DNA from: Tardiphaga sp. vice304
GTDB taxonomy: Bacteria; Pseudomonadota; Alphaproteobacteria; Rhizobiales; Xanthobacteraceae
Direction: 5' to 3'
Assembly: GCF_007018905.1 (NCBI RefSeq)
Contig: NZ_CP041402.1
Coordinates: forward strand, 2,778,001-2,842,000
Length of the DNA: 64,000 nucleotides
In this document: positions 1 to 64,000 of the stretch, piece by piece
How positions within the stretch are numbered: position 1 is the first letter of the stretch
Layout of the letters: each line of letters opens with the position of its first letter
Notes under the pieces: generated by a model
The model's database searches: none
What the model was told of the DNA's origin: nothing
What the model saw: only the letters and a program-made list of their open reading frames with translations
Made by a program: the position numbers and the translations under genes

Positions 1-24
1 TAATCCGCGCCGGCCTCTCCACCT

Positions 25-66
25 GTCGTCCCGGCAAGCGAGCCTGCGAGCGCAAGCCGGGACGAC
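25..66. repeat. Short palindromic intergenic element
   Basis: A 10-base arm GTCGTCCCGG is matched by CCGGGACGAC at the other end, with a GC-rich imperfect stem between them. It lies directly upstream of the permease operon and resembles the REP-like palindromes elsewhere in this window. There is no T-tract, so a terminator role is not supported. Confidence 0.6.
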
Positions 67-97
67 ATGGATTACGACCAACCGGAGCTACCATGGA

Positions 98-1057
98 ATG
101 ACGACCCTTCAGACATCGCTCCCCACGCCCACTCGCCATGTCGGAAAATCCTCAGCCTGGGACCGGCTGCGCACCAACCGCAACTGGCTGGCGCTGTGGT
201 TCATGCTGCCGGCGGCCGCGTTCCTGATCCTGTTCCTGGCCTATCCGCTGTTTCTCGGCGTCTGGATGAGCTTCACCGACGACCGCATCGGCCGCGCCGG
301 CGTGTTCGTTGGACTTGAAAACTACGAATGGCTGAAGGACGATTCGATCTTCTGGCTGTCGGTGTTCAATACGCTGCTCTATACGATCGTCGCTTCCGCC
401 ATCAAATTCGTCGTCGGCCTTTATCTGGCGCTGCTGCTTAACCGCCACATGCCGTTCAAGGCGCTGATCCGCGCCGCCGTGCTGATCCCGTTCATCGTGC
501 CGACCGTGCTGTCGGCGATCGCGTTCTGGTGGATCTACGACTCGCAGTTCTCGATCATCTCCTGGTCGCTGATCAAGATGGGATTGATCGACCACAACAT
601 CAATTTTCTCGGCGACGGCAACATGGCGCGGGCCAGCGTGATCTTCGCCAATATCTGGCGCGGCGTACCGTTCGTCGCGATCACCCTGCTGGCAGGCCTG
701 CAGACCGTGTCGCCGTCGCTGTACGAGGCCGCGACGCTTGACGGTGCCACAAGCTGGCAGCGCTTCCGCTTCATCACCTATCCCTTGCTGACGCCGATCA
801 TCGCGGTCGTCATGACCTTCTCGGTGCTGTTCACCTTCACCGACTTCCAGCTGATCTGGGCGCTGACGCGCGGCGGTCCGGTCAACGCGACCCATCTGAT
901 GGCGACGCTGAGCTACCAGCGCGGCATTCTGTCTGGCCGGTTAGGCGAGGGCGCGGCGATCGCCACCGCGATGATCCCGTTCCTGATGGCGGCGATCGCG
1001 ATTTCCTGGTTCGGCATGCAACGCCGCAAATGGCAGCAAGGCACTGACAATGACTGA
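98..1057 (+). CDS. Carbohydrate ABC transporter permease, MalF/UgpA type
   Basis: Inner-membrane permease subunit of a sugar or polyol ABC importer, 319 aa. After a polar N-terminus (about 35 residues) come six predicted hydrophobic segments. The cytoplasmic EAA loop reads EAATLDGA at about residues 210-217, which is the contact site for the ATPase. The ATG start at 98 gives the usual family length. It overlaps the next permease by 8 bp, so the two are translationally coupled. The substrate-binding protein and ATPase are presumably left of the window. The substrate cannot be told from sequence; the SDR gene downstream suggests a sugar acid or polyol. Confidence 0.92.
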   Translation: MTTLQTSLPTPTRHVGKSSAWDRLRTNRNWLALWFMLPAAAFLILFLAYPLFLGVWMSFTDDRIGRAGVFVGLENYEWLKDDSIFWLSVFNTLLYTIVASAIKFVVGLYLALLLNRHMPFKALIRAAVLIPFIVPTVLSAIAFWWIYDSQFSIISWSLIKMGLIDHNINFLGDGNMARASVIFANIWRGVPFVAITLLAGLQTVSPSLYEAATLDGATSWQRFRFITYPLLTPIIAVVMTFSVLFTFTDFQLIWALTRGGPVNATHLMATLSYQRGILSGRLGEGAAIATAMIPFLMAAIAISWFGMQRRKWQQGTDND

Positions 1058-1964
1058 CGTTCCCGCTAACACCCGCGTCGCCGCTGCCACCGTCGAGCAG
1101 GACGACAACAGCGAGGGCATGACCTATCTGGAGTCGCTGCCGAGCCGGATCGTCACGCTCTACATCCCGCTGTTCATCATCGTGGTGATCCTGCTTTTTC
1201 CGTTCTACTGGATGGCACTGACCTCGATCAAACCGGACGAACAACTGATCGACATGGAGCGGTTCAATCCGTTCTGGGTGGTCAAGCCGACGCTGAAGCA
1301 CATCAACAAGCTGTTGTTCGAGACCAACTATCCGCGCTGGCTGTGGAACACGATGTATGTTGCAGCCGCGGCCACGACGCTGTCGATCATTGCCTCGGTG
1401 CTCGCCGCCTACGCCATCGTGCGGCTGCGCTTCCGCGGCGCGGAAGTGGTGGGTGCGACGATCTTCATGGCCTATCTGGTGCCGCCGTCGATCCTGTTCA
1501 TCCCGTTGGCGACGGTAATTCAGGCCTATGGGCTGTTCGACTCGCCGCTGTCGCTGATCCTGATCTATCCGACGCTGCTGATCCCGTTCTCGACCTGGCT
1601 GTTGATGGGCTATTTCAAGACCATTCCGTTCGAGCTGGAAGAGTGCGCCCTGATCGACGGCGCGTCGCGCTGGCAGATCCTGGTCAAGATCATCGTGCCG
1701 CTCGCGGTGCCCGGCCTGATCTCGGCCTTCATCTTTTCTTTCACGCTGTGCTGGAACGAGTTCATCTACGCGCTGACGTTTTTGCAGTCGACCCAGAACA
1801 AGACCGTGCCGGTGGCGATCGTCAATGAATTCGTCGACGGCGACATTTACAAATGGGGCTCGCTGATGGCCGGCGCGCTGGTCGGGTCATTGCCGCTGGT
1901 GATTCTGTACGCGTTCTTCGTCGAGCATTACGTGTCGGCGATGACGGGGGCGGTGAAGGAATAA
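1050..1964 (+). CDS. Carbohydrate ABC transporter permease, MalG/UgpE type
   Basis: Second inner-membrane permease of the same importer, 304 aa. It has a long polar N-terminal tail (about 40 residues), then six hydrophobic segments. The EAA loop is present as EECALIDGAS near residues 197-206, with the conserved glycine. The start ATG lies inside the end of the upstream permease, which fits heterodimer partners made in equal amounts. A palindromic repeat follows and separates it from the dehydrogenase gene. Confidence 0.92.
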   Translation: MTDVPANTRVAAATVEQDDNSEGMTYLESLPSRIVTLYIPLFIIVVILLFPFYWMALTSIKPDEQLIDMERFNPFWVVKPTLKHINKLLFETNYPRWLWNTMYVAAAATTLSIIASVLAAYAIVRLRFRGAEVVGATIFMAYLVPPSILFIPLATVIQAYGLFDSPLSLILIYPTLLIPFSTWLLMGYFKTIPFELEECALIDGASRWQILVKIIVPLAVPGLISAFIFSFTLCWNEFIYALTFLQSTQNKTVPVAIVNEFVDGDIYKWGSLMAGALVGSLPLVILYAFFVEHYVSAMTGAVKE

Positions 1965-1973
1965 TACGACAAC

Positions 1974-2092
1974 GTCGTTCCGGGGCGCGGGCGCACCAGC
2001 GCGAGCGAACCCGGAACCTCGACATGTTCAGCGCGCCACACATCGGGATTCCGGGTTCGCTCGCAGCAAGCTGCTCGCGCCCCGGAATGACA
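1974..2092. repeat. Palindromic intergenic element, family A copy 1
   Basis: A long imperfect inverted repeat bounded by GTCGTTCCGGGGC on the left and GCCCCGGAATGAC on the right. The inner portion (ACCCGGAA ... TTCCGGGT) is shared with copies at 3121-3240 and 8778-8907. It sits between the permease and the SDR gene and could fold as one extended RNA hairpin in a read-through transcript. Confidence 0.85.
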
Positions 2093-2123
2093 ATAAAATC
2101 AAAACCAAGAAACGGAGTCACCC

Positions 2124-3110
2124 TTGCATATCCTCATCCTCGGCGCCGCCGGCATGGTCGGCCGCAAGCTGGCTGAACGGCTCGTGAAGGACGGCCATCT
2201 CGGCGGCCGTGAGATCACCCGCATGACGCTGCAGGACGTGATCGCGCCGGCCAAGCCGGCCGGCGCGGCGCTGCCGATCAGCCTCGTCACCTCCGACTTC
2301 GCCGATCCCGCCACCGCCGCGCCGCTGCTGGTGCACCGGCCGGACGCGATCTTCCACCTCGCCGCGATCGTGTCCGGCGAGGCCGAGGCGGAGTTCGACA
2401 AGGGCTATCGCATCAATCTCGACGGCACGCGGTTCCTGATCGACGCCATCCGCGCGATTGGCGGCGGCTACAAACCGCGGCTGGTCTTCACCTCGTCGAT
2501 CGCCGTGTTCGGCGCGCCGTTCCCCGAAAAAATCGGCGACGAATTCTTCCACACGCCGCTGACCTCCTACGGCACGCAGAAGTCGATCTGCGAGATGCTG
2601 ATCGCCGACTACACGCGCAAGGGGTTTCTCGACGGCATCGGCATCCGGCTGCCGACTATCTGCGTCCGCCCGGGCACGCCGAACAAGGCGGCGTCCGGCT
2701 TCTTCTCCAACATCATCCGCGAGCCGCTTGCCGGCCATGAGGCGATCCTGCCGGTCGGCGACGACGTCCGCCACTGGCACGCCTCGCCGCGGTCGGCAGT
2801 CGGATTCCTGCTGCATGCCGCCACGATTGATCTTTCGGCGATGGGCGCCCGGCGCAATCTGTCGATGCCCGGCATGTCGGTCACGGTCGGTGAACAGATT
2901 GCCGCGCTGGAGCGCGTTGCGGGCAAAGGCGTCGTCGCCCGCATCAAGCGGCAGAGCGATCCGGTGATCTCCGGCATCGTCTCCGGCTGGCCGCGCGATT
3001 TCGTCACCGACCGCGCGTTGGGGCTCGGTTTCACCACGGCCGAGAAGACGTTTGACGACATCATCCGAATTCACATTGAGGATGAACTCGGCGGGAAGTT
3101 CGTGGCTTAA
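2124..3110 (+). CDS. NAD-dependent epimerase/dehydratase-type SDR oxidoreductase
   Basis: Extended short-chain dehydrogenase, 328 aa. The N-terminal dinucleotide fold carries GAAGMVG (residues 7-13), fitting GxxGxxG. Catalytic residues are Ser124/125 (FTSS) and Tyr149-x-x-x-Lys153 (YGTQK). The start is TTG at 2124, placed 7 bases after an ACGGAG ribosome site; no in-frame ATG fits the Rossmann motif. The N-terminus resembles D-erythronate dehydrogenase (DenD)-type enzymes, which would suit a carbohydrate importer neighbour, but the exact substrate is inference. Confidence 0.85.
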   Translation: MHILILGAAGMVGRKLAERLVKDGHLGGREITRMTLQDVIAPAKPAGAALPISLVTSDFADPATAAPLLVHRPDAIFHLAAIVSGEAEAEFDKGYRINLDGTRFLIDAIRAIGGGYKPRLVFTSSIAVFGAPFPEKIGDEFFHTPLTSYGTQKSICEMLIADYTRKGFLDGIGIRLPTICVRPGTPNKAASGFFSNIIREPLAGHEAILPVGDDVRHWHASPRSAVGFLLHAATIDLSAMGARRNLSMPGMSVTVGEQIAALERVAGKGVVARIKRQSDPVISGIVSGWPRDFVTDRALGLGFTTAEKTFDDIIRIHIEDELGGKFVA

Positions 3111-3120
3111 GGCATCACAC

Positions 3121-3240
3121 TGTCATTCCGGGGCGCGAGCGCGCCAGCGCGAGCGAACCCGGAATCCCGAAGTGTTCATCGTCCCATCTCGGGATTCCGG
3201 GTTCGCGACCGGCTGTCGCCGTCCACGCCCCGGAATGACA
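3121..3240. repeat. Palindromic intergenic element, family A copy 2
   Basis: Same family as 1974-2092. Ends are TGTCATTCCGGGGC and GCCCCGGAATGACA, which are reverse complements. The centre contains CGGAATCCCGA and TCGGGATTCCG arms. It lies between the SDR gene and the thiolase. Confidence 0.88.
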
Positions 3241-3360
3241 ATTTGCCACCGCAACCCTGCGCCGCGAAAATCGCCGGGTTCCGGCCTCGCCATCCCCCAC
3301 CGCCCGCGCCTATATTGAGCCCAACGTCGATTACGACATCATGCTCAGGGAGAAACCACC

Positions 3361-4530
3361 ATGACCGCCAGCATCGTAGGATGGGCGCATACGCCGTTCG
3401 GCAAGTTCGATGCCGAGACCGTCGAAAGCCTCGTCGTAAAAGTTGCCACCGAGGCGATGGCCGATGCCGGCATCTCGGCCGCCGATGTCGATGAGATCGT
3501 GCTCGGCCATTTTAACGCTGGCTTCTCGCCGCAGGATTTCACGGCCTCCCTGGTGCTGCAGGCCGATCCGGCGCTGCGTTTCAAGCCCGCCACCCGCGTC
3601 GAGAACGCCTGCGCCACCGGTTCCGCCGCGGTCCAGCAGGGCGTCAAGTCGATCGCTGCCGGTACGGCGAAGATCGTGCTCGTGGTCGGCGTCGAGCAGA
3701 TGACGCGCACGCCGGGCCCGCAGATCGGCAAGAATTTGTTGCGCGCGTCCTACCTGCCCGAAGACGGCGAAACCCCCGCGGGCTTTGCCGGCGTGTTCGG
3801 CGGCATCGCGCAGAAGTATTTCCAGAAATACGGCGACCAGTCGGACGCACTCGCCATGATCGCCGCCAAGAACCACGCCAATGGCGTGCACAACCCCTAT
3901 GCGCAGATGCGAAAGGACGTCGGCTTCGAGTTCTGCCGTTCTGAGAGCGAGAAAAATCCGTTCGTGGCCGGACCGCTCAAGCGCACCGATTGCTCGCTGG
4001 TGTCAGATGGCGCGGCCGCCTTGATCCTGACCGATGCCGAGACCGCAAAAGCGATGGGCAAGGCCGTCACCATCAAGTCGACCGCTCATGCCCAGGACTT
4101 TTTGCCGATGTCCAAGCGCGACATCCTGCTGTTCGAGGGCTGCACCGTCGCCTGGCAGCGCGCGCTGGAGAAGGCCGGCGTCACGCTCGACGATCTCTCC
4201 TTCGTCGAGACGCATGACTGCTTCACCGTCGCCGAACTGATCGAATACGAGGCGATGGGTCTGACGCCGCGCGGGCAGGGCGCCCGCGCCATCAAGGAAG
4301 GCTGGACCCAGAAGGACGGCCGACTGCCGGTCAATCCGTCCGGTGGCCTGAAGGCCAAGGGCCACCCGATCGGCGCCACCGGCGTCTCGATGCATGTGCT
4401 GAGCGCGATGCAACTGCTCGGCCAGGCGCCGGAAGGCATGCAGATCAAGAACGCCAAACTCGCCGGCATTTTCAACATGGGCGGCGCGGCGGTGGCGAAC
4501 TACGTCTCGGTGCTCGAGCCCGCGAAGTAG
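3361..4530 (+). CDS. Thiolase family acetyl-CoA acyltransferase
   Basis: Thiolase-fold enzyme, 389 aa, expected to cleave 3-ketoacyl-CoA with CoA (or run in reverse). The nucleophile is Cys84 in NACATG. His285 sits in THDCFT and His335 in KGHPIGATG; both are typical of SCP2/SCPx-like thiolases. The ATG at 3361 follows a GGGAGAAACC ribosome site. It starts a run of CoA-handling genes, with only 3 bp to the ligase downstream, so it is very likely the thiolytic step of that pathway. The preceding 120 bp hold the repeat and probably the operon promoter. Confidence 0.93.
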   Translation: MTASIVGWAHTPFGKFDAETVESLVVKVATEAMADAGISAADVDEIVLGHFNAGFSPQDFTASLVLQADPALRFKPATRVENACATGSAAVQQGVKSIAAGTAKIVLVVGVEQMTRTPGPQIGKNLLRASYLPEDGETPAGFAGVFGGIAQKYFQKYGDQSDALAMIAAKNHANGVHNPYAQMRKDVGFEFCRSESEKNPFVAGPLKRTDCSLVSDGAAALILTDAETAKAMGKAVTIKSTAHAQDFLPMSKRDILLFEGCTVAWQRALEKAGVTLDDLSFVETHDCFTVAELIEYEAMGLTPRGQGARAIKEGWTQKDGRLPVNPSGGLKAKGHPIGATGVSMHVLSAMQLLGQAPEGMQIKNAKLAGIFNMGGAAVANYVSVLEPAK

Positions 4531-4533
4531 CGC

Positions 4534-6066
4534 ATGAACATTGCGCAATGGCTGGCGGCGTCGGCGCGGTTGCATCCCGATGCGCCGGCATTGCTGCGCG
4601 GCACGACGATCGAGGCCGACTACGCCGCCTTCGCCCGCCGCGCGGCGGCGATCGGCGCCGGGCTGGCGCGCGATTACGGCATCCGGCCCGGCGACCGCGT
4701 CGCTTTGTTCATGTCGAACTGCACGGCCTATCTCGAATGCCTCTATGCGGTATGGTGGATCGGCGCGGCGGTGATCCCGATCAATGCCAAGCTGCACGGC
4801 CGCGAGGCGGCATGGATCTGCGACAATGCCGGATCGAGGCTGACGCTGGTCGATGACGACAGTGCCGCGGCCTTGTCGTCCGTGATGGAGGACATGCCGG
4901 CCGGGATGCAGATGCTGTCGGTGGAGTCCGCCGACTACCGAACCTTGCAGCATGACGACGGCGGCGCGGCGTCGCCGCACGCGCGCGAAATTAGCGACCT
5001 TGCCTGGCTGTTCTACACCTCCGGCACCACGGGGCGCCCGAAGGGCGTGATGCTCAGTCACGGCAATCTGGTGGCGATGTCGATGTGCTATCTTGCCGAT
5101 GTCGATACCGTCTCGCGCGAGGATGCCATCCTCTACGCCGCGCCGATCTCGCACGGCGCCGGCCTGTATAATTTCATCCATGTCCGCATGGCGGCGCGCC
5201 ATGTCGTGCCGGTATCAGGCGGCTTCGATGCCCCTGAGGTGCTCGACCTCGGCCGGGCCTTGAAGAATGTCGCGATGTTCGCCGCGCCCACCATGGTGCG
5301 CCGACTGGTCGATGCCGCGAAACAGCGCGGCGAAACTGGCGAAGGTATACGCACCATCGTCTATGGCGGCGGGCCGATGTATCTCGCCGATATTCGCGAC
5401 GCGATCACGACGATGGGACAACGTTTTGTCCAAATTTATGGGCAAGGCGAGTCACCGATGACCATCACCTCGCTGCCGCGGTCGTGGCATGCCGACGTCG
5501 AACACCCCCGTTTTCTCGACCGCCTCGCTTCGGTCGGTGTCGCGCAGAGCGTCATGCAAGTGCGTATTACCGACGTGGACGGAAAGCCGCTGCGGGCGGG
5601 CGAGACCGGCGAGATCGAGGCCAAAGGGCCGACGGTGATGCTGGGCTACTGGAATAACCCCGAAGCCAACGAAGCGACGCTGAAGGACGGCTGGCTGTGT
5701 ACCGGCGACGTCGGCCGGCTCGACGCGGACGGCTTCCTCACGCTGTCGGATCGCTCCAAGGACGTCATCATCTCCGGTGGCACCAACATCTATCCGCGCG
5801 AGGTCGAGGAGGCGCTGCTGACGCATCTGGACGTCCGCGAGGTCTCGGCGATCGGCGTCGCCGATCCGGAATGGGGCGAGATCGTCGTCGCCTGCGTCGT
5901 GCTGGAGCAGGGCTCTGCGACCGACGCCGCTGCGCTGGATGCGCATTGCCTGCAGGCTATCGCCCGCTTCAAGCGGCCGAAGCGCTATGTGTTTCTCGAG
6001 GCGCTGCCGAAGAACAATTACGGCAAGGTGTTGAAGACGGAATTGCGGGAGCGGATGAAGGGTTGA
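4534..6066 (+). CDS. AMP-forming acyl-CoA synthetase (class I ligase)
   Basis: Activates a carboxylic acid to its CoA thioester via an acyl-adenylate, 510 aa. The P-loop-like motif YTSGTTGRPKG is at residues 161-171, the hinge-region motif TGD at 390-392, and the catalytic C-terminal lysine is Lys498 (NNYGK). It begins 3 bp after the thiolase stop, so it is in the same operon. Substrate (fatty, aromatic or terpenoid acid) is not determinable from sequence. Confidence 0.93.
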   Translation: MNIAQWLAASARLHPDAPALLRGTTIEADYAAFARRAAAIGAGLARDYGIRPGDRVALFMSNCTAYLECLYAVWWIGAAVIPINAKLHGREAAWICDNAGSRLTLVDDDSAAALSSVMEDMPAGMQMLSVESADYRTLQHDDGGAASPHAREISDLAWLFYTSGTTGRPKGVMLSHGNLVAMSMCYLADVDTVSREDAILYAAPISHGAGLYNFIHVRMAARHVVPVSGGFDAPEVLDLGRALKNVAMFAAPTMVRRLVDAAKQRGETGEGIRTIVYGGGPMYLADIRDAITTMGQRFVQIYGQGESPMTITSLPRSWHADVEHPRFLDRLASVGVAQSVMQVRITDVDGKPLRAGETGEIEAKGPTVMLGYWNNPEANEATLKDGWLCTGDVGRLDADGFLTLSDRSKDVIISGGTNIYPREVEEALLTHLDVREVSAIGVADPEWGEIVVACVVLEQGSATDAAALDAHCLQAIARFKRPKRYVFLEALPKNNYGKVLKTELRERMKG

Positions 6067-6070
6067 ACTC

Positions 6071-6241
6071 TTAACCTTCCCTGGAGGGGGAAGGGCGCTC
6101 ATCGCAATGCGCAGCATCGGGATGCGCGGGGTGGGGTGAATGGCTCTGCCGCCATCGCTTCGCCATTCACCCCACCCCACCCTGTCTCGCACGCGCTTCG
6201 CGCGTTGCTGGTCGACCCTCCCCCTCCAGGGGAGGGTCGGA
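6071..6241. repeat. Palindromic intergenic element, family B copy 1
   Basis: Inverted repeat with CCTGGAGGGGGAAG on the left and CCCCTCCAGGGGAGG on the right, enclosing GGGTGGGGTGAATGG and its complement. A second element of this architecture is at 10440-10624. It fills most of the 308-bp gap before the CoA-transferase; no gene is visible in that gap. Confidence 0.8.
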
Positions 6242-6374
6242 AGAGCGTACCCCGCTTCACGCATGCCGCCTTGCGCCAGCCGGCCTTGATCTTGCGCGAA
6301 CCATGCCGTTACTAGGCCGGGAATGACGGCGCTTCGGCGCTGCAAATCAACATCGCCCGGGAGCGAACGTCGAT

Positions 6375-7595
6375 ATGGGACCACTTGACGGGATCAGGAT
6401 CATCGACATGACGTCGGTGATGATGGGGCCATATTGCACGCAGACGCTGGGCGATTACGGCGCCGATGTCATCAAGGTGGAATCCCCGGACGGCGACGTG
6501 GTGCGGTCCATCGGGCCGATGCGCAATCCCGGAATGGGGCCTATATTTCTCAACACTAACCGCAGCAAGCGCTGCATCTGCCTCGACCTCAAGAAGGAGG
6601 AAGGCCGCGCCGCGCTTCTCAGACTGGTCGAGACCGCCGACGTGCTGGTCTATAACGTCCGTCCGGCCGCAATGGCGCGGCTCGATCTGGGTTACGAGGT
6701 GATGGCGGCGATCAATCCGCGATTGATCTATGCCGGCGTGTTCGGCTTCAGCCAGTCCGGCCCCTATGCCGCCAAGCCCGCTTATGACGATTTGATCCAG
6801 GGTGCGACCGCGCTCGCTTCGTTGAACGCGCAAGTTTCGAGCGACGGCGTGCCGCGCTACGTGCCGAACGCGCTGGTCGACCGCATCGTCGGCATCACCG
6901 CGCTCGGCGCGATCCTGGCCTCCGTCGTGCATCGGGACCGCACCGGGGAGGGCCAGCGCGTCGACATCCCGATGTTCGAAACCATGGCGAGCTTCATGAT
7001 GGGCGATCACATGAGCGGGTTGACCTTCGATCCGCCGCTCGACCAGGGCGGCTATGCCCGCCATTTGTCGCCCGATCGTCGGCCGTACCAGACCTCCGAC
7101 GGCTATATCTGCGCGATGGTCTATAACGACAAGCAGTGGAAGAGCTTCCTCAAACACGTCGGGCGCGAAGAACTGTTCGACGATCCGCGCTTCGCGACGT
7201 TCGTGCAGCGCATTCAGAATATCGACGCCGTCAACGCCGAATTGTCGCGCATCTTCCTGACGCGCTCGACGGCCGAGTGGGCAAAACTGCTCGACGGGGC
7301 CGACGTGCCGTCGGCCCCGATGCACACGCTGGCCAGCATGATGGACGACCCGCACATGGTCGCGACGGACTTCTTCCAGCACGCGGAGCATCCGACCGAG
7401 GGCGCGGTACGCAACATGAAGGTCGCGGCGACCTGGTCGAAGACGCCGGTCAACCCGACGCGGCTCGCCTCGCATCTCGGCGAGCAGAACGCCGAGGTGC
7501 TGGCCGAGGTTGGCTACACCCCGGAGCAGATCGCGAAGCTGACGGCCGACGGCGTGCTGAAGCAGGCCGACATGCCCGACACGTCGCAGGTCTGA
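6375..7595 (+). CDS. CoA-transferase family III (CaiB/BaiF type)
   Basis: Moves CoA between carboxylic acids through an aspartyl-CoA anhydride intermediate, 406 aa, the normal family length. The N-terminus (LDGIRIIDMTSVMMGP) and the DVLVYNVRP and GQRVDIPMFE blocks are family hallmarks. The gene is followed after 4 bp by the acyl-CoA dehydrogenase, so the pair is co-transcribed. It probably supplies or recycles the CoA ester that the dehydrogenase oxidises. Confidence 0.92.
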   Translation: MGPLDGIRIIDMTSVMMGPYCTQTLGDYGADVIKVESPDGDVVRSIGPMRNPGMGPIFLNTNRSKRCICLDLKKEEGRAALLRLVETADVLVYNVRPAAMARLDLGYEVMAAINPRLIYAGVFGFSQSGPYAAKPAYDDLIQGATALASLNAQVSSDGVPRYVPNALVDRIVGITALGAILASVVHRDRTGEGQRVDIPMFETMASFMMGDHMSGLTFDPPLDQGGYARHLSPDRRPYQTSDGYICAMVYNDKQWKSFLKHVGREELFDDPRFATFVQRIQNIDAVNAELSRIFLTRSTAEWAKLLDGADVPSAPMHTLASMMDDPHMVATDFFQHAEHPTEGAVRNMKVAATWSKTPVNPTRLASHLGEQNAEVLAEVGYTPEQIAKLTADGVLKQADMPDTSQV

Positions 7596-7599
7596 TCGC

Positions 7600-8766
7600 A
7601 TGAACTTTGCTTATGACGACAACCAAGAAGCCATTCGCGACGCGATCGAAAAGATCTGCGCCGATTTCGACGACGCCTACTGGCTGAAGAAGGACAAGGA
7701 GGGCGGCTTCCCCGCCGACTTCCACCAGGCGATGGCGAAAGCCGGCTGGCTCGGCATCTGCATTCCGGAAGAATACGGCGGCTCCGGATTGGGGATCACC
7801 GAAGCCGCGATCATGATGCGGACGATTTCGGAATCCGGCGCCGGAATGTCCGGCGCCTCCGCGATCCACATGAATGTGTTCGGGCTCAATCCCGTCGTGG
7901 TGTTCGGCACGCCGGAGCAGTGCGCGCGGATGCTGCCGGGCATCGTCGACGGCAGCGAGCGCGCCTGCTTCGCCGTCACCGAACCCAACACCGGCCTCAA
8001 CACCACGCAACTCAAGACCCGCGCGGTGCGCGACGGCAACAAGTATGTCGTCAACGGCCAGAAGGTGTGGATCTCGACCGCGCAGGTCGCCGAGAAGATC
8101 CTGCTGCTGGCCCGCACCACGCCGCTGGAAGACGTCAAGAAGCCGACCCACGGCCTCAGCCTGTTCTACACCGACTTCGATCGCAGCAAGATTGCCGTGC
8201 ACGAGATCGAGAAGATGGGCCGCAAGGCGGTCGACTCCAACGAGCTGTTCATCGCGGATTTCGAGATCCCGGTCGAGGACCGCATCGGCGAGGAAGGCCG
8301 CGGCTTCGACTACATTTTGCACGGGATGAACCCCGAGCGGATCCTGATCGCCGCCGAAGCGGTCGGTCTGGGGCAGGCCGCGCTGAAGCGCGCGGCCGAC
8401 TATGCCAAGGTGCGAAACGTGTTCAACCGCCCGATTGGCCAGAACCAGGCGATCCAGCATCCTTTGGCGAAGAACTGGATGGAGCTGGAGGCGGCGTGGC
8501 TGATGGTGCTGTCGGCCGGCTGGCAATACGACCAGGAGATGCCGTGCGGTCCGGCTGCGAACGCCGCAAAATATCTCGCGGGCGAAGCGGGCTACCACGC
8601 CTGCGAGCAGGCGGTGATGACGCATGGCGGCTTCGGCTATGCCAAGGAATATCACGTCGAGCGCTATTTGCGGGAATCCCTGATCCCGCGCATCGCGCCG
8701 ATCAGCCCGCAGCTGATCCTGTCCTTCATCGCCGAGCGCGTGCTCGGCCTGCCGAAGTCGTATTGA
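7600..8766 (+). CDS. Acyl-CoA dehydrogenase
   Basis: FAD enzyme introducing an alpha,beta double bond into an acyl-CoA, 388 aa. The N-terminal helical domain, the FAD-contact strand (CFAVTEPNTGLNTT) and the C-terminal signature GGFGYAKEYHVERYLRE are all present. Start is ATG 4 bp after the CoA-transferase stop. The protein belongs to the broad ACAD family; chain-length or branched-substrate preference cannot be read from sequence. Confidence 0.93.
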   Translation: MNFAYDDNQEAIRDAIEKICADFDDAYWLKKDKEGGFPADFHQAMAKAGWLGICIPEEYGGSGLGITEAAIMMRTISESGAGMSGASAIHMNVFGLNPVVVFGTPEQCARMLPGIVDGSERACFAVTEPNTGLNTTQLKTRAVRDGNKYVVNGQKVWISTAQVAEKILLLARTTPLEDVKKPTHGLSLFYTDFDRSKIAVHEIEKMGRKAVDSNELFIADFEIPVEDRIGEEGRGFDYILHGMNPERILIAAEAVGLGQAALKRAADYAKVRNVFNRPIGQNQAIQHPLAKNWMELEAAWLMVLSAGWQYDQEMPCGPAANAAKYLAGEAGYHACEQAVMTHGGFGYAKEYHVERYLRESLIPRIAPISPQLILSFIAERVLGLPKSY

Positions 8767-8777
8767 TGTTGTTGATT

Positions 8778-8907
8778 TGTCATTCCGGGGCGGGCGCAGC
8801 GCGAGCTGCGCGCGAACCCGGAATCCCGACATGTTCAGCGCAAAACATTCCGGGATTCCGGGTCTGCACCATCCGGCTTCGCCGTCTGTCGCATCCCGGA
8901 ATGACAG
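8778..8907. repeat. Palindromic intergenic element, family A copy 3
   Basis: Third copy of the TGTCATTCCGGGGC / CCGGAATGACA element. It fills almost all of the space between the acyl-CoA dehydrogenase and the next gene. An open frame runs through it into that gene (TTG at 8777), but this is repeat sequence, so the later ATG is preferred as the true start. Confidence 0.88.
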
Positions 8908-8920
8908 AGGGAGGCGGCGC

Positions 8921-10057
8921 ATGAGCTACATCACCGGCGTCGGCCTCACGCCATTCGGCAAGCATGAAGGCTCGTCCACCCTCGACCTGATGAGCACTGC
9001 CGCCGAGTCCGCGCTCGCCGACGCCGGGCTCAAGCGCTCCGACATCGACGGCTTCCTGTGCGGTTATTCGACCACCATGCCGCACATCATGCTGGCGACC
9101 GTGTTCGCCGAGCATTTCGGCATCACGCCGTCCTATGCCCATGCCATCCAGGTCGGCGGCGCGACGGGGATGGCGATGGCGATGCTGGCGCACACGCTGG
9201 TCGATGCCGGCGTTGCCCGGCACATTCTCGTCGTCGGCGGCGAAAACCGGCTCTCCGGCCAAAGCCGTGACGCCTCGATCCAGGCGCTCGCGCAGGTCGG
9301 GCATCCCGTCTATGAGGTCCCGCTCGGCCCGACCATCCCGGCCTATTACGGACTCGTGGCATCGCGCTACATGCATGAATACGGCGTGACGCAGGAAGAC
9401 CTCGCCGAATTCGCCGTCTTGATGCGCGCGCACGCGCTCACCCATCCCGGCGCGCAGTTTCACGAGGCGATCACCGTCGCCGACGTGATGGCCTCGAAGC
9501 CGATCGCCACGCCGCTCAAGCTGCTGGACTGCTGCCCGGTATCCGACGGCGGCGCAGCCTTCGTCGTCAGTCGGGAGCCGACCGGCGAGAGCGCGATCCG
9601 CGTCCGCGGCGCGGCGCAGGCACATACCCATCAGCACGTCACCGCGGCACCGGCCTTGTCCGAACTCGGCGCCGAGATCGCCATTGCCCGCGCGAAACAT
9701 GCAAGCGGCATCGCGATCTCCGACGTCCGCTACGCCGCCGTCTATGACAGCTTTACCATCACGCTGGCGATGCTGCTGGAAGACCTCGGCCTTGCCGCCC
9801 GCGGCGAGGCGGCGGACCGCGTGCGTGCCGGACACTTCGGACAGCACGGCGCCATGCCGCTCAACACCCATGGCGGGTTGTTGAGCTATGGCCATTGCGG
9901 CGTCGGCGGCGCCATGGCGCATTTGGTCGAGACGCAGCTACAGATGACCGGCCGCGCCGGCAACCGCCAGGTTCGCGACGCCTCGGTCGCGCTGCTGCAT
10001 GGCGACGGCGGCGTGCTGTCGTCGCATGTCAGCATGTTTCTGGAGCGGGTGCGATGA
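8921..10057 (+). CDS. Thiolase-fold protein lacking the catalytic cysteine (Ltp2/SCPx-like)
   Basis: 378 aa, with the thiolase fold evident from the N-terminus (MSYITGVGLTPFGKHEG) onwards. Where active thiolases have Cys-Ala-Thr-Gly this has Gly80-Ala-Thr-Gly, and the usual His of the HD motif is Tyr275 (VYDSFT). His325 in SYGHCG is retained, next to Tyr323. Loss of Cys with gain of tyrosines resembles the steroid side-chain aldolase Ltp2, which needs a DUF35 partner, and a DUF35 gene overlaps the stop codon here. A retro-aldol cleavage role is therefore inferred, not thiolysis. Start ATG 8921 follows GGAGG. Confidence 0.88.
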   Translation: MSYITGVGLTPFGKHEGSSTLDLMSTAAESALADAGLKRSDIDGFLCGYSTTMPHIMLATVFAEHFGITPSYAHAIQVGGATGMAMAMLAHTLVDAGVARHILVVGGENRLSGQSRDASIQALAQVGHPVYEVPLGPTIPAYYGLVASRYMHEYGVTQEDLAEFAVLMRAHALTHPGAQFHEAITVADVMASKPIATPLKLLDCCPVSDGGAAFVVSREPTGESAIRVRGAAQAHTHQHVTAAPALSELGAEIAIARAKHASGIAISDVRYAAVYDSFTITLAMLLEDLGLAARGEAADRVRAGHFGQHGAMPLNTHGGLLSYGHCGVGGAMAHLVETQLQMTGRAGNRQVRDASVALLHGDGGVLSSHVSMFLERVR

Positions 10058-10410
10058 AGCCGGCCGACGACTGGACTACCAATGTGGCGGCGATCAGCTA
10101 CCAAAGCTGTGCTGCCTGCGGCGCGAAGCAATATTTTCGCCGCGCCTTCTGCGCCGCCTGCGGTGCGCCGGATCCCGAGGACAGGACCGCCAGCGGGCAG
10201 GGCACCGTCTACGCGACGTCGCTGGTGCTTCGCGCCGGCACGCCGGAGGCCCGCGAGCACGTGCCCTACAATATCGTCCTGATCGACACCGCCGAAGGCT
10301 TTCGCATGATGGCCCACGGTGCCCCCGACCTCGTCATCGGCGACCGCGTGACGGCGCGTTACACGCGCTTCACCGGCCGCCTCGTTCCGTTCTTCGAAAG
10401 GAATGGTTGA
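10054..10410 (+). CDS. DUF35 OB-fold / zinc-ribbon acyl-CoA-binding protein
   Basis: 118 aa. The N-terminal rubredoxin-like zinc ribbon has two CxxC pairs (CAAC and CAAC, about residues 16-34), followed by an OB-fold domain. DUF35 proteins are partners of thiolase-fold enzymes and position the CoA ester. The ATG overlaps the upstream stop by 4 bp (ATGA), the classic arrangement for a tight two-protein complex. It is probably the obligate partner of the Cys-less protein at 8921-10057. Confidence 0.9.
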   Translation: MKPADDWTTNVAAISYQSCAACGAKQYFRRAFCAACGAPDPEDRTASGQGTVYATSLVLRAGTPEAREHVPYNIVLIDTAEGFRMMAHGAPDLVIGDRVTARYTRFTGRLVPFFERNG

Positions 10411-10439
10411 TGGGCGGCCTTCGATGTGACGCGAAGGCG

Positions 10440-10624
10440 GTCGTAAAACCCCTCCCCCTTGCGGGGAGGGTCGGCCGAACGGAGAACGATGCAACGCATC
10501 GTTCGGAGTGGAGGCCGGGGTGGGGGTGCCCCAAACTCCGACAGCGTTTGGGGCGACCCCCACCCGGCACGCTTGTTCGCTGCGCTCTCAAGCGCGCCAC
10601 CCTCCCCGCAAGGGGGAGGGTAAG
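10440..10624. repeat. Palindromic intergenic element, family B copy 2
   Basis: Outer arms CCCCTCCCCCTTGCGGGGAG and CTCCCCGCAAGGGGGAGGG are near-perfect reverse complements, with inner arms GGGTGGGGGTGCCCC and GGGGCGACCCCCACCC. It lies between convergent genes (DUF35 on plus, formaldehyde dehydrogenase on minus) and may act as a bidirectional transcription barrier. Confidence 0.82.
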
Positions 10625-10644
10625 ATCAGCGCTCCGCGTCTTCT

Positions 10645-11772
10645 TTAAAACGTCACCACGCCGCGGATCGACTTGCCCTGCTTCATCAGATCAAACCCCT
10701 TGTTGATGTCGGACAGCGGCATCACATGGGTGATCATCGGGTCGATCTGGATCTTGCCCTGCATGTACCAGTCGACGATCTTCGGCACATCTGTCCGTCC
10801 CCGCGCGCCGCCGAAGGCCGAGCCGCGCCAGACCCGGCCGGTGACCAGCTGGAACGGCCGCGTCGAGATTTCGGCTCCGGCCGGCGCCACGCCGATCACG
10901 ATCGATTCACCCCAGCCGCGGTGGCAGGCTTCCAGCGCCTGCCGCATCACCGTGACGTTGCCGGTGCAATCGAAGGTGTAATCGGCGCCGCCGATCTGGT
11001 CGGCGCCTGATTTGGTCATGTTGATGAGGTGCGGCACAAGGTCTTTGCCGAGTTCGGTCGGGTTGACGAAATGCGTCATGCCGAAGCGCTCGCCCCACGG
11101 CTTGCGGTCGTTGTTGAGGTCGACGCCGATGATCATGTCGGCGCCGGCGAGCCGCAGGCCCTGCAGCACGTTGAGGCCGATGCCACCCAGCCCGAATACG
11201 ATCGCCTTGGCGCCTTGCTCGACCTTGGCGGTATTGATCACCGCGCCGATGCCGGTGGTGACGCCGCAGCCGATGTAGCAGACCTTGTCGAACGGCGCGT
11301 CTTCGCGGATCTTGGCGACCGCGATCTCCGGCAGCACGGTGTAATTGGCGAAGGTCGAGGTGCCCATATAATGGTGCAGCGGCTTTCCCTCCATCGAGAA
11401 GCGCGAAGTGCCGTCCGGCATCATGCCTTGGCCTTGCGTGGCGCGGATCGAGGTGCAGAGGTTGGTTTTTCGCGAGAGGCACGACGGGCACTGCCGGCAC
11501 TCCGGCGTGTACAACGGGATGACATGGTCGCCGGGCTTCACCGAGGTGACGCCGCGGCCGACCTCGACGACGATGCCGGCGCCTTCATGGCCGAGGATCG
11601 CCGGGAACAGGCCTTCGGGATCGGCACCCGACAGCGTGAATTCGTCGGTGTGGCAGATGCCGGTCGCCTTGATCTCGATCATGACCTCGCCATCGCGCGG
11701 TCCTTCGAGCTGAACGGTGGTGATCTCCAGCGGCTTGCCGGCAGCGATGGCAACGGCGGCGCGAACGTCCAT
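10645..11772 (-). CDS. frmA: S-(hydroxymethyl)glutathione dehydrogenase / class III alcohol dehydrogenase
   Basis: Zinc-dependent cytosolic enzyme of formaldehyde detoxification, oxidising S-hydroxymethylglutathione with NAD, 375 aa. The catalytic zinc site includes the Cys of GICHTDE and the His of GHEGAG. The structural zinc site is C-x2-C-x2-C-x7-C (CRQCPSCLSRKTNLC). The NAD fold reads GLGGIGLNVLQG. The length and the family-specific block GVTTGIGAVINTAKVE identify class III. It is transcribed alone, divergently from the DMT exporter. Confidence 0.95.
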   Translation of the reverse strand: MDVRAAVAIAAGKPLEITTVQLEGPRDGEVMIEIKATGICHTDEFTLSGADPEGLFPAILGHEGAGIVVEVGRGVTSVKPGDHVIPLYTPECRQCPSCLSRKTNLCTSIRATQGQGMMPDGTSRFSMEGKPLHHYMGTSTFANYTVLPEIAVAKIREDAPFDKVCYIGCGVTTGIGAVINTAKVEQGAKAIVFGLGGIGLNVLQGLRLAGADMIIGVDLNNDRKPWGERFGMTHFVNPTELGKDLVPHLINMTKSGADQIGGADYTFDCTGNVTVMRQALEACHRGWGESIVIGVAPAGAEISTRPFQLVTGRVWRGSAFGGARGRTDVPKIVDWYMQGKIQIDPMITHVMPLSDINKGFDLMKQGKSIRGVVTF

Positions 11773-11871
11773 GGCGGTTCCTCATCTTTGGTCGGGTATG
11801 TGTTTGCCGCGAGTGGCCCCGCGCAATTCGTGATTGCCGCATAGCATAGGATCGGGCAACTCAGTCGGCAA

Positions 11872-12744
11872 ATGAAACATACATTTCAGAGTGCTGCAGC
11901 GCGCACGATCCCGGTGGTCTTCGTGCTGCTGTGGAGCACCGGCTTCATCGCCACCAAATATGTGCTGACCGGGGCAGAGCCGCTGACCTATCTCACGGTC
12001 CGCATGGCGCTCGCAGTGGCGATCATGGCGGTGGTGGTCGCCATCATCAGACCGCGCTGGCCGGATCGCGCCGGCGTCGGCCACTCGATCGTCGCGGGCA
12101 TCCTGGTGCAGGGCTTGTATCTCGCCGGCACCGTGCTCGCGGTGGCGCATTCGGTGCCGGTCGGGTTGTCGGCGCTTATCCCCGGACTGCAACCCGTATT
12201 GACCTCGACGCTGGCGAGCCGCTTCCTCGGCGAACGTGTCACGCCGCTGCAGTGGGGCGGCCTGCTGCTCGGCCTCGTCGGGGTCGGCCTCATCCTGCAC
12301 GGCCGGCCGATCACCGGCGACGCCGGCTGGGGCTGGCTGGCCTCTGCGGCATCGCTGGTCAGCATCACGCTGGGCACGCTGTACCAGAAGCGCTTCTGCG
12401 GCGGCATCGACTGGCGTGCCGGCAGCCTGATCCAGCAATTCGCCGCCCTCGTGCTGCTCGGCCTCGGCGCCTGGGCCTTCGAGAGCAACATGATCGTCTG
12501 GTCGATGCAGTTCGTGCTGGCCGTGTCGTGGCTCGCGGTGGTGCTGTCGATCGGCACGGTCGGGCTGTTGTACTGGCTGTTGCGGCGGCAGGCTTCGAGC
12601 CAGGTCGCGAGCCTGTTCTATCTGGTGCCGGCGGTGACGGCCCTGATGGCCTACATCCTGTTCGGCGAGACGCTCGACGCGGTCGCCATCACCGGCATGG
12701 TCGCCTGCGGCGCCGCGGTGCTGGTGGTTCGCGGGCGGGGATGA
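11872..12744 (+). CDS. DMT-superfamily (EamA) transporter
   Basis: Inner-membrane permease of 290 aa with ten predicted hydrophobic helices in two EamA repeats, the usual length for the family. The first repeat begins PVVFVLLWSTGFIATKY and the second ends with LFGETLDAVAITGM. Members export amino acids, metabolites or drugs; the substrate is unknown. The gene diverges from frmA across a 99-bp gap, so both promoters must lie there. Confidence 0.9.
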   Translation: MKHTFQSAAARTIPVVFVLLWSTGFIATKYVLTGAEPLTYLTVRMALAVAIMAVVVAIIRPRWPDRAGVGHSIVAGILVQGLYLAGTVLAVAHSVPVGLSALIPGLQPVLTSTLASRFLGERVTPLQWGGLLLGLVGVGLILHGRPITGDAGWGWLASAASLVSITLGTLYQKRFCGGIDWRAGSLIQQFAALVLLGLGAWAFESNMIVWSMQFVLAVSWLAVVLSIGTVGLLYWLLRRQASSQVASLFYLVPAVTALMAYILFGETLDAVAITGMVACGAAVLVVRGRG

Positions 12745-12829
12745 GTGAGCGCTATCTGGCTTAGACCGGATGTCCATGTTCATCGCACCGCTCCCCGGTG
12801 GGGAGAGGAGAGGAAGCACCGACCAAGAA

Positions 12830-12860
12830 AAAGCCTCCGGGCTTGGACCCGGAGGCTTTC
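12830..12860 (-). terminator. Rho-independent terminator of the histone-like gene
   Basis: GCCTCCGGG and CCCGGAGGC form a 9-bp stem with a 6-base loop. Read on the minus strand it is followed by TTTTTCTT, placing it about 25 bp after the stop codon of the lysine-rich protein. Confidence 0.9.
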
Positions 12861-12884
12861 ACTTCACAGCGAGCTGTGAGGGTC

Positions 12885-13298
12885 TTACTTCTTGGACTTC
12901 TTGGCAACCTTCTTGGCCTTCTTCGGAGCGGCCTTCTTGGCCTTCTTCGGAGCAGCCTTCTTCACGGCCTTCTTGGCGGTGGTCTTCTTCACGGCCTTCT
13001 TGGCGGCGGTCTTCTTGGCGGCCTTCGGAGCCTTCTTCGCGGTTTTCTTCACTGCTTTTGCCACTGTCTTGTTCGCTTTCTTGGTTTTCTTCGCCGAGGA
13101 TTTCTTGGCCGAAGATTTCGGGGTGGACTTCTTCACGGCTTTCTTTGCCGCGGGCTTCTTCGCCGCTTTCTTGGTGGTGGCCTTGCGGACCTTCGTCACC
13201 AAGGAAGTGGCGGCTTCTTTTGTCGCATCGGCAGCGCTGCTTAAGGCGTCTGTCATCTGCTCCAAAATCGGTGTTTCGTCTTTCATCTTATCCCCCAA
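12885..13298 (-). CDS. Histone H1-like lysine/alanine-rich protein
   Basis: 137 aa. The first 30 residues are acidic and mixed (MKDETPILEQMTDALS). The remainder is degenerate repeats built on AAKK/KAVKK with nearly every second residue lysine or alanine, ending in KVAKKSKK. Such proteins bind DNA non-specifically and compact the nucleoid. The codons AAG-AAG-GCC repeat so closely that the gene is prone to slippage and length variation. It has its own terminator and a 60-bp gap to the photolyase stop, so it is transcribed separately. Confidence 0.85.
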   Translation of the reverse strand: MGDKMKDETPILEQMTDALSSAADATKEAATSLVTKVRKATTKKAAKKPAAKKAVKKSTPKSSAKKSSAKKTKKANKTVAKAVKKTAKKAPKAAKKTAAKKAVKKTTAKKAVKKAAPKKAKKAAPKKAKKVAKKSKK

Positions 13299-13361
13299 AG
13301 GTTATCGATTCTCTGACGATAGTCCGATTCGCTTCTCAGATGAAGTGTGAGCGACGTGTAG

Positions 13362-14819
13362 TCAACTGTTTCGTGTCGTCGCATACGCTTTCAATGCACG
13401 CTCGCGACCAATTTTGTGTTCGACGATCGGCATCGGATAGGTCTCGCCGAGCGTGACGCCCGCGCGCGCAAACTCTAGCGGGCTAGCATTCCAGGGTTGG
13501 TGGATGAACTTCGACGGCATGTCTTTCAGCTCCGGCACCCAGCGTCGGACGTAGACTCCATCGGGGTCAAATTTTTCTCCCTGAAGGATCGGATTGAAGA
13601 CGCGGAAGTAGGGCGCGGCATCCGCACCGGAGCCTGCCACCCATTGCCAGTTGGCCGGATTGCTGCCGGCGTCGGCATCGACGAGTGTATCCCAGAACCA
13701 TCGTTCGCCTTCGCGCCAGTCGATCAGGAGGTGTTTGACGAGGAAGGAAGCGACCACCATGCGGACGCGATTGTGCATGGTGCCGGTGTGCCAGAGCTCG
13801 CGCATGCCGGCGTCGATGATCGGGTAGCCGGTCTGTCCGCGCTGCCAGGCCAGTAGCGAACGGTCGTCGCGCCGCCAGGGAAAGGCATCGAACGAGCTCT
13901 GCAGATTGCGCGTGGCGAGGTCCGGGACGTCGAACAACAGGTGCCGGCAGAACTCCCGCCAGCCGACCTCGCTGAGGAATTTGTTGATGTCGGCGGCATG
14001 TTTCGGTTGCTCGGCAGCGGAAAAGCGCGCCGCGTACCAGACCTGACGCGGACTGATCTCGCCGAACCGGAGGTGCGGCGACAGGCGCGACGTGGCTTCG
14101 CGATCGGGCCGGTCGCGGTCGGTCGCGTAGCCGGCGACCGCGCCCTTCAGCAACAGATCGAGCCGCTTGTGCGCGGCCGCTTCGCCGGGCGTCCACATCC
14201 CGCGCAAGCCGGAAGCCCAGTCCGGCGTTGTCGGCTCGAGCTTCCAGTCGGACAGTTTGTCGCTGGCGACGCCGGGCGCCGGCTTCAGTTTCGTTGGTGC
14301 CGGCAGCGGCTTTGCCGGATCGCCCATCGCCAGAATGCGCTTCCAGAATGGCGTGAACACCCGCAGGCCGCGGCCCTCCTTGGTACGGATCGCTTTCGGC
14401 GTCACCAGCAAGTCGCCTGCGTAGCTGTGGGCGCCGACATTGAGGTCGGCCAGTGCTTCGACCACTTCGTCGGCGACCGCGAGGTGAGGGGTCTGCGCAA
14501 TCTCGTTCCAGTGCACATGACCGGCACCGGCTTCGCGCGCGACGGCCGCGATCATGTCGGCCGCTGCGCCGCGGCGCAGCACCAGCGTGCCGCCGATGCG
14601 TTTCAGGCTGGCCTCAAGCGTACGGAGCGATTGCGCCAGCCACCAGCGCGTGGCGCCGCCGATCGGCCGGGCGGTCGGCGCGAGTGCCGTGCTGACCTCG
14701 TCGAGCACATAGAGACAGATCACCGGCGCGCCGCTCATCGACGCAGCATGAAGGGCAGGATGATCGGACAGGCGAAGGTCGTCGCGAAACCAGACGATAT
14801 GGGGGGAGGAATCGGTCAT
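13362..14819 (-). CDS. phrB: Deoxyribodipyrimidine photolyase
   Basis: Light-driven repair of cyclobutane pyrimidine dimers using FAD and an antenna cofactor, 485 aa. The N-terminal antenna domain begins HIVWFRDDLRLSDHPAL. The C-terminal FAD domain contains TSRLSPHLRFGEISPRQ, the GYPIIDAGMRELWHTG block with the conserved MHNRVRM, and DADAGSNPANWQWVAGSG. These mark a class I CPD photolyase. It lies convergent to nothing and divergent from the DUF2177 gene. Confidence 0.95.
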   Translation of the reverse strand: MTDSSPHIVWFRDDLRLSDHPALHAASMSGAPVICLYVLDEVSTALAPTARPIGGATRWWLAQSLRTLEASLKRIGGTLVLRRGAAADMIAAVAREAGAGHVHWNEIAQTPHLAVADEVVEALADLNVGAHSYAGDLLVTPKAIRTKEGRGLRVFTPFWKRILAMGDPAKPLPAPTKLKPAPGVASDKLSDWKLEPTTPDWASGLRGMWTPGEAAAHKRLDLLLKGAVAGYATDRDRPDREATSRLSPHLRFGEISPRQVWYAARFSAAEQPKHAADINKFLSEVGWREFCRHLLFDVPDLATRNLQSSFDAFPWRRDDRSLLAWQRGQTGYPIIDAGMRELWHTGTMHNRVRMVVASFLVKHLLIDWREGERWFWDTLVDADAGSNPANWQWVAGSGADAAPYFRVFNPILQGEKFDPDGVYVRRWVPELKDMPSKFIHQPWNASPLEFARAGVTLGETYPMPIVEHKIGRERALKAYATTRNS

Positions 14820-14946
14820 GTTTCTGATGTAACACGCGACTCCGACATTCGATCAGGGTTCAAATACCTGCGGTATCTTGCAACCATGTTTCTGTTGGTG
14901 CGTAACTAGTCAGTCCCTTGCGCTCAAGCACATTCCGGAGGTCGTC

Positions 14947-15348
14947 GTGAAGCGATACGCAATTCTCTATTTGGCAACATTCATCGTCATGCTGCCGCTG
15001 GACCTGTTCTTCCTGGGCACCATCGCCAAGGGGTTCTTCTCGTCGCAGGTCGGCGACATGCTGGGCCCGGTCCGCATGGCGCCTGCGGTTCTGTTCTACT
15101 GTCTCTACATCGTCGGCATCCTGGTCTTCGTGAACGGCTCACCGGACGCGACCTGGCAGTCGACCCTGGTGTATGGCGCGCTGTTCGGCTTGTTCTGCTA
15201 TGCGACCTTCGAGCTGACGGCCCTGGCGCTCCTCAAGCACTGGACCTGGCCCGTCGTCATCGTCGATATCAGCTGGGGCACCTTCGTCACGGCGACGACG
15301 GCGACGCTCGGCCTGCTGCTGGCCAACTGGGTGAGCTCGAAGATTTGA
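14947..15348 (+). CDS. DUF2177 family membrane protein
   Basis: 133 aa with four predicted transmembrane helices (first: AILYLATFIVMLPLDLFFLG). The open frame extends upstream, but GTG at 14947 is chosen because GGAG lies 6 bases before it and the helix pattern starts at once. The family is widespread in alphaproteobacteria and has no established function. It shares a divergent intergenic region with the photolyase, so light or stress co-regulation is possible but unproven. Confidence 0.85.
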   Translation: MKRYAILYLATFIVMLPLDLFFLGTIAKGFFSSQVGDMLGPVRMAPAVLFYCLYIVGILVFVNGSPDATWQSTLVYGALFGLFCYATFELTALALLKHWTWPVVIVDISWGTFVTATTATLGLLLANWVSSKI

Positions 15349-15353
15349 TGACA

Positions 15354-15468
15354 GGGTAGGGTGGGCAAAGGCGCCCTTGCGGCGTGCCCACCAGCTGTCC
15401 ACGCCTCATCATGGTGGTGGGCACGCCGTCGCGCGCTGCGCGCCCGTCGGCTTTGCCCACCCTACCAG
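15354..15468. repeat. Palindromic intergenic element, family C
   Basis: Arms GGGTAGGGTGGGCAAAG and CTTTGCCCACCCTACC are reverse complements at the two ends, with inner GGCGTGCCCACCA / TGGTGGGCACGCC arms. The whole segment can fold into one long hairpin. It lies between convergent genes. Confidence 0.85.
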
Positions 15469-15474
15469 CACATG

Positions 15475-15509
15475 AAAAAGGGCGCCCCGCATCGGCAGGG
15501 CGCCCTTTC
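15475..15509 (-). terminator. Terminator of the peroxiredoxin gene
   Basis: AAAGGGCGCCC and GGGCGCCCTTT form an 11-bp perfect stem 20 bp past the stop codon. On the minus strand it is followed by TTTTTCATG. It may also stop read-through of the plus-strand gene upstream. Confidence 0.9.
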
Positions 15510-15528
15510 TCTTGACCATGCGCCGCAA

Positions 15529-16188
15529 TTACTTCGGCTGCGGCACGATCCGGATATACGGCTTCGGCGCTTTCCAGCCGTCGGGATAGATCGTCTTGGC
15601 TTCCTCGTCGGTGACGGAGCCGGCGATGATGACGTCCTCGCCCTGCTGCCAGTCGGCCGGGGTGGCGACGCGGTGCTTGGCGGTCATCTGCAACGAGTCG
15701 ATCACGCGCAGGATCTCCGCAAAGTTGCGGCCGGTGGTCATCGGATAGACCAGCACCAGCTTGATCTTCTTGTCCGGGCCGATCACGAACACGTTGCGCA
15801 CGGTGGCGTTGTCGGCGGCGGTGCGGCTGTTGGCGTCGCCGGAGACGGCGGCCGGCAGCATGTCATAGAGCTTGGAGACGTTGAGGTCGGTGTCGCCGAT
15901 CATCGGGAAGGTCGGGCCGTACCCTTGCGTCTCCTTGATGTCCTCGACCCACAGCGAGTGCTTGGTGACGGGATCGACGCTGAGCCCGATCAGCTTGACG
16001 CCGCGACGGTCGAACTCCGGCTGTAGCTTGGCCAGCGCGCCGAGCTCGGTGGTGCACACGGGGGTGAAGTCCTTCGGATGCGAGAACAGCATCGCCCAGC
16101 TGTCGCCGATCCAGTCGTGGAATTTGATGCGGCCGGCAGTGGTCTCGGCTTCGAAGTCAGGCGCCACGGCGCCAATTTGCAGGGTCAT
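15529..16188 (-). CDS. 1-Cys peroxiredoxin (Prx6 subfamily)
   Basis: Thiol peroxidase reducing hydrogen peroxide and organic peroxides, 219 aa. The peroxidatic Cys45 lies in HPKDFTPVCTTE (PxxxTxxC motif). The extended C-terminal domain (about residues 160-219) marks the Prx6 group. No typical resolving cysteine follows in the C-terminal half, which supports a 1-Cys mechanism. It is monocistronic with a strong terminator. The 378-bp upstream gap presumably contains its promoter. Confidence 0.93.
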   Translation of the reverse strand: MTLQIGAVAPDFEAETTAGRIKFHDWIGDSWAMLFSHPKDFTPVCTTELGALAKLQPEFDRRGVKLIGLSVDPVTKHSLWVEDIKETQGYGPTFPMIGDTDLNVSKLYDMLPAAVSGDANSRTAADNATVRNVFVIGPDKKIKLVLVYPMTTGRNFAEILRVIDSLQMTAKHRVATPADWQQGEDVIIAGSVTDEEAKTIYPDGWKAPKPYIRIVPQPK

Positions 16189-16566
16189 AGGTTGGCCTCA
16201 TGTCATTCAAGTTGAAGATGAACTTGGCAGCCGACTTATAGGCAACGTCGGCGCGGAAAGGAACACCGCCCGGAAAAAGGCACAACACGTTCTTTGTGCA
16301 GCGGGTTGGTGGGCAAATTGTTTCGCGTGCTGCCCCTGCGACAAAACGATCACCTTCACGTTTAAGCGTTCGCCGCCGCGAAGTTGCCGCGAGGCCGGCC
16401 CAATCCCGCCCGACCGCGTTGCGACACCGATGAACCGGAACGCGACGCGGCGTAACAAACAAGCAACCTCATGCGACGCGCGCAACTACGGGAACGATTA
16501 TTAACGAAGTGTTAGGTCCTGCATGGAATTGCTGGGCTTCAGAACGAGAGAGAAGAGCAGGACCCC
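16189..16566. other. Intergenic region without a convincing gene
   Basis: This 378-bp gap separates divergent genes (peroxiredoxin on minus, a hypothetical protein on plus). Small open frames here lack ribosome sites and have arginine-rich, shadow-like composition. It should carry both promoters; no confident -35/-10 pair was identified by eye. Confidence 0.5.
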
Positions 16567-17142
16567 ATGTTGACCGCCCCCGCAGCCGCCGTCGCCGGCG
16601 CCATCGAGACCTCCGAGATCCTTGACCGCCGCAGCGCGGCGCAGGCCCTCGCCATCGTGCGCGATGGGGTCATCACCGGTGAGGGACCGACCACCCGCGG
16701 CCGTATCCATTATTCCCGTGCCCTCGATGCCGATGACGCCGCCTGGTGTGCGCGCATCCTCACCGCCGCCGGGGTCGCCAGCGAGCCGGTCAGCCGCGCC
16801 GAAGCCGAGACGTTGTTCGCCATCAACGAAGCCGCCGCCGAACGCAGCGATGAAGGCGCGTTCGACGATCTGTTCGCCAAGGCAGTCGTGCACCACGCCG
16901 CGTCCGCCTCCGGCCTGCCGGTGCCGTCGCGCACCGTCGCGCTGTCGCCGGATACGGCAATCGAGAGCTGGGCGCCGACCCGCGCCGTCGGCGTCAACAT
17001 CGAAGTGCTGGAATGGATCTCCGCCCAGATGCGCGGCAAGCGCGTCAACAACCGCACGCTGATGACCCTGGTGGCGACCATCGTCGGCGCCGCGACGCTG
17101 CCGATGGCCGGCTTGCCGAAGGTGTTCGACATCGGCATGTAA
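16567..17142 (+). CDS. Conserved-looking hypothetical protein
   Basis: 191 aa, soluble, with alanine-rich helices and no signal peptide. I do not recognise the family. Visible features are two AxxAxEA-type helical blocks (residues 75-105) and a C-terminal hydrophobic segment (TLVATIVGAATLPMAGLPKVF) that could be one membrane helix or a buried helix. The ATG follows AGAGAGAAGAGCAGGACCCC. A terminator 30 bp downstream makes it monocistronic. Confidence 0.75.
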   Translation: MLTAPAAAVAGAIETSEILDRRSAAQALAIVRDGVITGEGPTTRGRIHYSRALDADDAAWCARILTAAGVASEPVSRAEAETLFAINEAAAERSDEGAFDDLFAKAVVHHAASASGLPVPSRTVALSPDTAIESWAPTRAVGVNIEVLEWISAQMRGKRVNNRTLMTLVATIVGAATLPMAGLPKVFDIGM

Positions 17143-17488
17143 GTTAAGGCCAGTTCTCACGAATTTGACGACGGCGGGCTTCGGCCCGCCTTTTTCGTTT
17201 ATGCGGCGCATGGGAGGTGAGCGAGGTCGTTGGCGCGACCCTGCCGCGTCGCAAAATCCGGTTGCGGGGAGGGCGAATTTGGGCGAAAGCCGGGATGGCA
17301 GATCGGTTGGTCTGCCCAATCAGATGACAGGGGAACGCATGGCAAATTCCGCCTCAAGAAAGTCCGCGGTCGGTCCGTTGCTGCCGCGACCTTTTCGTCG
17401 TCTGCCGAATTGTGACAGCCGCTCCCGCGTGCCAGATTGCGTCAGCCCGCTCGGCCGGACCCCGCTCAAAGGTGGCAAGTAACATCCC
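17143..17488. other. Intergenic region upstream of the carboxylase gene
   Basis: After the terminator at 17173-17195 the remaining ~290 bp contain no supportable gene. The short plus-strand frames are arginine/serine-rich and lack ribosome sites. The region should carry the promoter for the carboxylase operon; no box was identified with confidence. Confidence 0.5.
17173..17195 (+). terminator. Rho-independent terminator
   Basis: GGCGGGC and GCCCGCC form a 7-bp stem with a TTCG loop, followed by TTTTT. It lies 30 bp past the hypothetical gene ending at 17142. Confidence 0.93.
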
Positions 17489-19504
17489 ATGTTCAAACGT
17501 ATCCTGATCGCCAATCGCGGCGAGATCGCCTGCCGCATCATCAAGTCCGCCCGCCGCATGGGCATCCAGACCGTCGCGGTCTATTCCGAGGCCGACCGTG
17601 ACGCGCTGCATGTCGCGATGGCCGACGAGGCCGTGCTGATCGGCCCGCCGGCGGCCAGTGAAAGCTATTTGCTGATCGAGAAGATCATCGAGGCCTGCCG
17701 CAAGACCGGCGCCGAGGCTGTGCATCCCGGCTACGGCTTCCTGTCGGAGCGCGAAGCGTTTCCGCGTGCGCTGGAAGCCGCCGGAATCGTGTTCATCGGC
17801 CCCAACCCGGGCGCCATCGCCGCGATGGGGGACAAGATCGAATCCAAGAAGGCGGCGGCCAAGGCCAACGTCTCCACCGTGCCCGGCCATCTCGGCGTCA
17901 TCACCGACGGCAAGCACGCCATCAAGATCGCCGACGAGATAGGCTATCCCGTGATGATCAAGGCCTCCGCCGGCGGTGGCGGCAAGGGCATGCGGATCGC
18001 GTACTCGACCTCTGAAGTCGAGGAGGGCTTCGGCCTGGCAACCGCCGAGGCGAAGTCCTCGTTCGGCGACGACCGCGTGTTCATCGAAAAGTTCATCGTC
18101 GATCCCCGGCACATCGAGATCCAGGTGCTCGGCGACAAGCACGGCAACGTGATCTATCTCGGCGAGCGCGAATGCTCGATCCAGCGCCGCAACCAGAAGG
18201 TCATCGAGGAGGCCCCGTCGCCCTTGCTGGACGAAACCACCCGGCGGAAAATGGGCGAGCAGGCGGTCGCATTGGCCAAGGCCGTGAACTACGATTCCGC
18301 CGGCACGGTGGAATTCGTCGCCGCCCAGGATAAGAGCTTCTACTTCCTGGAGATGAACACCCGTCTGCAGGTCGAGCATCCCGTCACCGAACTAATCACC
18401 GGCGTCGATCTGGTGGAGCAGATGATCCGCGTGGCCGCCGGCGAGAAGCTGCAGATGGCGCAGAAGGATGTCACGCTGACCGGCTGGGCGGTGGAATCCC
18501 GTGTCTATGCCGAGGACCCGTTCCGCAACTTCCTGCCCTCCATCGGCCGTCTGGTGAAGTACCGTCCGCCCGCCGAGAGCCGCGTCGACGGCATCACCGT
18601 GCGTAACGACACCGGCGTGCAGGAGGGCGGCGAGATCTCGATCTATTACGATCCGATGATCGCCAAGCTGGTCACGCACGCGCCGTCGCGCGCCGCCGCC
18701 ATCGAGGCGCAATCGCACGCGCTCGATGCCTTCTATATCGACGGCATCCGCCACAATATTCCGTTCCTGTCGGCCTTGATGAGCCACCCGCGCTGGCGCG
18801 AGGGGAATCTCTCCACCGGCTTCATCGCCGAGGAATTCCCCAAGGGCTTTGCCGCGCGCAAGCCGGAGGGCGAGGTGGCGCGCCGCATCGCTGCGGTGGG
18901 CGCGGCCATCGACCATGTGATCGGCGAGCGCAAGCGGCAGATTTCCGGCCAGCTAACCGGCCGTCCGGTGCTCCGTGCCGGCCGCCGCGCGGTGTGGCTG
19001 GAGCGCGAGGAGATCGTGCTGGAGGTGGCGCGCGAGGATTTCGGCATTGCCGTACGCTTCGTCGCGCGCGATGGCAGCGTCGGCACCGCGCACCTGATTG
19101 CCTCGACCTGGACGCCGGGGCAGCCGGTCTGGGAAGGCAACATCGACGGCCATCCGGTGGCCATGCAAGTGCGGCCGATCCCCAACGGCATTCGCCTTGC
19201 GCATCAAGGCTATGAGGTCGCGGTCAACGTGTTCACCGAGGCTGAGGCCGCGTCGGCGCGGCTGATGCCGGTCGGCGTCAAGGCCGACACCGGCAAGAAG
19301 CTGCTGTGCCCGATGCCGGGCCTGGTGGTGTCGATCGCCGTCACCGAGGGACAGGACATCAAGGCCGGCGAGACGCTCGCCGTCGTGGAGGCGATGAAGA
19401 TGCAGAACGTGCTGCGCGCCGAGCGCGACGGCATCGTCAAGAAGATCCACGCCACGGCCGGCGCGACGCTCGCGGTCGACGCGCTGATCCTGGAATTCGC
19501 ATGA
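17489..19504 (+). CDS. pccA: Acetyl/propionyl-CoA carboxylase alpha subunit (biotin carboxylase + BCCP)
   Basis: 671 aa. Residues 1-450 form the biotin carboxylase (N-terminus MFKRILIANRGEIACRI; ATP-grasp glycine loop GGGGKGMRI; ERECSIQRRNQK). Residues ~480-580 are the linker domain that binds the beta subunit. The C-terminal biotinyl domain has the EAMKM motif with Lys637 as the biotin site. It fixes CO2 onto biotin for carboxylation of propionyl-CoA or acetyl-CoA. The beta subunit is not in this window. The next gene overlaps by 4 bp (ATGA). Confidence 0.94.
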   Translation: MFKRILIANRGEIACRIIKSARRMGIQTVAVYSEADRDALHVAMADEAVLIGPPAASESYLLIEKIIEACRKTGAEAVHPGYGFLSEREAFPRALEAAGIVFIGPNPGAIAAMGDKIESKKAAAKANVSTVPGHLGVITDGKHAIKIADEIGYPVMIKASAGGGGKGMRIAYSTSEVEEGFGLATAEAKSSFGDDRVFIEKFIVDPRHIEIQVLGDKHGNVIYLGERECSIQRRNQKVIEEAPSPLLDETTRRKMGEQAVALAKAVNYDSAGTVEFVAAQDKSFYFLEMNTRLQVEHPVTELITGVDLVEQMIRVAAGEKLQMAQKDVTLTGWAVESRVYAEDPFRNFLPSIGRLVKYRPPAESRVDGITVRNDTGVQEGGEISIYYDPMIAKLVTHAPSRAAAIEAQSHALDAFYIDGIRHNIPFLSALMSHPRWREGNLSTGFIAEEFPKGFAARKPEGEVARRIAAVGAAIDHVIGERKRQISGQLTGRPVLRAGRRAVWLEREEIVLEVAREDFGIAVRFVARDGSVGTAHLIASTWTPGQPVWEGNIDGHPVAMQVRPIPNGIRLAHQGYEVAVNVFTEAEAASARLMPVGVKADTGKKLLCPMPGLVVSIAVTEGQDIKAGETLAVVEAMKMQNVLRAERDGIVKKIHATAGATLAVDALILEFA

Positions 19505-20370
19505 CCTTCCGTACCCGTCGCGAGGCACTGCGCGCGATCCTGTCGGGCTCGCAATGCCTGCGTCCGGCTTCGGTCTATGACGCGATTTCGGTGCGCATCG
19601 CGGAGGATATCGGCTTCGAGGTCGGCATGTTCGGTGGCTCCGCGGCCTCGCTCGCGGTGCTCGGCGATCCCGATATCGCACTGATCACGCTGTCCGAGCT
19701 GGCCGAGCAGATGCGGCGGATGTCGCGCGCCGCGGCGTTGCCGGTGCTGGTCGATGCCGATCATGGCTACGGCAATGCCATGAACGTCCGCCGCACCGTG
19801 CAGGAATTGGAGATGGCGGGCGCCGCCGGCTTGACCATCGAGGACACGCAGCTTCCGGCCGCCTATGGCGAGGCGAAGCCGCAACTGATTGCGCTGCAGG
19901 AAGGCGTAGGCAAGATCAGGGCCGCGCTCGAGGCGCGGCGCGATTCTTCGCTGGTGATCGTGGCACGCACCGGCGCTGCCTCCATCGCCTCTATCGACGA
20001 CGCCATCGCGCGAGCGCGGGCCTATGAGGCGCAGAGCCCCGACGCGCTGATGTTCACCGGCGTAAAGACGCGGGCCGAACTCGAAACCATTGCCGCGGCG
20101 ACGACGCTTCCGATCGTGCTGGGCGGATTGACCGACGACATCACCGATTGGGACTTCCTCGCCCGCCAGCGCGTCCGCATTGCCGTGCAGGGCCACGCGC
20201 CGATCGCCGCGGCGACGCAGGCGGTGTTCGCCACGCTGACGGCGATCCGCGATGGCGTAGCGCCAAAGGATCTGCCTGGTCTGGCGTCGTCGGATCTGCT
20301 GGACTGGGTGACGCGCGCAGCCTTGGTGAAGCAGCGCGGCGGCGACTTCCTCGGCCTGAAGAAATCATGA
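19501..20370 (+). CDS. Isocitrate lyase/PEP mutase superfamily protein (oxaloacetate decarboxylase-like)
   Basis: 289 aa TIM-barrel enzyme. The metal-binding block [12 protein letters not shown] and [13 protein letters not shown] are present. The KKCGH catalytic loop of true isocitrate and methylisocitrate lyases is missing, which points to the oxaloacetate decarboxylase / PEP-mutase-like branch. Start ATG overlaps the carboxylase stop by 4 bp; the longer open frame upstream is a shadow of the carboxylase. The stop overlaps the truncated acylphosphatase copy by 4 bp. Confidence 0.88.
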
Positions 20371-20513
20371 GCGATACGATCCGGCACGTCACCGTCAAGG
20401 GCCGCGTGCAGGGCGTCGGCTATCGCGCATGGGTTGCCCACACCGCTGACGACCTCGGCCTAGAAGGCTGGGTCCGCAACCGCCGCGACGGCATCCTATC
20501 ACGGCGTGGCTGA
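20367..20513 (+). pseudogene. Acylphosphatase, truncated copy
   Basis: The first 42 codons match the intact acylphosphatase at 21676-21975 (MSDTIRHVT, the [12 protein letters not shown] phosphate loop, and [10 protein letters not shown]). After Gly42 homology stops, six unrelated codons follow, then TGA. The catalytic Arg and the loop survive, but the C-terminal half including strand 4 is lost, so it should be inactive. The break is exactly where the DUF4268 insertion begins. Confidence 0.88.
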
Positions 20514-20514
20514 C

Positions 20515-21504
20515 TTAAGCGTAGGATATCGGGGGCTCTGAACTGTCAATCTGCTTAAGGCACTTTTCAATGCGAGCAGGAAAAACAGATTTGAACTTCA
20601 ACATACTTAAGATTGCCCACTGCTGAATCTTTAGAAGTTCTTCGGAGTCCGCATCAATACCACCATCGTGATATGTGGCGATACGGCAGGCTCTTTTCTC
20701 GTCGAGGCGCTCCCAGCTCAAGGTCGAGCCGAACTCGTTTTCTATCTCCTCCTTTTGACTGTAAAGGCAATCAAAAAGTCGCTCGTTCTTACCTTTGTCT
20801 CCGCAGTCGAGGTAGGTCTCTACGCGGACTCGATCGCCGTTGGCAAAGCTGGTGCCATACTTATAAATTCGCGAATTATCGGAGGCAAAAGTGTACCAGT
20901 TTTGCGGCTGTCCAGCTCTTGCATTAGTGAAATGGTGCTTTTCGCGAAGCTCGTCGATGAGAGCTTGAAAATATTCTCTGTATCTTTCACGTGTTTCGGA
21001 AATCGGTTGTGCGCCCTCTGGCGTCGTGGCTGCAACTTCCGTCGGTCGCGATACGACGCTCAGCACGAAGGCCGGCTTCGAGTTGTCAATCCGTATGACC
21101 GAGGCTTCTAAAGCGTATAACCTGAGGCTCTCCTTTAAATTCTGGTTTAGGAAATCTATCGCGGATTTGTGCTCCGATCGAATGCTCTCAGCAATCCAAA
21201 CGACAACACCTGCACCGAGGACAGAAGAATACGTGATTAATTGCCCTAAGTGGCGATGGTCTGTGTTCCCAAACTGATTTTCAATAACCACCAGATGATT
21301 TGTAGAGAGGTCTCTCGCTATAATGTCAGCAGAAAAATCTCCCGCAGATGCTTCCGTGCTTTCTAATTCGAGATCCATCCCCAACTTTTGGGCTAATACG
21401 TCTAAGTTTTGCGCAAGCCATGGCGTGAAATGCGTAGCCTCTCCGGACCAAACGTCTCTGAGCGGCAGATTTACTATCGCACCTAGTTCCAACATGATGT
21501 TCAC
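20515..21504 (-). CDS. DUF4268 protein with PD-(D/E)xK-like nuclease fold
   Basis: 329 aa. The N-terminal ~150 residues look like a restriction-endonuclease fold: SADIIARD followed by LVVIENQFG, i.e. D...ExQ in place of D...ExK. The C-terminal half (from about residue 185, RYREYFQALIDEL) matches the DUF4268 pattern. The gene is markedly more AT-rich than its neighbours, which supports recent acquisition. It stands alone between two divergent halves of the isocitrate-lyase-family/acylphosphatase region. A defence or DNA-cleavage role is an inference from fold and context only. Confidence 0.8.
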   Translation of the reverse strand: MNIMLELGAIVNLPLRDVWSGEATHFTPWLAQNLDVLAQKLGMDLELESTEASAGDFSADIIARDLSTNHLVVIENQFGNTDHRHLGQLITYSSVLGAGVVVWIAESIRSEHKSAIDFLNQNLKESLRLYALEASVIRIDNSKPAFVLSVVSRPTEVAATTPEGAQPISETRERYREYFQALIDELREKHHFTNARAGQPQNWYTFASDNSRIYKYGTSFANGDRVRVETYLDCGDKGKNERLFDCLYSQKEEIENEFGSTLSWERLDEKRACRIATYHDGGIDADSEELLKIQQWAILSMLKFKSVFPARIEKCLKQIDSSEPPISYA

Positions 21505-21579
21505 CGGCCGTCGAATTCGCTGACATATGAAGTTGAGACATAAGGAAAATTTTTCTGTTTGGTCAATTGTTGATCTAAC

Positions 21580-21679
21580 GCACGGGCGCGCGCCTACGAG
21601 GTGCTTGCTCGACTGGGTGACGCGCGCCGCGTTGGTGCGGCAGCGCTACGGCGAATTTCTGGGATTGAGCAAGCCATGA
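21580..21679 (+). pseudogene. Remnant of a second PEP-mutase-family gene (3' end)
   Basis: Codons at 21580-21600 read ARARAYE, matching the ARARAYE stretch inside the intact gene at 19501-20370. The frame then jumps to the last 25 codons ([10 protein letters not shown]..., ending GLSKP-stop). About 80 codons between the two parts are missing. The surviving 3' end differs from the intact copy at many positions, so it is a divergent allele and not a fresh duplication. Confidence 0.8.
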
Positions 21680-21975
21680 GCGATACGATCCGGCACGTCA
21701 CGATCCGCGGTCGCGTGCAGGGCGTCGGCTATCGCGCATGGGTTGCCCACACCGCCGACGGCCTCGGCCTCGAAGGCTGGGTCCGCAATCGCCGCGACGG
21801 GAGCGTCGAGGCGGTGCTCGCAGGGCCTGTCGATATCGTCGAGCAGATGATCGAGCACTGTCGCCGCGGCCCGAGCCACGCGCGCGTCGATACGGTCGCG
21901 GCGACGGAGGCCGGCGCCGACATGCTGAACCTCCGGAACGCCGGCGAAGATTTCTCGGTGCTGCCGACGCTCTGA
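21676..21975 (+). CDS. acyP: Acylphosphatase, intact copy
   Basis: 99 aa, the standard length. It hydrolyses carboxyl-phosphate bonds. The phosphate-binding loop [11 protein letters not shown] includes the catalytic Arg, and the essential Asn is in [14 protein letters not shown]. The ATG overlaps the remnant gene's stop by 4 bp, preserving the ancestral operon spacing. This is the functional counterpart of the truncated copy at 20367-20513. Confidence 0.92.
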
Positions 21976-22029
21976 CGGCGGTTGCGCCGTCAATTGACAA
22001 AAATCCTATAGCGGCATATAGTCCTCTTG

Positions 22030-22400
22030 TCCGGTTCGACGAGGGGCGCTGTCATGAGGCGTCTGATAGTGGAGCCGGAGGCGGTGTCCTGCGCGTGTGC
22101 CTCGCAAGCACACCCCGGGAGGCCGGGGGTCGCCGTCCGGGCCTATTACGGGGCTCTGCCGCTCTTTGTCGGCTGGACGCGGGATAGGTGACGGCGGGAA
22201 ACCGCCGGGCGCGGGCTGAGGCCCGAACCGCACCAGGTCCCCGGAAGCACGGTCCCCCGGCCAAAAACCACCGCGGTGGCGCGCCCGCAGGCGCCGCGAT
22301 CCATCGCAAGATGGACCGCGTCCCAGCCACCACAACCGCGCCTGACGGCGCGCCGCTCCCCTCATGTCTGGAGGGGAGAACTGCTCACAGCTCGGACGCC
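22030..22400 (+). ncRNA. Candidate structured RNA (run of hairpins with GNRA loops)
   Basis: This 540-bp gap between acyP and lipB holds a dense series of perfect stems. CGGCGG-GAAA-CCGCCG is at 22192-22207. CGGGC-TGAG-GCCCG is at 22212-22225. CCACCGCGGTGG is at 22268-22279. CGCG-a-TCCATC-GCAA-GATGGA-c-CGCG is at 22295-22320, and CTCCCCTC/GAGGGGAG at 22356-22378. Two of the loops are GNRA tetraloops. I do not recognise a known RNA class. An alternative is a 45-aa frame at 22054-22191 (starts MRRLIVEPEAV); it has no clear ribosome site. Strand is assumed from neighbours. Confidence 0.4.
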
Positions 22401-22517
22401 ACTGGCGCCGCGAGAACGAGACCGCTCGGCTGTTTGACATTCAGATCGGAATTTGCCGCGAGTGCGGATCTTCATCTTTCCCGGAACAGGAGAGACTAAC
22501 AAAGGACAACCGCGCGC

Positions 22518-23246
22518 TTACACCAGCGTTTCCGGCACACGCGTGCCGGTTTCACCGAACACCTCGCCGAACGCCTGCCGCAATGCGACGTCGATATCTT
22601 CCATGCTCACCGGCAGGCCGAGATCGACCACGCTGGTGACCCCAAAGCGCGGATCGACAATGCCGCAGGGCACGATCGACTGGAAATGGCCGAGGTCCGG
22701 TTCGACATTGATCGAGATGCCGTGAAACGACACCCAGCGCCGCAGCCGGACGCCGATCGCGGCGATCTTGTCCTCATGGCCATCACCCTTGTCGGGCCGG
22801 GTCACCCAGACGCCGACGCGGTCCTCGCGGCGCTCGCCGCGGACGTTAAAGGCGGCGAGCGTCCGGATGATCCATTGCTCCAGCGAGGCGACGTAAGCGC
22901 GCACGTCCGGCCGCCGCGCCTTGAGGTCGAGCATCACATAGGCGATGCGCTGGCCGGGGCCGTGATAGGTCAGCTGGCCGCCGCGGCCGGTCTCGAACAG
23001 CGGAAAACGTGCATCCAGCAGATCGCCGGGCTTGCCCGATGTGCCGGAGGTGTACAGCGGCGGATGTTCGAGCAGCCAGACCAGTTCCGGCGCGGTGCCG
23101 TCGGCGATGGAAGCGGCGCGCGATTCCATCTCCGCGACAGCTTCGGGATAGGGAATCGGCGTGTCCGACACCCGCCATTCCACCGCGGGGCCGTCATCGC
23201 CGCGTAAAAACGGCTGGATATCGAGGGTGTTTCGGTCGTTAACCAT
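22518..23246 (-). CDS. lipB: Lipoyl(octanoyl) transferase LipB
   Basis: Transfers octanoyl from acyl carrier protein to lipoyl domains of 2-oxoacid dehydrogenases and GcvH, 242 aa. The signature [16 protein letters not shown], the lysine of KIAAIGV and the catalytic cysteine in VPCGI are all present. ATG at 23246 (MVNDRNTLD) is chosen over an upstream start, because family members begin near here. It diverges from the FliN-like gene, with the two starts close together. Confidence 0.94.
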
Positions 23247-23311
23247 TGGGTAACCATAAGATGGTGATGTCGAATTTAGTGCAATCTTGCATCTGTGACT
23301 GCGGGGCCCGC

Positions 23312-23554
23312 GTGCCAACCCTCGATAAAATTACGGTCGACATCATGGTGGTCCTCGGGACCACCTCGATGCCTGTGCATCAGGTGATGCGGCTCAGCCG
23401 CGGCGCCATCATTGAACTCGACGCCGGCGAGCAGGACGAGGTGAAAATCCTCGCCAACAACCTGCCGATCGCCTCCGGCGTCGTGCAGGTCAACCGCAAC
23501 CGGATCGCGGTCGAAGTCAAGCAGATGCTGCCCAGGACCTCTGAACACAGATAG
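23312..23554 (+). CDS. FliN/FliM-type (SpoA domain) flagellar motor switch protein
   Basis: 80 aa, essentially only the C-terminal SpoA domain: [28 protein letters not shown] then [21 protein letters not shown]. This is a minimal FliN-like form found as an isolated gene in Bradyrhizobium relatives. GTG at 23312 (VPTLDK) is chosen because the domain begins at once and GGGG precedes it; starts at 23246-23267 would add an unrelated cysteine-rich leader. A role in the flagellar switch or a type III apparatus is inferred. Confidence 0.8.
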
Positions 23555-23652
23555 GTGGCGGCAATCTCGCATCGGGCCTTGTCCCCCCATCATTGTTTTG
23601 TTACATCGGCGCCGGTTGATCCGGTTGGCGAAAGCCCTCGCCGGACTCTTTA

Positions 23653-23737
23653 GCGCTCGTGGCGGAATTGGTAGACGCGCTGCCTTGAGGTGGCAGTCCG
23701 TAACAGGGTGGGGGTTCGAGTCCCTCCGAGCGCACCA
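23653..23737 (+). tRNA. tRNA-Leu (GAG)
   Basis: 85-nt class II tRNA. The acceptor stem is GCGCTCG/CGAGCGC. The D-loop reads AATTGGTAGAC, the anticodon loop TTGAGGT gives GAG, a variable arm is present, the T-loop is GTTCGAGTC, and the CCA end is encoded. The phage integrase gene ends 22 bp beyond it, so the 3' half of this tRNA is the likely attachment core and was restored by the phage end. Confidence 0.96.
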
Positions 23738-23759
23738 ACCTCAAATTTTAACATTGATA

Positions 23760-24860
23760 TCATTCGTCTTTTCCCCCTGAGGCCCGCACCTTTTGGTCAG
23801 GTGAGGGAATAGACGTTTCCGTTTCGGTCCTCGAAAGCTTCGCAGCGGCGCCGGCAGCCAAGCGCTTCCGGTTCGATTCCTTGGTGTAGATCTTCGACGT
23901 CTGGCCATCCTCCCAACCAAATAGCGCGTCGAGTTCGGAATCGGTGCCGCCGCGATCGGCGACGTTGGTGGCTGCGGCCTTGCGCAGGCCGTGGGCCGAC
24001 TTCTTGATGCCGGCGGCGCGGCATGCTTCCGCAAACAGGTTGCCCAGCACTTCCTTCCTGAGCGGCGCGCCGTTGTTGGCGTTGCCGATGAAGGCGAGGT
24101 CGCCCGTCGGGCCCGCGTCGAGCGTAGCCTGCAGTTCTGGCAAAATCGGGATGTGCACCCAGGTGCCGGTCTTCTCGGTTTCAAGCGTGATGACGCCCTT
24201 GCGGACGTGCTGCTTGCCGACGCGCGCGGCGTCTCCCCGTCGCAGGCCGGTGTAGAGGAAAATGTCGAACATCACCCGCGGCCGGGTGCCGCGCGGCCAG
24301 CAGCGCTCGAAAGCCGCGATGTCCTCGTCGGTCCAGACCGGGAAGCCGCCTTTGCGCTGGTTCTTCGACCGCTTGAACTTGATGCCGATCGTCGGATCCT
24401 GCCGTGCCAGCTTGGCGTCGATCGCCCATGCGAACATATTGCGGATGGTGGTGACGAAGTGCTTGGCCTGCGACGGCGTTGCAGATCGTCGTTCCTTGCC
24501 AGCCTTGATCGAGGCGGCGTTGATCTTCGACAGCGGATGCGCGCCGGCAGCCTTCAAGACATGGCGCATGATGTTTTCGCGCTGCCGCCGCGTGGCCATC
24601 GACAAGTCGCGCCAGTCGTCGGACTGCCGATACAGGTTCCACAGCCACTCGAGCGTGCCCTTGGCGGCCTTGCCGGGTTCTGGCGCTGTCTCGCCGTTCA
24701 ATGCCGCCTGATAGGCGGCTTCAAAGTCGGGGGTGCCGTAAGTGGCCTTGATGCGAATGCGCGGGCCCTTGCCCATGCGGACGTACCAGACCGTCTTTCC
24801 ATGACGGCTGACTTCATGGTGCAGGTGCGGCGGGCGCGGTCTGGGCATGTTGGGCATCAA
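23760..24860 (-). CDS. int: Phage tyrosine recombinase (integrase)
   Basis: 366 aa. An N-terminal SAM-like core-binding domain spans about residues 65-155. The catalytic domain has Arg207/208 (TGLRRGD), His290-x-x-Arg293 (HGLRK), Trp316 and the nucleophile Tyr325 (SKIYTKE). It integrates and, with a directionality factor, excises the phage at the adjacent tRNA-Leu. The gene points toward the tRNA, as is usual. It is the last gene of a minus-strand operon in which every stop overlaps the next start by 4 bp. Confidence 0.95.
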   Translation of the reverse strand: MMPNMPRPRPPHLHHEVSRHGKTVWYVRMGKGPRIRIKATYGTPDFEAAYQAALNGETAPEPGKAAKGTLEWLWNLYRQSDDWRDLSMATRRQRENIMRHVLKAAGAHPLSKINAASIKAGKERRSATPSQAKHFVTTIRNMFAWAIDAKLARQDPTIGIKFKRSKNQRKGGFPVWTDEDIAAFERCWPRGTRPRVMFDIFLYTGLRRGDAARVGKQHVRKGVITLETEKTGTWVHIPILPELQATLDAGPTGDLAFIGNANNGAPLRKEVLGNLFAEACRAAGIKKSAHGLRKAAATNVADRGGTDSELDALFGWEDGQTSKIYTKESNRKRLAAGAAAKLSRTETETSIPSPDQKVRASGGKDE

Positions 24861-25054
24861 AGAACCACGATTTCATCTTCTTCAAGCTGAATTGACGGTG
24901 CGCGCTCTGATTGTCCCCGGTGATCGGGTGTTTGGAGGTGGACAAAGATGCTGCCATCGAGCCGCAGCTCTACGCCCTTGGCGCCGGCCTGGATCGCCGC
25001 TCGCGTCGCACGGGCAATATCGGCCTGATTGAAGCGGGCGGCGGTGCGGCTCAT
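24857..25054 (-). CDS. Small phage protein, possible excisionase-position gene
   Basis: 65 aa: a basic N-terminal helix (NQADIARATRAAIQAGAKGVELRLDG) then an acidic C-terminus (IQLEEDEIVVL). It is coupled to the integrase by a 4-bp ATGA overlap. Directionality factors often sit here, but no winged-helix motif is evident, so the function is not assigned. Confidence 0.75.
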   Translation of the reverse strand: MSRTAARFNQADIARATRAAIQAGAKGVELRLDGSIFVHLQTPDHRGQSERAPSIQLEEDEIVVL

Positions 25055-25263
25055 GCCTCACCTCGGTCGTGAGACGAAAGCGCGGTGAGCCGGTTATTGA
25101 CCCGGCGCAGCGCGCCGCTGCACAGAAGCGGTTGCACAGTGCGGACTTCGTAGAACGGCCCGGCCTTCGAACGCGCGTAGCCGCGGCGAAAGGGCGAGAG
25201 CGGCTCGATCGTGGCCTCGACGATGCACTGACGCTGCGCGGGGGAAAGCGGTCGCACCCTCAT
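25051..25263 (-). CDS. Small hypothetical phage protein
   Basis: 70 aa, basic (MRVRPLSPAQRQCIVEAT...). The N-terminal helix SPAQRQCIVEA resembles a start of a DNA- or RNA-binding helix, but no family is recognised. ATG at 25263 is chosen over a longer frame because it overlaps the upstream stop by 4 bp and is itself coupled to the next gene. It is part of the integrase operon. Confidence 0.65.
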   Translation of the reverse strand: MRVRPLSPAQRQCIVEATIEPLSPFRRGYARSKAGPFYEVRTVQPLLCSGALRRVNNRLTALSSHDRGEA

Positions 25264-25352
25264 GACAGCACCATTGCCCACACGGAGATCATACCGCAGA
25301 ACGCCAACAGCGAGAGCAGCGCCGCGACTTCCTTCGCCATCAGCCTGATCAT
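25260..25352 (-). CDS. 30-residue single-helix membrane peptide
   Basis: The peptide begins MIRLMAKEV and continues with about 20 hydrophobic residues (AALLSLLAFCGMISVWAMV). Its start overlaps the upstream stop by 4 bp and its stop overlaps the next start by 4 bp, which makes coding likely despite the size. Function unknown; candidates are a superinfection-exclusion or small regulatory membrane peptide. Confidence 0.6.
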   Translation of the reverse strand: MIRLMAKEVAALLSLLAFCGMISVWAMVLS

Positions 25353-25558
25353 GCCAATTCCTCCGCGCCGATCGCGCCGCGGACGGCAGCGATTTGGGCA
25401 TCGAACAGCGCGACCGAGGGCGCGCTGTTGCTGTTGGTGGCCAGCAGAATAGCGTTGTCGATGACACGCTCGCGAACCGCCGCCGGCAGGTGCCGGGTCG
25501 CGTAGCAGGCTGCCTGATAGGCGCCAAGCATCTGATCGGCCTGCTGCTGCGAGGTCAT
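25349..25558 (-). CDS. Small hypothetical phage protein
   Basis: 69 aa, alpha-helical and soluble (DQMLGAYQAACYATRHLP...; ALFDAQIAAVRGAIGAEE). I do not recognise a family. It is coupled at both ends by 4-bp overlaps within the integrase operon. Confidence 0.7.
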   Translation of the reverse strand: MTSQQQADQMLGAYQAACYATRHLPAAVRERVIDNAILLATNSNSAPSVALFDAQIAAVRGAIGAEELA

Positions 25559-25830
25559 GCGGATGCGCCGGCCAGACGCTGGGCGAAGGTGCGGGCCTTG
25601 CCAGCCAGAGCGTCGAGCTGGCCCGACGTCCAGCCAAGCGTCTCAAGGTCGTCGCGGGTGATGCTTTCGCTGCGGCGCATGTCGTCCGCCAGCTGGGCGA
25701 CAGCGGCGGCACCGGTAAGCCCGGCGCGTGGCTGCACCATGGCGCTGTCGATCAAGGCCGACACGGTCGCTTGGGTGCGGAGTGTGGAAGGGGCGGGCGG
25801 AAGGCGGTTGCAGCGGTTGTGGCGTGGCAT
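25555..25830 (-). CDS. Small hypothetical phage protein, first gene of the integrase operon
   Basis: 91 aa with a basic N-terminus (MPRHNRCNR) and a C-terminal part rich in helices (SITRDDLETLGWTSGQLDALAGKARTFA) that could be a helix-turn-helix. ATG at 25830 is chosen over 25854 because GGGAG lies 9 bases before it. The palindrome TTTCACGTGAAA (25854-25865) and the operator at 25874-25887 lie just upstream. Being first in the operon and next to regulatory sites, it could be a directionality or regulatory factor. Confidence 0.65.
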   Translation of the reverse strand: MPRHNRCNRLPPAPSTLRTQATVSALIDSAMVQPRAGLTGAAAVAQLADDMRRSESITRDDLETLGWTSGQLDALAGKARTFAQRLAGASA

Positions 25831-25853
25831 CGAGGATGTCTCCCGTGAAGTCA

Positions 25854-25887
25854 TTTCACGTGAAACGATCTAGTCGGAAATATCCGA
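25854..25887. promoter_or_regulatory. Operator region of the integrase operon
   Basis: TCGGAAATATCCGA (25874-25887) is a TCGGA-N4-TCCGA palindrome, extended to AGTCGGA/TCCGACT arms. It matches the two sites near the repressor gene. A separate perfect palindrome TTTCACGTGAAA is at 25854-25865. Two further TCGGAAA half-sites follow at 25894-25910. Position directly upstream of the first gene suggests repression of the integrase operon by the CI-like protein. Confidence 0.75.
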
Positions 25888-25912
25888 CTGTCAATCGGAA
25901 AGTCGGAAATGA

Positions 25913-26236
25913 CTAGCCGAGGCTGATGCCGAGCGTCTTTTTCACCGCGCCGATCTGGCGTTTGATGGTTTCAGCTTGCGTTTCTAAGCGTTGCAGTTCT
26001 GCGAGGGCGCTTGCGATGGTCGAGCCAGCGATGCCCTGTCTGAGGCTGGCGACGTATTCGTGCCCAGACACGACCGCAGCGACATCGCCGTCGATGAGGG
26101 CAAGCCTATGCCAGCAGAGCGTGAGCTTCTTGCCGGCTGGGCAAGAGCACACAACTTTTACGTCGTCCCCATTTTGATGGAAGGTTACCTCATAGACATC
26201 GTCGTTTGAGCGCGATTTGACTATGATCGTGTTCAT
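25913..26236 (-). CDS. SWIM-type zinc-finger phage protein
   Basis: 107 aa. The motif CSCPAGKKLTLCWH gives CxC...CxH, the SWIM zinc-finger pattern, at about residues 29-43. The C-terminal ~45 residues form a probable coiled coil (LAELQRLETQAETIKRQIGAVKKTL). SWIM domains bind DNA or proteins. Start ATG 26236 overlaps the stop of the secreted-protein gene by 4 bp. Confidence 0.75.
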   Translation of the reverse strand: MNTIIVKSRSNDDVYEVTFHQNGDDVKVVCSCPAGKKLTLCWHRLALIDGDVAAVVSGHEYVASLRQGIAGSTIASALAELQRLETQAETIKRQIGAVKKTLGISLG

Positions 26237-26616
26237 TTGGGGCGTTGGCGGCTGAATTTTGCAGACTTGATCCATGGAGAGCTGCCGCCGGGTAGAACGG
26301 TGCCGGTCACGACGACCCGACATTCCGGTTTACGATTCTGCGGTATTTGAGCGCATTCGCTGTAGGCAAATTTGAGATCTTCTTTGTCCATCGTGGCGGC
26401 GTCCAATGCGATGCTACCCGCGTCTCCTCGAACCTCGCAGCGAACAAATCCAGACGTGGTTCCGGCTATGCGGCAGCTATCCATAGTTACTGTCTGGCCG
26501 CCAAGATCTCGCCAATTCACAAGAACATCGATGTCGCTCATGGCGCCAGGTGCTTGTGCACTTGCGCCGGAACTACAAAACAGGCAGAAAAACACAAAAC
26601 AGACTTCGCGGCGCAT
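26233..26616 (-). CDS. Secreted hypothetical protein next to the repressor
   Basis: 127 aa with a clear signal peptide (MRREVCFVFFCLFCSSGASAQA). The mature part has four cysteines (DSCRIAG, VRCEVRG, SECAQIP, PECRVVV), consistent with disulfides in the periplasm, and a strand pattern like an OB fold. Located beside the lysogeny repressor and expressed in its direction, it is a plausible lysogenic-conversion or exclusion factor; that is inference. Confidence 0.7.
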   Translation of the reverse strand: MRREVCFVFFCLFCSSGASAQAPGAMSDIDVLVNWRDLGGQTVTMDSCRIAGTTSGFVRCEVRGDAGSIALDAATMDKEDLKFAYSECAQIPQNRKPECRVVVTGTVLPGGSSPWIKSAKFSRQRPK

Positions 26617-26623
26617 GCAAACC

Positions 26624-27253
26624 TCATAGATCGAGTAAACTCTTTCTGACACGCCCGATCACTTCAATATCCGACTTTTTCTTGAAGAAGATCGGCTTGT
26701 TGATCGGGTTGGTGGAATAGGGCGCTAGGTGAGGCGTCTCGCCTCCCTGCCACATCTTGTAGGTCGTCTCCCCCCGTAACGAAAAGACATAGCACTTCCC
26801 GTTCACCAAGGTTCGCTCAGCCTTGTTGACGACTATCGTGGAGCCTTCCGGGGAGTAGCGATCCATCGAGTCTCCATCGACTTTCAACGCAAAAAACTCC
26901 CCGCGCCCGAGATCGGCAAAGGCCAAAAGAGGCACGTCTTCGACGGGTATCTGTGATGAGGGCGTCTTCAACCGGCCGGCGGTGACTTGATCCAAAAGCG
27001 GCACCAAGATCATCTTTGGGGTCGTTCGGTCGATGCGCCTTGTTCCGCTGCCGATCAATTCCTCAACGGTCCATCGAAGCGCTTCGGCAACTAGAGGCTG
27101 TTTAGCGGAACTGAAGGACGCCTTTTTCCCTTCCAGAAAATCTCGCAGATAGTTCCGCTCAAGTCCGTTCACGGACTTAGCCGCCTCTACAGCGCCCAAA
27201 TCCAACTGGGTGAGCCGGTTCCTAATTCGTTGACGAAGCTCATTATTCTCCAT
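26624..27253 (-). CDS. CI/LexA-like self-cleaving phage repressor (S24 peptidase)
   Basis: 209 aa. The N-terminal DNA-binding domain is helix-turn-helix-like (residues ~5-65). The C-terminal S24 domain has Ser129 (GDSMD) and Lys166 (TTYKMW), 37 residues apart as in LexA. The predicted cleavage site is Ala92-Gly93 (VTAGR). RecA-stimulated autocleavage would induce the prophage on DNA damage. ATG 27253 is chosen over an upstream extension that runs into the operators. It diverges from the Cro-position gene at 27351. Confidence 0.92.
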   Translation of the reverse strand: MENNELRQRIRNRLTQLDLGAVEAAKSVNGLERNYLRDFLEGKKASFSSAKQPLVAEALRWTVEELIGSGTRRIDRTTPKMILVPLLDQVTAGRLKTPSSQIPVEDVPLLAFADLGRGEFFALKVDGDSMDRYSPEGSTIVVNKAERTLVNGKCYVFSLRGETTYKMWQGGETPHLAPYSTNPINKPIFFKKKSDIEVIGRVRKSLLDL

Positions 27254-27254
27254 G

Positions 27255-27284
27255 ACGGATTTATCCGACTTTGGTTTTCCAAAG
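27255..27284. promoter_or_regulatory. Repressor operator O2 and adjoining palindrome
   Basis: ACGGATTTATCCGA at 27255-27268 fits the CGGA-N4-TCCG operator and abuts the repressor start codon, so it is suited to autorepression. Immediately next to it CTTTGG-TTTT-CCAAAG (27269-27284) is a second, different palindrome that might be bound by the Cro-position protein. Confidence 0.7.
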
Positions 27285-27321
27285 GCGAATGGGATGTTTC
27301 CGACGGTTTGCGCTGTGCGAA

Positions 27322-27335
27322 TCGGAAAATTCCGA
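27322..27335. promoter_or_regulatory. Repressor operator O3
   Basis: TCGGAAAATTCCGA fits TCGGA-N4-TCCGA. It lies 15 bases before the start of the rightward early operon, where a bound repressor would block early transcription. Confidence 0.75.
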
Positions 27336-27350
27336 CTATGGGTCCAATCC

Positions 27351-27614
27351 ATGGAAGAAGAACTCCGTCAGAACCTAATTCGTTGTGCTGCGGCTTTTAT
27401 GGTCGGGCGCGACGTCGGCCTAACAACGCTAGGACGGTTGGCAGCCGGCGATTGGCGGTTCTTTGACCGGCTCTCTCACGAAGGCAAAACTTTCACAGCC
27501 CGAAAATATGACGACGTCATCGCGTGGTTCTCCGCAAATTGGCCTGAGAGGTCGGTGTGGCCGACGTCTGTGGCGCGGCCCCAAGGCCGCCTTTCCGAGC
27601 AGGTGATCTCATGA
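27351..27614 (+). CDS. Cro-position early regulator
   Basis: 87 aa (MEEELRQNLIRCAAAFM...). The helices RDVGLTTLGRLAAGDWRFFDRL resemble a helix-turn-helix, and its place opposite the repressor is that of Cro. No ribosome site is visible and the operator is only 15 bases upstream, so the mRNA leader must be very short. The stop overlaps the next gene by 4 bp. Confidence 0.75.
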   Translation: MEEELRQNLIRCAAAFMVGRDVGLTTLGRLAAGDWRFFDRLSHEGKTFTARKYDDVIAWFSANWPERSVWPTSVARPQGRLSEQVIS

Positions 27615-28012
27615 GCAGCAAATTAGCGAAGCCGCGCGGTGCGGCCAAATCAGCGCCGAGTCAGAACCGGAATCAAAAATGTCGGATCCGGAATCTTTCT
27701 GCTGCAGTCATGCAGAATATGAAGGAAGCAGTAAAACCGCGTAACGTCGCGGATGAACTGTTCTTTTTGACCGAAGTACCGAAGCCTTCCGTCCAAAAGA
27801 TGATGTCCGGGGACCGGCTTGTAAATCTGGAGCTCGTCGTCGGGCTGCTGCACACCGAGTATGGGCGCGAGGTGCTTTTCGCGCTGATGGGCGACGCCAA
27901 TCCGGCGTGGTTCGCCAAGTACCGCAAGCTGCTCGACAACAACGACCTTAACCGCAAGCTGGTCGAACTCGAGCGGGCGGTCGCCGCGCAGAGCAAGGAG
28001 CTGGCCCAATGA
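27611..28012 (+). CDS. Early phage protein of unknown function
   Basis: 133 aa. A basic N-terminus (KLAKPRGAAKSAPSQNRNQK) precedes a helical region (VPKPSVQKMMSGDRLVNLELVVGLLHTEYG) that resembles a small DNA-binding fold, and the C-terminus is a coiled coil (NRKLVELERAVAAQ). It is coupled to the Cro-position gene by a 4-bp overlap. A role in regulation or replication is plausible from position. Confidence 0.72.
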   Translation: MSSKLAKPRGAAKSAPSQNRNQKCRIRNLSAAVMQNMKEAVKPRNVADELFFLTEVPKPSVQKMMSGDRLVNLELVVGLLHTEYGREVLFALMGDANPAWFAKYRKLLDNNDLNRKLVELERAVAAQSKELAQ

Positions 28013-28095
28013 CCGGCTCCCGCATTTCTATCAGTTCACCGGCGCCTCCGAGATACCGCCTAGTGGCTGCAAGCCCGCTGCCGCAGCGGGCCCGC

Positions 28096-28404
28096 CTAGT
28101 CTTTCGATCGGCGACGGTCGGCATAGAGGGGTATGTCTGCCCACGCTTGGCCAAGCGGCTCCGGGAGTTTGCTGACCGCGTACTCAAGGTGCCGTCGGCT
28201 GATCGCAATTCGGGCGACCGGGACAGTGGGGTATCCGAGTTTGTCCTCGGCCTCGGGGCGAGTGGCGTAAAACACGAGTCTGATCAACTCCTCGTCGGGG
28301 TCCTCGACGAAAATCTGAACGTGATCGCTGAAGACCTCAACTGGGGTCAGCGACATAGCATGCAGGCGCCCGTGAACCGGGGTGTCGAAGTCGTGCTCGG
28401 CCAT
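28096..28404 (-). CDS. Small hypothetical protein on the opposite strand of the early region
   Basis: 102 aa, acidic and well mixed (VQIFVEDPDEELIRLVFYATRPEAEDKLGYPTV...), with an AGACTGATTC ribosome region after GG on the minus strand. The composition is far more protein-like than the plus-strand frame spanning it (28009-28512). Being antisense to the early operon, it may be expressed during lysogeny. I do not recognise a family. Confidence 0.6.
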   Translation of the reverse strand: MAEHDFDTPVHGRLHAMSLTPVEVFSDHVQIFVEDPDEELIRLVFYATRPEAEDKLGYPTVPVARIAISRRHLEYAVSKLPEPLGQAWADIPLYADRRRSKD

Positions 28405-28508
28405 GAATCAGTCTCCGTTGGTGTGGTTCGCACCTCCAACGTAGCGGTGGACCCGGATGCAGCGCCAGTTGCGTCCGGGGATGCCTGCAAACTTCCAGGG
28501 GGTCGTCG

Positions 28509-28754
28509 ATGACGCAGCCCCGCGCTTCTATCAACCCAACGGCGCCCGCGTTGCTTGAGCGGCTTTGCCGTAGCCTGGCGTTTCATCTCGTCGAAAGCGA
28601 ACTGACGCTGCAGCACGCCAGCGGCGAAGATCTGTCGTTCTGGACTGCCGAAGTCGCGATGGCGAAAGCGCTGATCGTCGAGGCGGGCTTCGAGATGGAC
28701 ACGCTGTATCCGGTTAAGGACCGGCCGGTTGTGACCTTCGGGGGTCCGCAATGA
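28509..28754 (+). CDS. Small early phage protein
   Basis: 81 aa (MTQPRASINPTAPALLERLC...), with an AGGGGG ribosome site 6 bases upstream. Helical, with conserved-looking FWTAEVAMAKALIVEAGFEMDTL. No family recognised. Stop overlaps the next start by 4 bp. Confidence 0.7.
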   Translation: MTQPRASINPTAPALLERLCRSLAFHLVESELTLQHASGEDLSFWTAEVAMAKALIVEAGFEMDTLYPVKDRPVVTFGGPQ

Positions 28755-29560
28755 CGAGCGGCGCCGATCTCACACGAAATTCCGATGGCATATCGCCGTC
28801 GGCATCCTGCCCCCCGCGGGGTGGGCCCTCACCGGCTGGGGCGACATACGAAGTCGCCTCAGAAGTCGAATTTGAGCTGGTCCGGATGCGACCGCCAGTG
28901 AGCACAGACGTGCTCCCTGCGGCCGAACCGGGTCCGCCCATAAGCGTGAACGAACACGCTGTTCGGCTTTGCCGTAGTCATGGTGGCTTGCTCCTTGATC
29001 AGACGGGAGACATTCCCGTCACTCCAGCGCAGTTGCCTGCGCTTGGGGCGTCTGAGTCCGGCGGCAATGCCGGCGATCAAGAGGTGCCTGTGAGGGCCCA
29101 ACTGCTGAGGCTAATTGATCCCGCCGCGCCCGCCAAACTAGAAGTTGCGGCAATCCCCAACACTTCCTTCGATAATCCGGTCGATCGTATTGGACCGAAC
29201 AGCTATCCCGCGGACGTGACTGCCGCGTCTTCGGGGTGGGGTGGGCCTCTTGTGAGGGCCTCCGGGGTGGGCGCCATGCCCGCCCCGGTCACACCCCGCG
29301 CTCCCTTGCCATCTGGGACCGGCTGCGGCGCGTTCAGCGCAGAAAGCGAACTGCTCGAGCTGCTGTTCGACGTCGCTCTCGCGAAAGCCGAGGGGCGGCT
29401 CATCGGTCCTTTGCGCGCAGCGCGCATCCATTTTCCGGCGGTCCTCCAAGCGCCGGCGAACGAACCAGCCAGCGCTGTCATGCCCGGCCAGGCGTCTCCG
29501 GCGCCGGCTAGTTCGGACTTTTCCCGCGATCAATTTCTCAAAGAGGCGAGGGCACTTTGA
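28751..29560 (+). CDS. Proline/alanine-rich early phage protein, start uncertain
   Basis: The open frame of 269 aa is coupled at both ends to its neighbours, which supports it. Only the last ~95 residues look like a normal protein (SAESELLELLFDVALAKAEGRL...; DFSRDQFLKEARAL). The N-terminal two-thirds is low-complexity and lies opposite a small minus-strand gene. An internal ATG at 29276, preceded by GGGGTGGG, would give 94 aa and may be the true start. Confidence 0.45.
   Translation: MTSGADLTRNSDGISPSASCPPRGGPSPAGATYEVASEVEFELVRMRPPVSTDVLPAAEPGPPISVNEHAVRLCRSHGGLLLDQTGDIPVTPAQLPALGASESGGNAGDQEVPVRAQLLRLIDPAAPAKLEVAAIPNTSFDNPVDRIGPNSYPADVTAASSGWGGPLVRASGVGAMPAPVTPRAPLPSGTGCGAFSAESELLELLFDVALAKAEGRLIGPLRAARIHFPAVLQAPANEPASAVMPGQASPAPASSDFSRDQFLKEARAL
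28859..28981 (-). CDS. 40-residue basic protein, antisense small gene
   Basis: The 40-aa product begins MTTAKPNSVFVHAYGRTRFG and continues REHVCAHWRSHP. The aromatic/arginine pattern V-[FY]-V-x-[GA]-Y-x-R-x-R-x-G with a later C-x-H matches a small protein type I recall from rhizobial phages and plasmids (memory, not searched). AAGGAGCAAGCCACC supplies a strong ribosome site on the minus strand. It lies wholly inside the plus-strand frame 28751-29560. Confidence 0.6.
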   Translation of the reverse strand: MTTAKPNSVFVHAYGRTRFGRREHVCAHWRSHPDQLKFDF

Positions 29561-29700
29561 TGGCGTTTTACCTGTCGATGGGCCTATGCGCGATGGGGCT
29601 GGCTGCCGCTGCCCTGACGATCGCGTGGCCGCTCAAGCTGCAGCCGGACCCGTTCGCCGAACCTTTTGGCGACGTGCCGCATCTGGGTGACCGGCTTTGA
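29560..29700 (+). CDS. 46-residue membrane peptide
   Basis: The N-terminal half is one transmembrane helix (MAFYLSMGLCAMGLAAAALTI), followed by a short polar tail (PDPFAEPFGD). The ATG overlaps the preceding stop by one base and its stop overlaps the methyltransferase start (TTGA). Function unknown. Confidence 0.6.
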   Translation: MAFYLSMGLCAMGLAAAALTIAWPLKLQPDPFAEPFGDVPHLGDRL

Positions 29701-30815
29701 GCGCAGTTCTGAAATACGACGCCGCTTGCCGGGCGATTGCCGAGGCGAAGAGCGTCGATGAAGTCACCGACTGGATCGACAAGGCCGCTGCGGTCCGCGA
29801 ATACGGCCGGCGTATCCGAAATCGGCAAATCGAGATCGACGCCATCGAGATCCGGGTGCGCGCCAAGAAGCGGCGCGGGGAAATCCTCGCCAGCATGAAG
29901 GCCGCCGGTCAGATCAGGCGTGGCCAGGCTTCAAAAGAAATGTCATCCGCGAATGACATTTCTTTTACACTCGATGAACTTGGGGTTTCTCGTAACGAAT
30001 CTTCCGAAGAGCAGAAGATTGCCGCCATTCCCGGCGACAGCTTCGAGCGCCTGGTGGCGCGCTGTCGCGCCTACGCAGAGGCGAATCCTGACAAGCACTC
30101 GTTCGACGTGCTGTCGGAAGGCCGCCATGTCGACAAGAAGGCTGCGCGCGATGATCGGGAGCGGCAGCTCGGCGATAGTCAGCGCGCTCTGCCAGACAAG
30201 AAATACGGCGTCATCCTGGCCGACCCGGAATGGCGGTTCGCGACCTACAGCCTTGACCGGGGCATGGATCGTGCCGCCGACAACCACTATCCGACATCCG
30301 AGACAGACACGATCTGCGCCAGGCCGGTCGGCGATATCGCTGCTGCTGATTGCGTGCTGTTCCTGTGGGCTACCGCGCCGATGCTGCCGGATGCACTACG
30401 TGTGATGTCGGCATGGGGCTTCGCTTACAAGAGCCACGCGATCTGGAAAAAGGACCGTATCGGAACTGGGTATTGGTTTCGCAACCAGCATGAATTGCTG
30501 CTGGTGGGGACGCGCGGCAAACTGCCGGCGCCCGCGATGGGGACGCAGTCCGCCAGCGTGATCGATGCGCCGCTCGGTGAACACTCCGCCAAGCCGGACG
30601 GTTTCCATGAACTGATCGAAGCATATTTCCCGAGCCTGCCGAAGATCGAATTGAATGCGCGCCGCGCGCGTCCAGGCTGGGATGCGTGGGGCTATGAAGC
30701 GCCGCTGCCGCCGCACGATCCCGACACCGGCGAGGTGATCGAGGCCGCCGAAAAGCCGCTCGACGTGCCCGTGTTTCTGCCGTCGCGCGATGCGGCGAGC
30801 GAGGTGTCGCAATGA
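29697..30815 (+). CDS. MT-A70 family DNA adenine-N6 methyltransferase
   Basis: 372 aa. An N-terminal helical domain (residues 1-150, with RVRAKKRRGEILASMKAAG) precedes the MT-A70 domain. Motif IV is DPEW (usually DPPW) in GVILADPEWRF. The SAM-binding and target blocks (CVLFLWATAPMLPDAL; GTGYWFRNQHELLLVGTRG) follow. It probably methylates adenines in phage DNA for protection from host restriction or for regulation. The start is TTG, coupled by TTGA to the membrane peptide. A perfect 14-bp inverted repeat lies inside the N-terminal half. Confidence 0.9.
   Translation: MSAVLKYDAACRAIAEAKSVDEVTDWIDKAAAVREYGRRIRNRQIEIDAIEIRVRAKKRRGEILASMKAAGQIRRGQASKEMSSANDISFTLDELGVSRNESSEEQKIAAIPGDSFERLVARCRAYAEANPDKHSFDVLSEGRHVDKKAARDDRERQLGDSQRALPDKKYGVILADPEWRFATYSLDRGMDRAADNHYPTSETDTICARPVGDIAAADCVLFLWATAPMLPDALRVMSAWGFAYKSHAIWKKDRIGTGYWFRNQHELLLVGTRGKLPAPAMGTQSASVIDAPLGEHSAKPDGFHELIEAYFPSLPKIELNARRARPGWDAWGYEAPLPPHDPDTGEVIEAAEKPLDVPVFLPSRDAASEVSQ
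29933..29966. repeat. Perfect 14-bp inverted repeat inside the methyltransferase gene
   Basis: AAAAGAAATGTCAT and ATGACATTTCTTTT flank a 6-base loop (CCGCGA). It is AT-rich within a GC-rich gene and encodes part of SKEMSSANDISFTL. Because it is in frame and harmless to the protein, it may be a regulatory hairpin or a protein-binding site. Confidence 0.85.
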
Positions 30816-31129
30816 GCCGCACGCCGCTGCCGCCGCGCCGTATGCACGAAACGACGACGTTCAGCCATTGGGGGCTGGACTACATCGTCGGCTTCGGCCG
30901 CGCGCATCCTGATGCGCCGATCTCGGAAGTGTTCCTGAACTGCGCCAAATCTGGAACGCAGGCCGAAACGCTGGCGCGGGATTCCGCCGTGCTGCTGAGC
31001 CTCGCGCTTCAGCACGGTGTGCCGATTCAATCCATCCGCCATGCGATCACGCGGGACGCCGACGGCAAGCCGTCCGGCCCGATCGGCGGGCTGGTCGACC
31101 TCATGGAGAATTCGAATGAAGGCGTCTGA
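30812..31129 (+). CDS. Stand-alone TSCPD-domain protein
   Basis: 105 aa. The central part (GAHP-type region; SEVFLNCAKSGTQAETLARD, SLALQHGVPIQSIRHAI, GPIGGLVDLM) follows the TSCPD pattern known from the C-terminus of adenosylcobalamin-dependent ribonucleotide reductases. As a free-standing phage protein it may influence host reductase or bind nucleotides; function is inferred. Coupled by 4-bp overlap to the methyltransferase and by 14 bp to the next gene. Confidence 0.72.
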   Translation: MSRTPLPPRRMHETTTFSHWGLDYIVGFGRAHPDAPISEVFLNCAKSGTQAETLARDSAVLLSLALQHGVPIQSIRHAITRDADGKPSGPIGGLVDLMENSNEGV

Positions 31130-31493
31130 CATCGCGACCGCGGCGGCCGCCCTCGTCGGCGGCGACCGCGAGCTCACCCACGGCAACAAGACCGACAATC
31201 ACCAGCGCATTGCCGACATGTGGAATGGCGCGCTGCGCGGCATGGGCAAGGCGACCAAGCATCCGCTCGACGCGCACGACGTCGCCTGTCTCATGGAGAT
31301 TCTGAAGGTGGCCAGGCGCTATGCCGGCGCCTTCAACATCGACGATTACATCGACGGCTCCGGCTATGCCGCAGTCGCCGGCGACATCCGCTGCGAACAG
31401 ATCCGGCGCGACGCGACATGGGCGCAGGCGGCGGTCGCGGATGCCGCGATGGAAGGGTGCCCCGCATCGCCAGCACTGGAGCGCAAGGCATGA
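31116..31493 (+). CDS. DUF6378-like phage protein
   Basis: 125 aa. The N-terminal block AAAALVGGDRELTHGNKTDNHQ is characteristic of a small phage family that I associate with DUF6378. The rest is helical (HDVACLMEILKVARRYAG). Start ATG 31116 lies inside the end of the TSCPD gene. Function not established. Confidence 0.75.
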   Translation: MKASDIATAAAALVGGDRELTHGNKTDNHQRIADMWNGALRGMGKATKHPLDAHDVACLMEILKVARRYAGAFNIDDYIDGSGYAAVAGDIRCEQIRRDATWAQAAVADAAMEGCPASPALERKA

Positions 31494-31975
31494 ACGCGCC
31501 GCTCTGGACGGATGATGAGGCTGCCGAGCTATCGCTGCTGGTAGATTCCGGAAAAACAATCGTCGAAGCTGCGACCATTCTTGGCCGGTCGGAGCAATCG
31601 TGCCGCCACAAGCAGCGCCGCATTGCGCGTGACGCTGCGTTGCTGGCTGCTGGCGAGCCCCTTCTCAGGGCCATGCGCCCTTGGACCGAGGGCGATATCG
31701 CAGATCTGATGAGTCTTCGCGACGTCGAGAAGCTGACCTTTGAAGCGATCGGTGAGCGGATCGGTCGAACGGCTCGGTGCTGCAATCACAAGTATCGCGG
31801 AAAAACCGGCCTCGACGGTCCGTCGGGCGTCAAGGCGTCCGACACGCGCGCGCCCGCACAGCAGCTCGCCGATCGCGATGCGCGGATGGGCCTGCAGCAC
31901 CGCGACTTCACCGCCGCATTCTTTGGCGACCCGCTGCCCGGCCACAGCGCGTTGGACCAACGGGGATTGGCATGA
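31490..31975 (+). CDS. Putative DNA-binding protein with tandem Myb/GcrA-like helices
   Basis: 161 aa. Two related segments, WTDDEAAELSLLVDSGKTIVE...GRSEQSCRHKQRRI and WTEGDIADLMSLRDVEKLTFE...GRTARCCNHKYRG, each look like a SANT/Myb-type helix-turn-helix. This internal duplication supports DNA binding. Start overlaps the previous stop by 4 bp; the longer frame upstream is a shadow. Confidence 0.75.
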   Translation: MNAPLWTDDEAAELSLLVDSGKTIVEAATILGRSEQSCRHKQRRIARDAALLAAGEPLLRAMRPWTEGDIADLMSLRDVEKLTFEAIGERIGRTARCCNHKYRGKTGLDGPSGVKASDTRAPAQQLADRDARMGLQHRDFTAAFFGDPLPGHSALDQRGLA

Positions 31976-32259
31976 CGGTGCCCGGCACGATTCCTTCGCC
32001 GCTGCTTACCGTGCTCGCGCGCGGCGGCATTACTGGCGACAAGGCCGCCGACGTGATCTGCCGCCTGGTGCTGGAGGGCGCCGCGCTCGGCGAACTAGAA
32101 GACCGCATCGTCACCGTGGCCGGCGCGCCGCGCGTGATCAAGATGATGCCGCAGATCTGGCTCGATCGGCTGAACCTCGCCGTCGAACGCGGCGCGATGC
32201 AGCGCATGGACACGCCGCGCATCGTCGAACGCCTGCTGCTGCCGCCGGAGGTCACATGA
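31972..32259 (+). CDS. Small early phage protein
   Basis: 95 aa, helical (TIPSPLLTVLARGGITGDKAADVI...). The C-terminus ends VERLLLPPEVT. No family recognised. Coupled to the upstream gene by ATGA. Confidence 0.7.
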   Translation: MTVPGTIPSPLLTVLARGGITGDKAADVICRLVLEGAALGELEDRIVTVAGAPRVIKMMPQIWLDRLNLAVERGAMQRMDTPRIVERLLLPPEVT

Positions 32260-32307
32260 CCGGCACCCGCCATCGCTCGCAAACCCCGCAAACCACAGGA
32301 GCCAGAT

Positions 32308-32721
32308 ATGCCGTTCGAGGAAGCTGAAATTCATACTCGCGAAAATGCTCCGCCGATGGCGACGCTCGCTTACACGAGTAAGCCCGGCAAGAAGGGCAAC
32401 GAACGTAATCCTTCGCTCAGCATCACTTTGCCGACCGCGATCTGTGGCCAGGGAAAAGCGGAGCGTTTCGTGCTGCTGATTGGCAGCGGCGATATGGCCG
32501 GCAAGATTCGCATCAAGGGCGTTGCCGGCTCTACCAAGGTGGCTTCAAAGGATGCGAAGGGTGTCAAGCCGGCACAGATGAAATGGTCGTTCCGCTTCAA
32601 CTTCGGATTCGTGCCGCGGCTGGGGACCGACAAAATCGCATCCGATCAGCTTCCGCTGCGCAAGGTCGGCGACGACGAATTCGAGATCGACGTGCCTGCG
32701 AGCTGGTTCGATCCTGCATGA
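32308..32721 (+). CDS. Early phage protein of unknown function
   Basis: 137 aa, beta-rich and soluble ([25 protein letters not shown]...; [16 protein letters not shown]). CAGGAG precedes the ATG by 6 bases. The strand-rich pattern might be a single-strand-DNA- or nucleotide-binding fold, but this is not supported by a motif. The stop overlaps the next gene by 4 bp. Confidence 0.72.
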
Positions 32722-32945
32722 CCAGTGCCCGCCATCGCTGGGGCGAGCCTGCGCGCTTTCCGCACAAGACCGAGCGCACCTGCTGCCGCGGCTGCGGCAT
32801 CACCAAGGTAGCGCGCCTCGAATCTGATGGGGGCGGCTCGATCTATTGGACCGAATTCTGGCGGGACGGCGAACAGATTAAGGGCAGGGCGACGCCACCC
32901 TGCGAGCCGTTTCAGGCGTCCGTTCTGGAGAGGAAATGCACATGA
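32718..32945 (+). CDS. Small zinc-ribbon-like phage protein
   Basis: 75 aa. The motif [15 protein letters not shown] gives a CCxxC knuckle near residue 20, and one more Cys (PPCEPF) is downstream, so one zinc site is possible. Coupled at both ends by 4-bp overlaps. Confidence 0.68.
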
Positions 32946-33430
32946 CCATATCGAACACGGCCCGAGCAAGTATGGGCATGCGGCGGAAGGTTCACGCCAA
33001 GACGGACGGCCGGTGCTTCTACTGCGGTGCCCACGTCAGGTGTGCCGATGAAGCGCCGCCGCGAGATTGGCTTTTGTTGCGAGGCGGCGGCGTCACCATG
33101 GTTATGGATCACGCTGATCCGAAGGCCCGTGGCGGTGCCGATCACGTCAGCAACCGGCTGCCCGCTTGTGGCGGCTGCAACTCGGCGAAGGGGTGGCTGA
33201 ACGTTGATGAGTACCGAACCCTTGAAGGCATGAAGGCCGGTGATCTCTCGCTGTCATTTGCCGGCGACGTCGATCGCCCGCCGCGCGATTGGCTCTGCGT
33301 CTTCAGCGAAAAATATCTGAAGGGGCTCTTCCTCCATAACCACCCGAAGGCCGCTGAAGCCATTTCGCGCGGCAGGCCGATCAAACTCAGACTGCGAGAT
33401 GCAGCCCGGCGGGCTGCCGCTGCGGTGTAG
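32942..33430 (+). CDS. HNH endonuclease
   Basis: 162 aa. The zinc pair CFYCG (about residue 25) and CGGCN surround the HNH core: [29 protein letters not shown], with His as general base, Asn, and a final Lys/Gly in place of the last His. ATG 32942 overlaps the upstream stop by 4 bp and has AGGA 8 bases before. In phages HNH enzymes take part in packaging or DNA processing; this one is in the early region, not next to the terminase. Confidence 0.85.
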
Positions 33431-33495
33431 CTCGAAAATCTATCAGTTCCTGTTGCTTACCGCGTCTGTTGAAACCTTTGCATCACGAGAAATCT

Positions 33496-34707
33496 ATGTC
33501 CATTGCGGCCATGAACTGGGCGCTGCAGCAGCGGCTTGAAAGCCATCAGCAGCAGATCCTGATGTACGTCATCACCGATAGCTGTGATGCGGCAGGCGTC
33601 ACGCGCCACTGTGACCCGACATATCTGGCTGACCACGCCAGGATGACACGGGCAACAATGTTCCGTCGGCTGGCCGAACTGGAGAAGCTCGGCTTGCTGT
33701 CCCGCTTCAAATTCTATTCGGACAGGGGTGCTCCGATCTATGAGATCAGGGTGAATTACGGCGTGGTGATCGACATGCCCATCAAGGGCCGCCGAACGGC
33801 CGATGATGACGACGCTGAGCATGATGAATCCGATGACACGGGCACTGCTGACGGTGAGTTAAACGATCGACCAAAGTCTCACAGTGAGACTCTGGTCGAG
33901 CCGACCAAAGTCTCACCCAGAGCATCACCAGAGTCTCACTGCTGCGACTCCATAAGTCCTCCTTTATCCAAGAATCTCCCCCCTACCCCCCTCCGGGGGG
34001 CTTCGCTCTCGAAAATCGAGGTGGAGCAGGGCGAAAAGCGCGATGGGTTGTTCGCCGCGTTCCGCACGGCCTATCCGCTGGCGAGCATCGCGCTCGATCC
34101 CGGCCCGGCGCGAGAGGAGCTCGATGCACTCAGCGTCGAGGATGCCGAATGGGCGATCAGCTCGGCGCCGCACTACGCCGCCGAGCTCCGCAAAGCTGGC
34201 CAGCAACGGCCGAAAAATGCGCATCTGTGGCTGCGCAAGCGGATGTTCGAAAACTTTGCGCGCGGTGCGCCGGCGCCGGCCACGGCAGTCGAGCAGGTCT
34301 GGGTCGCGGATGGCTCAAACGAGGATCGCGCCGTGCGGTTTGTGTTCGGTCTTACGCGAGCCATCGTGCCGTTCGTCCGGACCGAGGCTGACCGTGGCCG
34401 CGGCTATTTCCTCAAGGCCAGGGTCGGTCTCGACATGCTGGCCATGCTCGGGTTTGCCGACGATGACGATCGCGCATGGACGCCGCTACCGCGCACCGAC
34501 CGACGGTGCGCGGCTTGGCAGGAACGGTTCACCGCATGGAGCGGCCGGCCGCTGCCGCTGGTGCGACTGCCGGATGGCGCCGACGGCATCAGAGTGCCTG
34601 GTCCATGGCCTCCGAAGAAAGACGGCACGGTCTATCGGCACGACACCGAAACGCAGCTTGGGGAAGAGCGCGCGGATGCGCACAGCGAGGGATCAGACCA
34701 TGCGTGA
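33496..34707 (+). CDS. Phage replication initiator-like protein with helix-turn-helix domain
   Basis: 403 aa. The N-terminal winged helix-turn-helix (HCDPTYLADHARMTRATMFRRLAELEKLGLLSR) is followed by an acidic, serine/proline-rich linker (~residues 100-165) and a C-terminal domain (LFAAFRTAYP; AHLWLRKRMFENF). This layout resembles lambda O-type initiators. The linker DNA contains four repeats resembling origin iterons (33871-33939). ATG 33496 is chosen over TTG 33469. The stop overlaps the NusG-like gene by 8 bp. Confidence 0.78.
   Translation: MSIAAMNWALQQRLESHQQQILMYVITDSCDAAGVTRHCDPTYLADHARMTRATMFRRLAELEKLGLLSRFKFYSDRGAPIYEIRVNYGVVIDMPIKGRRTADDDDAEHDESDDTGTADGELNDRPKSHSETLVEPTKVSPRASPESHCCDSISPPLSKNLPPTPLRGASLSKIEVEQGEKRDGLFAAFRTAYPLASIALDPGPAREELDALSVEDAEWAISSAPHYAAELRKAGQQRPKNAHLWLRKRMFENFARGAPAPATAVEQVWVADGSNEDRAVRFVFGLTRAIVPFVRTEADRGRGYFLKARVGLDMLAMLGFADDDDRAWTPLPRTDRRCAAWQERFTAWSGRPLPLVRLPDGADGIRVPGPWPPKKDGTVYRHDTETQLGEERADAHSEGSDHA
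33871..33939. promoter_or_regulatory. Candidate replication origin: four iterons
   Basis: CCAAAGTCTCAC occurs at 33871-33882 and 33905-33916. CCAGAGTCTCAC occurs at 33928-33939 and, inverted, at 33884-33895. The consensus is CC(A)(A/G)AGTCTCAC. They fall in the linker region of the initiator gene, where lambda carries its own origin iterons, and are followed by a more AT-rich stretch (CATAAGTCCTCCTTTATCC). Confidence 0.65.
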
Positions 34708-35314
34708 TGTCACCAAGGCCTTTGCTGAAGCGAGTCTGCTGGCAGAGCGTTCGACCGGCATGGCTTTGGTCGAACGGCTTAACGAGGGAATGGGCGGCAT
34801 CAAATGGGATCGTCAGGCGTGTCTACTGGTGCGGCTGCATCCGAACACCGAGATGAAGGTCGCCAGACGGCTCAATGAACGCGGCGTGCCGGCCTACGTG
34901 CCACAGGAGCGTTGGTCGCGGAAGTCGTCATGGAATAAGCGAGTCGTTGATATCAGGCCGATCTTCGACGGGCTGATGTTCGTTCCTGCTGATGATAGAT
35001 ATGCCGATCTGAACAGGATGCGAAGTTTGAGTGACGGTGTGGTCGGCTTCGTGCGATTCAACAATGGACCCTTCGCGGTGGCGCGGCCTGATGCCATGGC
35101 GATGATCTGTCGGATGGAAGAGCGCCTTAGCCTGCCGATGGGCCATCGTCGCTACGTTTTGGGACAGGCGGTGATGGTGACTGATGGTCATTTTAATCTG
35201 TTGGAAGGAAAGATCGACCGTCTTGACAGCAATGGCAGACTCAGGGTCTTGATGGACATCTTAGGAAGCCAGGTCAAAGTCAATCTCGACGAGACCCAGA
35301 TCGAGCCGGTATAG
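34700..35314 (+). CDS. NusG-like phage transcription elongation factor
   Basis: 204 aa. After ~45 residues comes a NusG N-terminal domain (QACLLVRLHPNTEMKVARRLNERGVPAYVPQE...FDGLMFVPAD). A C-terminal KOW domain follows (YVLGQAVMVTDGHFNLLEGKIDRLDSN). Specialised NusG paralogues work as operon-specific antiterminators. It is the last early gene, just before two terminator hairpins and the late operon, so a Q-like role is inferred. The host NusG would be elsewhere. Confidence 0.82.
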   Translation: MRDVTKAFAEASLLAERSTGMALVERLNEGMGGIKWDRQACLLVRLHPNTEMKVARRLNERGVPAYVPQERWSRKSSWNKRVVDIRPIFDGLMFVPADDRYADLNRMRSLSDGVVGFVRFNNGPFAVARPDAMAMICRMEERLSLPMGHRRYVLGQAVMVTDGHFNLLEGKIDRLDSNGRLRVLMDILGSQVKVNLDETQIEPV

Positions 35315-35410
35315 CCACAACGTGGTGACAACGGACGACAGGAGGGCGCAGCCCTTCGGCTCAGGCAACCGCCTCAGGGTGATTGCCCTGCGCAAAGCGT
35401 CTGCCATCAA

Positions 35411-35434
35411 GCCCCGCCTCAGTGCGGGGCTTTT
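35411..35434 (+). terminator. Rho-independent terminator after the NusG-like gene
   Basis: GCCCCGC and GCGGGGC form a 7-bp stem with a 6-base loop, followed by TTTT. It lies ~97 bp past the NusG-like stop, ahead of the late genes. Confidence 0.88.
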
Positions 35435-35503
35435 GCGTTCATAGGGTGTGCGGTAGCGGTCGTCGCTATCGTTGCCCTCCTTGGGCGTTTCCTCCCTAGA
35501 CTT

Positions 35504-35533
35504 GGGCCGCTTGCTGGCGCGAGCGGCCCCCTT
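35504..35533 (+). terminator. Second terminator-like hairpin before the late genes
   Basis: GGGCCGCT and AGCGGCCC form an 8-bp stem with a 10-base loop, followed by CCTTTT. It sits 17 bp before the first late gene, so late transcripts starting upstream must pass it. This is suited to antitermination control. Confidence 0.6.
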
Positions 35534-35550
35534 TTCCAAAGGCGGCTGCG

Positions 35551-35739
35551 ATGGCGTGCGGCGGGTGCAAGGCGAGGGGCGAGGCTATCGCTCGAGTTGT
35601 GAAAGCTGCGGCGATGGGCAAGACTGACAAGATCGCCGATGATTTAAAGTTCGTTGTCCGATCGTCGGTCCAGGATGCCGGCTCGGTGCTTCGCCAGCAG
35701 ACCGCCGCTGCGCGCCAGCGTCTTGGTATGCGACGATGA
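35551..35739 (+). CDS. Small phage protein at the start of the late region
   Basis: 62 aa. The N-terminal CxxC (MACGGCKARGE) may bind metal; the rest is a basic helix. It is coupled to the next gene by a 4-bp overlap. Unrecognised. Confidence 0.65.
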   Translation: MACGGCKARGEAIARVVKAAAMGKTDKIADDLKFVVRSSVQDAGSVLRQQTAAARQRLGMRR

Positions 35740-36296
35740 GTAACAACCTAGAGATCAAATACGATCTCAGCGGACTGAAGGCCATCTCGGCGCGAATGCG
35801 CGCCGCAAGCCATCAGTCGCCGGTCGCGGTGCGTCTCGCCGTCAAACATACAGGTGGCAAGGCCACGGTCGCGGTGCGCAAGGCGCTGGTTGGTCAGACC
35901 GGTCTGAAGCGCAAGGTGCTCGATCGGGCCGTGAAGGGCCGCTCCGTCGCCGCAGGCTATGAGATCAAGTCGCGGGGTGGCAACATCTCGCTGAAGCATT
36001 TCGGGGCCCGCGAGACGCGCAACGGTGTTTCGGCGGCGCCATGGGGCAGCCGTCGTATCTATCCCGGAACGTTCATCAAGGGTGGCAAGTTTCCCTCCCG
36101 TGTGACGCTGAAGATGAATGGGCAGGTATTCGAGCGCACCGGCGGTCGACGCTTCCCAATCCGGAAGGTGAAGTCAGGGCTGTTCATCCCGGTCGAGATG
36201 GTCAAGGGCCAGTCCGAGGCGGCCTTCTTCGCTGTCGTCGAGCGCGACCTGCCTGCTCGCCTGGAGCACGAGCTGGCCCGCATCCTCGGCGGCTAG
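35736..36296 (+). CDS. Phage minor tail protein Z-like (GPZ)
   Basis: 186 aa, basic. The N-terminal helix (LSGLKAISARMRAAS) followed by KVLDRAVKG... and the C-terminal FPIRKVKSGLFIPVEMVKG match the lambda gpZ-type tail completion family as I remember it. Its position ahead of the terminase, away from the tail genes, is unusual. Confidence 0.65.
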   Translation: MSNNLEIKYDLSGLKAISARMRAASHQSPVAVRLAVKHTGGKATVAVRKALVGQTGLKRKVLDRAVKGRSVAAGYEIKSRGGNISLKHFGARETRNGVSAAPWGSRRIYPGTFIKGGKFPSRVTLKMNGQVFERTGGRRFPIRKVKSGLFIPVEMVKGQSEAAFFAVVERDLPARLEHELARILGG

Positions 36297-36351
36297 CCGA
36301 CTGTGTCGCGCGGGCAACATCACGGGTCCTTCCCCGGTCTTTTCGTCCCTC

Positions 36352-36446
36352 GGCCAATATTGGCCCCGGGGTCCGCCAGTTTGGCTGGTTTTAAAGCTGA
36401 CCGAACACCCCGAACAAGCCGAACATCATGACCGAACTACCCGAAC
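36352..36446. promoter_or_regulatory. Candidate packaging site: palindrome and CCGAAC repeats
   Basis: A perfect palindrome GGCCAATATTGGCC is at 36352-36365. Five CCGAAC repeats begin at 36401, 36410, 36419, 36432 and 36441, mostly with a 9-base period, running into the small terminase gene. In lambda the cos region with its small-terminase binding sites lies at this place. Confidence 0.55.
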
Positions 36447-37084
36447 TTGACGGCGGGCTCTGGCTTTCGGTCACCCAGCTGGCGGAACGCAAGGGTGTGC
36501 GGAAGTCGACGATCTCCGAGAAGGTCGCCAGGCTGGTCGCCCTCAACAAACTGACCGTGAAGCCGGGCAAGGGCCGCGAGCGGCTCGTCAACGTCGCGCA
36601 GTACGATCTGGCGATCGGCGAGGTCGGTGATGCGGCCCGCGAGCAGGGCGCGGCAACGAAGGCCTCCAGCGCTGTGGCAATCGACGCGGACGCGATGCCG
36701 CGCGCGCCATTCGATCCGCGGCTGCGCGACGAGCAGACCCGCGACAAGGCCTACTCGGCCGACATTAAGTATCTGCAGCTCGAGCAGATGCGCGGCAACC
36801 TGCTGGTAGTCGGCGAGTTCGACGCCGTGGCGGAGGATGCGGCCAGCCGCATCGCCGATATCATCGACGGGCTGCTGTCGCAGGATGCCGATCTGACCTC
36901 GATCGCAGTCAAGGAAGGCGAGAACGGCATGCGGGCGGCGCTGAAGCGGATTGTGCGGCAGCAGCGCACCGACGCCGTAGCGGCGCTGCGGCAGATGGCA
37001 GTGACCGCGCGCGCCCGGGCCAAGACGGTCGGGGCAAACGCGCCGATCAGTACCGATACGCCGCTCGTGCCGGCAGAGGAGTGA
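36428..37084 (+). CDS. Phage terminase small subunit (Nu1-like)
   Basis: 218 aa. The N-terminal winged helix-turn-helix (LWLSVTQLAERKGVRKSTISEKVARLV) should bind the packaging site. The central part has the long helix typical of Nu1-like proteins (RDKAYSADIKYLQLEQMRGNLL), and the C-terminus contacts the large subunit. No ribosome site is obvious at the ATG because the CCGAAC repeats occupy the leader. It is followed after 34 bp by the large subunit. Confidence 0.85.
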   Translation: MTELPELDGGLWLSVTQLAERKGVRKSTISEKVARLVALNKLTVKPGKGRERLVNVAQYDLAIGEVGDAAREQGAATKASSAVAIDADAMPRAPFDPRLRDEQTRDKAYSADIKYLQLEQMRGNLLVVGEFDAVAEDAASRIADIIDGLLSQDADLTSIAVKEGENGMRAALKRIVRQQRTDAVAALRQMAVTARARAKTVGANAPISTDTPLVPAEE

Positions 37085-37118
37085 GCGCGGAGCGCGTTGC
37101 GCTCGCGCAGGTTCTCCG

Positions 37119-39161
37119 ATGACAGTTGAATTCACGCAGTCAGCCTATGACCGTCTGGCCTTGCTGTTCGACGCTGCGCTCTCGCCGCGCGAAGAGATCA
37201 GCTTCACCGACTGGCTGCCGAAGAACATCAAGCTGGTCGACGGGCCCAACGCCGGCGAGATGTGGAGTGCCGCCGGCGCACCTTACCTGCTGGGAATAGC
37301 CGAGTGCCTGGACGTCAATCACCCGTGCACCGAGATCGACGTGGTCAAGTCGCAGCAGACTGCGGCCTCGATCCTCGCCATCGCGTGGTGCCTGTACATC
37401 GCCGACATCGCGCCCGGCAACACGCTGTACGGCACGCCGGGCATCGAGTTCCTGAAGGACCTCAACAACGCGAAGCTGCAGCCGACGATCGATTCCTGGC
37501 AGAAGCACACCAGGCGCGACGGCATCGGCAACAACCGGCCGCCGGTGATCTATCCGATGACGGCGAGGTCGGCGGCGGGGTCCACAACCTTCGAGAAGGT
37601 TTTTTCGGGCGGCCGGCTGTGGCTCGCCAACGCGCATTCCGTGATGGACATGAGCGGCAAGACCGCGAAGTTCGGCGTGCGCGACGAGTATTCGAAGTGG
37701 CAGAACATCCCGGGCTACGGTGACCCTAACACACTGTTCAAGGGGCGTTTCACCGCCTTCCGGGCGCGCAAGAACTATAAGATCCTCAACATCTCGACGC
37801 CGGAAATCGACACCGGCGACCCGACCGGCAATACCGACGGCCACTGCCGCATCAGCCTGTCGTTCGCGCGATCGGATCAGCGCTACTGGAACTGCCGCTG
37901 CCCGGAATGCAGCAACTACTTCGTGCACCGTTTCGAGAAGCTGCTGATCGACGAGAAGCGGCCGTATCGCACGGTCTATCGGTGCGACTGCGGTCACGAC
38001 ATCACGGAATCGGAACGCCGCGTCGCGGTGCGCTCCGGGAAGTGGATCGCCACGGCGATCGACGACCAGATCCGGCATCCCGGCTTCAACATTAGCGCCT
38101 TCGAGTCGCTGATGATGAGCTACGAGGCGATCGCCGAAGACTTTCTCGGCTCGCAGAAGACCGAGACGGCGAAGAAGGACTTCGCCAACCTGGTGCTGGC
38201 GAAGCCTTATCGCTTCCGCGGCGACGCGCCGGATCACATGCGGCTGTTCGAGCGGCGCGAGGACTATCGGCGCGGCCACGTCCCGCCCGGTGCGTTGCTG
38301 GTGTCGATCGCGGCCGACGTACAAAAACGCGGCATCTATTTCGAGGTGCTGGCGGTCGCGCCGAACCGTGAAAGCTGGGTGATTGAGTACGGCTATCTCG
38401 AGGGGGCAACGACCGATCATGACGCCGGCGCGTTCCTCGAGCTGACCGAGCTCTATCACCGCAGCTGGCCGGATGCCTACGGCAGCTTGCGTCGGCCGGA
38501 CACGTTCTCGGTGGACTCCAACTACAATGCCGGCGCGGTCAAGACCTGGACCCGGATGCACCCCGGTACCCAGGCGGTGATCGGCCGCGATGGCTGGGGC
38601 AGGCCGCCACTGTCGGCTGCGACGCCGCAGGACGTCGACTACCGCGGCAAGATGATCAAGGGCGGCGCCACGGTGCGCTTTGTCGGCACTTGGCCGCTGA
38701 AGAGCACGTTTTACGCCTACGTAGCTCAGGTAGCGAAAGCCGAGGGCGCCAGCGTCGTCTATCCAGTCGGTTACTGCCACTTCGGACAGTTCATCGACGA
38801 GAGCTATTTCAGGCAGATCACCGCCGAGCATCTGGTCGAGAAAACTGTCGGGGCCAAAAAGCACAAGGTTGGCGGCAAGAAGCGCCAGGAGTGGGAGCCG
38901 CGCGGCGGCGCCGACAACCACTGGCTCGATTGTCGAATCTACAACATGGCATCGCTCGATGCGTTCTTTGCGAGCTTTACGGCTGACGACTGGGCGCGCC
39001 TCGCTAGCGAGCGCGGCATCCCGGAGGATCTCCGCAAGGCTGATCTGTTCACGCCGCGCGCGTTTCAGCGTGGCGCTGACATGGTCACAGGGGAGATTCC
39101 GGAGCCGGTGCCGACCCACGACCCGTGGGCGCGGCTGGCAGAACTGAACCGGGGAATTTGA
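37119..39161 (+). CDS. Phage terminase large subunit (GpA family)
   Basis: ATPase-nuclease motor that packages DNA, 680 aa, the length of lambda gpA. The N-terminal ATPase has the region VVKSQQTAASILAIAW in place of a classical Walker A, as in the GpA family. A zinc-ribbon-like block (CRCPECSNYF ... YRCDCGHDI) is at about residues 255-290. The C-terminal nuclease domain begins near LLVSIAADVQKRG. Its stop overlaps the next start by one base. Confidence 0.94.
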   Translation: MTVEFTQSAYDRLALLFDAALSPREEISFTDWLPKNIKLVDGPNAGEMWSAAGAPYLLGIAECLDVNHPCTEIDVVKSQQTAASILAIAWCLYIADIAPGNTLYGTPGIEFLKDLNNAKLQPTIDSWQKHTRRDGIGNNRPPVIYPMTARSAAGSTTFEKVFSGGRLWLANAHSVMDMSGKTAKFGVRDEYSKWQNIPGYGDPNTLFKGRFTAFRARKNYKILNISTPEIDTGDPTGNTDGHCRISLSFARSDQRYWNCRCPECSNYFVHRFEKLLIDEKRPYRTVYRCDCGHDITESERRVAVRSGKWIATAIDDQIRHPGFNISAFESLMMSYEAIAEDFLGSQKTETAKKDFANLVLAKPYRFRGDAPDHMRLFERREDYRRGHVPPGALLVSIAADVQKRGIYFEVLAVAPNRESWVIEYGYLEGATTDHDAGAFLELTELYHRSWPDAYGSLRRPDTFSVDSNYNAGAVKTWTRMHPGTQAVIGRDGWGRPPLSAATPQDVDYRGKMIKGGATVRFVGTWPLKSTFYAYVAQVAKAEGASVVYPVGYCHFGQFIDESYFRQITAEHLVEKTVGAKKHKVGGKKRQEWEPRGGADNHWLDCRIYNMASLDAFFASFTADDWARLASERGIPEDLRKADLFTPRAFQRGADMVTGEIPEPVPTHDPWARLAELNRGI

Positions 39162-39367
39162 TGCTCACAGATCAGCAGATGCTCGACGAGGCGCGGGTGG
39201 CGTTGCACCGCTTCCAGATCGGCGGCGGCATCGTCGAATGCGAGTTCGGCGGCCAGCGCACCAAGTTCAGCGCCGGCAACATCGAAAAGCTCGTGGCGTA
39301 TATCGCCCAGCTAGAAGCCAGAATTGCCGGGCTGCCCCAGCGTGGCGCCGTCGGCTTTTACTTCTGA
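39161..39367 (+). CDS. gpW-like head-tail connector protein
   Basis: 68 aa. The pattern MLDEARVALHRFQIGG...EFGGQRTKFSAGNIEKLVAYIAQLEARIA matches gpW (lambda W) in length, helix-strand-strand-helix layout and position between terminase and portal. Start overlaps the terminase stop. Confidence 0.85.
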   Translation: MLTDQQMLDEARVALHRFQIGGGIVECEFGGQRTKFSAGNIEKLVAYIAQLEARIAGLPQRGAVGFYF

Positions 39368-39386
39368 CCGTAAGGTTTAGTCCCGC

Positions 39387-41075
39387 ATGACCGCGACTGT
39401 CTTCGATCACACCGGCGCACCGGTGCCGTCCGCGCATATCGCGAGCATTCGCGCCGATGCGGCGTTCGGCTACGGCCGCCCGTCGGAGCCTGCCTATCGG
39501 TCGGGTTCGCGGATGTCGCAGGAGATGGCAACTTGGCGGCCGTTCGGCGCTTCGGCAGATGCGGCGGTGCTGCCAAACCGGGACCTGACCGCCGCGCGGG
39601 TCGATGACCTGATCCGCAACGATCCGCACGCCGTCTCCGGCGTCGCCAGCTTGGTGGACATGCTGATCGGCGCGGGGTTGCGGCGATCGTCGAAGCCCGA
39701 CATGCGCGCGCTCGGTCTCAATCCGAAGAAAGAGCAGGACCGCGCGGTCGCACGTGCGCTGGCCGAGTCGATCGAGACGGAATGGCGGACATTTGTCGAG
39801 GATCCGCTGCGGCGCTGCGACGCGCAGCGGCGTTTGTCGATGAACGGAATCTTCCGGCTGCTGTGCCGGACGTCGGTCATCCGCGGCGAAGCCACGGCTG
39901 TGATGGGCTGGAAAGAGGGGAAGGGCCGCTATGCTACCTGCGTGCGCGTCATCGACCCCGACCGGCTGACCAACCCGACCGGCTATCCGGACTGCGCAAA
40001 AATGCGCGGTGGCATCGAATTCACCGAAGACGGCGAGCCGGTCGCCTACCACGTCCGCAATAGCCATCCCGGCGACTTCTACAGTAATTATCCGAATGGC
40101 CTGAGCTGGACACGGATCCCGCGCAGCACGCCGACCGGGCGGCCGGTGTTCATTCATGGCTTCGAGCCCGACCGCGCCGATCAGGCGCGCGCCATCTCGC
40201 CGTTCGCAGCGCTGATGCAGCGCATGCGGATGATCGGCAAGTTTGCCGACACGGAGCTGGCATCTGCGATGGTCAACGCGCTTTTCGCGGCCTTCGTCAA
40301 GTCAAACCTTCCGGTCGACGCGGTCAACCAGTCGTTCACGCCGAACACCGCCACCTTTGCCGATAAGCGGATGGATCACTGGGAGAAGAACCCAGCCATG
40401 CTGAACGGTGTTCGGATCCCCGTGATGCCGGTCGGCGATGAGATAGCGCTTAACAGTTCGACGCGTGAGACCAGTACGTTTCCCGCTTTTCAGACTGCAT
40501 TCCTTCAGTCCATTGCCGCAGCGATGGGAATTTCCTACGAGCAAATTTCGGCGGATTGGTCGCAAGTCAACTACTCGTCGGCGCGCGCCGCGCTCAATGA
40601 GGTGTGGCGGCACGTTCAAACCGTGTCGTCGGCATTCTATGAGCAGGTCGTCGATCCGATATACTTTGCCGTAATGGAGGAAGCGTTCGACCGCGGCTAC
40701 GTCGAGATGCCGAAGGGTGCGCCCGATTTTTGGGATGTCCCGGGCGCCTATCTGAAGGGTCGTTGGATCGGGCCCGGCCGCGGCTATGTCGATCCAGTCA
40801 AGGAAGCCGAAGGCGCCAGCATGCGGATGGGTGCGATGATCTCGACGCTGGAGGCCGAATGCGCCGACCAGGGCCGCGACCTCGAAGAGACGCTGGACCA
40901 GATCGCCCGCGAGGAAGAGATGCTCAAGGAGCGCAGCCTCACGCGCACGCAGGTCGGCGCTGGACGTCCGAACCCGTCCGACGTCGGCAACGATGCGCTA
41001 GCACCGGAAGACAAGAGGCCTGGCCAACGATCCTTCGCCCGGAAATTGCGGCCCGCGTCTTCAATTCCGTCCTGA
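39387..41075 (+). CDS. Phage portal protein (lambda gpB type)
   Basis: 562 aa, forms the dodecameric gate at the capsid vertex. Family blocks include NDPHAVSGVASLVDMLIGAG, RDALRRC-like region ending in LFRLLCRTSVIRGEATAV, and YEQISADWSQVNYSSARAAL. The C-terminal ~60 residues are variable. Stop overlaps the protease start by one base. Confidence 0.92.
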   Translation: MTATVFDHTGAPVPSAHIASIRADAAFGYGRPSEPAYRSGSRMSQEMATWRPFGASADAAVLPNRDLTAARVDDLIRNDPHAVSGVASLVDMLIGAGLRRSSKPDMRALGLNPKKEQDRAVARALAESIETEWRTFVEDPLRRCDAQRRLSMNGIFRLLCRTSVIRGEATAVMGWKEGKGRYATCVRVIDPDRLTNPTGYPDCAKMRGGIEFTEDGEPVAYHVRNSHPGDFYSNYPNGLSWTRIPRSTPTGRPVFIHGFEPDRADQARAISPFAALMQRMRMIGKFADTELASAMVNALFAAFVKSNLPVDAVNQSFTPNTATFADKRMDHWEKNPAMLNGVRIPVMPVGDEIALNSSTRETSTFPAFQTAFLQSIAAAMGISYEQISADWSQVNYSSARAALNEVWRHVQTVSSAFYEQVVDPIYFAVMEEAFDRGYVEMPKGAPDFWDVPGAYLKGRWIGPGRGYVDPVKEAEGASMRMGAMISTLEAECADQGRDLEETLDQIAREEEMLKERSLTRTQVGAGRPNPSDVGNDALAPEDKRPGQRSFARKLRPASSIPS

Positions 41076-41950
41076 TGATGGATCCCGGCAAGGCCGCTGC
41101 CATCATGATGGGGATCGGCGGCCGCATCGTCGACGGCGGCATCGACCTGTCCGGCGCCGCGCCGATGGATCATGTTGCCTTTGAGGGCGGCAGGTTGTTG
41201 GACTCGATGGGCCGCCTCGGCGACCCGCTGACGAAGGCTTTGCAGAGCAGGGGCGCCGAGGACGACGACCTGCTGTACCGCATGGAGAACGTCGCCGTGA
41301 TCCCGATCGAGGGCACGCTGGTCCACAAGGGCAAGTATCTTGGCTCCTATTCCGGCAGCACCTCCTATGAGGGCCTGCAAACGCGCATCGCCGCGGCGGC
41401 GCGCTCCAACTCGGTGCGCGGCGTCGTGCTCGAGGTCGATAGCTTCGGCGGCGATTCCGCCGGCGCCTACGATGTCGCGGAGGCGATCTACGAATTGTCT
41501 CAGGTGAAGCCCACGCTGGCGATCCTGACCGACTTCGCGCTGTCAGCGGGCTATCTGTTGGCCTCGGCGGCGCGCCAGATCGTGATGCCGGAGAACGGCA
41601 GTGCCGGCAATATCGGCGTCATCACCATGCACGTCGACTACTCCAAGCAACTGGAGAAGGCCGGCGTGAAAGTCACGGTGCTGTCGTCCGGCAAGTTGAA
41701 GGCCGACGGCAATCCCTTTTCCGCGCTGCCGGACGACACCGCGTCGCGCATCCAGGCGCGGCTCGACGCCGGCCGCGACCAGTTCGCCACGGCCGTCGCG
41801 CGCTACCGCGGCGTACGGCTAGGCAAGGATGCCGCCCTGGCGACGGAGGCGGAAAGCTATCGCGGCATGGATGCCGTGACCGCCGGCATCGCCGACGGCG
41901 TGATGCGTCCGTCGGACGCTTTCGCGCAATTCGTTTCCCTGATGCGGTGA
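41075..41950 (+). CDS. S49 family capsid maturation protease (lambda gpC type)
   Basis: 291 aa, SppA-like serine protease with a ClpP-type fold. The oxyanion/ASFGG region is VLEVDSFGGDSAGAYD. The nucleophile is the Ser of DFALSAGYLLASAA, and the general-base Lys should be in the SYSGSTSYEGL-to-KGKYLG segment. It cleaves scaffold and portal during head assembly. The in-frame sequence just upstream (RPEIAARVFNS) also looks like protease N-terminus but lacks a normal start codon. Confidence 0.88.
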   Translation: MMDPGKAAAIMMGIGGRIVDGGIDLSGAAPMDHVAFEGGRLLDSMGRLGDPLTKALQSRGAEDDDLLYRMENVAVIPIEGTLVHKGKYLGSYSGSTSYEGLQTRIAAAARSNSVRGVVLEVDSFGGDSAGAYDVAEAIYELSQVKPTLAILTDFALSAGYLLASAARQIVMPENGSAGNIGVITMHVDYSKQLEKAGVKVTVLSSGKLKADGNPFSALPDDTASRIQARLDAGRDQFATAVARYRGVRLGKDAALATEAESYRGMDAVTAGIADGVMRPSDAFAQFVSLMR

Positions 41951-41981
41951 GCCGCAAACCCAACCCCAAAGGAGACTGCAG

Positions 41982-42434
41982 ATGAAACCGGAAAACACCG
42001 GCCTCGCAGCCGTGTTCGCGGCTGCCGGACTGAGCATGGACGCCAAGGATTCCGTTTCGCGCGACGCGCTCAACGCGGCCGTTACGGCTGCGTTGACGCA
42101 GGGCGAGAAGCTCGGCCTGGAAAAGGCCGGCGTCGACCTCGACAAGGCGAAGACGGAAGCCACGGTGACCGCCAACACGCGCGCCAAGGCGATCCTCGAC
42201 CACGCCGAGGCTCAGGGCCGTGAAGGCATGGCCCGCCATCTCGCCTTCGATACGAACATGAGTGCAGAAGCCGCCGTGGCGACCATGAAGGCGGCGCCGA
42301 AGGGCGCGGCGTCGTCACGTCTCGGCAACGTGCCCGATCACAACCTGTCGGCCGACGACACCAACCCGGGCAAGGAAGCCGCGGTGTCGTGGGATTCGGT
42401 CATGGCGAAAAAGGGCTTGCCCCTGCCGAAGTAG
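41982..42434 (+). CDS. Phage head protein, possible scaffold
   Basis: 150 aa, alanine-rich and helical (DALNAAVTAALTQGEKLGLEKAGVDLDKAKTE...). It lies between the maturation protease and the decoration protein, where scaffold-like proteins occur. AAAGGAGAC precedes the ATG. Specific function not shown. Confidence 0.75.
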   Translation: MKPENTGLAAVFAAAGLSMDAKDSVSRDALNAAVTAALTQGEKLGLEKAGVDLDKAKTEATVTANTRAKAILDHAEAQGREGMARHLAFDTNMSAEAAVATMKAAPKGAASSRLGNVPDHNLSADDTNPGKEAAVSWDSVMAKKGLPLPK

Positions 42435-42492
42435 AACGGCCGGGCATCCGCGCGGCTGAGATTTAACCTCCCACGAAACGGAGATCTGAAAA

Positions 42493-43158
42493 ATGGTGGC
42501 CTTTGTCGAGACCCGGCATCCGGGCGAATTCATCCTGAGCGAGTTGGACGGTCACGGCTCGCGCGAGAACGTGCTGGTGGGCGTTTCCCAGACCATCCTG
42601 GTTGGCACAATTCTGGGTGCCGCGGCCCTGGTCGCCGGCATGACGTCCTCGGTCGTCGTCGGTACCAACACTGGCAACGGCGTGGCGACGCTGGCCAACC
42701 CGGCGACCAGCCAGAGCGCGGTCGACGGCGACTATGTCCTGACCTGCACCGCGGCGTCCGCCAACGCCGGCACCTTCAGCGTGCAGACGCCGGATGGTCG
42801 CGAGATCGGGCCGCTGACGGTCGGCGTGGCCTTCAACAAGGAGATCAAGCTCACGATCGCCGACGGCTCGACCGACTTCGCAGTTGGCGACAGCTTCAAG
42901 GTCCGTATCGGCGTCGAGACGCCGGGCGACCTGAGCTACGGCGCGCTCAATCCGTCCGGCACCGACGGCTCGCAGAACGCCGTGGGCATCGCGATCTACC
43001 CCGTCACCAACGACGGATCGACCACCTCCAAGATCGCGGCCATCGTCCGCGGTGCCGAGGTCAACGGCAAGTGCCTCGAATGGCCGGCCGGCATCACCGC
43101 TCCGCAGAAGGCGGAAGCGATCGAGCAGCTGCGCAAGCAGATGATCATGGTCCGCTGA
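42493..43158 (+). CDS. Head decoration protein (gpD-like)
   Basis: 221 aa. The N-terminus (RHPGEFILSELDGHGSRENVLV) and the C-terminal stretch (NAVGIAIYPV...VRGAEVNGKCLEWP...AIEQLRKQMIMVR) are typical of lambda gpD-like proteins of tailed phages. A Gly/Thr-rich beta domain (about residues 60-150) is inserted between the two. It trims and stabilises the expanded capsid. Confidence 0.9.
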   Translation: MVAFVETRHPGEFILSELDGHGSRENVLVGVSQTILVGTILGAAALVAGMTSSVVVGTNTGNGVATLANPATSQSAVDGDYVLTCTAASANAGTFSVQTPDGREIGPLTVGVAFNKEIKLTIADGSTDFAVGDSFKVRIGVETPGDLSYGALNPSGTDGSQNAVGIAIYPVTNDGSTTSKIAAIVRGAEVNGKCLEWPAGITAPQKAEAIEQLRKQMIMVR

Positions 43159-43243
43159 CGCGGGCCAACTACCCTTCGTTCCGTCCATCCGGCGCCGACA
43201 TCCGTCGGCGCAAACTCACTTCTCAAGAAAGGACCAACTAGCC

Positions 43244-44260
43244 ATGTTGGACATCTTCAACAACAATGCGTTCGGCGTGGTTAGTCTCACCGACGCGATC
43301 AACAGGCCGCTGTTCGCGCCCGGTCGTCTCGGTCAGATGGGCCTGTTCGCCGAGAAGGGCGTCACCACCACCACGATCGTGCTGGAGGAAAAGGACGGCA
43401 ACCTGCTGCTGATCCCGCCGACGCCGCGTGGCGGGCCGGGCAATACGCTCGGCAAGAACAAGGCGACGGCGCGTCCGTTCGTGGTGCCGCACTTCGAGAT
43501 CAACGACGCTATCTATGCCGACGAAGTGCAGGGCGTTCGCGCCTGGGGCACCGAGAGCCAGCTGCAGACCGTGATGGGCCAGATCGCCGATCGCATCGGC
43601 ATCCATCGTCCGTCGCATGAAGTCACGCTGGAATATCAGCGGATCGGAGCTGTGATCGGACTGATCACCTATGCCGATGGCACCACGCTCGACCTGTTCA
43701 GCGCGTTCGGCATCTCGCAGGACTCGGAGATCGACTTTAACCTCGACGCCGCGAGCCCGGTATCCGGCGAGCTTCGCAAAGCCTGCGCGGCCGTCATCCG
43801 CCAGGTCTCGAACAACCTCGGCGGCATCCCGTTCAGCGGCCTGCACGCGCTGTGCGGCGACGCCTTCTTCGACGCGTTGCTAGCGCATCCGGAAGTGCGC
43901 GCCACCTTCCTGAACAATCCAGCGGCGGCCGAGCTGCGCAAGGCCTACGTGATGAACGGCATGTCGTTCGGTTCGTTCGAGTTCGGCGGCATCATCTGGG
44001 AGAACTACCGCGGCGCCGTCGGCGGCACCTCGTTCATCAATACCAACAAGTGCCACATCTTCCCGCTCGGCGTGCCCAACCTGTTCCGGACCTACTTCGC
44101 GCCGGCGGACTACGTCGAGACGGTCAACACCGTTGGCCAGCGCATGTACCTGAAGCAGTACCTGATGGACAACGACAAGGGCGTGAACCTCGACAGCCAG
44201 TGCAACGCGCTGTCGCTGTGCACCCGTCCAAAGGCGCTGGTCAAGGGCAAGCTGACCTAG
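43244..44260 (+). CDS. Major capsid protein (lambda gpE type)
   Basis: 338 aa. Family blocks are the N-terminal FGVVSLTDAINRPLFAPGRLGQMGLF, RPFVVPHFEINDAIYADEVQG, and the C-terminal FPLGVPNLFRTYFAPADYVETVNT. Length and location directly after gpD agree. AAGGACC lies before the ATG. Confidence 0.95.
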   Translation: MLDIFNNNAFGVVSLTDAINRPLFAPGRLGQMGLFAEKGVTTTTIVLEEKDGNLLLIPPTPRGGPGNTLGKNKATARPFVVPHFEINDAIYADEVQGVRAWGTESQLQTVMGQIADRIGIHRPSHEVTLEYQRIGAVIGLITYADGTTLDLFSAFGISQDSEIDFNLDAASPVSGELRKACAAVIRQVSNNLGGIPFSGLHALCGDAFFDALLAHPEVRATFLNNPAAAELRKAYVMNGMSFGSFEFGGIIWENYRGAVGGTSFINTNKCHIFPLGVPNLFRTYFAPADYVETVNTVGQRMYLKQYLMDNDKGVNLDSQCNALSLCTRPKALVKGKLT

Positions 44261-44275
44261 CCCGGACGCAGCGCG

Positions 44276-44677
44276 ATGCCGACCCCCTTCGAGATCGCCG
44301 CCGCCATGAATTCGGCGGCGGTCGACACGGTCTATGGCGAGGCCTTCCAGTGCTTTGCCATGGCTGCGGCGGGGGACGTCGACGGCCCGCGCCAGGCAGA
44401 CCCGGCGCGGGACAGTTTCACCGTCACCGGCGGCTTCCTGGCGCCGTCGCATTCGGTGCTGCCGCATGCGCGGGGCTCGGTACAGGACGACAACGCGCAC
44501 AAGGTGGCGATCTCGGTGCCGCGCGTCTCGTTCGACAACCGGCTGATGGTCTGGCCGTTGCGCCCCGGCGATCGCGTGGTGCGGCTAAAGACCGGCGAGA
44601 CGTTCGAGGTGGCCAAGGCCCTGCCGGACGGCGTCCTGCGCACGATGTTCAGCCTCACGGCGCGCAAGCGCACGTGA
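44276..44677 (+). CDS. Head-tail joining protein (FII-like)
   Basis: 133 aa, beta-rich (HKVAISVPRVSFDNRLMVWPLRPGDRVVRLKTGETFEVAKAL). The pattern and position after the capsid gene match lambda FII-type connector proteins. The start is 16 bp after the capsid stop. Confidence 0.75.
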   Translation: MPTPFEIAAAMNSAAVDTVYGEAFQCFAMAAAGDVDGPRQADPARDSFTVTGGFLAPSHSVLPHARGSVQDDNAHKVAISVPRVSFDNRLMVWPLRPGDRVVRLKTGETFEVAKALPDGVLRTMFSLTARKRT

Positions 44678-44691
44678 CATAGGAACGACCG

Positions 44692-45429
44692 ATGACCCTT
44701 GCTCGGACCGCGTTGCGGCTATGCGTTGCGGCCTGCCTGAAGGGCAGCGATGGCGACCGTCCGACGATGGCGGAGGGCAGGGTGTACGACAGCCGGATAG
44801 CGGAGCTGTCGCCGGAATCGTTCTGCGACGACGCCAAGGCGACCGTGATCCTGATGACCGACGGCGACGAGGGCGAGGCGCTGTCGGCGCAGAACGGCGG
44901 GCCGCCCTTCAAGCGCATGATCGACGTCGTGGTCGAGATGGGCATGGTGATGGCCCTCAACGACGAGGACGGCTACGTCGTCGGTTATCCAGACACTGAT
45001 GCCCGCCTCGAAGCTTCGCTCGACCTGCTCGAATTCCAGATTATGCGGCGGCTGGCCTACGCCCCCGCGCCAATGTCCGTGCTCTTCCGCAAGTTCACCC
45101 GGATCCGCAGCCACCAGAACCATCGCCAGGTGCTCGACGACAGCGGCGTCAAGATCGCCTGCCGTATCCTGACACTGACCTGCGAAGTCAATGACGACCG
45201 GGTGCAAGTCTACCAGACGGACGCGCTGCCGACAGGCTTTGCCGTGCTGCCGGAGCCGTTGCGCAGCGTCGCGCTGGTGCTGCCGGACGGCTCACCAGGC
45301 CATGATGCGTGCGTCGCCATCGCAGCCGGGCTGGCACCCTTGGCGGCGCCGGGGCTTCTCAACTTCGACGTCAAGGTGACCAACCCCAACGATGCGCCCG
45401 ATGTCGAAGCGCTGATCGATTTGTCCTGA
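44692..45429 (+). CDS. Tail completion / minor tail protein
   Basis: 245 aa. The N-terminus (ARTALRLCVAACLKG) and the region YVVGYPDTDARLEASLDLLEFQIMRRL look like a head-tail or tail-terminator protein. It stands where the lambda head module switches to the Mu tail module. The exact family is not certain. Confidence 0.65.
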   Translation: MTLARTALRLCVAACLKGSDGDRPTMAEGRVYDSRIAELSPESFCDDAKATVILMTDGDEGEALSAQNGGPPFKRMIDVVVEMGMVMALNDEDGYVVGYPDTDARLEASLDLLEFQIMRRLAYAPAPMSVLFRKFTRIRSHQNHRQVLDDSGVKIACRILTLTCEVNDDRVQVYQTDALPTGFAVLPEPLRSVALVLPDGSPGHDACVAIAAGLAPLAAPGLLNFDVKVTNPNDAPDVEALIDLS

Positions 45430-45441
45430 GAGGAAGCTGCG

Positions 45442-45708
45442 ATGCCGATGATTCATGTCAAGCCCGCGAAAGGCGCGCGCGTCCGCATGCCGGAACGCGG
45501 TTCAACGGTGATGCCGGAGCATGGCGGCTGGGTGCCGGATGTCGTGCATTACGCCGGCCTGATCCGCACCGGCGACGTCGTCCGCTCCGATCCGCCGCCG
45601 CCGCTGCCCGGCACCGAGCCGGACACGCGAGAGGCCCCTGCCGACGCTGCCCCTACCGCCCAACTGAATTCCCCGCTCACGCCCCGCGCCGCTCCGAAGG
45701 AGAAGTGA
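45442..45708 (+). CDS. DUF2635 protein (Mu gp38-like)
   Basis: 88 aa. The first ~55 residues (MIHVKPAKGARVRMPERGS...WVPDVVHYAGLIRTGDVV) carry the DUF2635 pattern; the rest is a Pro/Ala-rich tail. In Mu-like phages this gene immediately precedes the tail sheath, as here. Confidence 0.82.
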   Translation: MPMIHVKPAKGARVRMPERGSTVMPEHGGWVPDVVHYAGLIRTGDVVRSDPPPPLPGTEPDTREAPADAAPTAQLNSPLTPRAAPKEK

Positions 45709-45712
45709 TCCC

Positions 45713-47236
45713 ATGTCGGTTTCGTTCAACGCCATCCCCTCGAACCTCCGCGTCCCGCTTTTTTATGCGGAGGTCAATGCCGGCTATTCGGCCTATCAGG
45801 GCCCCAGCCGCACCCTGCTAATCGGACAGAAGACCAGCAGCGGCATCGCTGCGGCGAATGTGCCGGTCCGCCTCGACGGCGATCCGCAGTTGCTCGCCGG
45901 CGCTGGTTCGCAACTGTCGGAAATGGCGCTGTGGGCGCGCGCCAACCATCCGTTCGGCGAGATCTGGCTGTTGCCGCTGGCAGATCCCGCCGGCGTCGCG
46001 GGCACCAAGACCGTCACCGTCGCGTCCGGCATCCTTGGCAGCGCAGGGTCCGCTGCGCTGTACATCGGCGGCGAGAAGGTCGAGGTCGCGGTGCAGCCGA
46101 CCGACACGAACGCAACCGTCGCCGCGGCGCTCGTTGCCGCGATCACTGCCGGGTATTTCAAGTTCGGCCGGCCGTTGTCCTTTCCGGTCACGGCGGCGGC
46201 AGCCTCGAACGTCATCACGCTGACCGCCCGCAACGTTGGGGCGCTTGCCAACAGCCTTTCCGTCATCACCAACCAGGTGGGCGACGAGGGTCCGCTGCAG
46301 CAGTACCTCACCGTCGCCGCCGGCACGACCGGCACCGGCGTGCCGGCTCTCAACGCGGCGCTGGCCGGGCTCGGCGATATCGAGTTCGACTTCATCTGTG
46401 CGCCCTATGCCGACACCACGTCGCTGGACGTCATCAAGGACTTCCTCGGCCCGGTGTCCGGACGATGGTCGCCGATGCTGCAGATCTACGGTCACTATTT
46501 CACGGTGCTGTTCGACACCGTGTCGAACCAGGCGACCGCCGGTGCGCTGCGCAACGACCCCAGCGTGACGATCATGGGCGTCACCGCCGACACTACGTCA
46601 CCGCCTTGGCGCTGGGCCGCGGCTCACGGTGCGCGCGTGGCGTCCGACAAGAACATCGGCGGCGAGGTCGACCAGGCCTATCGCATCAGCCGCCCGGTGT
46701 AGACGCTGGATCTCGTCGGCATCCGGCCGCCGGTCAGCCGCGCCAACTGGCCGACCACGCTGCAGCGTAACCAGCTGTATCAGGACGGCATCGCTTCCTA
46801 CAGCGTGATGGTCGATGGCACCGTGCTGCTCGACCGCTCGGTGACGACTTATCAGGTCAATGCCTACGGCCAGCCTGACATCACCTGGCTGGACGTCGAA
46901 ACCCGGCTGCAGATGGTGTACTTCGTGCGCTACATGCGCCAGCGCATTACCCAGAAATACGGCCGCTGTGCCCTCGCCGACGACAATCCGACCGGCAATC
47001 CCGGCATCGTCACGGCGAAGATCCTGAAGGCCGAGTGCGTCCACATCTACAAGGAGCTCGAGACTGGCGGCCTGGTCGACAATTCGACGCTGTTCGCGCA
47101 GTCCCTCGTGGTCGAGCGCTCCAGCGATCCGAACCGCGTCAACGCCTACCTGCCGGTCGACGTCGTCAACCAGTTCCGCGTCTTCGCGGCCAACGTCACG
47201 ACCTTCCTGCAGCGCGACGCCGGCGAGGCCGCCTGA
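45713..47236 (+). pseudogene. Contractile tail sheath protein (Mu gpL-like), interrupted by an amber codon
   Basis: An in-frame TAG at 46700-46702 splits a 507-codon gene. The upstream 329 codons (MSVSFNAIPSNLRVPLFYAE...) and the downstream frame (TLDLVGIRPPV...FLQRDAGEAA) together make a full-length tail sheath. Related sheaths have Gln-Thr-Leu at this point, so TAG most simply comes from CAG by one C-to-T change. No frameshift is needed. Unless it is suppressed, the sheath is truncated and no contractile tail can form. Confidence 0.88.
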
Positions 47237-47300
47237 TCCTACGCGCCGCGGCGTGGCCGCGGCGCGCCATCCATCCTGATCGCAACGAGAGGCCAATCCC

Positions 47301-47702
47301 ATGCACACTTCAGGCGGCCGTGTTTCCACGGTCATCGGCGGCGTCGCTTATTCCGCGCGCGGCGAGATCACCCTCAACCCGTCCAACATTACGGTCACGG
47401 CCGGCGTCAACCGCGACGGCAGCCTGTACCGGACGGTCGAGCCCAAGGCGCGGACCGCCGAACTCACCTTCGACCGCTTCGTCGATGTCGAGGGGCGCCC
47501 GCTGAAGTGGGATGAGAACATCATGAAGCTGACGAACCTCGGCGCCACCTTCATCGAGGAAGATGTCGGCGGCGTGCAGACTGGGCTGACCCACCTGTTG
47601 TCCGGCGGCTTCTTCACCGGCGATCCGTCGATCGCTACCGCGACCGGCGAAGTCAGCAACATGGGCTTCGCCGCCGAAAAATACGAAACGCTGACGGGCT
47701 GA
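47301..47702 (+). CDS. Tail tube protein (Mu gpM-like)
   Basis: 133 aa. The start HTSGGRVSTVIGGVAYSARGEITLNPS and the block AELTFDRFVDVEGRPLKWDENI are typical of Mu-type tail tube proteins. It polymerises as the inner tube of the contractile tail. Located between sheath and tail chaperone as expected. Confidence 0.88.
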   Translation: MHTSGGRVSTVIGGVAYSARGEITLNPSNITVTAGVNRDGSLYRTVEPKARTAELTFDRFVDVEGRPLKWDENIMKLTNLGATFIEEDVGGVQTGLTHLLSGGFFTGDPSIATATGEVSNMGFAAEKYETLTG

Positions 47703-47706
47703 TCCG

Positions 47707-48087
47707 ATGCGCGAGACCGTCACCATTCTGCTGAAGACGCCGCTGAAGGCCCCGGAAGGCCCCGTCAGCCGCATCGTGCTGCGCGAGCCGACCTTCGACG
47801 AGTACCTGTCGATCGGAGATCCGTATTCGATCGCATATTCCGACGGCGGCACGCCGTTCGCGGTCGAGAACCTGGAGAACATCCAGCGCTACATCGCGCA
47901 TTGCGTCGTCGAGCCGAAGGACCCTGCCACGCTGAAGCAGGCTAGCGCGGCTACGGCACGGGAGGTCAAGAAGGCGTTGCTGGGTTTTTTCCAGCCCGAC
48001 GAGGAGAGCGAAGTCTCCGCGACCTCGCCGACGACCTCGCCTTCCGCGGAGTCGGAAGCAACAGCTTCCACGCGATCGGACAGCTGA
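47707..48087 (+). CDS. Tail assembly chaperone (gp41/E-like); frameshift product reaches 48149
   Basis: 126 aa in the zero frame: a structured N-terminus (VTILLKTPLKAPEGPVSRIVLREPTFDEY) and a low-complexity serine/threonine tail from residue ~98. At the slippery heptamer T-TTT-TTC (47985-47991) a -1 shift would replace that tail by 52 residues ending LSELMYWHIRAIAWSNRKT, for 147 aa. Such E/E' pairs act as tape-measure chaperones in P2- and lambda-like phages. Both products are expected. Confidence 0.85.
   Translation: MRETVTILLKTPLKAPEGPVSRIVLREPTFDEYLSIGDPYSIAYSDGGTPFAVENLENIQRYIAHCVVEPKDPATLKQASAATAREVKKALLGFFQPDEESEVSATSPTTSPSAESEATASTRSDS
47985..47991 (+). promoter_or_regulatory. Probable programmed -1 frameshift site
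   Basis: The heptamer TTTTTTC is positioned as T-TTT-TTC in the zero frame. The -1 frame is open from 47991 to the TGA at 48147-48149 and encodes a protein-like sequence, while the zero frame becomes low complexity. Confidence 0.78.
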
Positions 48088-48153
48088 CGCTGTCCGAATT
48101 GATGTACTGGCACATCCGCGCGATCGCGTGGTCGAACCGAAAGACCTGATCCA

Positions 48154-50691
48154 TTGGCCAAGATCATCGAAGCCAAGGCTGTCATCAGTGCCGAGGACAA
48201 GACCGGCGCGGTCTTCGACAAGATCGCGAAGAAGATCGACGGCATTGCCAAGTCCGGCAAGGCCTCGAAGTCGATCGACGCCATCGCCAAGTCTATGGAG
48301 CGCGCGCGGACGCAGATGGAAGCGATCGACCGCTTCAGCAATTCGCGCGGTTCGTTCGATGCGGCGCAGAAGCGGTTGCGGGCGGCCCAGGCGGCCGTCG
48401 AGGCGCACAAGGCGGCAATGTCGAGCATTGCCGCGCCGAACCGTGCGGCGGCGGAGGGTGAACAGAAGCGCCTGGCGCGCGCCGTCGACCAGGCAACCCG
48501 AGCCTATGAGTCGCAGAAGTCCGCGGTGTTTGCCAACCGTTCGGCACTGGAGCGCGCCGGCGTGCCGATCAAGGAGGCGGTGACACACCAGCAGCGGCTG
48601 AAGGCCGCGATCGCCGCGACCACCATCGCATTCGACAAGCAGGGCGCCGTGCAGGAGCGGCGCGCTATCGCCTCGGAACGCATGGCCAAGGTGGTCGGCA
48701 TCGGCGGCGCGGCGTTGGCGGCCGGCGCCAAAGTCAAGAACATGGGCAAGAGTGCGATCGTCTCGGCGGCCGAATTCGATATCGGTATCCGCAAGCAGCG
48801 CGAATTCGTCGACATTCCGAAGGACGTGCAGGAAGGCCTGCTGATCCCGCAGGCCAAGAAGATCGGCCAGGACACCCAGTTCTCCAACCTTGACGTCGTC
48901 AAGGCGCAGACCACGGCGATGCAGGGCCTGCCGGCCAGCTTCGACGGTAAGCTGCGCGCCGAGGTCGGCGCCGGCATCATCGAGAGCGTGAAGAACTACG
49001 CGCTGGTGATGGAAGCCGACATGCAACGTTCGGCGGAGGGGCTGCGCAGCTTCCTGCAGACGACCAACAAGGATATTTCGACGAAGGAAAAGGCGGTCAA
49101 GGAAGCGACGCGTGCCACCAACCTGATGGTCAAGACCGCGAAGCTGGGCGGCATGAACGACGAGGACGCGCAGCAGTTTTTCAAATATGCCGCGCCGACC
49201 GCGACGGCCGCCGGCCTGTCCGACACAACACTCGGTGCGCTCGGCGCCGTCGGCCGCCGCGGCGGCCTGCGCGGCGACGAGCTCGGCGTGTTCGTGCGCT
49301 CGGTTTCATCGAAGCTGGTGGCACCGACCGGTAAGGGAATGGATGCTCTGACGACCGCTGGCATCGACTACAACAAGTTCACCACGATGCCCGGCGGCCT
49401 CAGCGTCGCCAACCTCGAAGGCCTCTCCAAGCGCCGTTTCGGCAAGGGCTTCAATCCGAGCCAGGTCGACCGGCTCGACGACATTCTCGACAATCCGGAC
49501 GTCGTGTCCAACAAGGAGGAATTCACCAAACAGGTCTCGGAGATCCTCGCCGAGAGCTTCGACAAAAAGAAGAGCGGCGAGACCAAGGCACAAGACTCCG
49601 CGAAGATCGCCAAGATGGTCGGCGACTTCCACAAGATGTCGACCGAGAGCGTTGACGCCGAGGGCCTGCTCAACGCCATCATGACCAATCCGAAGATGAG
49701 CATCGCACTGTTGAACGCGATGTTTACCGACAAGCATGGCGGCAAGGGCTCTATCCTCGCCTCGAAGTGGGGCGAGTTCCAGACCAGCAAGGCCGAGCTG
49801 GACAAGGTCGGGCAGGATCCGGACTTCGCCAAGCGCAAGGCCGACGAGATCATGGGTGGCCTCGGCGGCGCATTCGAGCGCCTGAAGGGCTCGACTGAAA
49901 ACCTGACGCTGGCGATCGGCAATGCGATGGAGCCGCTGGCACGGCCGGGCTTCGACAAACTCGGCAACGCGATCGACTGGGTTTCGAACCTGCCGGGACC
50001 GGTTCTGGGCGCGGGTGCTGCGGCCGGCGCTGGCGCATCGATCTTCGGCGCCGGCGCGATCATGTCGAAGCTGATGGGTGGCTTCGGCCTGTCGGCCTCG
50101 GCGCTGGCGCTCGATGCTTCTGCCGCGGCGCTGACGGCCGCCGCGGGCGCGCTGGGCGCGCCTGGCGTGGTCGGCAAGGCCGGTGCGGTCGCGGCGGCTT
50201 CCACGGCAGCCGGCGGCGGCATGTGGGCTGCAGGCGCGGCGGCGCTGCCCTGGGCTGGCGGTGCCGCGGCCGTCGGCGCCGGCCTGATGACGCTGCGGGC
50301 TGCGGTCGACGACGCCGGCTATGCCGGCCTCACCAGCGGCGAGCGCATGCGCAAGCAGCGCGGCGGCTCGATGCGCGAGATGTACGCCCGGGAGTGGGGG
50401 CATCCGACTGGGGCGCCCGTGGTGTCGGATACCACGACCTACGGCACCGGGGTCGGGGGCGACAAGTCGCAGACGGTGACGGCCAACGTGACCGGGGACG
50501 TCAAGGGCGAGGTGGCGGGCCGCTTCGAGGTGGTGGCCGGCAGCGAGCTGATCAGCCTGGTGGAAAGCGTCAAGCAGATGAAGATCGAGGTCCGCGGCGC
50601 GCTGCGCTCCGCCGGCAACGGGCCCGGCTCGACCGGTCGGTCGTCTCCGGATGCGGCGGCGCCCAGCAACGGCGCGAGCGGGAACTGGTAA
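48154..50691 (+). CDS. Tail tape measure protein
   Basis: 845 aa. Long helical N-terminal part (KIIEAKAVISAEDKTGAVFDKIAKKIDG...), a phage tail tape measure core (about residues 200-420, including DTQFSNLDVVKAQTTAMQG), and a Gly/Ala-rich hydrophobic stretch at about 600-720 that can enter the host membrane. It sets tail length. The start is TTG at 48154, 4 bp after the frameshift stop, consistent with translational coupling to the chaperone. Confidence 0.93.
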   Translation: MAKIIEAKAVISAEDKTGAVFDKIAKKIDGIAKSGKASKSIDAIAKSMERARTQMEAIDRFSNSRGSFDAAQKRLRAAQAAVEAHKAAMSSIAAPNRAAAEGEQKRLARAVDQATRAYESQKSAVFANRSALERAGVPIKEAVTHQQRLKAAIAATTIAFDKQGAVQERRAIASERMAKVVGIGGAALAAGAKVKNMGKSAIVSAAEFDIGIRKQREFVDIPKDVQEGLLIPQAKKIGQDTQFSNLDVVKAQTTAMQGLPASFDGKLRAEVGAGIIESVKNYALVMEADMQRSAEGLRSFLQTTNKDISTKEKAVKEATRATNLMVKTAKLGGMNDEDAQQFFKYAAPTATAAGLSDTTLGALGAVGRRGGLRGDELGVFVRSVSSKLVAPTGKGMDALTTAGIDYNKFTTMPGGLSVANLEGLSKRRFGKGFNPSQVDRLDDILDNPDVVSNKEEFTKQVSEILAESFDKKKSGETKAQDSAKIAKMVGDFHKMSTESVDAEGLLNAIMTNPKMSIALLNAMFTDKHGGKGSILASKWGEFQTSKAELDKVGQDPDFAKRKADEIMGGLGGAFERLKGSTENLTLAIGNAMEPLARPGFDKLGNAIDWVSNLPGPVLGAGAAAGAGASIFGAGAIMSKLMGGFGLSASALALDASAAALTAAAGALGAPGVVGKAGAVAAASTAAGGGMWAAGAAALPWAGGAAAVGAGLMTLRAAVDDAGYAGLTSGERMRKQRGGSMREMYAREWGHPTGAPVVSDTTTYGTGVGGDKSQTVTANVTGDVKGEVAGRFEVVAGSELISLVESVKQMKIEVRGALRSAGNGPGSTGRSSPDAAAPSNGASGNW

Positions 50692-51926
50692 TGGCGCGGG
50701 ACTGGCTGAAAGATCTCTGGCGGGCTTCCTACAAGGGCGCACCATTCTGGACCGAGCGCGACCAGGAATCGGGCGGCCGGCGCATCGTCAAGCATCAGTT
50801 CCCGATGCGCGACGAGCCGTTCCTCGAGGATCTCGGCGAGGACCTGCGCGAATTCGACATCACCGCCTATCTGGCGTCAGACAGCGCCGATGCTGAAGCG
50901 GCGGCGCTGTCTGCCGCCTGCGCCAGCCGCGGCGCCGGTGTTCTCGTCATGCCGGTGCAGGGGCCGGTGTTGGTACGCTGCGTGTCATTCTCGCGCGACA
51001 GCACGAAGGACCGGGCCGGCTATCTGGCGTTTTCGCTGAAATGCTGTCGCGAGGGCGCATCCTCAGCGCTGGCCACGGTAGCGTCACTGGCCAACCTGAT
51101 CTTCGTCGCAGCCGACAACGCAGCGACAGTGGTAGCGGCCTCGTTTGCCGCCGAGTTCACGGTCAGCGGGCAGTCCGGCGCAGCGCCGCAGCCCGTCGAT
51201 TTTGTGGTGGCGACGGCGATCAATGGCCTGCGCAACGGCGTCGCCGCGCTCGAGGCAATCCGCGTGAGAGAGCCGGTCGATCCGGTTGCCAGCGCGGTGC
51301 AGCGAGATGCGCTGCAATCGCTGTACGACACGATGCCGGTGTTGCTGGAAACGCCAGCTGGCATAACCATGGCGCCGCTGGATCTGATTGCGACCACTCG
51401 CGCACTCGGTGATGCGATGCCGGCTAACACGGCCGCGCGAGCCTTCGAGGCAATTATCGTGGCCGGGCAGGCGGGCGCTACGGCCGTCGCGGCGTCTTAC
51501 CCGACCAGCAACCTGCGCGCTGCGGCAGTCAATGCCGCCGCCACGCAGCGCGCATTGCGATTGGCTGCACTGCTGGCTTATTCCGAGGCCATTGCCCGGA
51601 TGGTCATTCCGGATCGACCCGCTGGGATAACGCTGCGCGCCAACGTCGCGGAATATTTCGAGGCCGAGGTGGTCGACCTCCCGGCGTCGGAAATTGACCT
51701 CGTGCACCAGATCGGCGTGTTGCGCGGCGCGGTCATCGACTACATCTCGCGCGCCATCCTTGACCTGGCGCCGGTGATCACGGTCGAGACCAACCTGTCG
51801 CTGCCGTCGCTGGCGCTGGCTTGGCGACTTTACCAGGACCCGCAGCGCTCTATCGAACTGGTGGCGCGCAACCGCGTGGTCCATCCATCGTTTATGCCCG
51901 TGGCGTTCGAGGCGCTGGCGAGATGA
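50691..51926 (+). CDS. DNA circularisation / baseplate protein (Mu gp43, gpN-like)
   Basis: 411 aa. The N-terminal DNA-circularisation domain is recognisable (RDWLKDLWRASYKGAPFWTERDQESGGRRIVKHQFP). The C-terminus reads DPQRSIELVARNRVVHPSFMP. ATG overlaps the tape measure stop by one base. Needed for baseplate assembly in Mu-like phages. Confidence 0.88.
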   Translation: MARDWLKDLWRASYKGAPFWTERDQESGGRRIVKHQFPMRDEPFLEDLGEDLREFDITAYLASDSADAEAAALSAACASRGAGVLVMPVQGPVLVRCVSFSRDSTKDRAGYLAFSLKCCREGASSALATVASLANLIFVAADNAATVVAASFAAEFTVSGQSGAAPQPVDFVVATAINGLRNGVAALEAIRVREPVDPVASAVQRDALQSLYDTMPVLLETPAGITMAPLDLIATTRALGDAMPANTAARAFEAIIVAGQAGATAVAASYPTSNLRAAAVNAAATQRALRLAALLAYSEAIARMVIPDRPAGITLRANVAEYFEAEVVDLPASEIDLVHQIGVLRGAVIDYISRAILDLAPVITVETNLSLPSLALAWRLYQDPQRSIELVARNRVVHPSFMPVAFEALAR

Positions 51927-53026
51927 GCTTTATCACCGATTTCCTCGGCTACGCACTGCCGGCTGGTGGTAGCGTCGAGGTGATTACGATCGCGGTTGGC
52001 GGGGCGCGCTGGTCGGCGTTCGAGGAGATCACAGTGAATGCGGCGTTCAACGAGGGTGCGCGCGATTTCAGTTTCATCGTGGCTGCAGAGCTTGGCGCAT
52101 CGGCCACCAATGCCATCTTCAGCAAGGGCGCCGAGGTAGCAATCTACGCCAACGCCGACCTGCTGCTGACCGGTGCGGTCAACCGCAAGCAGCCCCTGCT
52201 GGAAGCAAAAAAAGCGCAGATCACGGTATCCGGCCGTTCGTTGTCGCAAGACCTGATCGATGGCTCCGCCGAGCACGACACTGGTAACTTCAAGAAAAAG
52301 GACCCGCTGGAAGTCGGCCAGGAGATCTCGAAGAAATACCGCGCGAAATTCGAGACCGACCAGAAGCTCACGAAGCTCGATCAATACAAGCTGACGCAGG
52401 GCGAGAGCTGCTTCCGCTGCGTCGAGAAGCTGGCGCGGCAGCAGGGCATGACGCTGGCAGGCACGGCCGAGGGCAATATCAAGATCACCAAGGCGGGGAA
52501 CCAGCGCCACGCCGGCGGCCTGATCGAGGGGCAGAACATCCTCAAGATCGGCGCCGATCACAACGACAGCAACCAGCATTCCGAGATCACGGTGCGCGGG
52601 CAGAGGCCATTCGGCCATGGCGCCGAGGCGCTGGAGCTGGAAGCGATCGCGCGGGAAAGCGGGCTCAAGCGGCACCGGCCGCTGATCGTTGTACAGGACA
52701 GCGACACCACCAAGGATCTGACGAAGAAGCGTGCGAAGAACCTGCGCGACCGCAAGGCCGGCGACGCGCTGAAGGCGACGGTGACGACGCAGGGTTTCCG
52801 AGACGAGGCGGGCACGATCTGGACGCCGGGCTGGCTGGTGTGGGTTGAAAGCCCGTTCTGCGACATCGCGCAGGACATGCTGATCGAGCGCGTTTCGTAC
52901 CAGCAGGATGACGGGGGCAGTATCGCGACGCTGTCGCTGACCGACCCGCGCAGCTACGGCGGCGAGGGTGGCAAGGGCAACAAGTCCGGCGGCGAGTGGT
53001 CGCAGGACAGCAGCGACGCGGACTGA
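51923..53026 (+). CDS. Baseplate hub protein (Mu gp44, gpP-like)
   Basis: 367 aa. Hub pattern: early beta domain (FEEITVNAAFNEGARDFSF), central ITVSGRSLSQDLIDGSAEH, and C-terminal LTDPRSYGGEG. The start overlaps the previous stop by 4 bp. It forms the centre of the baseplate under the tube. Confidence 0.88.
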   Translation: MSFITDFLGYALPAGGSVEVITIAVGGARWSAFEEITVNAAFNEGARDFSFIVAAELGASATNAIFSKGAEVAIYANADLLLTGAVNRKQPLLEAKKAQITVSGRSLSQDLIDGSAEHDTGNFKKKDPLEVGQEISKKYRAKFETDQKLTKLDQYKLTQGESCFRCVEKLARQQGMTLAGTAEGNIKITKAGNQRHAGGLIEGQNILKIGADHNDSNQHSEITVRGQRPFGHGAEALELEAIARESGLKRHRPLIVVQDSDTTKDLTKKRAKNLRDRKAGDALKATVTTQGFRDEAGTIWTPGWLVWVESPFCDIAQDMLIERVSYQQDDGGSIATLSLTDPRSYGGEGGKGNKSGGEWSQDSSDAD

Positions 53027-53028
53027 AC

Positions 53029-53652
53029 ATGCAGTGGGAACACGAAGACGGATTGCGCGGCGCCAATCGCCGATTTCGGATAGCCAAGGTCGACGACACC
53101 GGTACCCAGCAGCTCGTCAATCTCAAAGGCCTGAAGAAAGAGGCTCCGGAAGAGGTTTGGCGCCCGATGCCGCACGGCTTCACGTCGAACCCCCCGAAGG
53201 ATTCCGACGGCTATATGGTCGCGATGGGCGATCGCAGCGATCGCATGCTGTACGTCGACGGCGGCCACAAGAAGCACCGACCGCGCAAGCTGCCGGAAGG
53301 TGCCGTCGCCCTTTACAATCACAGCGGCGACATCATCCGTGTGTTCGAGCAGAACCTCGATGTCGTGCACGCCAAGAAGATCAACCTGCAGATCGGCAAG
53401 GGCACCGACGTCAGCAGCGAGTCCGGCAGCAAGGATGCCGACAATTCGGGCGCGAAGAACATCTCCATCGTGCTCACCGCCAACAGCATGGTGCTGACTT
53501 ACGGTAATTCCTCGATCACGCTGGCAGACAACCAGATTACCCTGCAGGGCGTCAACATCCTGGCCAAGGGCAATGTCGATCTCGGCGACGTCGGCGGGCT
53601 CGCCGTCGATCGCACCGACGACAATCCGGCTACGAAGGTCAAGGCGGTCTGA
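53029..53652 (+). CDS. Baseplate assembly / spike protein (Mu gp45, gpV-like)
   Basis: 207 aa. N-terminal OB-like region (ANRRFRIAKVDDTGTQQLVNLKGL) then a beta-rich C-terminus (HSGDIIRVFEQN...NSSITLADNQITLQGVNI) as in membrane-piercing spikes. Overlaps the gp46-like gene by one base. Confidence 0.88.
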   Translation: MQWEHEDGLRGANRRFRIAKVDDTGTQQLVNLKGLKKEAPEEVWRPMPHGFTSNPPKDSDGYMVAMGDRSDRMLYVDGGHKKHRPRKLPEGAVALYNHSGDIIRVFEQNLDVVHAKKINLQIGKGTDVSSESGSKDADNSGAKNISIVLTANSMVLTYGNSSITLADNQITLQGVNILAKGNVDLGDVGGLAVDRTDDNPATKVKAV

Positions 53653-54242
53653 TGGGCTCGGTACGCATTCGCATCTCCGAAGGGGAGACGCCGCAACCCT
53701 CGCTGCTCTGGGACAGCGTCTGGAGCCCGCCCGACGGCTTCGCCGACTGGGCCATCGCGGGCGCGGACGAGGTGCAGAACCGCGGCGGGCTGCAGGCGAA
53801 AGCCGCACTGCACACCGCAGTGGTCATCGCGCTGTTCACCGATCGGCGGATGCCCGACGATCATCCGCTTCGCCACCTGATCGACGACGGCGATCCGCGT
53901 GGCTGGTTCGGCGATGGCGTCGATATCAGGCCGGAGCTCGGCGAGACCGAGATGGGGTCGCTGCTCTGGGTGTTTGAGCGGTCGTATCTGACCGAGGACA
54001 TCCGCAAATGGGTCGAGCAAATCGCCTTCGAGGCGCTGGCGCCGCTGATCTTCCAGCGAGCGGCGGTGCGGATAGAGGCTGAGGCGACGGCGCAGTTTGC
54101 GGTCAACCGCGTTGATCTCGCCGTGAAGATCTTCGGCCGCGACAACAAGCAGATTTACGACTTCCGCTTCGAGGATCTGTGGCGGCAGACCGCCCGGACC
54201 GACAAGCCGAAGCCCTTCCCGCAATATCCTCCGCTGATCTGA
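53652..54242 (+). CDS. Baseplate protein gp46-like
   Basis: 196 aa. The pattern AALHTAVVIALFTDRRMPDDHPL and GSLLWVFERSYLTEDIRKWVEQIAFEAL are family features of Mu gp46 (T4 gp25-like wedge protein). It joins baseplate to sheath. Confidence 0.86.
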   Translation: MGSVRIRISEGETPQPSLLWDSVWSPPDGFADWAIAGADEVQNRGGLQAKAALHTAVVIALFTDRRMPDDHPLRHLIDDGDPRGWFGDGVDIRPELGETEMGSLLWVFERSYLTEDIRKWVEQIAFEALAPLIFQRAAVRIEAEATAQFAVNRVDLAVKIFGRDNKQIYDFRFEDLWRQTARTDKPKPFPQYPPLI

Positions 54243-54255
54243 CAGGAAACCGCGC

Positions 54256-55386
54256 ATGTTCGTGCTGCCGACGCTCAAGGATCTGATGGAGCGCGCTCGC
54301 CAGGAGTTTCGTACCCATTTGAAGGGCACCGATGCCTACATATGGCCGAACAATCTTTATGCGACGGCGAAGGTGCTGGCCGGCCTGACCTTCGAGGTGA
54401 TGGGCTTTGCGAGTTATATTTCCCGCCAGAAATTCGCGGTGACTGCGCCGGACATCGAAAGCCTGCGGCTGCATGGCGAGGAGTTCGGCATTTCTCAAAA
54501 TCCGGCGTCGCCAGCAAACGGATCGGTGACGGTCACGGCCCTGACCGCTTTTTCCTTCGACGCCGGGGCGAAGCTGTCGCGCGCGGACGGGGGGCAATAT
54601 CTGACGCTGGGCGCAGGCAACTTGCCCGAAGGCGGCTCGATCACGGCGACGGTCATTGCCGAAGCCGACGGGAGCGCAGGCAATGCGTCAGCCGGAACGG
54701 ACCTCGTCTTCGTTTCCGGCTTCACCGGAGATCTTGCTGATGTCATCGCGCAGGCCGGCGAGAATGGCCTGACGCTCGGCTCCGACGTCGAGGATATCGA
54801 GAGCTACCGCGCGCGCATTCTATTCCGCAAGCGCAATCCGCCGCACGGTGGATCCGCAGCCGACTATGTCTGGTGGGCAGGCCAGGTGGCCGGGGTCTCC
54901 TTCTATGACGACCGGCCGACGGTGTATGTGAACCGCCTGTGGGCCGGCCCCGGCACCGTGCGAGTTTATCCATTGATGCTGGACCTCTACGCCGACGGCG
55001 TTCCGCAGACGGCTGATATCTTGAGGGTGCGAGAGTTCATTAGCCAAGTACAACCGGCCGGGGCGTCGGTCTCCGTCGCGGCGCCGGTGCGGCATCCGGT
55101 CAACGTGACGATCGGCAGATTATCGCCCAACACCGTCCCGGTGAGGGAAGCCGTGCTCGCCGAACTCAGGGATCTGTTCAGGCGCCGGGCCCGCGTCGCC
55201 GGCACGGATGTTCCGGTGGCCAACATGCCGTACTTGGCGACGCCGTTCGCGTTTTCGCGGTCGTGGATATGGCAGGCGATCGCCGATGCAAGCGGTGAAG
55301 ACGCCCATGAACTGCAGTGGCCGATACAGGACGTCGTCCTCGCCGCCGGGGAGATCCCGGTGCTCGGCACCGTGAGCTTCGTCTGA
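54256..55386 (+). CDS. Baseplate J-like protein (Mu gp47)
   Basis: 376 aa. Includes the wedge-type blocks GEEFGISQNPASPANGSVTV and SYRARILFRKRNPPHGGSAADYVWWA. Position and length agree with gp47/gpJ. Stop overlaps the next start by one base. Confidence 0.9.
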   Translation: MFVLPTLKDLMERARQEFRTHLKGTDAYIWPNNLYATAKVLAGLTFEVMGFASYISRQKFAVTAPDIESLRLHGEEFGISQNPASPANGSVTVTALTAFSFDAGAKLSRADGGQYLTLGAGNLPEGGSITATVIAEADGSAGNASAGTDLVFVSGFTGDLADVIAQAGENGLTLGSDVEDIESYRARILFRKRNPPHGGSAADYVWWAGQVAGVSFYDDRPTVYVNRLWAGPGTVRVYPLMLDLYADGVPQTADILRVREFISQVQPAGASVSVAAPVRHPVNVTIGRLSPNTVPVREAVLAELRDLFRRRARVAGTDVPVANMPYLATPFAFSRSWIWQAIADASGEDAHELQWPIQDVVLAAGEIPVLGTVSFV

Positions 55387-56084
55387 TGGCGTCGTTTCGA
55401 TGCCCGACGGTGGAAGAGGTGACGGCAGCGACGCTGGCATTGCTGCCGCGTGGTCGCGCCTGGCAGACGCACGAGACAGGTCCCATGCGTGGGGAGGAAC
55501 CTGGCTTCTCTATCTCCGGATTTGCGCCGGATGCCTTTTCGACGCGTAGCAGAAAACCCTCGATTTTGTGGGCGTTCTGGCGCGCAGTCGCCGGTGTGAT
55601 CCACTTCCTGTCGCAGCGTCTGTGCGACCTGCGGCTGGAATTTTGGTGTGCGACGCAATCTGAGACCAACGATCTCTGGCTGCAGGAATACGGTCTGCCG
55701 GATGACTGCGACCCGTTCCCTGACCTTTGCCTGAAAGTGGCGGCGATCGGCGGCACGCGCTGCGAATACTACGCGCTGGTGGCCGCGCGAGCAGGGTGGT
55801 CAATCGCGTGCACCGAGATCGTCAACTTCTGTGGCACGCGCGTCGGCTCGCGCAGCTCGCAGCCAGGCAAGATGAGGCCCGGCCGGTTGTCGACGGCATC
55901 GCTCAGAATCATCGTCAACCTGTCCGAAAGCCCGGCCTGGCGCGGCGGGTCGCGATCGCGGCCGCAGCCGGGCAGCTTCAAGCCCGGGCGCCGGCTGTCG
56001 TGCCCGCCCAACATTGCCGTGCTGGAATGCATCCTGGCGCGCGTCGTCCACGCTGAAATCCAGATCAAATACGAGGTCGCATAG
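55386..56084 (+). CDS. Tail protein gp48-like (YmfQ/DUF2313)
   Basis: 232 aa. The N-terminus (TVEEVTAATLALLPRGRAWQTH) and YGLPDDCDPFPDLCLKVAAIGG are typical of the gp48/YmfQ family, which links the baseplate to tail fibres. The C-terminus is basic with four cysteines. Confidence 0.86.
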   Translation: MASFRCPTVEEVTAATLALLPRGRAWQTHETGPMRGEEPGFSISGFAPDAFSTRSRKPSILWAFWRAVAGVIHFLSQRLCDLRLEFWCATQSETNDLWLQEYGLPDDCDPFPDLCLKVAAIGGTRCEYYALVAARAGWSIACTEIVNFCGTRVGSRSSQPGKMRPGRLSTASLRIIVNLSESPAWRGGSRSRPQPGSFKPGRRLSCPPNIAVLECILARVVHAEIQIKYEVA

Positions 56085-57440
56085 ATGTCCGATTTTCTTG
56101 GTCCCGCAGATGCCGCCAATGCGGTCACGGTTCGTCCGGCAGAAGCCCGTACCTTCTTGAACGACGACACGTGGATGAAGGACTGCACGAGCGAAGATGC
56201 CGATGACGGCACCGACGTTCGAGCAAATTGGTTCAATGGCATGATTGCCGTCTCGCGCAATGCCGTCCGGATGAACGGCAAGCTGGCCGACAACGTCACC
56301 AACGTGGTGCTCGAGGTTGGCTCCGATGACGACCTCCTGAAAAAGTCGGTGCAGCAATTGGTGCAGCGCGGCCAGCCGCTCTATGGGGTCGACACCGGCG
56401 GTCAGGGATCTCTGGTTGTCAGCCTGACCCCGACGCTGCGCGAGTACAAAGCCGGCATGCAGATTGTCGTGAAGGTGTTGAACGATAATCTCGGCCCCTC
56501 GCGCATCAACATTGACGGGCTGGGCTACAAGGACATTCGCCGGCGCGGCGGCGCGGCGACGCTGTATCGCGACCTGGTCGCCGGTGACTTGACAGTCTTG
56601 CGATATGACGGCGCCGTCTGGCAGGTCGGTGGCGGTATTCAGTTTCCGCGAACGCGGCTTGAAGCCAACCTAGACCTTTACATCGCCACGACGGGAAGCG
56701 ACGCAAACGACGGCCATTCGCCGGCGACGCCGTTCCTGACGAAACAGGCCGCTTGGAACTACATTGCGAAAAACCTCGACGTGAATGGATACCAGGTTAC
56801 GATTCATGTCGCGGATGGTACCTACACCGACGGCCTTATCGCGAACGGCGCCCCGGTCGGCCAAACTTTACCGATCTTTTTTGTCGGAAATGACGCAACG
56901 CCGAATAACGTACAGGTCAACAGCGGTGTGGCATCATGCTTCAGCGCGGCGAACGGCGCTTTCCTTCGGGTATCCGGCTTCCGCCAGACCTGCGGCGCCA
57001 ACGTCAGTTGCGTTCAGGCGAACTATGGCGGCATCATCTATCTCGGAAATCCGACGTCCGGCGGCGGAAACGTGTTCGGCCCCTGCGGCTCTGGTAGTGC
57101 ACATATCAGCACATCGGGCGGTTCGGTCTATCTGGATTATAACTACTACATCACCGGCGGGGCCGGATATCACTTCTACAACGTCGCCGGCGTCATCACG
57201 AGCGGCGCTGCAATAACCTGCTTCATCACAGGAAACCCGGCGTTCACCACCTTCGTGGCCGCGACCGGAAACACCTCTGCCATCGGTTCAATTAACATCG
57301 TTTGGAACATCACCGGCGCCGTCACCGGCGTGCGCTACGCGGTCAACCTGAACGGCGTCATCAACACTCAGGGTCAGGGACCAAACTACTTCCCCGGCAA
57401 CGCCCCCGGCACAGTGTCCAACGGCGGCCAGTACGTATAA
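56085..57440 (+). CDS. Tail spike / fibre with pectate-lyase-like beta-helix
   Basis: 451 aa. The N-terminal ~190 residues are a baseplate-attachment region. From about residue 195 the DLYIATTGSDANDGHSPATPFLT block, typical of parallel beta-helix proteins, is followed by glycine/asparagine-rich short strands (YGGIIYLGNPTSGGGNVFG). This suggests a receptor-binding or polysaccharide-acting spike. It starts directly after the gp48-like stop. Confidence 0.8.
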   Translation: MSDFLGPADAANAVTVRPAEARTFLNDDTWMKDCTSEDADDGTDVRANWFNGMIAVSRNAVRMNGKLADNVTNVVLEVGSDDDLLKKSVQQLVQRGQPLYGVDTGGQGSLVVSLTPTLREYKAGMQIVVKVLNDNLGPSRINIDGLGYKDIRRRGGAATLYRDLVAGDLTVLRYDGAVWQVGGGIQFPRTRLEANLDLYIATTGSDANDGHSPATPFLTKQAAWNYIAKNLDVNGYQVTIHVADGTYTDGLIANGAPVGQTLPIFFVGNDATPNNVQVNSGVASCFSAANGAFLRVSGFRQTCGANVSCVQANYGGIIYLGNPTSGGGNVFGPCGSGSAHISTSGGSVYLDYNYYITGGAGYHFYNVAGVITSGAAITCFITGNPAFTTFVAATGNTSAIGSINIVWNITGAVTGVRYAVNLNGVINTQGQGPNYFPGNAPGTVSNGGQYV

Positions 57441-57454
57441 AGGGGAATTCGGAA

Positions 57455-58540
57455 ATGGCCATCAAGCACAAGCGGACATCGGCGCGCGCGCACAATAATG
57501 ACCCGGGCGCGATCCAGCCGGAAGACTGGAACGACACCCATAGCGTCGAAGGTCTGCTGGGCGCGCTGCTCGACATGGCCGCGACGCCCGGCACAATGCC
57601 GTATATCAAGGCCGACGGCACCGGCGGTGCCGTACTGACAACCGACGTAGGCCGCGCGTTGTTGAGCCTTGTGGCGCTGTCCGACTTGCTGGCATTGCTA
57701 AACGCCGCCCCGACCGATAGCCCGCTCTTCACCGGCAACGCTCGCGCGCCAACGCCGGCGCCGGGCACGAACTCGACCGCGATATCGACCACGGCTTTCG
57801 TGCAATCCGCCATCGCGGCGCTAGTCAATTCCTCGCCGGCCACCCTCGACACGCTGAAAGAGCTGGCCGACGCCATCGGCGACGACCCGAACTTTGCCGC
57901 TACCATGGCGACGCTGATCGGCACGAAGCTGGCCAAGGCTTCGAACCTGTCCGACTTGGCGAACGTCGCGACCGCGCGGACGAACTTGGGGCTGGCGCTA
58001 GTTGCGGCCTCCGGCACCTACGCGGACCTTTCCGGCAAGCCGACGCTCGGCACCGCGGCGGCGCTGGCCGCCGGAACGGCTGTCGGAAACTTGGTCCAAG
58101 TCATCACCGGCGGCAAGCTGCCGGTACTCGATGGTTCGAACCTGACGGGCGTTGTGTCGGCCGGCTCGGCTCAAAAATCCGCGAACCTGTCCGACCTCGC
58201 CAACGTCGCGACGGCCTTGGCGAACCTCAACGGCGAGCCGAAGACCATAGCGAAGAGCCTCGCGACGTCCGGATACATCAAGTTCGGTAACGGCCTCATC
58301 CTGCAGTGGGGCTTCAGCACAAATCTGGGCGTTCCTACCGGCATTTCGTTCCCGGTGACGTTTCCGACCGCATGCGCTGCCGTCCTGTGCCAGTTAGAGG
58401 GCTCGACCACCGCCAACGTCATCGCCGGAACCGTTGACCTCCGGTCGGCAAGCGGTTTCCAGTTGTACCAAACATACACCCCCGGAGGCACGGTCGGAGC
58501 CTCCGGCAACTCCTTCACCTGGTCTGCGATAGGGTACTGA
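57455..58540 (+). CDS. Tail fibre protein with phage tail repeats
   Basis: 361 aa. N-terminal DUF-like attachment peptide (KHKRTSARAHNNDPGAIQPEDWNDTHS), then at least two copies of NLSDLANVATA (near residues 165 and 245), a known fibre repeat. The C-terminal domain (IKFGNGLILQWGFSTNLG...) resembles gp53-type fibre tips. Probable receptor-binding fibre. Confidence 0.82.
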   Translation: MAIKHKRTSARAHNNDPGAIQPEDWNDTHSVEGLLGALLDMAATPGTMPYIKADGTGGAVLTTDVGRALLSLVALSDLLALLNAAPTDSPLFTGNARAPTPAPGTNSTAISTTAFVQSAIAALVNSSPATLDTLKELADAIGDDPNFAATMATLIGTKLAKASNLSDLANVATARTNLGLALVAASGTYADLSGKPTLGTAAALAAGTAVGNLVQVITGGKLPVLDGSNLTGVVSAGSAQKSANLSDLANVATALANLNGEPKTIAKSLATSGYIKFGNGLILQWGFSTNLGVPTGISFPVTFPTACAAVLCQLEGSTTANVIAGTVDLRSASGFQLYQTYTPGGTVGASGNSFTWSAIGY

Positions 58541-58542
58541 AA

Positions 58543-59064
58543 ATGACAGGAGCAGTTCAGATTTTCGCCAAGCTTTCGGCTGCCGGGCTGCCGCTGGCGT
58601 TCTACAGGTCCGACGTCAACGACGTCGCGACCATCCCGTCCGAGTGCATCGAACTGTCCGACGCGCAGTGGCTGGAGTTCATCAACAATAACGGACTGCG
58701 GAAGTGGTCCGCCGGCGCCGTGGTTGCTTACGAACCGCCGGCTCCGGCGGCACCGGACGCGGGGACGATCGCGCCTCAGCTAATAGCGTCAGCATTGAGC
58801 GTCAACATTGTCGACGGAGATGTGGCGAGTGTTGATGGCATCTTCGGTCTAGCCGGGGCGATCTATCTCGGCGTCGGGCAATACATGCTGCTTTTTCTGA
58901 CATCTCAGCCCGACACAAATTTCTACGCTGTGATCGGCGGCGGCGCGCCATGCATGTCGTCGGCGGAGAAGGACGTCGACTATCTGACCATCACGGCTAC
59001 TGACGCAGCCGGCGGCCAGCCCGTAGACGCTGCGCAGTTCAACGTTCAAATCTTTAGGATCTAA
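58543..59064 (+). CDS. Fibre-associated protein (possible tail fibre assembly)
   Basis: 173 aa. The N-terminal ~70 residues (GLPLAFYRSDVN...LSDAQWLEFINNNGLRKW) resemble fibre chaperone starts. The C-terminal ~100 residues are beta-rich. Three bp after the fibre stop. Function assigned from position and pattern. Confidence 0.65.
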   Translation: MTGAVQIFAKLSAAGLPLAFYRSDVNDVATIPSECIELSDAQWLEFINNNGLRKWSAGAVVAYEPPAPAAPDAGTIAPQLIASALSVNIVDGDVASVDGIFGLAGAIYLGVGQYMLLFLTSQPDTNFYAVIGGGAPCMSSAEKDVDYLTITATDAAGGQPVDAAQFNVQIFRI

Positions 59065-59081
59065 GCAAGAGGAAAAGGGGA

Positions 59082-59354
59082 ATGTCGATGGGTAAACTTA
59101 TTTGCGAGAAAGTCGTCAATGGCGAAACGATGCTGCTGAACGTGACCACGGCAGCGGGCGTCGTGCCGACGCTGCTCAAGACCACGCCAGGCGTCGGTAA
59201 ACCGTTTTGGTACTGGCCCTCCATTCCGGCCGGGTTGGTCATCGCCGCCGATTTCACGAATGCGCCAATCGTCAGCAGCGACAAGGTTGCTAACCAGGCG
59301 GCGATGGATGCGATCCAGGTCGAACCCGCCGATGTTCTGACCTATCAGCCGTAG
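59082..59354 (+). CDS. Small hypothetical phage protein
   Basis: 90 aa (MSMGKLICEKVVNGETML...). Beta-strand-rich, no signal peptide, no family recognised. AAAAGGGGA precedes the start. End of the tail fibre block. Confidence 0.65.
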   Translation: MSMGKLICEKVVNGETMLLNVTTAAGVVPTLLKTTPGVGKPFWYWPSIPAGLVIAADFTNAPIVSSDKVANQAAMDAIQVEPADVLTYQP

Positions 59355-59413
59355 CGCTTCGCCGGTTCGAGACCAGCCGGTCGTGATGAGAGACCGCGGA
59401 TGCCGGTGGCGGT

Positions 59414-59512
59414 CTAAGGGCCATAGTCGAACGGATCGAGTTCGACGAATACATAGCCGACAACCAGTCCAACGACGATCGAGATGGCGAGAATGAACAG
59501 GGCATTCCTCAT
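59414..59512 (-). CDS. 32-residue membrane peptide A
   Basis: MRNALFILAISIVVGLVVGY, then an acidic tail (VFVELDPFDYGP). One transmembrane helix with a small cytoplasmic and a larger external end. It is on the strand opposite the late genes, in a 447-bp gap (59355-59801) with no plus-strand gene. No ribosome site is obvious, so confidence is moderate. Confidence 0.5.
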   Translation of the reverse strand: MRNALFILAISIVVGLVVGYVFVELDPFDYGP

Positions 59513-59544
59513 CACGGTATAGTGCCGCAGTATCGCAGAAATGG

Positions 59545-59643
59545 CTAACTGAATGCCGTAAGGGCCATCAGTACCCCTGAGATCGTGGTGCCAATGCCGG
59601 CCGCCAGCCCTAACCCGATCAAGAGTCGTTCGAGAATGCACAT
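59545..59643 (-). CDS. 32-residue membrane peptide B
   Basis: MCILERLLIGLGLAAGIGTT, then ISGVLMALTAFS. Single transmembrane helix. AGGGGA lies 8 bases before the ATG, supporting translation. It is 32 bp upstream of peptide A on the same strand, suggesting a two-gene unit. Possible small holin, pinholin or toxin-like peptide; unproven. Confidence 0.5.
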   Translation of the reverse strand: MCILERLLIGLGLAAGIGTTISGVLMALTAFS

Positions 59644-59801
59644 CGGCCGTTCCCCTGGAGCGGGCTGAGCCTACGCCTGCAGATTCGCGCACCGCAAGAG
59701 TCGGATCGCGCAACGCTGACGGCAGCCGAATAATTTGACGTCACCACCACCATGACCGCCCGGAACCTTCGGCGCGGTCGCTTCCGCATGGAGAATTCGC
59801 C

Positions 59802-61016
59802 GTGACCGCATGGCCGAAAGACAACCAGACCGCCAGGAATGCCTTCTACGGCGACCCCGGCAAGGGGCAGATCGCCGCCCAGATGGTGCCTGTCGTGCCG
59901 CCGTTCGCGATGTATTATGAGAGCAAGCGGGTCAAGGCAATCCAGTTTCACCGCAAGGCGGCGCCGGCGCTGCTGGCCGCGCTGAACGAGATCTGGGACT
60001 ACTGCCAGCACGACCAGGCCAAGGTCGATGCGGCCGGCGTCTCGAAATATGCCGGGGCCTACAATCACCGGCTGGTGCGGGGATCCAAGACCAAGTGGTC
60101 GAACCACGCATATGCCGCAGCGATCGATCTGAATGCCGGCGAGAACGCGCTGGGCGTTGCCAAGGGTACCATGCCGCAGTTCGTGGTCGACGCCTTCTGC
60201 CGGCAGGGCGCGATGTGGGGCGGCTGGTATAGCTCTCGGCCTGACTGGATGCATTTCGAGTTCGTCGACAACGGCGGTCGGCAGCCTAAGTCGCCGCGGC
60301 CGGTATTCGGCAAGGTGGCGCGGCTGTTTGATGAGCCCGCGGCAGCACCACAGGATGAACTCGAGGACCGCCCGGAACCGGTGCCTGTCCTCGATGCCGC
60401 GCCGGTCGCCGGTGACGTCGACGGCGACCCCGAGCTGTTCTCGGTCAAGAAGCGCCTCCGGGCGATGAACTATAACCCAGGCGTGCAGAGCGGCGTCTGG
60501 GGCGGCATGACGGCTGGCGCCATCGCGGGCTTCATCAATGACCGCTCTGGCTTGAACATGCTGGCGCCGACGTCGCTGGAGACGTTCAATGACATCAGGG
60601 ACGAGCTCAAGGCTGAACTGAGCAAGGCGGAGGGCGAAACGCCGCCTTTTGTCCGGCCGGTCACACCAGCCCGCGCCAACGCCGAGCCGGGCACGGTGGC
60701 GGCCGTGGCGCCCGAGGTCGTGCCTGCCAAGCGCGGCTTCGTCGCCGCGGCCTGGGGCTCGGTTCTGGCCTTCCTGTCGGCGGTCTGGTCGACGGTGAGC
60801 GGCTACGTCGGACAGGCGTGGGACTGGTTCACCGGCAACAAGGACAGCCTGCCGACCGATCCCAGCTACGTCAGCACGGCGTGGGGCTATGTCCAGCAGG
60901 TGCCGGGCCCGGTGTGGGGGTTCGTTGCCGCGGCCGGCCTTGGCTTCATCGCGTGGAACGCCTTCAACAGCGTCCGCATCAGCACCGAGTCCGTGAAGAC
61001 GGGGGCGCGGCAATGA
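59802..61016 (+). CDS. Endolysin: M15 (VanY-like) peptidase with membrane-associated C-terminus
   Basis: 404 aa. The catalytic domain (residues ~20-160) has zinc ligands His102, Asp109 (NHAYAAAIDLN) and His151 (WMHFEF), as in M15 D-Ala-carboxypeptidases and phage L-Ala-D-Glu endolysins. A second segment (200-265) may be a peptidoglycan-binding domain. The C-terminus has one or two hydrophobic stretches (VPGPVWGFVAAAGLGFIAWN), so the enzyme may be membrane-anchored. It overlaps the next gene by 4 bp. Confidence 0.88.
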   Translation: MTAWPKDNQTARNAFYGDPGKGQIAAQMVPVVPPFAMYYESKRVKAIQFHRKAAPALLAALNEIWDYCQHDQAKVDAAGVSKYAGAYNHRLVRGSKTKWSNHAYAAAIDLNAGENALGVAKGTMPQFVVDAFCRQGAMWGGWYSSRPDWMHFEFVDNGGRQPKSPRPVFGKVARLFDEPAAAPQDELEDRPEPVPVLDAAPVAGDVDGDPELFSVKKRLRAMNYNPGVQSGVWGGMTAGAIAGFINDRSGLNMLAPTSLETFNDIRDELKAELSKAEGETPPFVRPVTPARANAEPGTVAAVAPEVVPAKRGFVAAAWGSVLAFLSAVWSTVSGYVGQAWDWFTGNKDSLPTDPSYVSTAWGYVQQVPGPVWGFVAAAGLGFIAWNAFNSVRISTESVKTGARQ

Positions 61017-61498
61017 TCAATACAGCCTTCGTTGTCCTGACGTGGCTGGTCGGTCTCGCCGCCACCTTCGGACCCGTCGCCGTGATCCTAGGCCTTATCT
61101 TCGTGCCGGCCGTGGCCGTGCCGCTCATCTCGTCGATCGCCAAGCGCTTCCTTGAATGCGTCTGGTGCATCGTCGCCGTGGTCGCACTGCTGATGTGCGT
61201 CGGCTCCTATTGGGTCGGTTACTGGGATGCGGCAGCCGACTGCCGTGCCGGCGAGCTCGAGGCGAAGCTGCGCAACGCCCGCATCGATGCCGAAGTCGCC
61301 AAAAAATCTGCCGACGATGAATTCCAACGCGCCGGCCAAATCGAGGCCACGGCCGAAGCCCGACAGAAAGATGACCATGATTACATCACGCATCTCGAAG
61401 CTCGCCCTTCCTGCAATCTTGATGACAACGATCTTGGGCGGGTGCCAAACAACCAATCCAGGACCCGCCGCGCGAAGCCTGCCACCGGTTCCCGGTAG
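61013..61498 (+). CDS. Membrane protein with coiled coil, i-spanin (Rz-like)
   Basis: 161 aa. Two or three N-terminal membrane helices (residues 1-70), then a periplasmic coiled coil (GELEAKLRNARIDAEVAKKSADDEF...). A second gene encoding a lipoprotein starts inside it in another frame, the classical Rz/Rz1 layout. Inner-membrane part of the spanin complex that fuses the membranes at lysis. Confidence 0.78.
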   Translation: MINTAFVVLTWLVGLAATFGPVAVILGLIFVPAVAVPLISSIAKRFLECVWCIVAVVALLMCVGSYWVGYWDAAADCRAGELEAKLRNARIDAEVAKKSADDEFQRAGQIEATAEARQKDDHDYITHLEARPSCNLDDNDLGRVPNNQSRTRRAKPATGSR

Positions 61499-61655
61499 GC
61501 TGATGAAGCCCGTCGCTGTGCCGGCACTTTACAAGGGGCAGGATGCCCGCGCTGCTCTCCGCCTGACGGGAACGGCGCTGGTCGAAGCTAACTCTCGCCT
61601 GTCGGCGTCGGCCGGCTGGTACGAGGGCGTTCGGAAGAGCTACGGCGCGCCATGA
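61371..61655 (+). CDS. Outer-membrane lipoprotein, o-spanin (Rz1-like)
   Basis: 94 aa. Signal peptide with lipobox LGGC (Cys25), then a proline-containing mature part (SLPPVPGRLMKPVAVP). The first 128 bases lie within the i-spanin gene in a different frame. ATG 61371 is used; ATG 61377 is an alternative. Proline richness is usual for Rz1. Confidence 0.8.
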   Translation: MTMITSRISKLALPAILMTTILGGCQTTNPGPAARSLPPVPGRLMKPVAVPALYKGQDARAALRLTGTALVEANSRLSASAGWYEGVRKSYGAP

Positions 61656-62074
61656 GAACCGCTTTGCAAAGCCTCGCAGATCGTACCGTCGAGTGGTTTT
61701 CCTCGCTGGTGATGATTGCGTGGGGTGCCACGCTGTCGTTGCCTGGCGACCTGCTGAATCAGCCGGGGTTCGTGGCGTTCAACCGCTTCGGCATGACCGA
61801 GTCGTTCTGGGCGTTCATGTTCACGGTGATCGGCGTTGGCCGGCTGATTGCCCTCTACATCAACGGCCGCTGGCCGCGCTCGCCGCATATCCGCATGTTT
61901 GGGGCGCTATTCGGAACTCTTTCATGGGGCCAGGTTAGCTGGCTCCTCTATCAGGCATCGGCGATCAATGGGACGCCGATAACAACTGGCTGCGCGGTCT
62001 ACGCATTGCTTGCTGCCTTCGAAATCTTCTCGATGAACAGGGCGGCTTTTGATGCTCGGTATCACCACCCCTGA
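61652..62074 (+). CDS. Polytopic membrane protein, holin candidate
   Basis: 140 aa with about four hydrophobic segments (SSLVMIAWGATLSLPG; FWAFMFTVIGVGRLIALYI; MFGALFGTLSWGQVSWLLYQ; TGCAVYALLAAFEIF). It is coupled to the spanin gene by ATGA. The location in the lysis cassette suggests holin or antiholin. Confidence 0.7.
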   Translation: MRTALQSLADRTVEWFSSLVMIAWGATLSLPGDLLNQPGFVAFNRFGMTESFWAFMFTVIGVGRLIALYINGRWPRSPHIRMFGALFGTLSWGQVSWLLYQASAINGTPITTGCAVYALLAAFEIFSMNRAAFDARYHHP

Positions 62075-62384
62075 TGCTATCGCCTTTGGAATGATGGTGC
62101 TTGCCGGGCTTGCGGCATGGCGCGGGGTCTCCCAAGGCGATGCAGCGAGAAAGCAAGCAATCCAGTCGGCTCCGATGGTCAATATCGCGACCGGGATCGT
62201 CGAAGCCAACCAATTCAGCGACTATATGAAGGCGATCGATAAGCTCGCCATCGCGCTGACCAATCATGCCGCGGCGATGGATCGCCAGCATGAAGTGAAG
62301 CACACGAACGCCTTGGAGCGTCTGGCCGAGAAGGTCGATGACGCCCTGAACGCCCGCGCTGAGCACCCGCACCGGCGCAGATAA
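62052..62384 (+). CDS. Membrane-anchored small protein
   Basis: 110 aa. One N-terminal helix ([15 protein letters not shown]) followed by a soluble helical tail with possible coiled coil ([20 protein letters not shown]). Starts 23 bp inside the upstream gene. Possible holin-associated protein; unrecognised. Confidence 0.68.
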
Positions 62385-62398
62385 CCCCAGGAGACTTC

Positions 62399-62794
62399 AT
62401 GCCCCGCATCTTCTACGTGGCAGCTTTGCTGTGCGCGCTCTTTGCCATGCCTGCTCGAGCTCAGGACTTCCTCGTTGGCGTCGTCTCGATCGACGTCACC
62501 ATGACCCGCGACCGAGGCGAAACCTGCATTGCCAGTCAGTATGGGGTAGGGGACGGCTACCACGGGCGCCGGACGGCCTCTGGCGAGCGGTTCAATACCT
62601 ATGCACTGACCGCCGCGCATCGCACCAGGCGCTTCGGCAGCCACGTCAAGGTGACGAACATGGCTAACGGCCGGTTGGTCGCGGTCCGCATCAATGACCG
62701 CGGCCCGTTCGTCCGCGGCCGCTGCATCGATCTGAGCCGCGCGGCCGCCAATGCGATCGGGATGGGCGGCACGGCGCGGGTGAGGGTGGATTGA
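62399..62794 (+). CDS. RlpA-like double-psi beta-barrel protein
   Basis: 131 aa. Signal peptide ([21 protein letters not shown]), then the RlpA-type barrel: [63 protein letters not shown]. RlpA proteins are peptidoglycan lytic transglycosylases; this is a minimal form without a SPOR domain. It lies in the lysis region and may assist cell-wall degradation. Confidence 0.85.
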
Positions 62795-62949
62795 TCTTCT
62801 GGTGCTGCCTGGCGGCCTCCGCAGTCGAGGTCGCGCTGATCGTGCTGCTGATCACCCGGGCTGACTGGCTCGACCGCAAGACAGAAAGCCCGCGACCGGT
62901 CCCCCGGCGCGGGCTTTTTCGTTTCAGGTCCCGGCGCGACGGCCGGTGA
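62791..62949 (+). CDS. Small membrane peptide crossing the terminator
   Basis: 52 aa, starting with TTG that overlaps the RlpA-like stop by 4 bp. One N-terminal helix ([20 protein letters not shown]), then a basic arginine-rich tail encoded over the terminator stem. The coupling and hydrophobic helix argue for a real gene; the tail may be incidental. Confidence 0.45.
62885..62919 (+). terminator. Terminator of the late operon
   Basis: AAAGCCCGCG and CGCGGGCTTT form a 10-bp stem, followed by further T residues (TTTTTC in all). It ends the rightward late transcript. Confidence 0.92.
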
Positions 62950-63068
62950 TGTGCTTGGTGTGGGCCATTGTTTCGCCGTGGGATCAGGCATCGAACGTTT
63001 CGCCGCATCGGCATTTGACCGGCCCTTTGCCCAGCTTGTCCCGGTAGCCGGCGGCCCGCAGAGCGTAC

Positions 63069-64000
63069 TTATTGGCGATCCATTACTGCTGGCGTCGTAT
63101 CTCGGACAGCAGGCAGGATCACCGGATGGGGGCCATTCGCCATGCCAAGAGGTATTATCCCGTCGGACGATTTAGGACTAGGTAAAAGGCATAATCTGAA
63201 AAAGCGCGTGATGGGATCGACGACGACCGTGTGAAGTGCAATTCCGCCGAGGAGAGCCACGGCGGGCGCCACCACGACCGTCAGTTGTTCAAAGCCGGTG
63301 CCCTTCGTCAGCTCACGCAATACCGACATGATAGGAACATGGAAGATATAGATCGCGTAGCTCGCGTCCCCGAGAAGGACGCAAAGCCTGTTTCGGAAAA
63401 AGTCTTGACGCTCGAATTGGAGCACGCCGATGATCAGCAGCAGGCTCGCCACTCCCCACGTCAGCGGTCCGGAAGGGCCGTGAAGGTTAGAGTAGAGAGA
63501 CGCCGCGAAAAGAGCGAAGCACAAGTATCCTAGCCGCGGGTTGTCCGCATCGATCCGATCGATGACGGTGGCAACGCCGAGGCCGAACGCAAATTCGAGA
63601 AAGCGCGCCGTCCCAAGGTAGCCTCCCCCAGACTGAATAGTCAGCGACGAAAACGCTGCAACGGCTAAGATCGCGACAATCCGGACGTGACTTTTGAAAA
63701 GCGCCAAGATCACGGCGTAGATGGCGTAAAAGCCCATCTCGTAACTCAGCGTCCATCCAGGGAAGACGATCGGAAAGTAGTTATTTCGGAACACCGACGT
63801 GAAGGTCAGCGAGGCCCAAAAGTCAATCCATGGCGGCATCTGCTTTATTTGAATGAGAAATAAAAACATCGCCACTGTGGCAAGTAAATAGACAGGAACG
63901 ATCCGTATGAAGCGCTTCAGGGCGAAGCGGACAACTGAATCTCCGTCCTTCGTCGACAGGCCGATCACGATGCCGCTGATGATGAAGAAGATGTCGACGC
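63069..64000 (-). CDS. Acyltransferase 3 family protein, 5' end outside the window
   Basis: The frame is open through the right edge (DIFFIISGIVIGLSTKDG immediately upstream), so at least ~40 N-terminal residues are missing. Multi-helix integral membrane O-acyltransferase: KRFIRIVPVYLLATVAMF, FPGWTLSYEMGFYAIYAVIL, LLGDASYAIYIFHVPIM are family features (OafA/NodX-like). It is more AT-rich than the phage core and convergent with the late operon. Likely modifies surface polysaccharide in the lysogen. Confidence 0.85.
   Translation of the reverse strand, partial: VDIFFIISGIVIGLSTKDGDSVVRFALKRFIRIVPVYLLATVAMFLFLIQIKQMPPWIDFWASLTFTSVFRNNYFPIVFPGWTLSYEMGFYAIYAVILALFKSHVRIVAILAVAAFSSLTIQSGGGYLGTARFLEFAFGLGVATVIDRIDADNPRLGYLCFALFAASLYSNLHGPSGPLTWGVASLLLIIGVLQFERQDFFRNRLCVLLGDASYAIYIFHVPIMSVLRELTKGTGFEQLTVVVAPAVALLGGIALHTVVVDPITRFFRLCLLPSPKSSDGIIPLGMANGPHPVILPAVRDTTPAVMDRQ

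Follow-up and report, generated by a model that had tools for sequence, protein, structure and literature searches.

How did an AT-rich gene come to lie between two damaged copies of one housekeeping gene junction, how much of its surroundings arrived with it, and what might it encode? The locus is in a window (the whole stretch of DNA analysed, 64,000 nucleotides from Tardiphaga sp. vice304) that is part of one 5.79-Mb contig. It is the scar of a single-gene acquisition, real and well resolved, and, to all appearance, a commonplace event that happens to be easy to trace, in which recombination brought in a single gene of another bacterium. A defence candidate that consists of one gene and lies outside a defence island is easy to miss, and with scars on both sides of the insert the route of entry can be argued base by base.

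Anatomy of the locus

On the left lies the native copy of a PEP-mutase-like gene (19501..20370, + strand; Pfam PF13714, 1.3e-34), which is intact and shares 81-84% DNA identity with its five nearest relatives. It is followed by an acylphosphatase gene (acyP; 20367..20491, + strand), in which the conserved RNRRDG block marks the point of truncation, after codon 42, as seen by aligning the left and right copies; its frame continues for six codons beyond the end of homology at 20491 and then meets a stop at 20511-20513. A 23-bp junction sequence (20492..20514), found once in the genome when up to three mismatches are allowed, separates this fragment from a gene encoding a DUF4268 protein of 329 aa (20515..21504, − strand; Pfam PF14088, 1.5e-25; PADLOC PDC-S11). 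The gene starts with GTG at 21504, a possible ATG being present at 21495, and is preceded by an AT-rich leader (21505..21578, − strand) in which a consensus scan found no sigma-70-type promoter. At the insert boundary, on the same strand, stands GTTAGAT (21573..21579), which fits the integron core site GTTRRRY.

To the right of this boundary, a remnant of a second PEP-mutase copy is preserved in two pieces separated by 4 nt. The first (21580..21600, + strand) encodes ARARAYE and differs from the left copy at 4/21 bases, all synonymous, while the C-terminal piece (21605..21679, + strand) overlaps the start of the right acyP; the counterpart of left positions 20029-20295 (267 bp) is absent between them. 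The right acyP (21676..21975, + strand) is intact and native (Pfam PF00708, 2.4e-24, a match computed with three extra codons), and a lipB-like gene with a lipoyl ligase domain (22518..23318, − strand; PF21948, 7.9e-34) forms the native right flank. The left and right copies can be matched without gaps over 195 bp, with 87% identity and 26 differing sites. This anatomy is not a chance similarity, because an operon of accA-like, PEP-mutase and acyP genes is present in relatives, mostly with adjoining lipB. The GC content of the DUF4268 gene is 0.48, as against 0.64-0.69 in the flanks on either side. The original prediction had described just this arrangement, with an AT-rich single-gene cargo between a left copy broken in acyP and a right copy broken in the PEP-mutase gene, and in these respects it was accurate.

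Genomic surroundings

The region to the right of the insert is itself variable. Between acyP and lipB (21976-22517) there is a dispersed repeat with 12 further matches in the genome (71-93% identity, partly adjacent), and a 506-bp spacer at the same spot in the genome G008 has similar-looking reading frames. Behind lipB, a tRNA-Leu(gag) carries a prophage (window 23653-44260), with a tyrosine integrase (23760-24860) adjoining the tRNA gene and further matches to a DNA methyltransferase, a terminase, a portal protein, a head protease and a major head protein. The tRNA gene was present in 11/11 loci scanned (of 19 fetched) and the genes behind it differ; one of the 10 ORFs taken from 10 loci at this position gave a weak integrase match. 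As the insert in acyP lies about 1.7 kb from this busy integration region, the latter may help to explain the variable acyP-lipB spacer. Transfer by the neighbouring prophage was considered as a route of entry for the insert and set aside.

Foreign and native parts

The two halves of the duplicated junction have diverged to different degrees. Between the PEP-mutase remnant and the left copy 21/92 sites differ, between the acyP copies 10/125 (Fisher P 0.003). Of the remnant substitutions, 13.5/21 are synonymous, against a neutral expectation of 26% (P 0.0006), and the remnant therefore appears to have diverged as a working gene in another lineage. The acyP differences show a weak synonymous excess (5.5/10, P 0.08), so part of this divergence may be decay; six of the ten cluster at 20393-20402.

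In their 5' parts, the left and right acyP share 0.92 identity, compared with 0.75-0.84 to five tabulated relatives, and the genome G012 is the nearest relative of the right acyP, the left PEP-mutase gene and lipB alike. Both copies of acyP would thus be native, because the left and right pieces are each other's closest match and because the right one shares its nearest relative with the two native genes around it. We conclude from these comparisons that the foreign part comprises the PEP-mutase remnant and the cargo only. The claim that this is not a simple target duplication holds as far as the remnant is concerned, with its mostly synonymous divergence; the proposal of a foreign acyP is not supported. 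Different positions among relatives had been expected for the two acyP copies, and their being mutually nearest goes part of the way against the original prediction.

The sister relationship of the two acyP copies, which have bases in common that are absent from the aligned relatives, is what one would expect if the end of the operon had been doubled in this lineage, illegitimate recombination had put the cargo between the two copies, and the halves no longer in use had then decayed. We regard such a native tandem duplication as quite unlikely, given that the divergence of the remnant is mainly synonymous and nearly three times that of acyP. A donor genome with the joined arrangement was not found among 391 family genomes, in which the best match of the right copy reached 82% only.

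Distribution among relatives

Operon DNA was matched in all 18 genus genomes, the source genome included, several of these assemblies being only 77-87% complete. A DUF4268 gene at acyP was seen in none of the 17 others (with the contig of G006 ending inside acyP and several assemblies incomplete), and within the genus a full-length DUF4268 gene is confined to the source genome, G001 having a partial match elsewhere. With matches in 9/296 family genomes, two of them partial, and in 16/398 genomes of the phylum at E 1e-20, the gene is rare and patchy. In 9/20 loci with homologues, its GC content is at least 0.08 below that of both 4-kb flanks.

The original prediction had seen in the housekeeping operon a landing site. 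This found little to sustain it: besides the 0/17 genus genomes just mentioned, a survey of acyP proteins in 100 family genomes found a second partial acyP beside the first in one, the source genome. Outside that sample, G017 has a second, decayed acyP (L040, about 3197-4774 for the arrangement, in turned orientation), which over 157 bp shares 90% identity with the first and begins at the RNRRDG block, the same block where the left copy ends here. Between its intact and decayed acyP lies an outer-membrane-type gene, a cargo that is not defence-like. Taken together, the two loci are suggestive of a preferred breakpoint at RNRRDG, although two cases prove little. A DNA pattern of the block proved uninformative as a site probe, with 278/296 genomes matching it, often several times each. 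Different defence cargo at the same acyP breakpoint was not seen in the relatives, G017 having the outer-membrane-type gene there, and we rejected the idea of a recurrent defence hotspot at acyP.

Among the loci fetched, acyP and lipB are 15-257 bp apart in 12 genomes; of the two G005 loci, one falls in this range. Gaps of over 500 bp occur in 4/17 genomes (G008, 506 bp; G017, 2439 bp; G005 at its other locus, 3270 bp; G001, 5815 bp). In G001, FecR, sigma-factor and TonB-receptor genes lie between acyP and lipB (L044, 3432-8915), and acyP is seemingly frame-shifted.

Elsewhere, relatives of the DUF4268 gene have rpoD, a lytic transglycosylase gene, a glutathione peroxidase gene, radC or an EPSP-synthase-family gene as neighbours. 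In B. glycinis it occupies the rpoD-transglycosylase spacer, which is variable among Bradyrhizobium-type genomes. The families listed for 89 neighbouring ORFs of 14 relatives, 25 of 150, are nearly all methyltransferases, each with at most two ORFs, suggesting that these neighbourhoods are mostly not defence-like as far as the listed families go. In an Archaeoglobus provirus record (L107, 4530-6939), the gene adjoins others annotated as PD-(D/E)XK superfamily and AAA ATPase, and at L055 a rifampin ADP-ribosyltransferase domain is encoded upstream of it (4744-5136). Flanking direct repeats of any kind were detected in 4/20 loci (L052, L055, L060 and L072), all short or weak and none like the partial gene duplication described here. 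Comparing the non-coding ends of nine relatives with the window, we found none shared upstream and a single 15-bp match downstream.

Predicted function of the DUF4268 protein

The protein matches the PADLOC PDC-S11 profile at 1.4e-105, with residues 5-314 aligned to positions 3-314 of 318. Invariant residues in an alignment of 19 proteins (numbered by its first row) include E21, E50, D59, E74, N75 and Q76, and the D...ExQ core recognised in the original prediction, D59 and E74-N75-Q76, is therefore common to all of them. An AlphaFold2 model built with the 19 sequences (pLDDT 84, pTM 0.49) has strands at 44-53, 56-64 (with D59) and 69-79 (with E74 and Q76), a helix at 82-95 and a further strand at 97-106, which puts D59 and E74/Q76 on adjacent strands of a sheet resembling that of nucleases. 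The model shows a three-strand sheet of the PD-(D/E)XK type, flanked by helices, whose strands 2 and 3 bear the acidic residues. The last motif of such nucleases is usually ExK, and ExQ variants, for example BglII, exist; in none of the 19 proteins is this lysine present, Q76 being invariant.

In a Foldseek search, repair endonucleases of the EndoMS/NucS type accounted for two of the top three chains, and by family for all three (E 6.8e-4 to 1.2e-3, probability 1.00), with the MspJI restriction endonuclease lower in the list (7e-3). As the TM-scores reach only 0.26-0.28 by query and 0.35-0.39 by target, the likeness to EndoMS/NucS is best read as a fold resemblance of one domain. At E 1e-3 and above, the search also listed chains of Arp2/3 and of type III secretion chaperones, which were judged meaningless for function. 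No credible match was obtained from a sequence search of solved structures or from Pfam for the N-terminal domain, and an NCBIfam search with the protein gave no match.

From the model and the family match, we consider this to be probably a DNA-cutting protein of the phage-defence type, with a restriction-like anti-phage nuclease as the most likely candidate function: the N-terminal EndoMS/NucS-like domain would cut DNA, the DUF4268 domain would help in target recognition, and the gene alone would defend the cell against phage or plasmid DNA. It is rather unlikely, yet worth keeping in mind, that the gene instead encodes a repair or housekeeping nuclease, or is a selfish gene that merely travels. 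The closest solved folds are those of mismatch-repair enzymes and the relatives sit beside the mixed set of genes named above, both of which point that way, whereas the match to a candidate defence family, the rarity of the gene and its AT-rich composition speak for defence. The PDC-S11/DUF4268 family in any case gains a testable hypothesis, in which the nuclease domain is EndoMS/NucS-like and its ExQ core invariant.

Route of entry

The observed anatomy, foreign base composition, remnant divergence, family match and fold resemblance lead us to favour, at slightly better than an even chance, a reading in which 20492-21600 is a horizontally acquired insert, composed of a PDC-S11-type candidate anti-phage nuclease gene and a fragment of the PEP-mutase gene of a related bacterium, and placed by single-crossover or one-sided homologous recombination. 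Its absence from 17/17 other genus genomes and its GC content argue for acquisition. The incoming DNA would have carried the DUF4268 gene beside a partial PEP-mutase/acyP region of another bacterium and would have recombined into the native operon by way of the homology at and near the PEP-mutase/acyP junction. This could have been a single crossover with a circular molecule, its homologous segment having been trimmed at both ends, or an event with one homologous and one illegitimate end. Either would leave a left copy cut at its 3' side, a right copy cut at its 5' side and one working acyP.

The unequal divergence of remnant and acyP is a perfect fit with neither. A single crossover should leave the left and right copies equally diverged on either side of the exchange point, contrary to what is observed. 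A one-sided event fits less well, because recipient DNA is usually deleted rather than duplicated in such events, as stated in the available part of PMC3240628. In the test of homology-facilitated illegitimate recombination, the divergence of the remnant fits a foreign arm, and the left junction is without a donor for comparison.

A possible integron origin of the cargo

The motif at the right boundary raises the question whether the cargo once was an integron cassette. An integron integrase would have put a single cassette at a secondary G^AT site in the donor PEP-mutase gene, and the region would later have recombined into the present genome, its attC end being lost at the left junction. The boundary, read on the strand of the gene, is G^TTAGAT exactly at the end of PEP-mutase homology, where the left copy has G^AT. 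Excerpts of PMC10127599 describe GTTRRRY as the integron core with its cut point at G^TT, together with the recognition of GNT/GTTRRRY and, in secondary sites, cutting at GAT. Two homologues are also placed like cassettes: the one in L053 (an Acidobacteria MAG) follows a strong attC (fold z -5.4), with another attC at 3151-3222 in an apparent array, and the one in L058 (a Desulfobacteraceae MAG) has an attC-like hairpin 2 bp past its stop codon, again in an apparent array.

We nevertheless think that such a cassette relic is improbable. No attC was found in the window, either in a scan of 18000-26000 or in a stricter one beside the gene, and a clear attC lies beside the gene in only 2/14 homologous loci, a third candidate (L049) having a loose motif with a fold z of -0.55. 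None of 18 further loci (L071-L076, L106, L107 and L131-L140, four of which match the family profile only in part) has an attC beside the gene, and the same scan gave five matches in 85,749 bases of control loci. An integron integrase above the NCBIfam cut-off was present in 0/18 genus genomes, and 14 control genomes likewise gave sub-cut-off matches only. A seven-base motif at one boundary may be chance. The literature searched yielded no report of DUF4268 as an integron cassette.

If the integron link were true, it would mean that defence cassettes settle in core operons of integron-less genomes. In its fullest form, which we consider a long shot, a candidate gene for a defence nuclease would have come out of an integron as one cassette, inserted at a secondary G^AT in a housekeeping gene and lost its attC. 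Its later spread among relatives would have been by ordinary recombination of the surrounding housekeeping DNA, and in this way defence cassettes would leak out of integrons into such operons.

Comparison with known systems

The locus shares with integron gene cassettes a GTTRRRY core at the 5' boundary and homologues that in some cases adjoin attC, and differs from them in being without attC 3' of the gene and without an integrase above the cut-off. Closer in anatomy are the products of homology-facilitated illegitimate recombination and of single crossover, in which, as here, cargo lies beside broken copies of a conserved anchor gene (as far as described in the accessible parts of PMC5361080 and PMC3240628). 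The sections of PMC3240628 at hand report partial target duplications in 56/60 conjugation clones, of 109-950 bp in 14 sequenced ones, and interpret them as single crossovers of a circular molecule after loss of homology. Unlike in those systems, the two flanking copies have here each lost a different end, and acyP is native on both sides.

The predicted N-terminal fold is like that of EndoMS/NucS, whose catalytic domain is RecB-like according to an excerpt of PMC8228993; the present protein differs in having ExQ for ExK and an added DUF4268 domain, and the two have no sequence match. DUF4268 also occurs in some homologues of the type IV restriction enzyme GmrSD, as noted in part of PMC4619093, but a Pfam search found DUF4268 alone here, not DUF262 or DUF1524. 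PDC-S11 itself is presented in the available portions of PMC10855318 and PMC12813430 as a single-gene phage defence candidate family, and the former reports it from 10/100 P. aeruginosa strains, 90% of these in the resistant group, which is a correlation only. To this family the protein described here is matched over the whole length of the profile, and no tested feature sets it apart.
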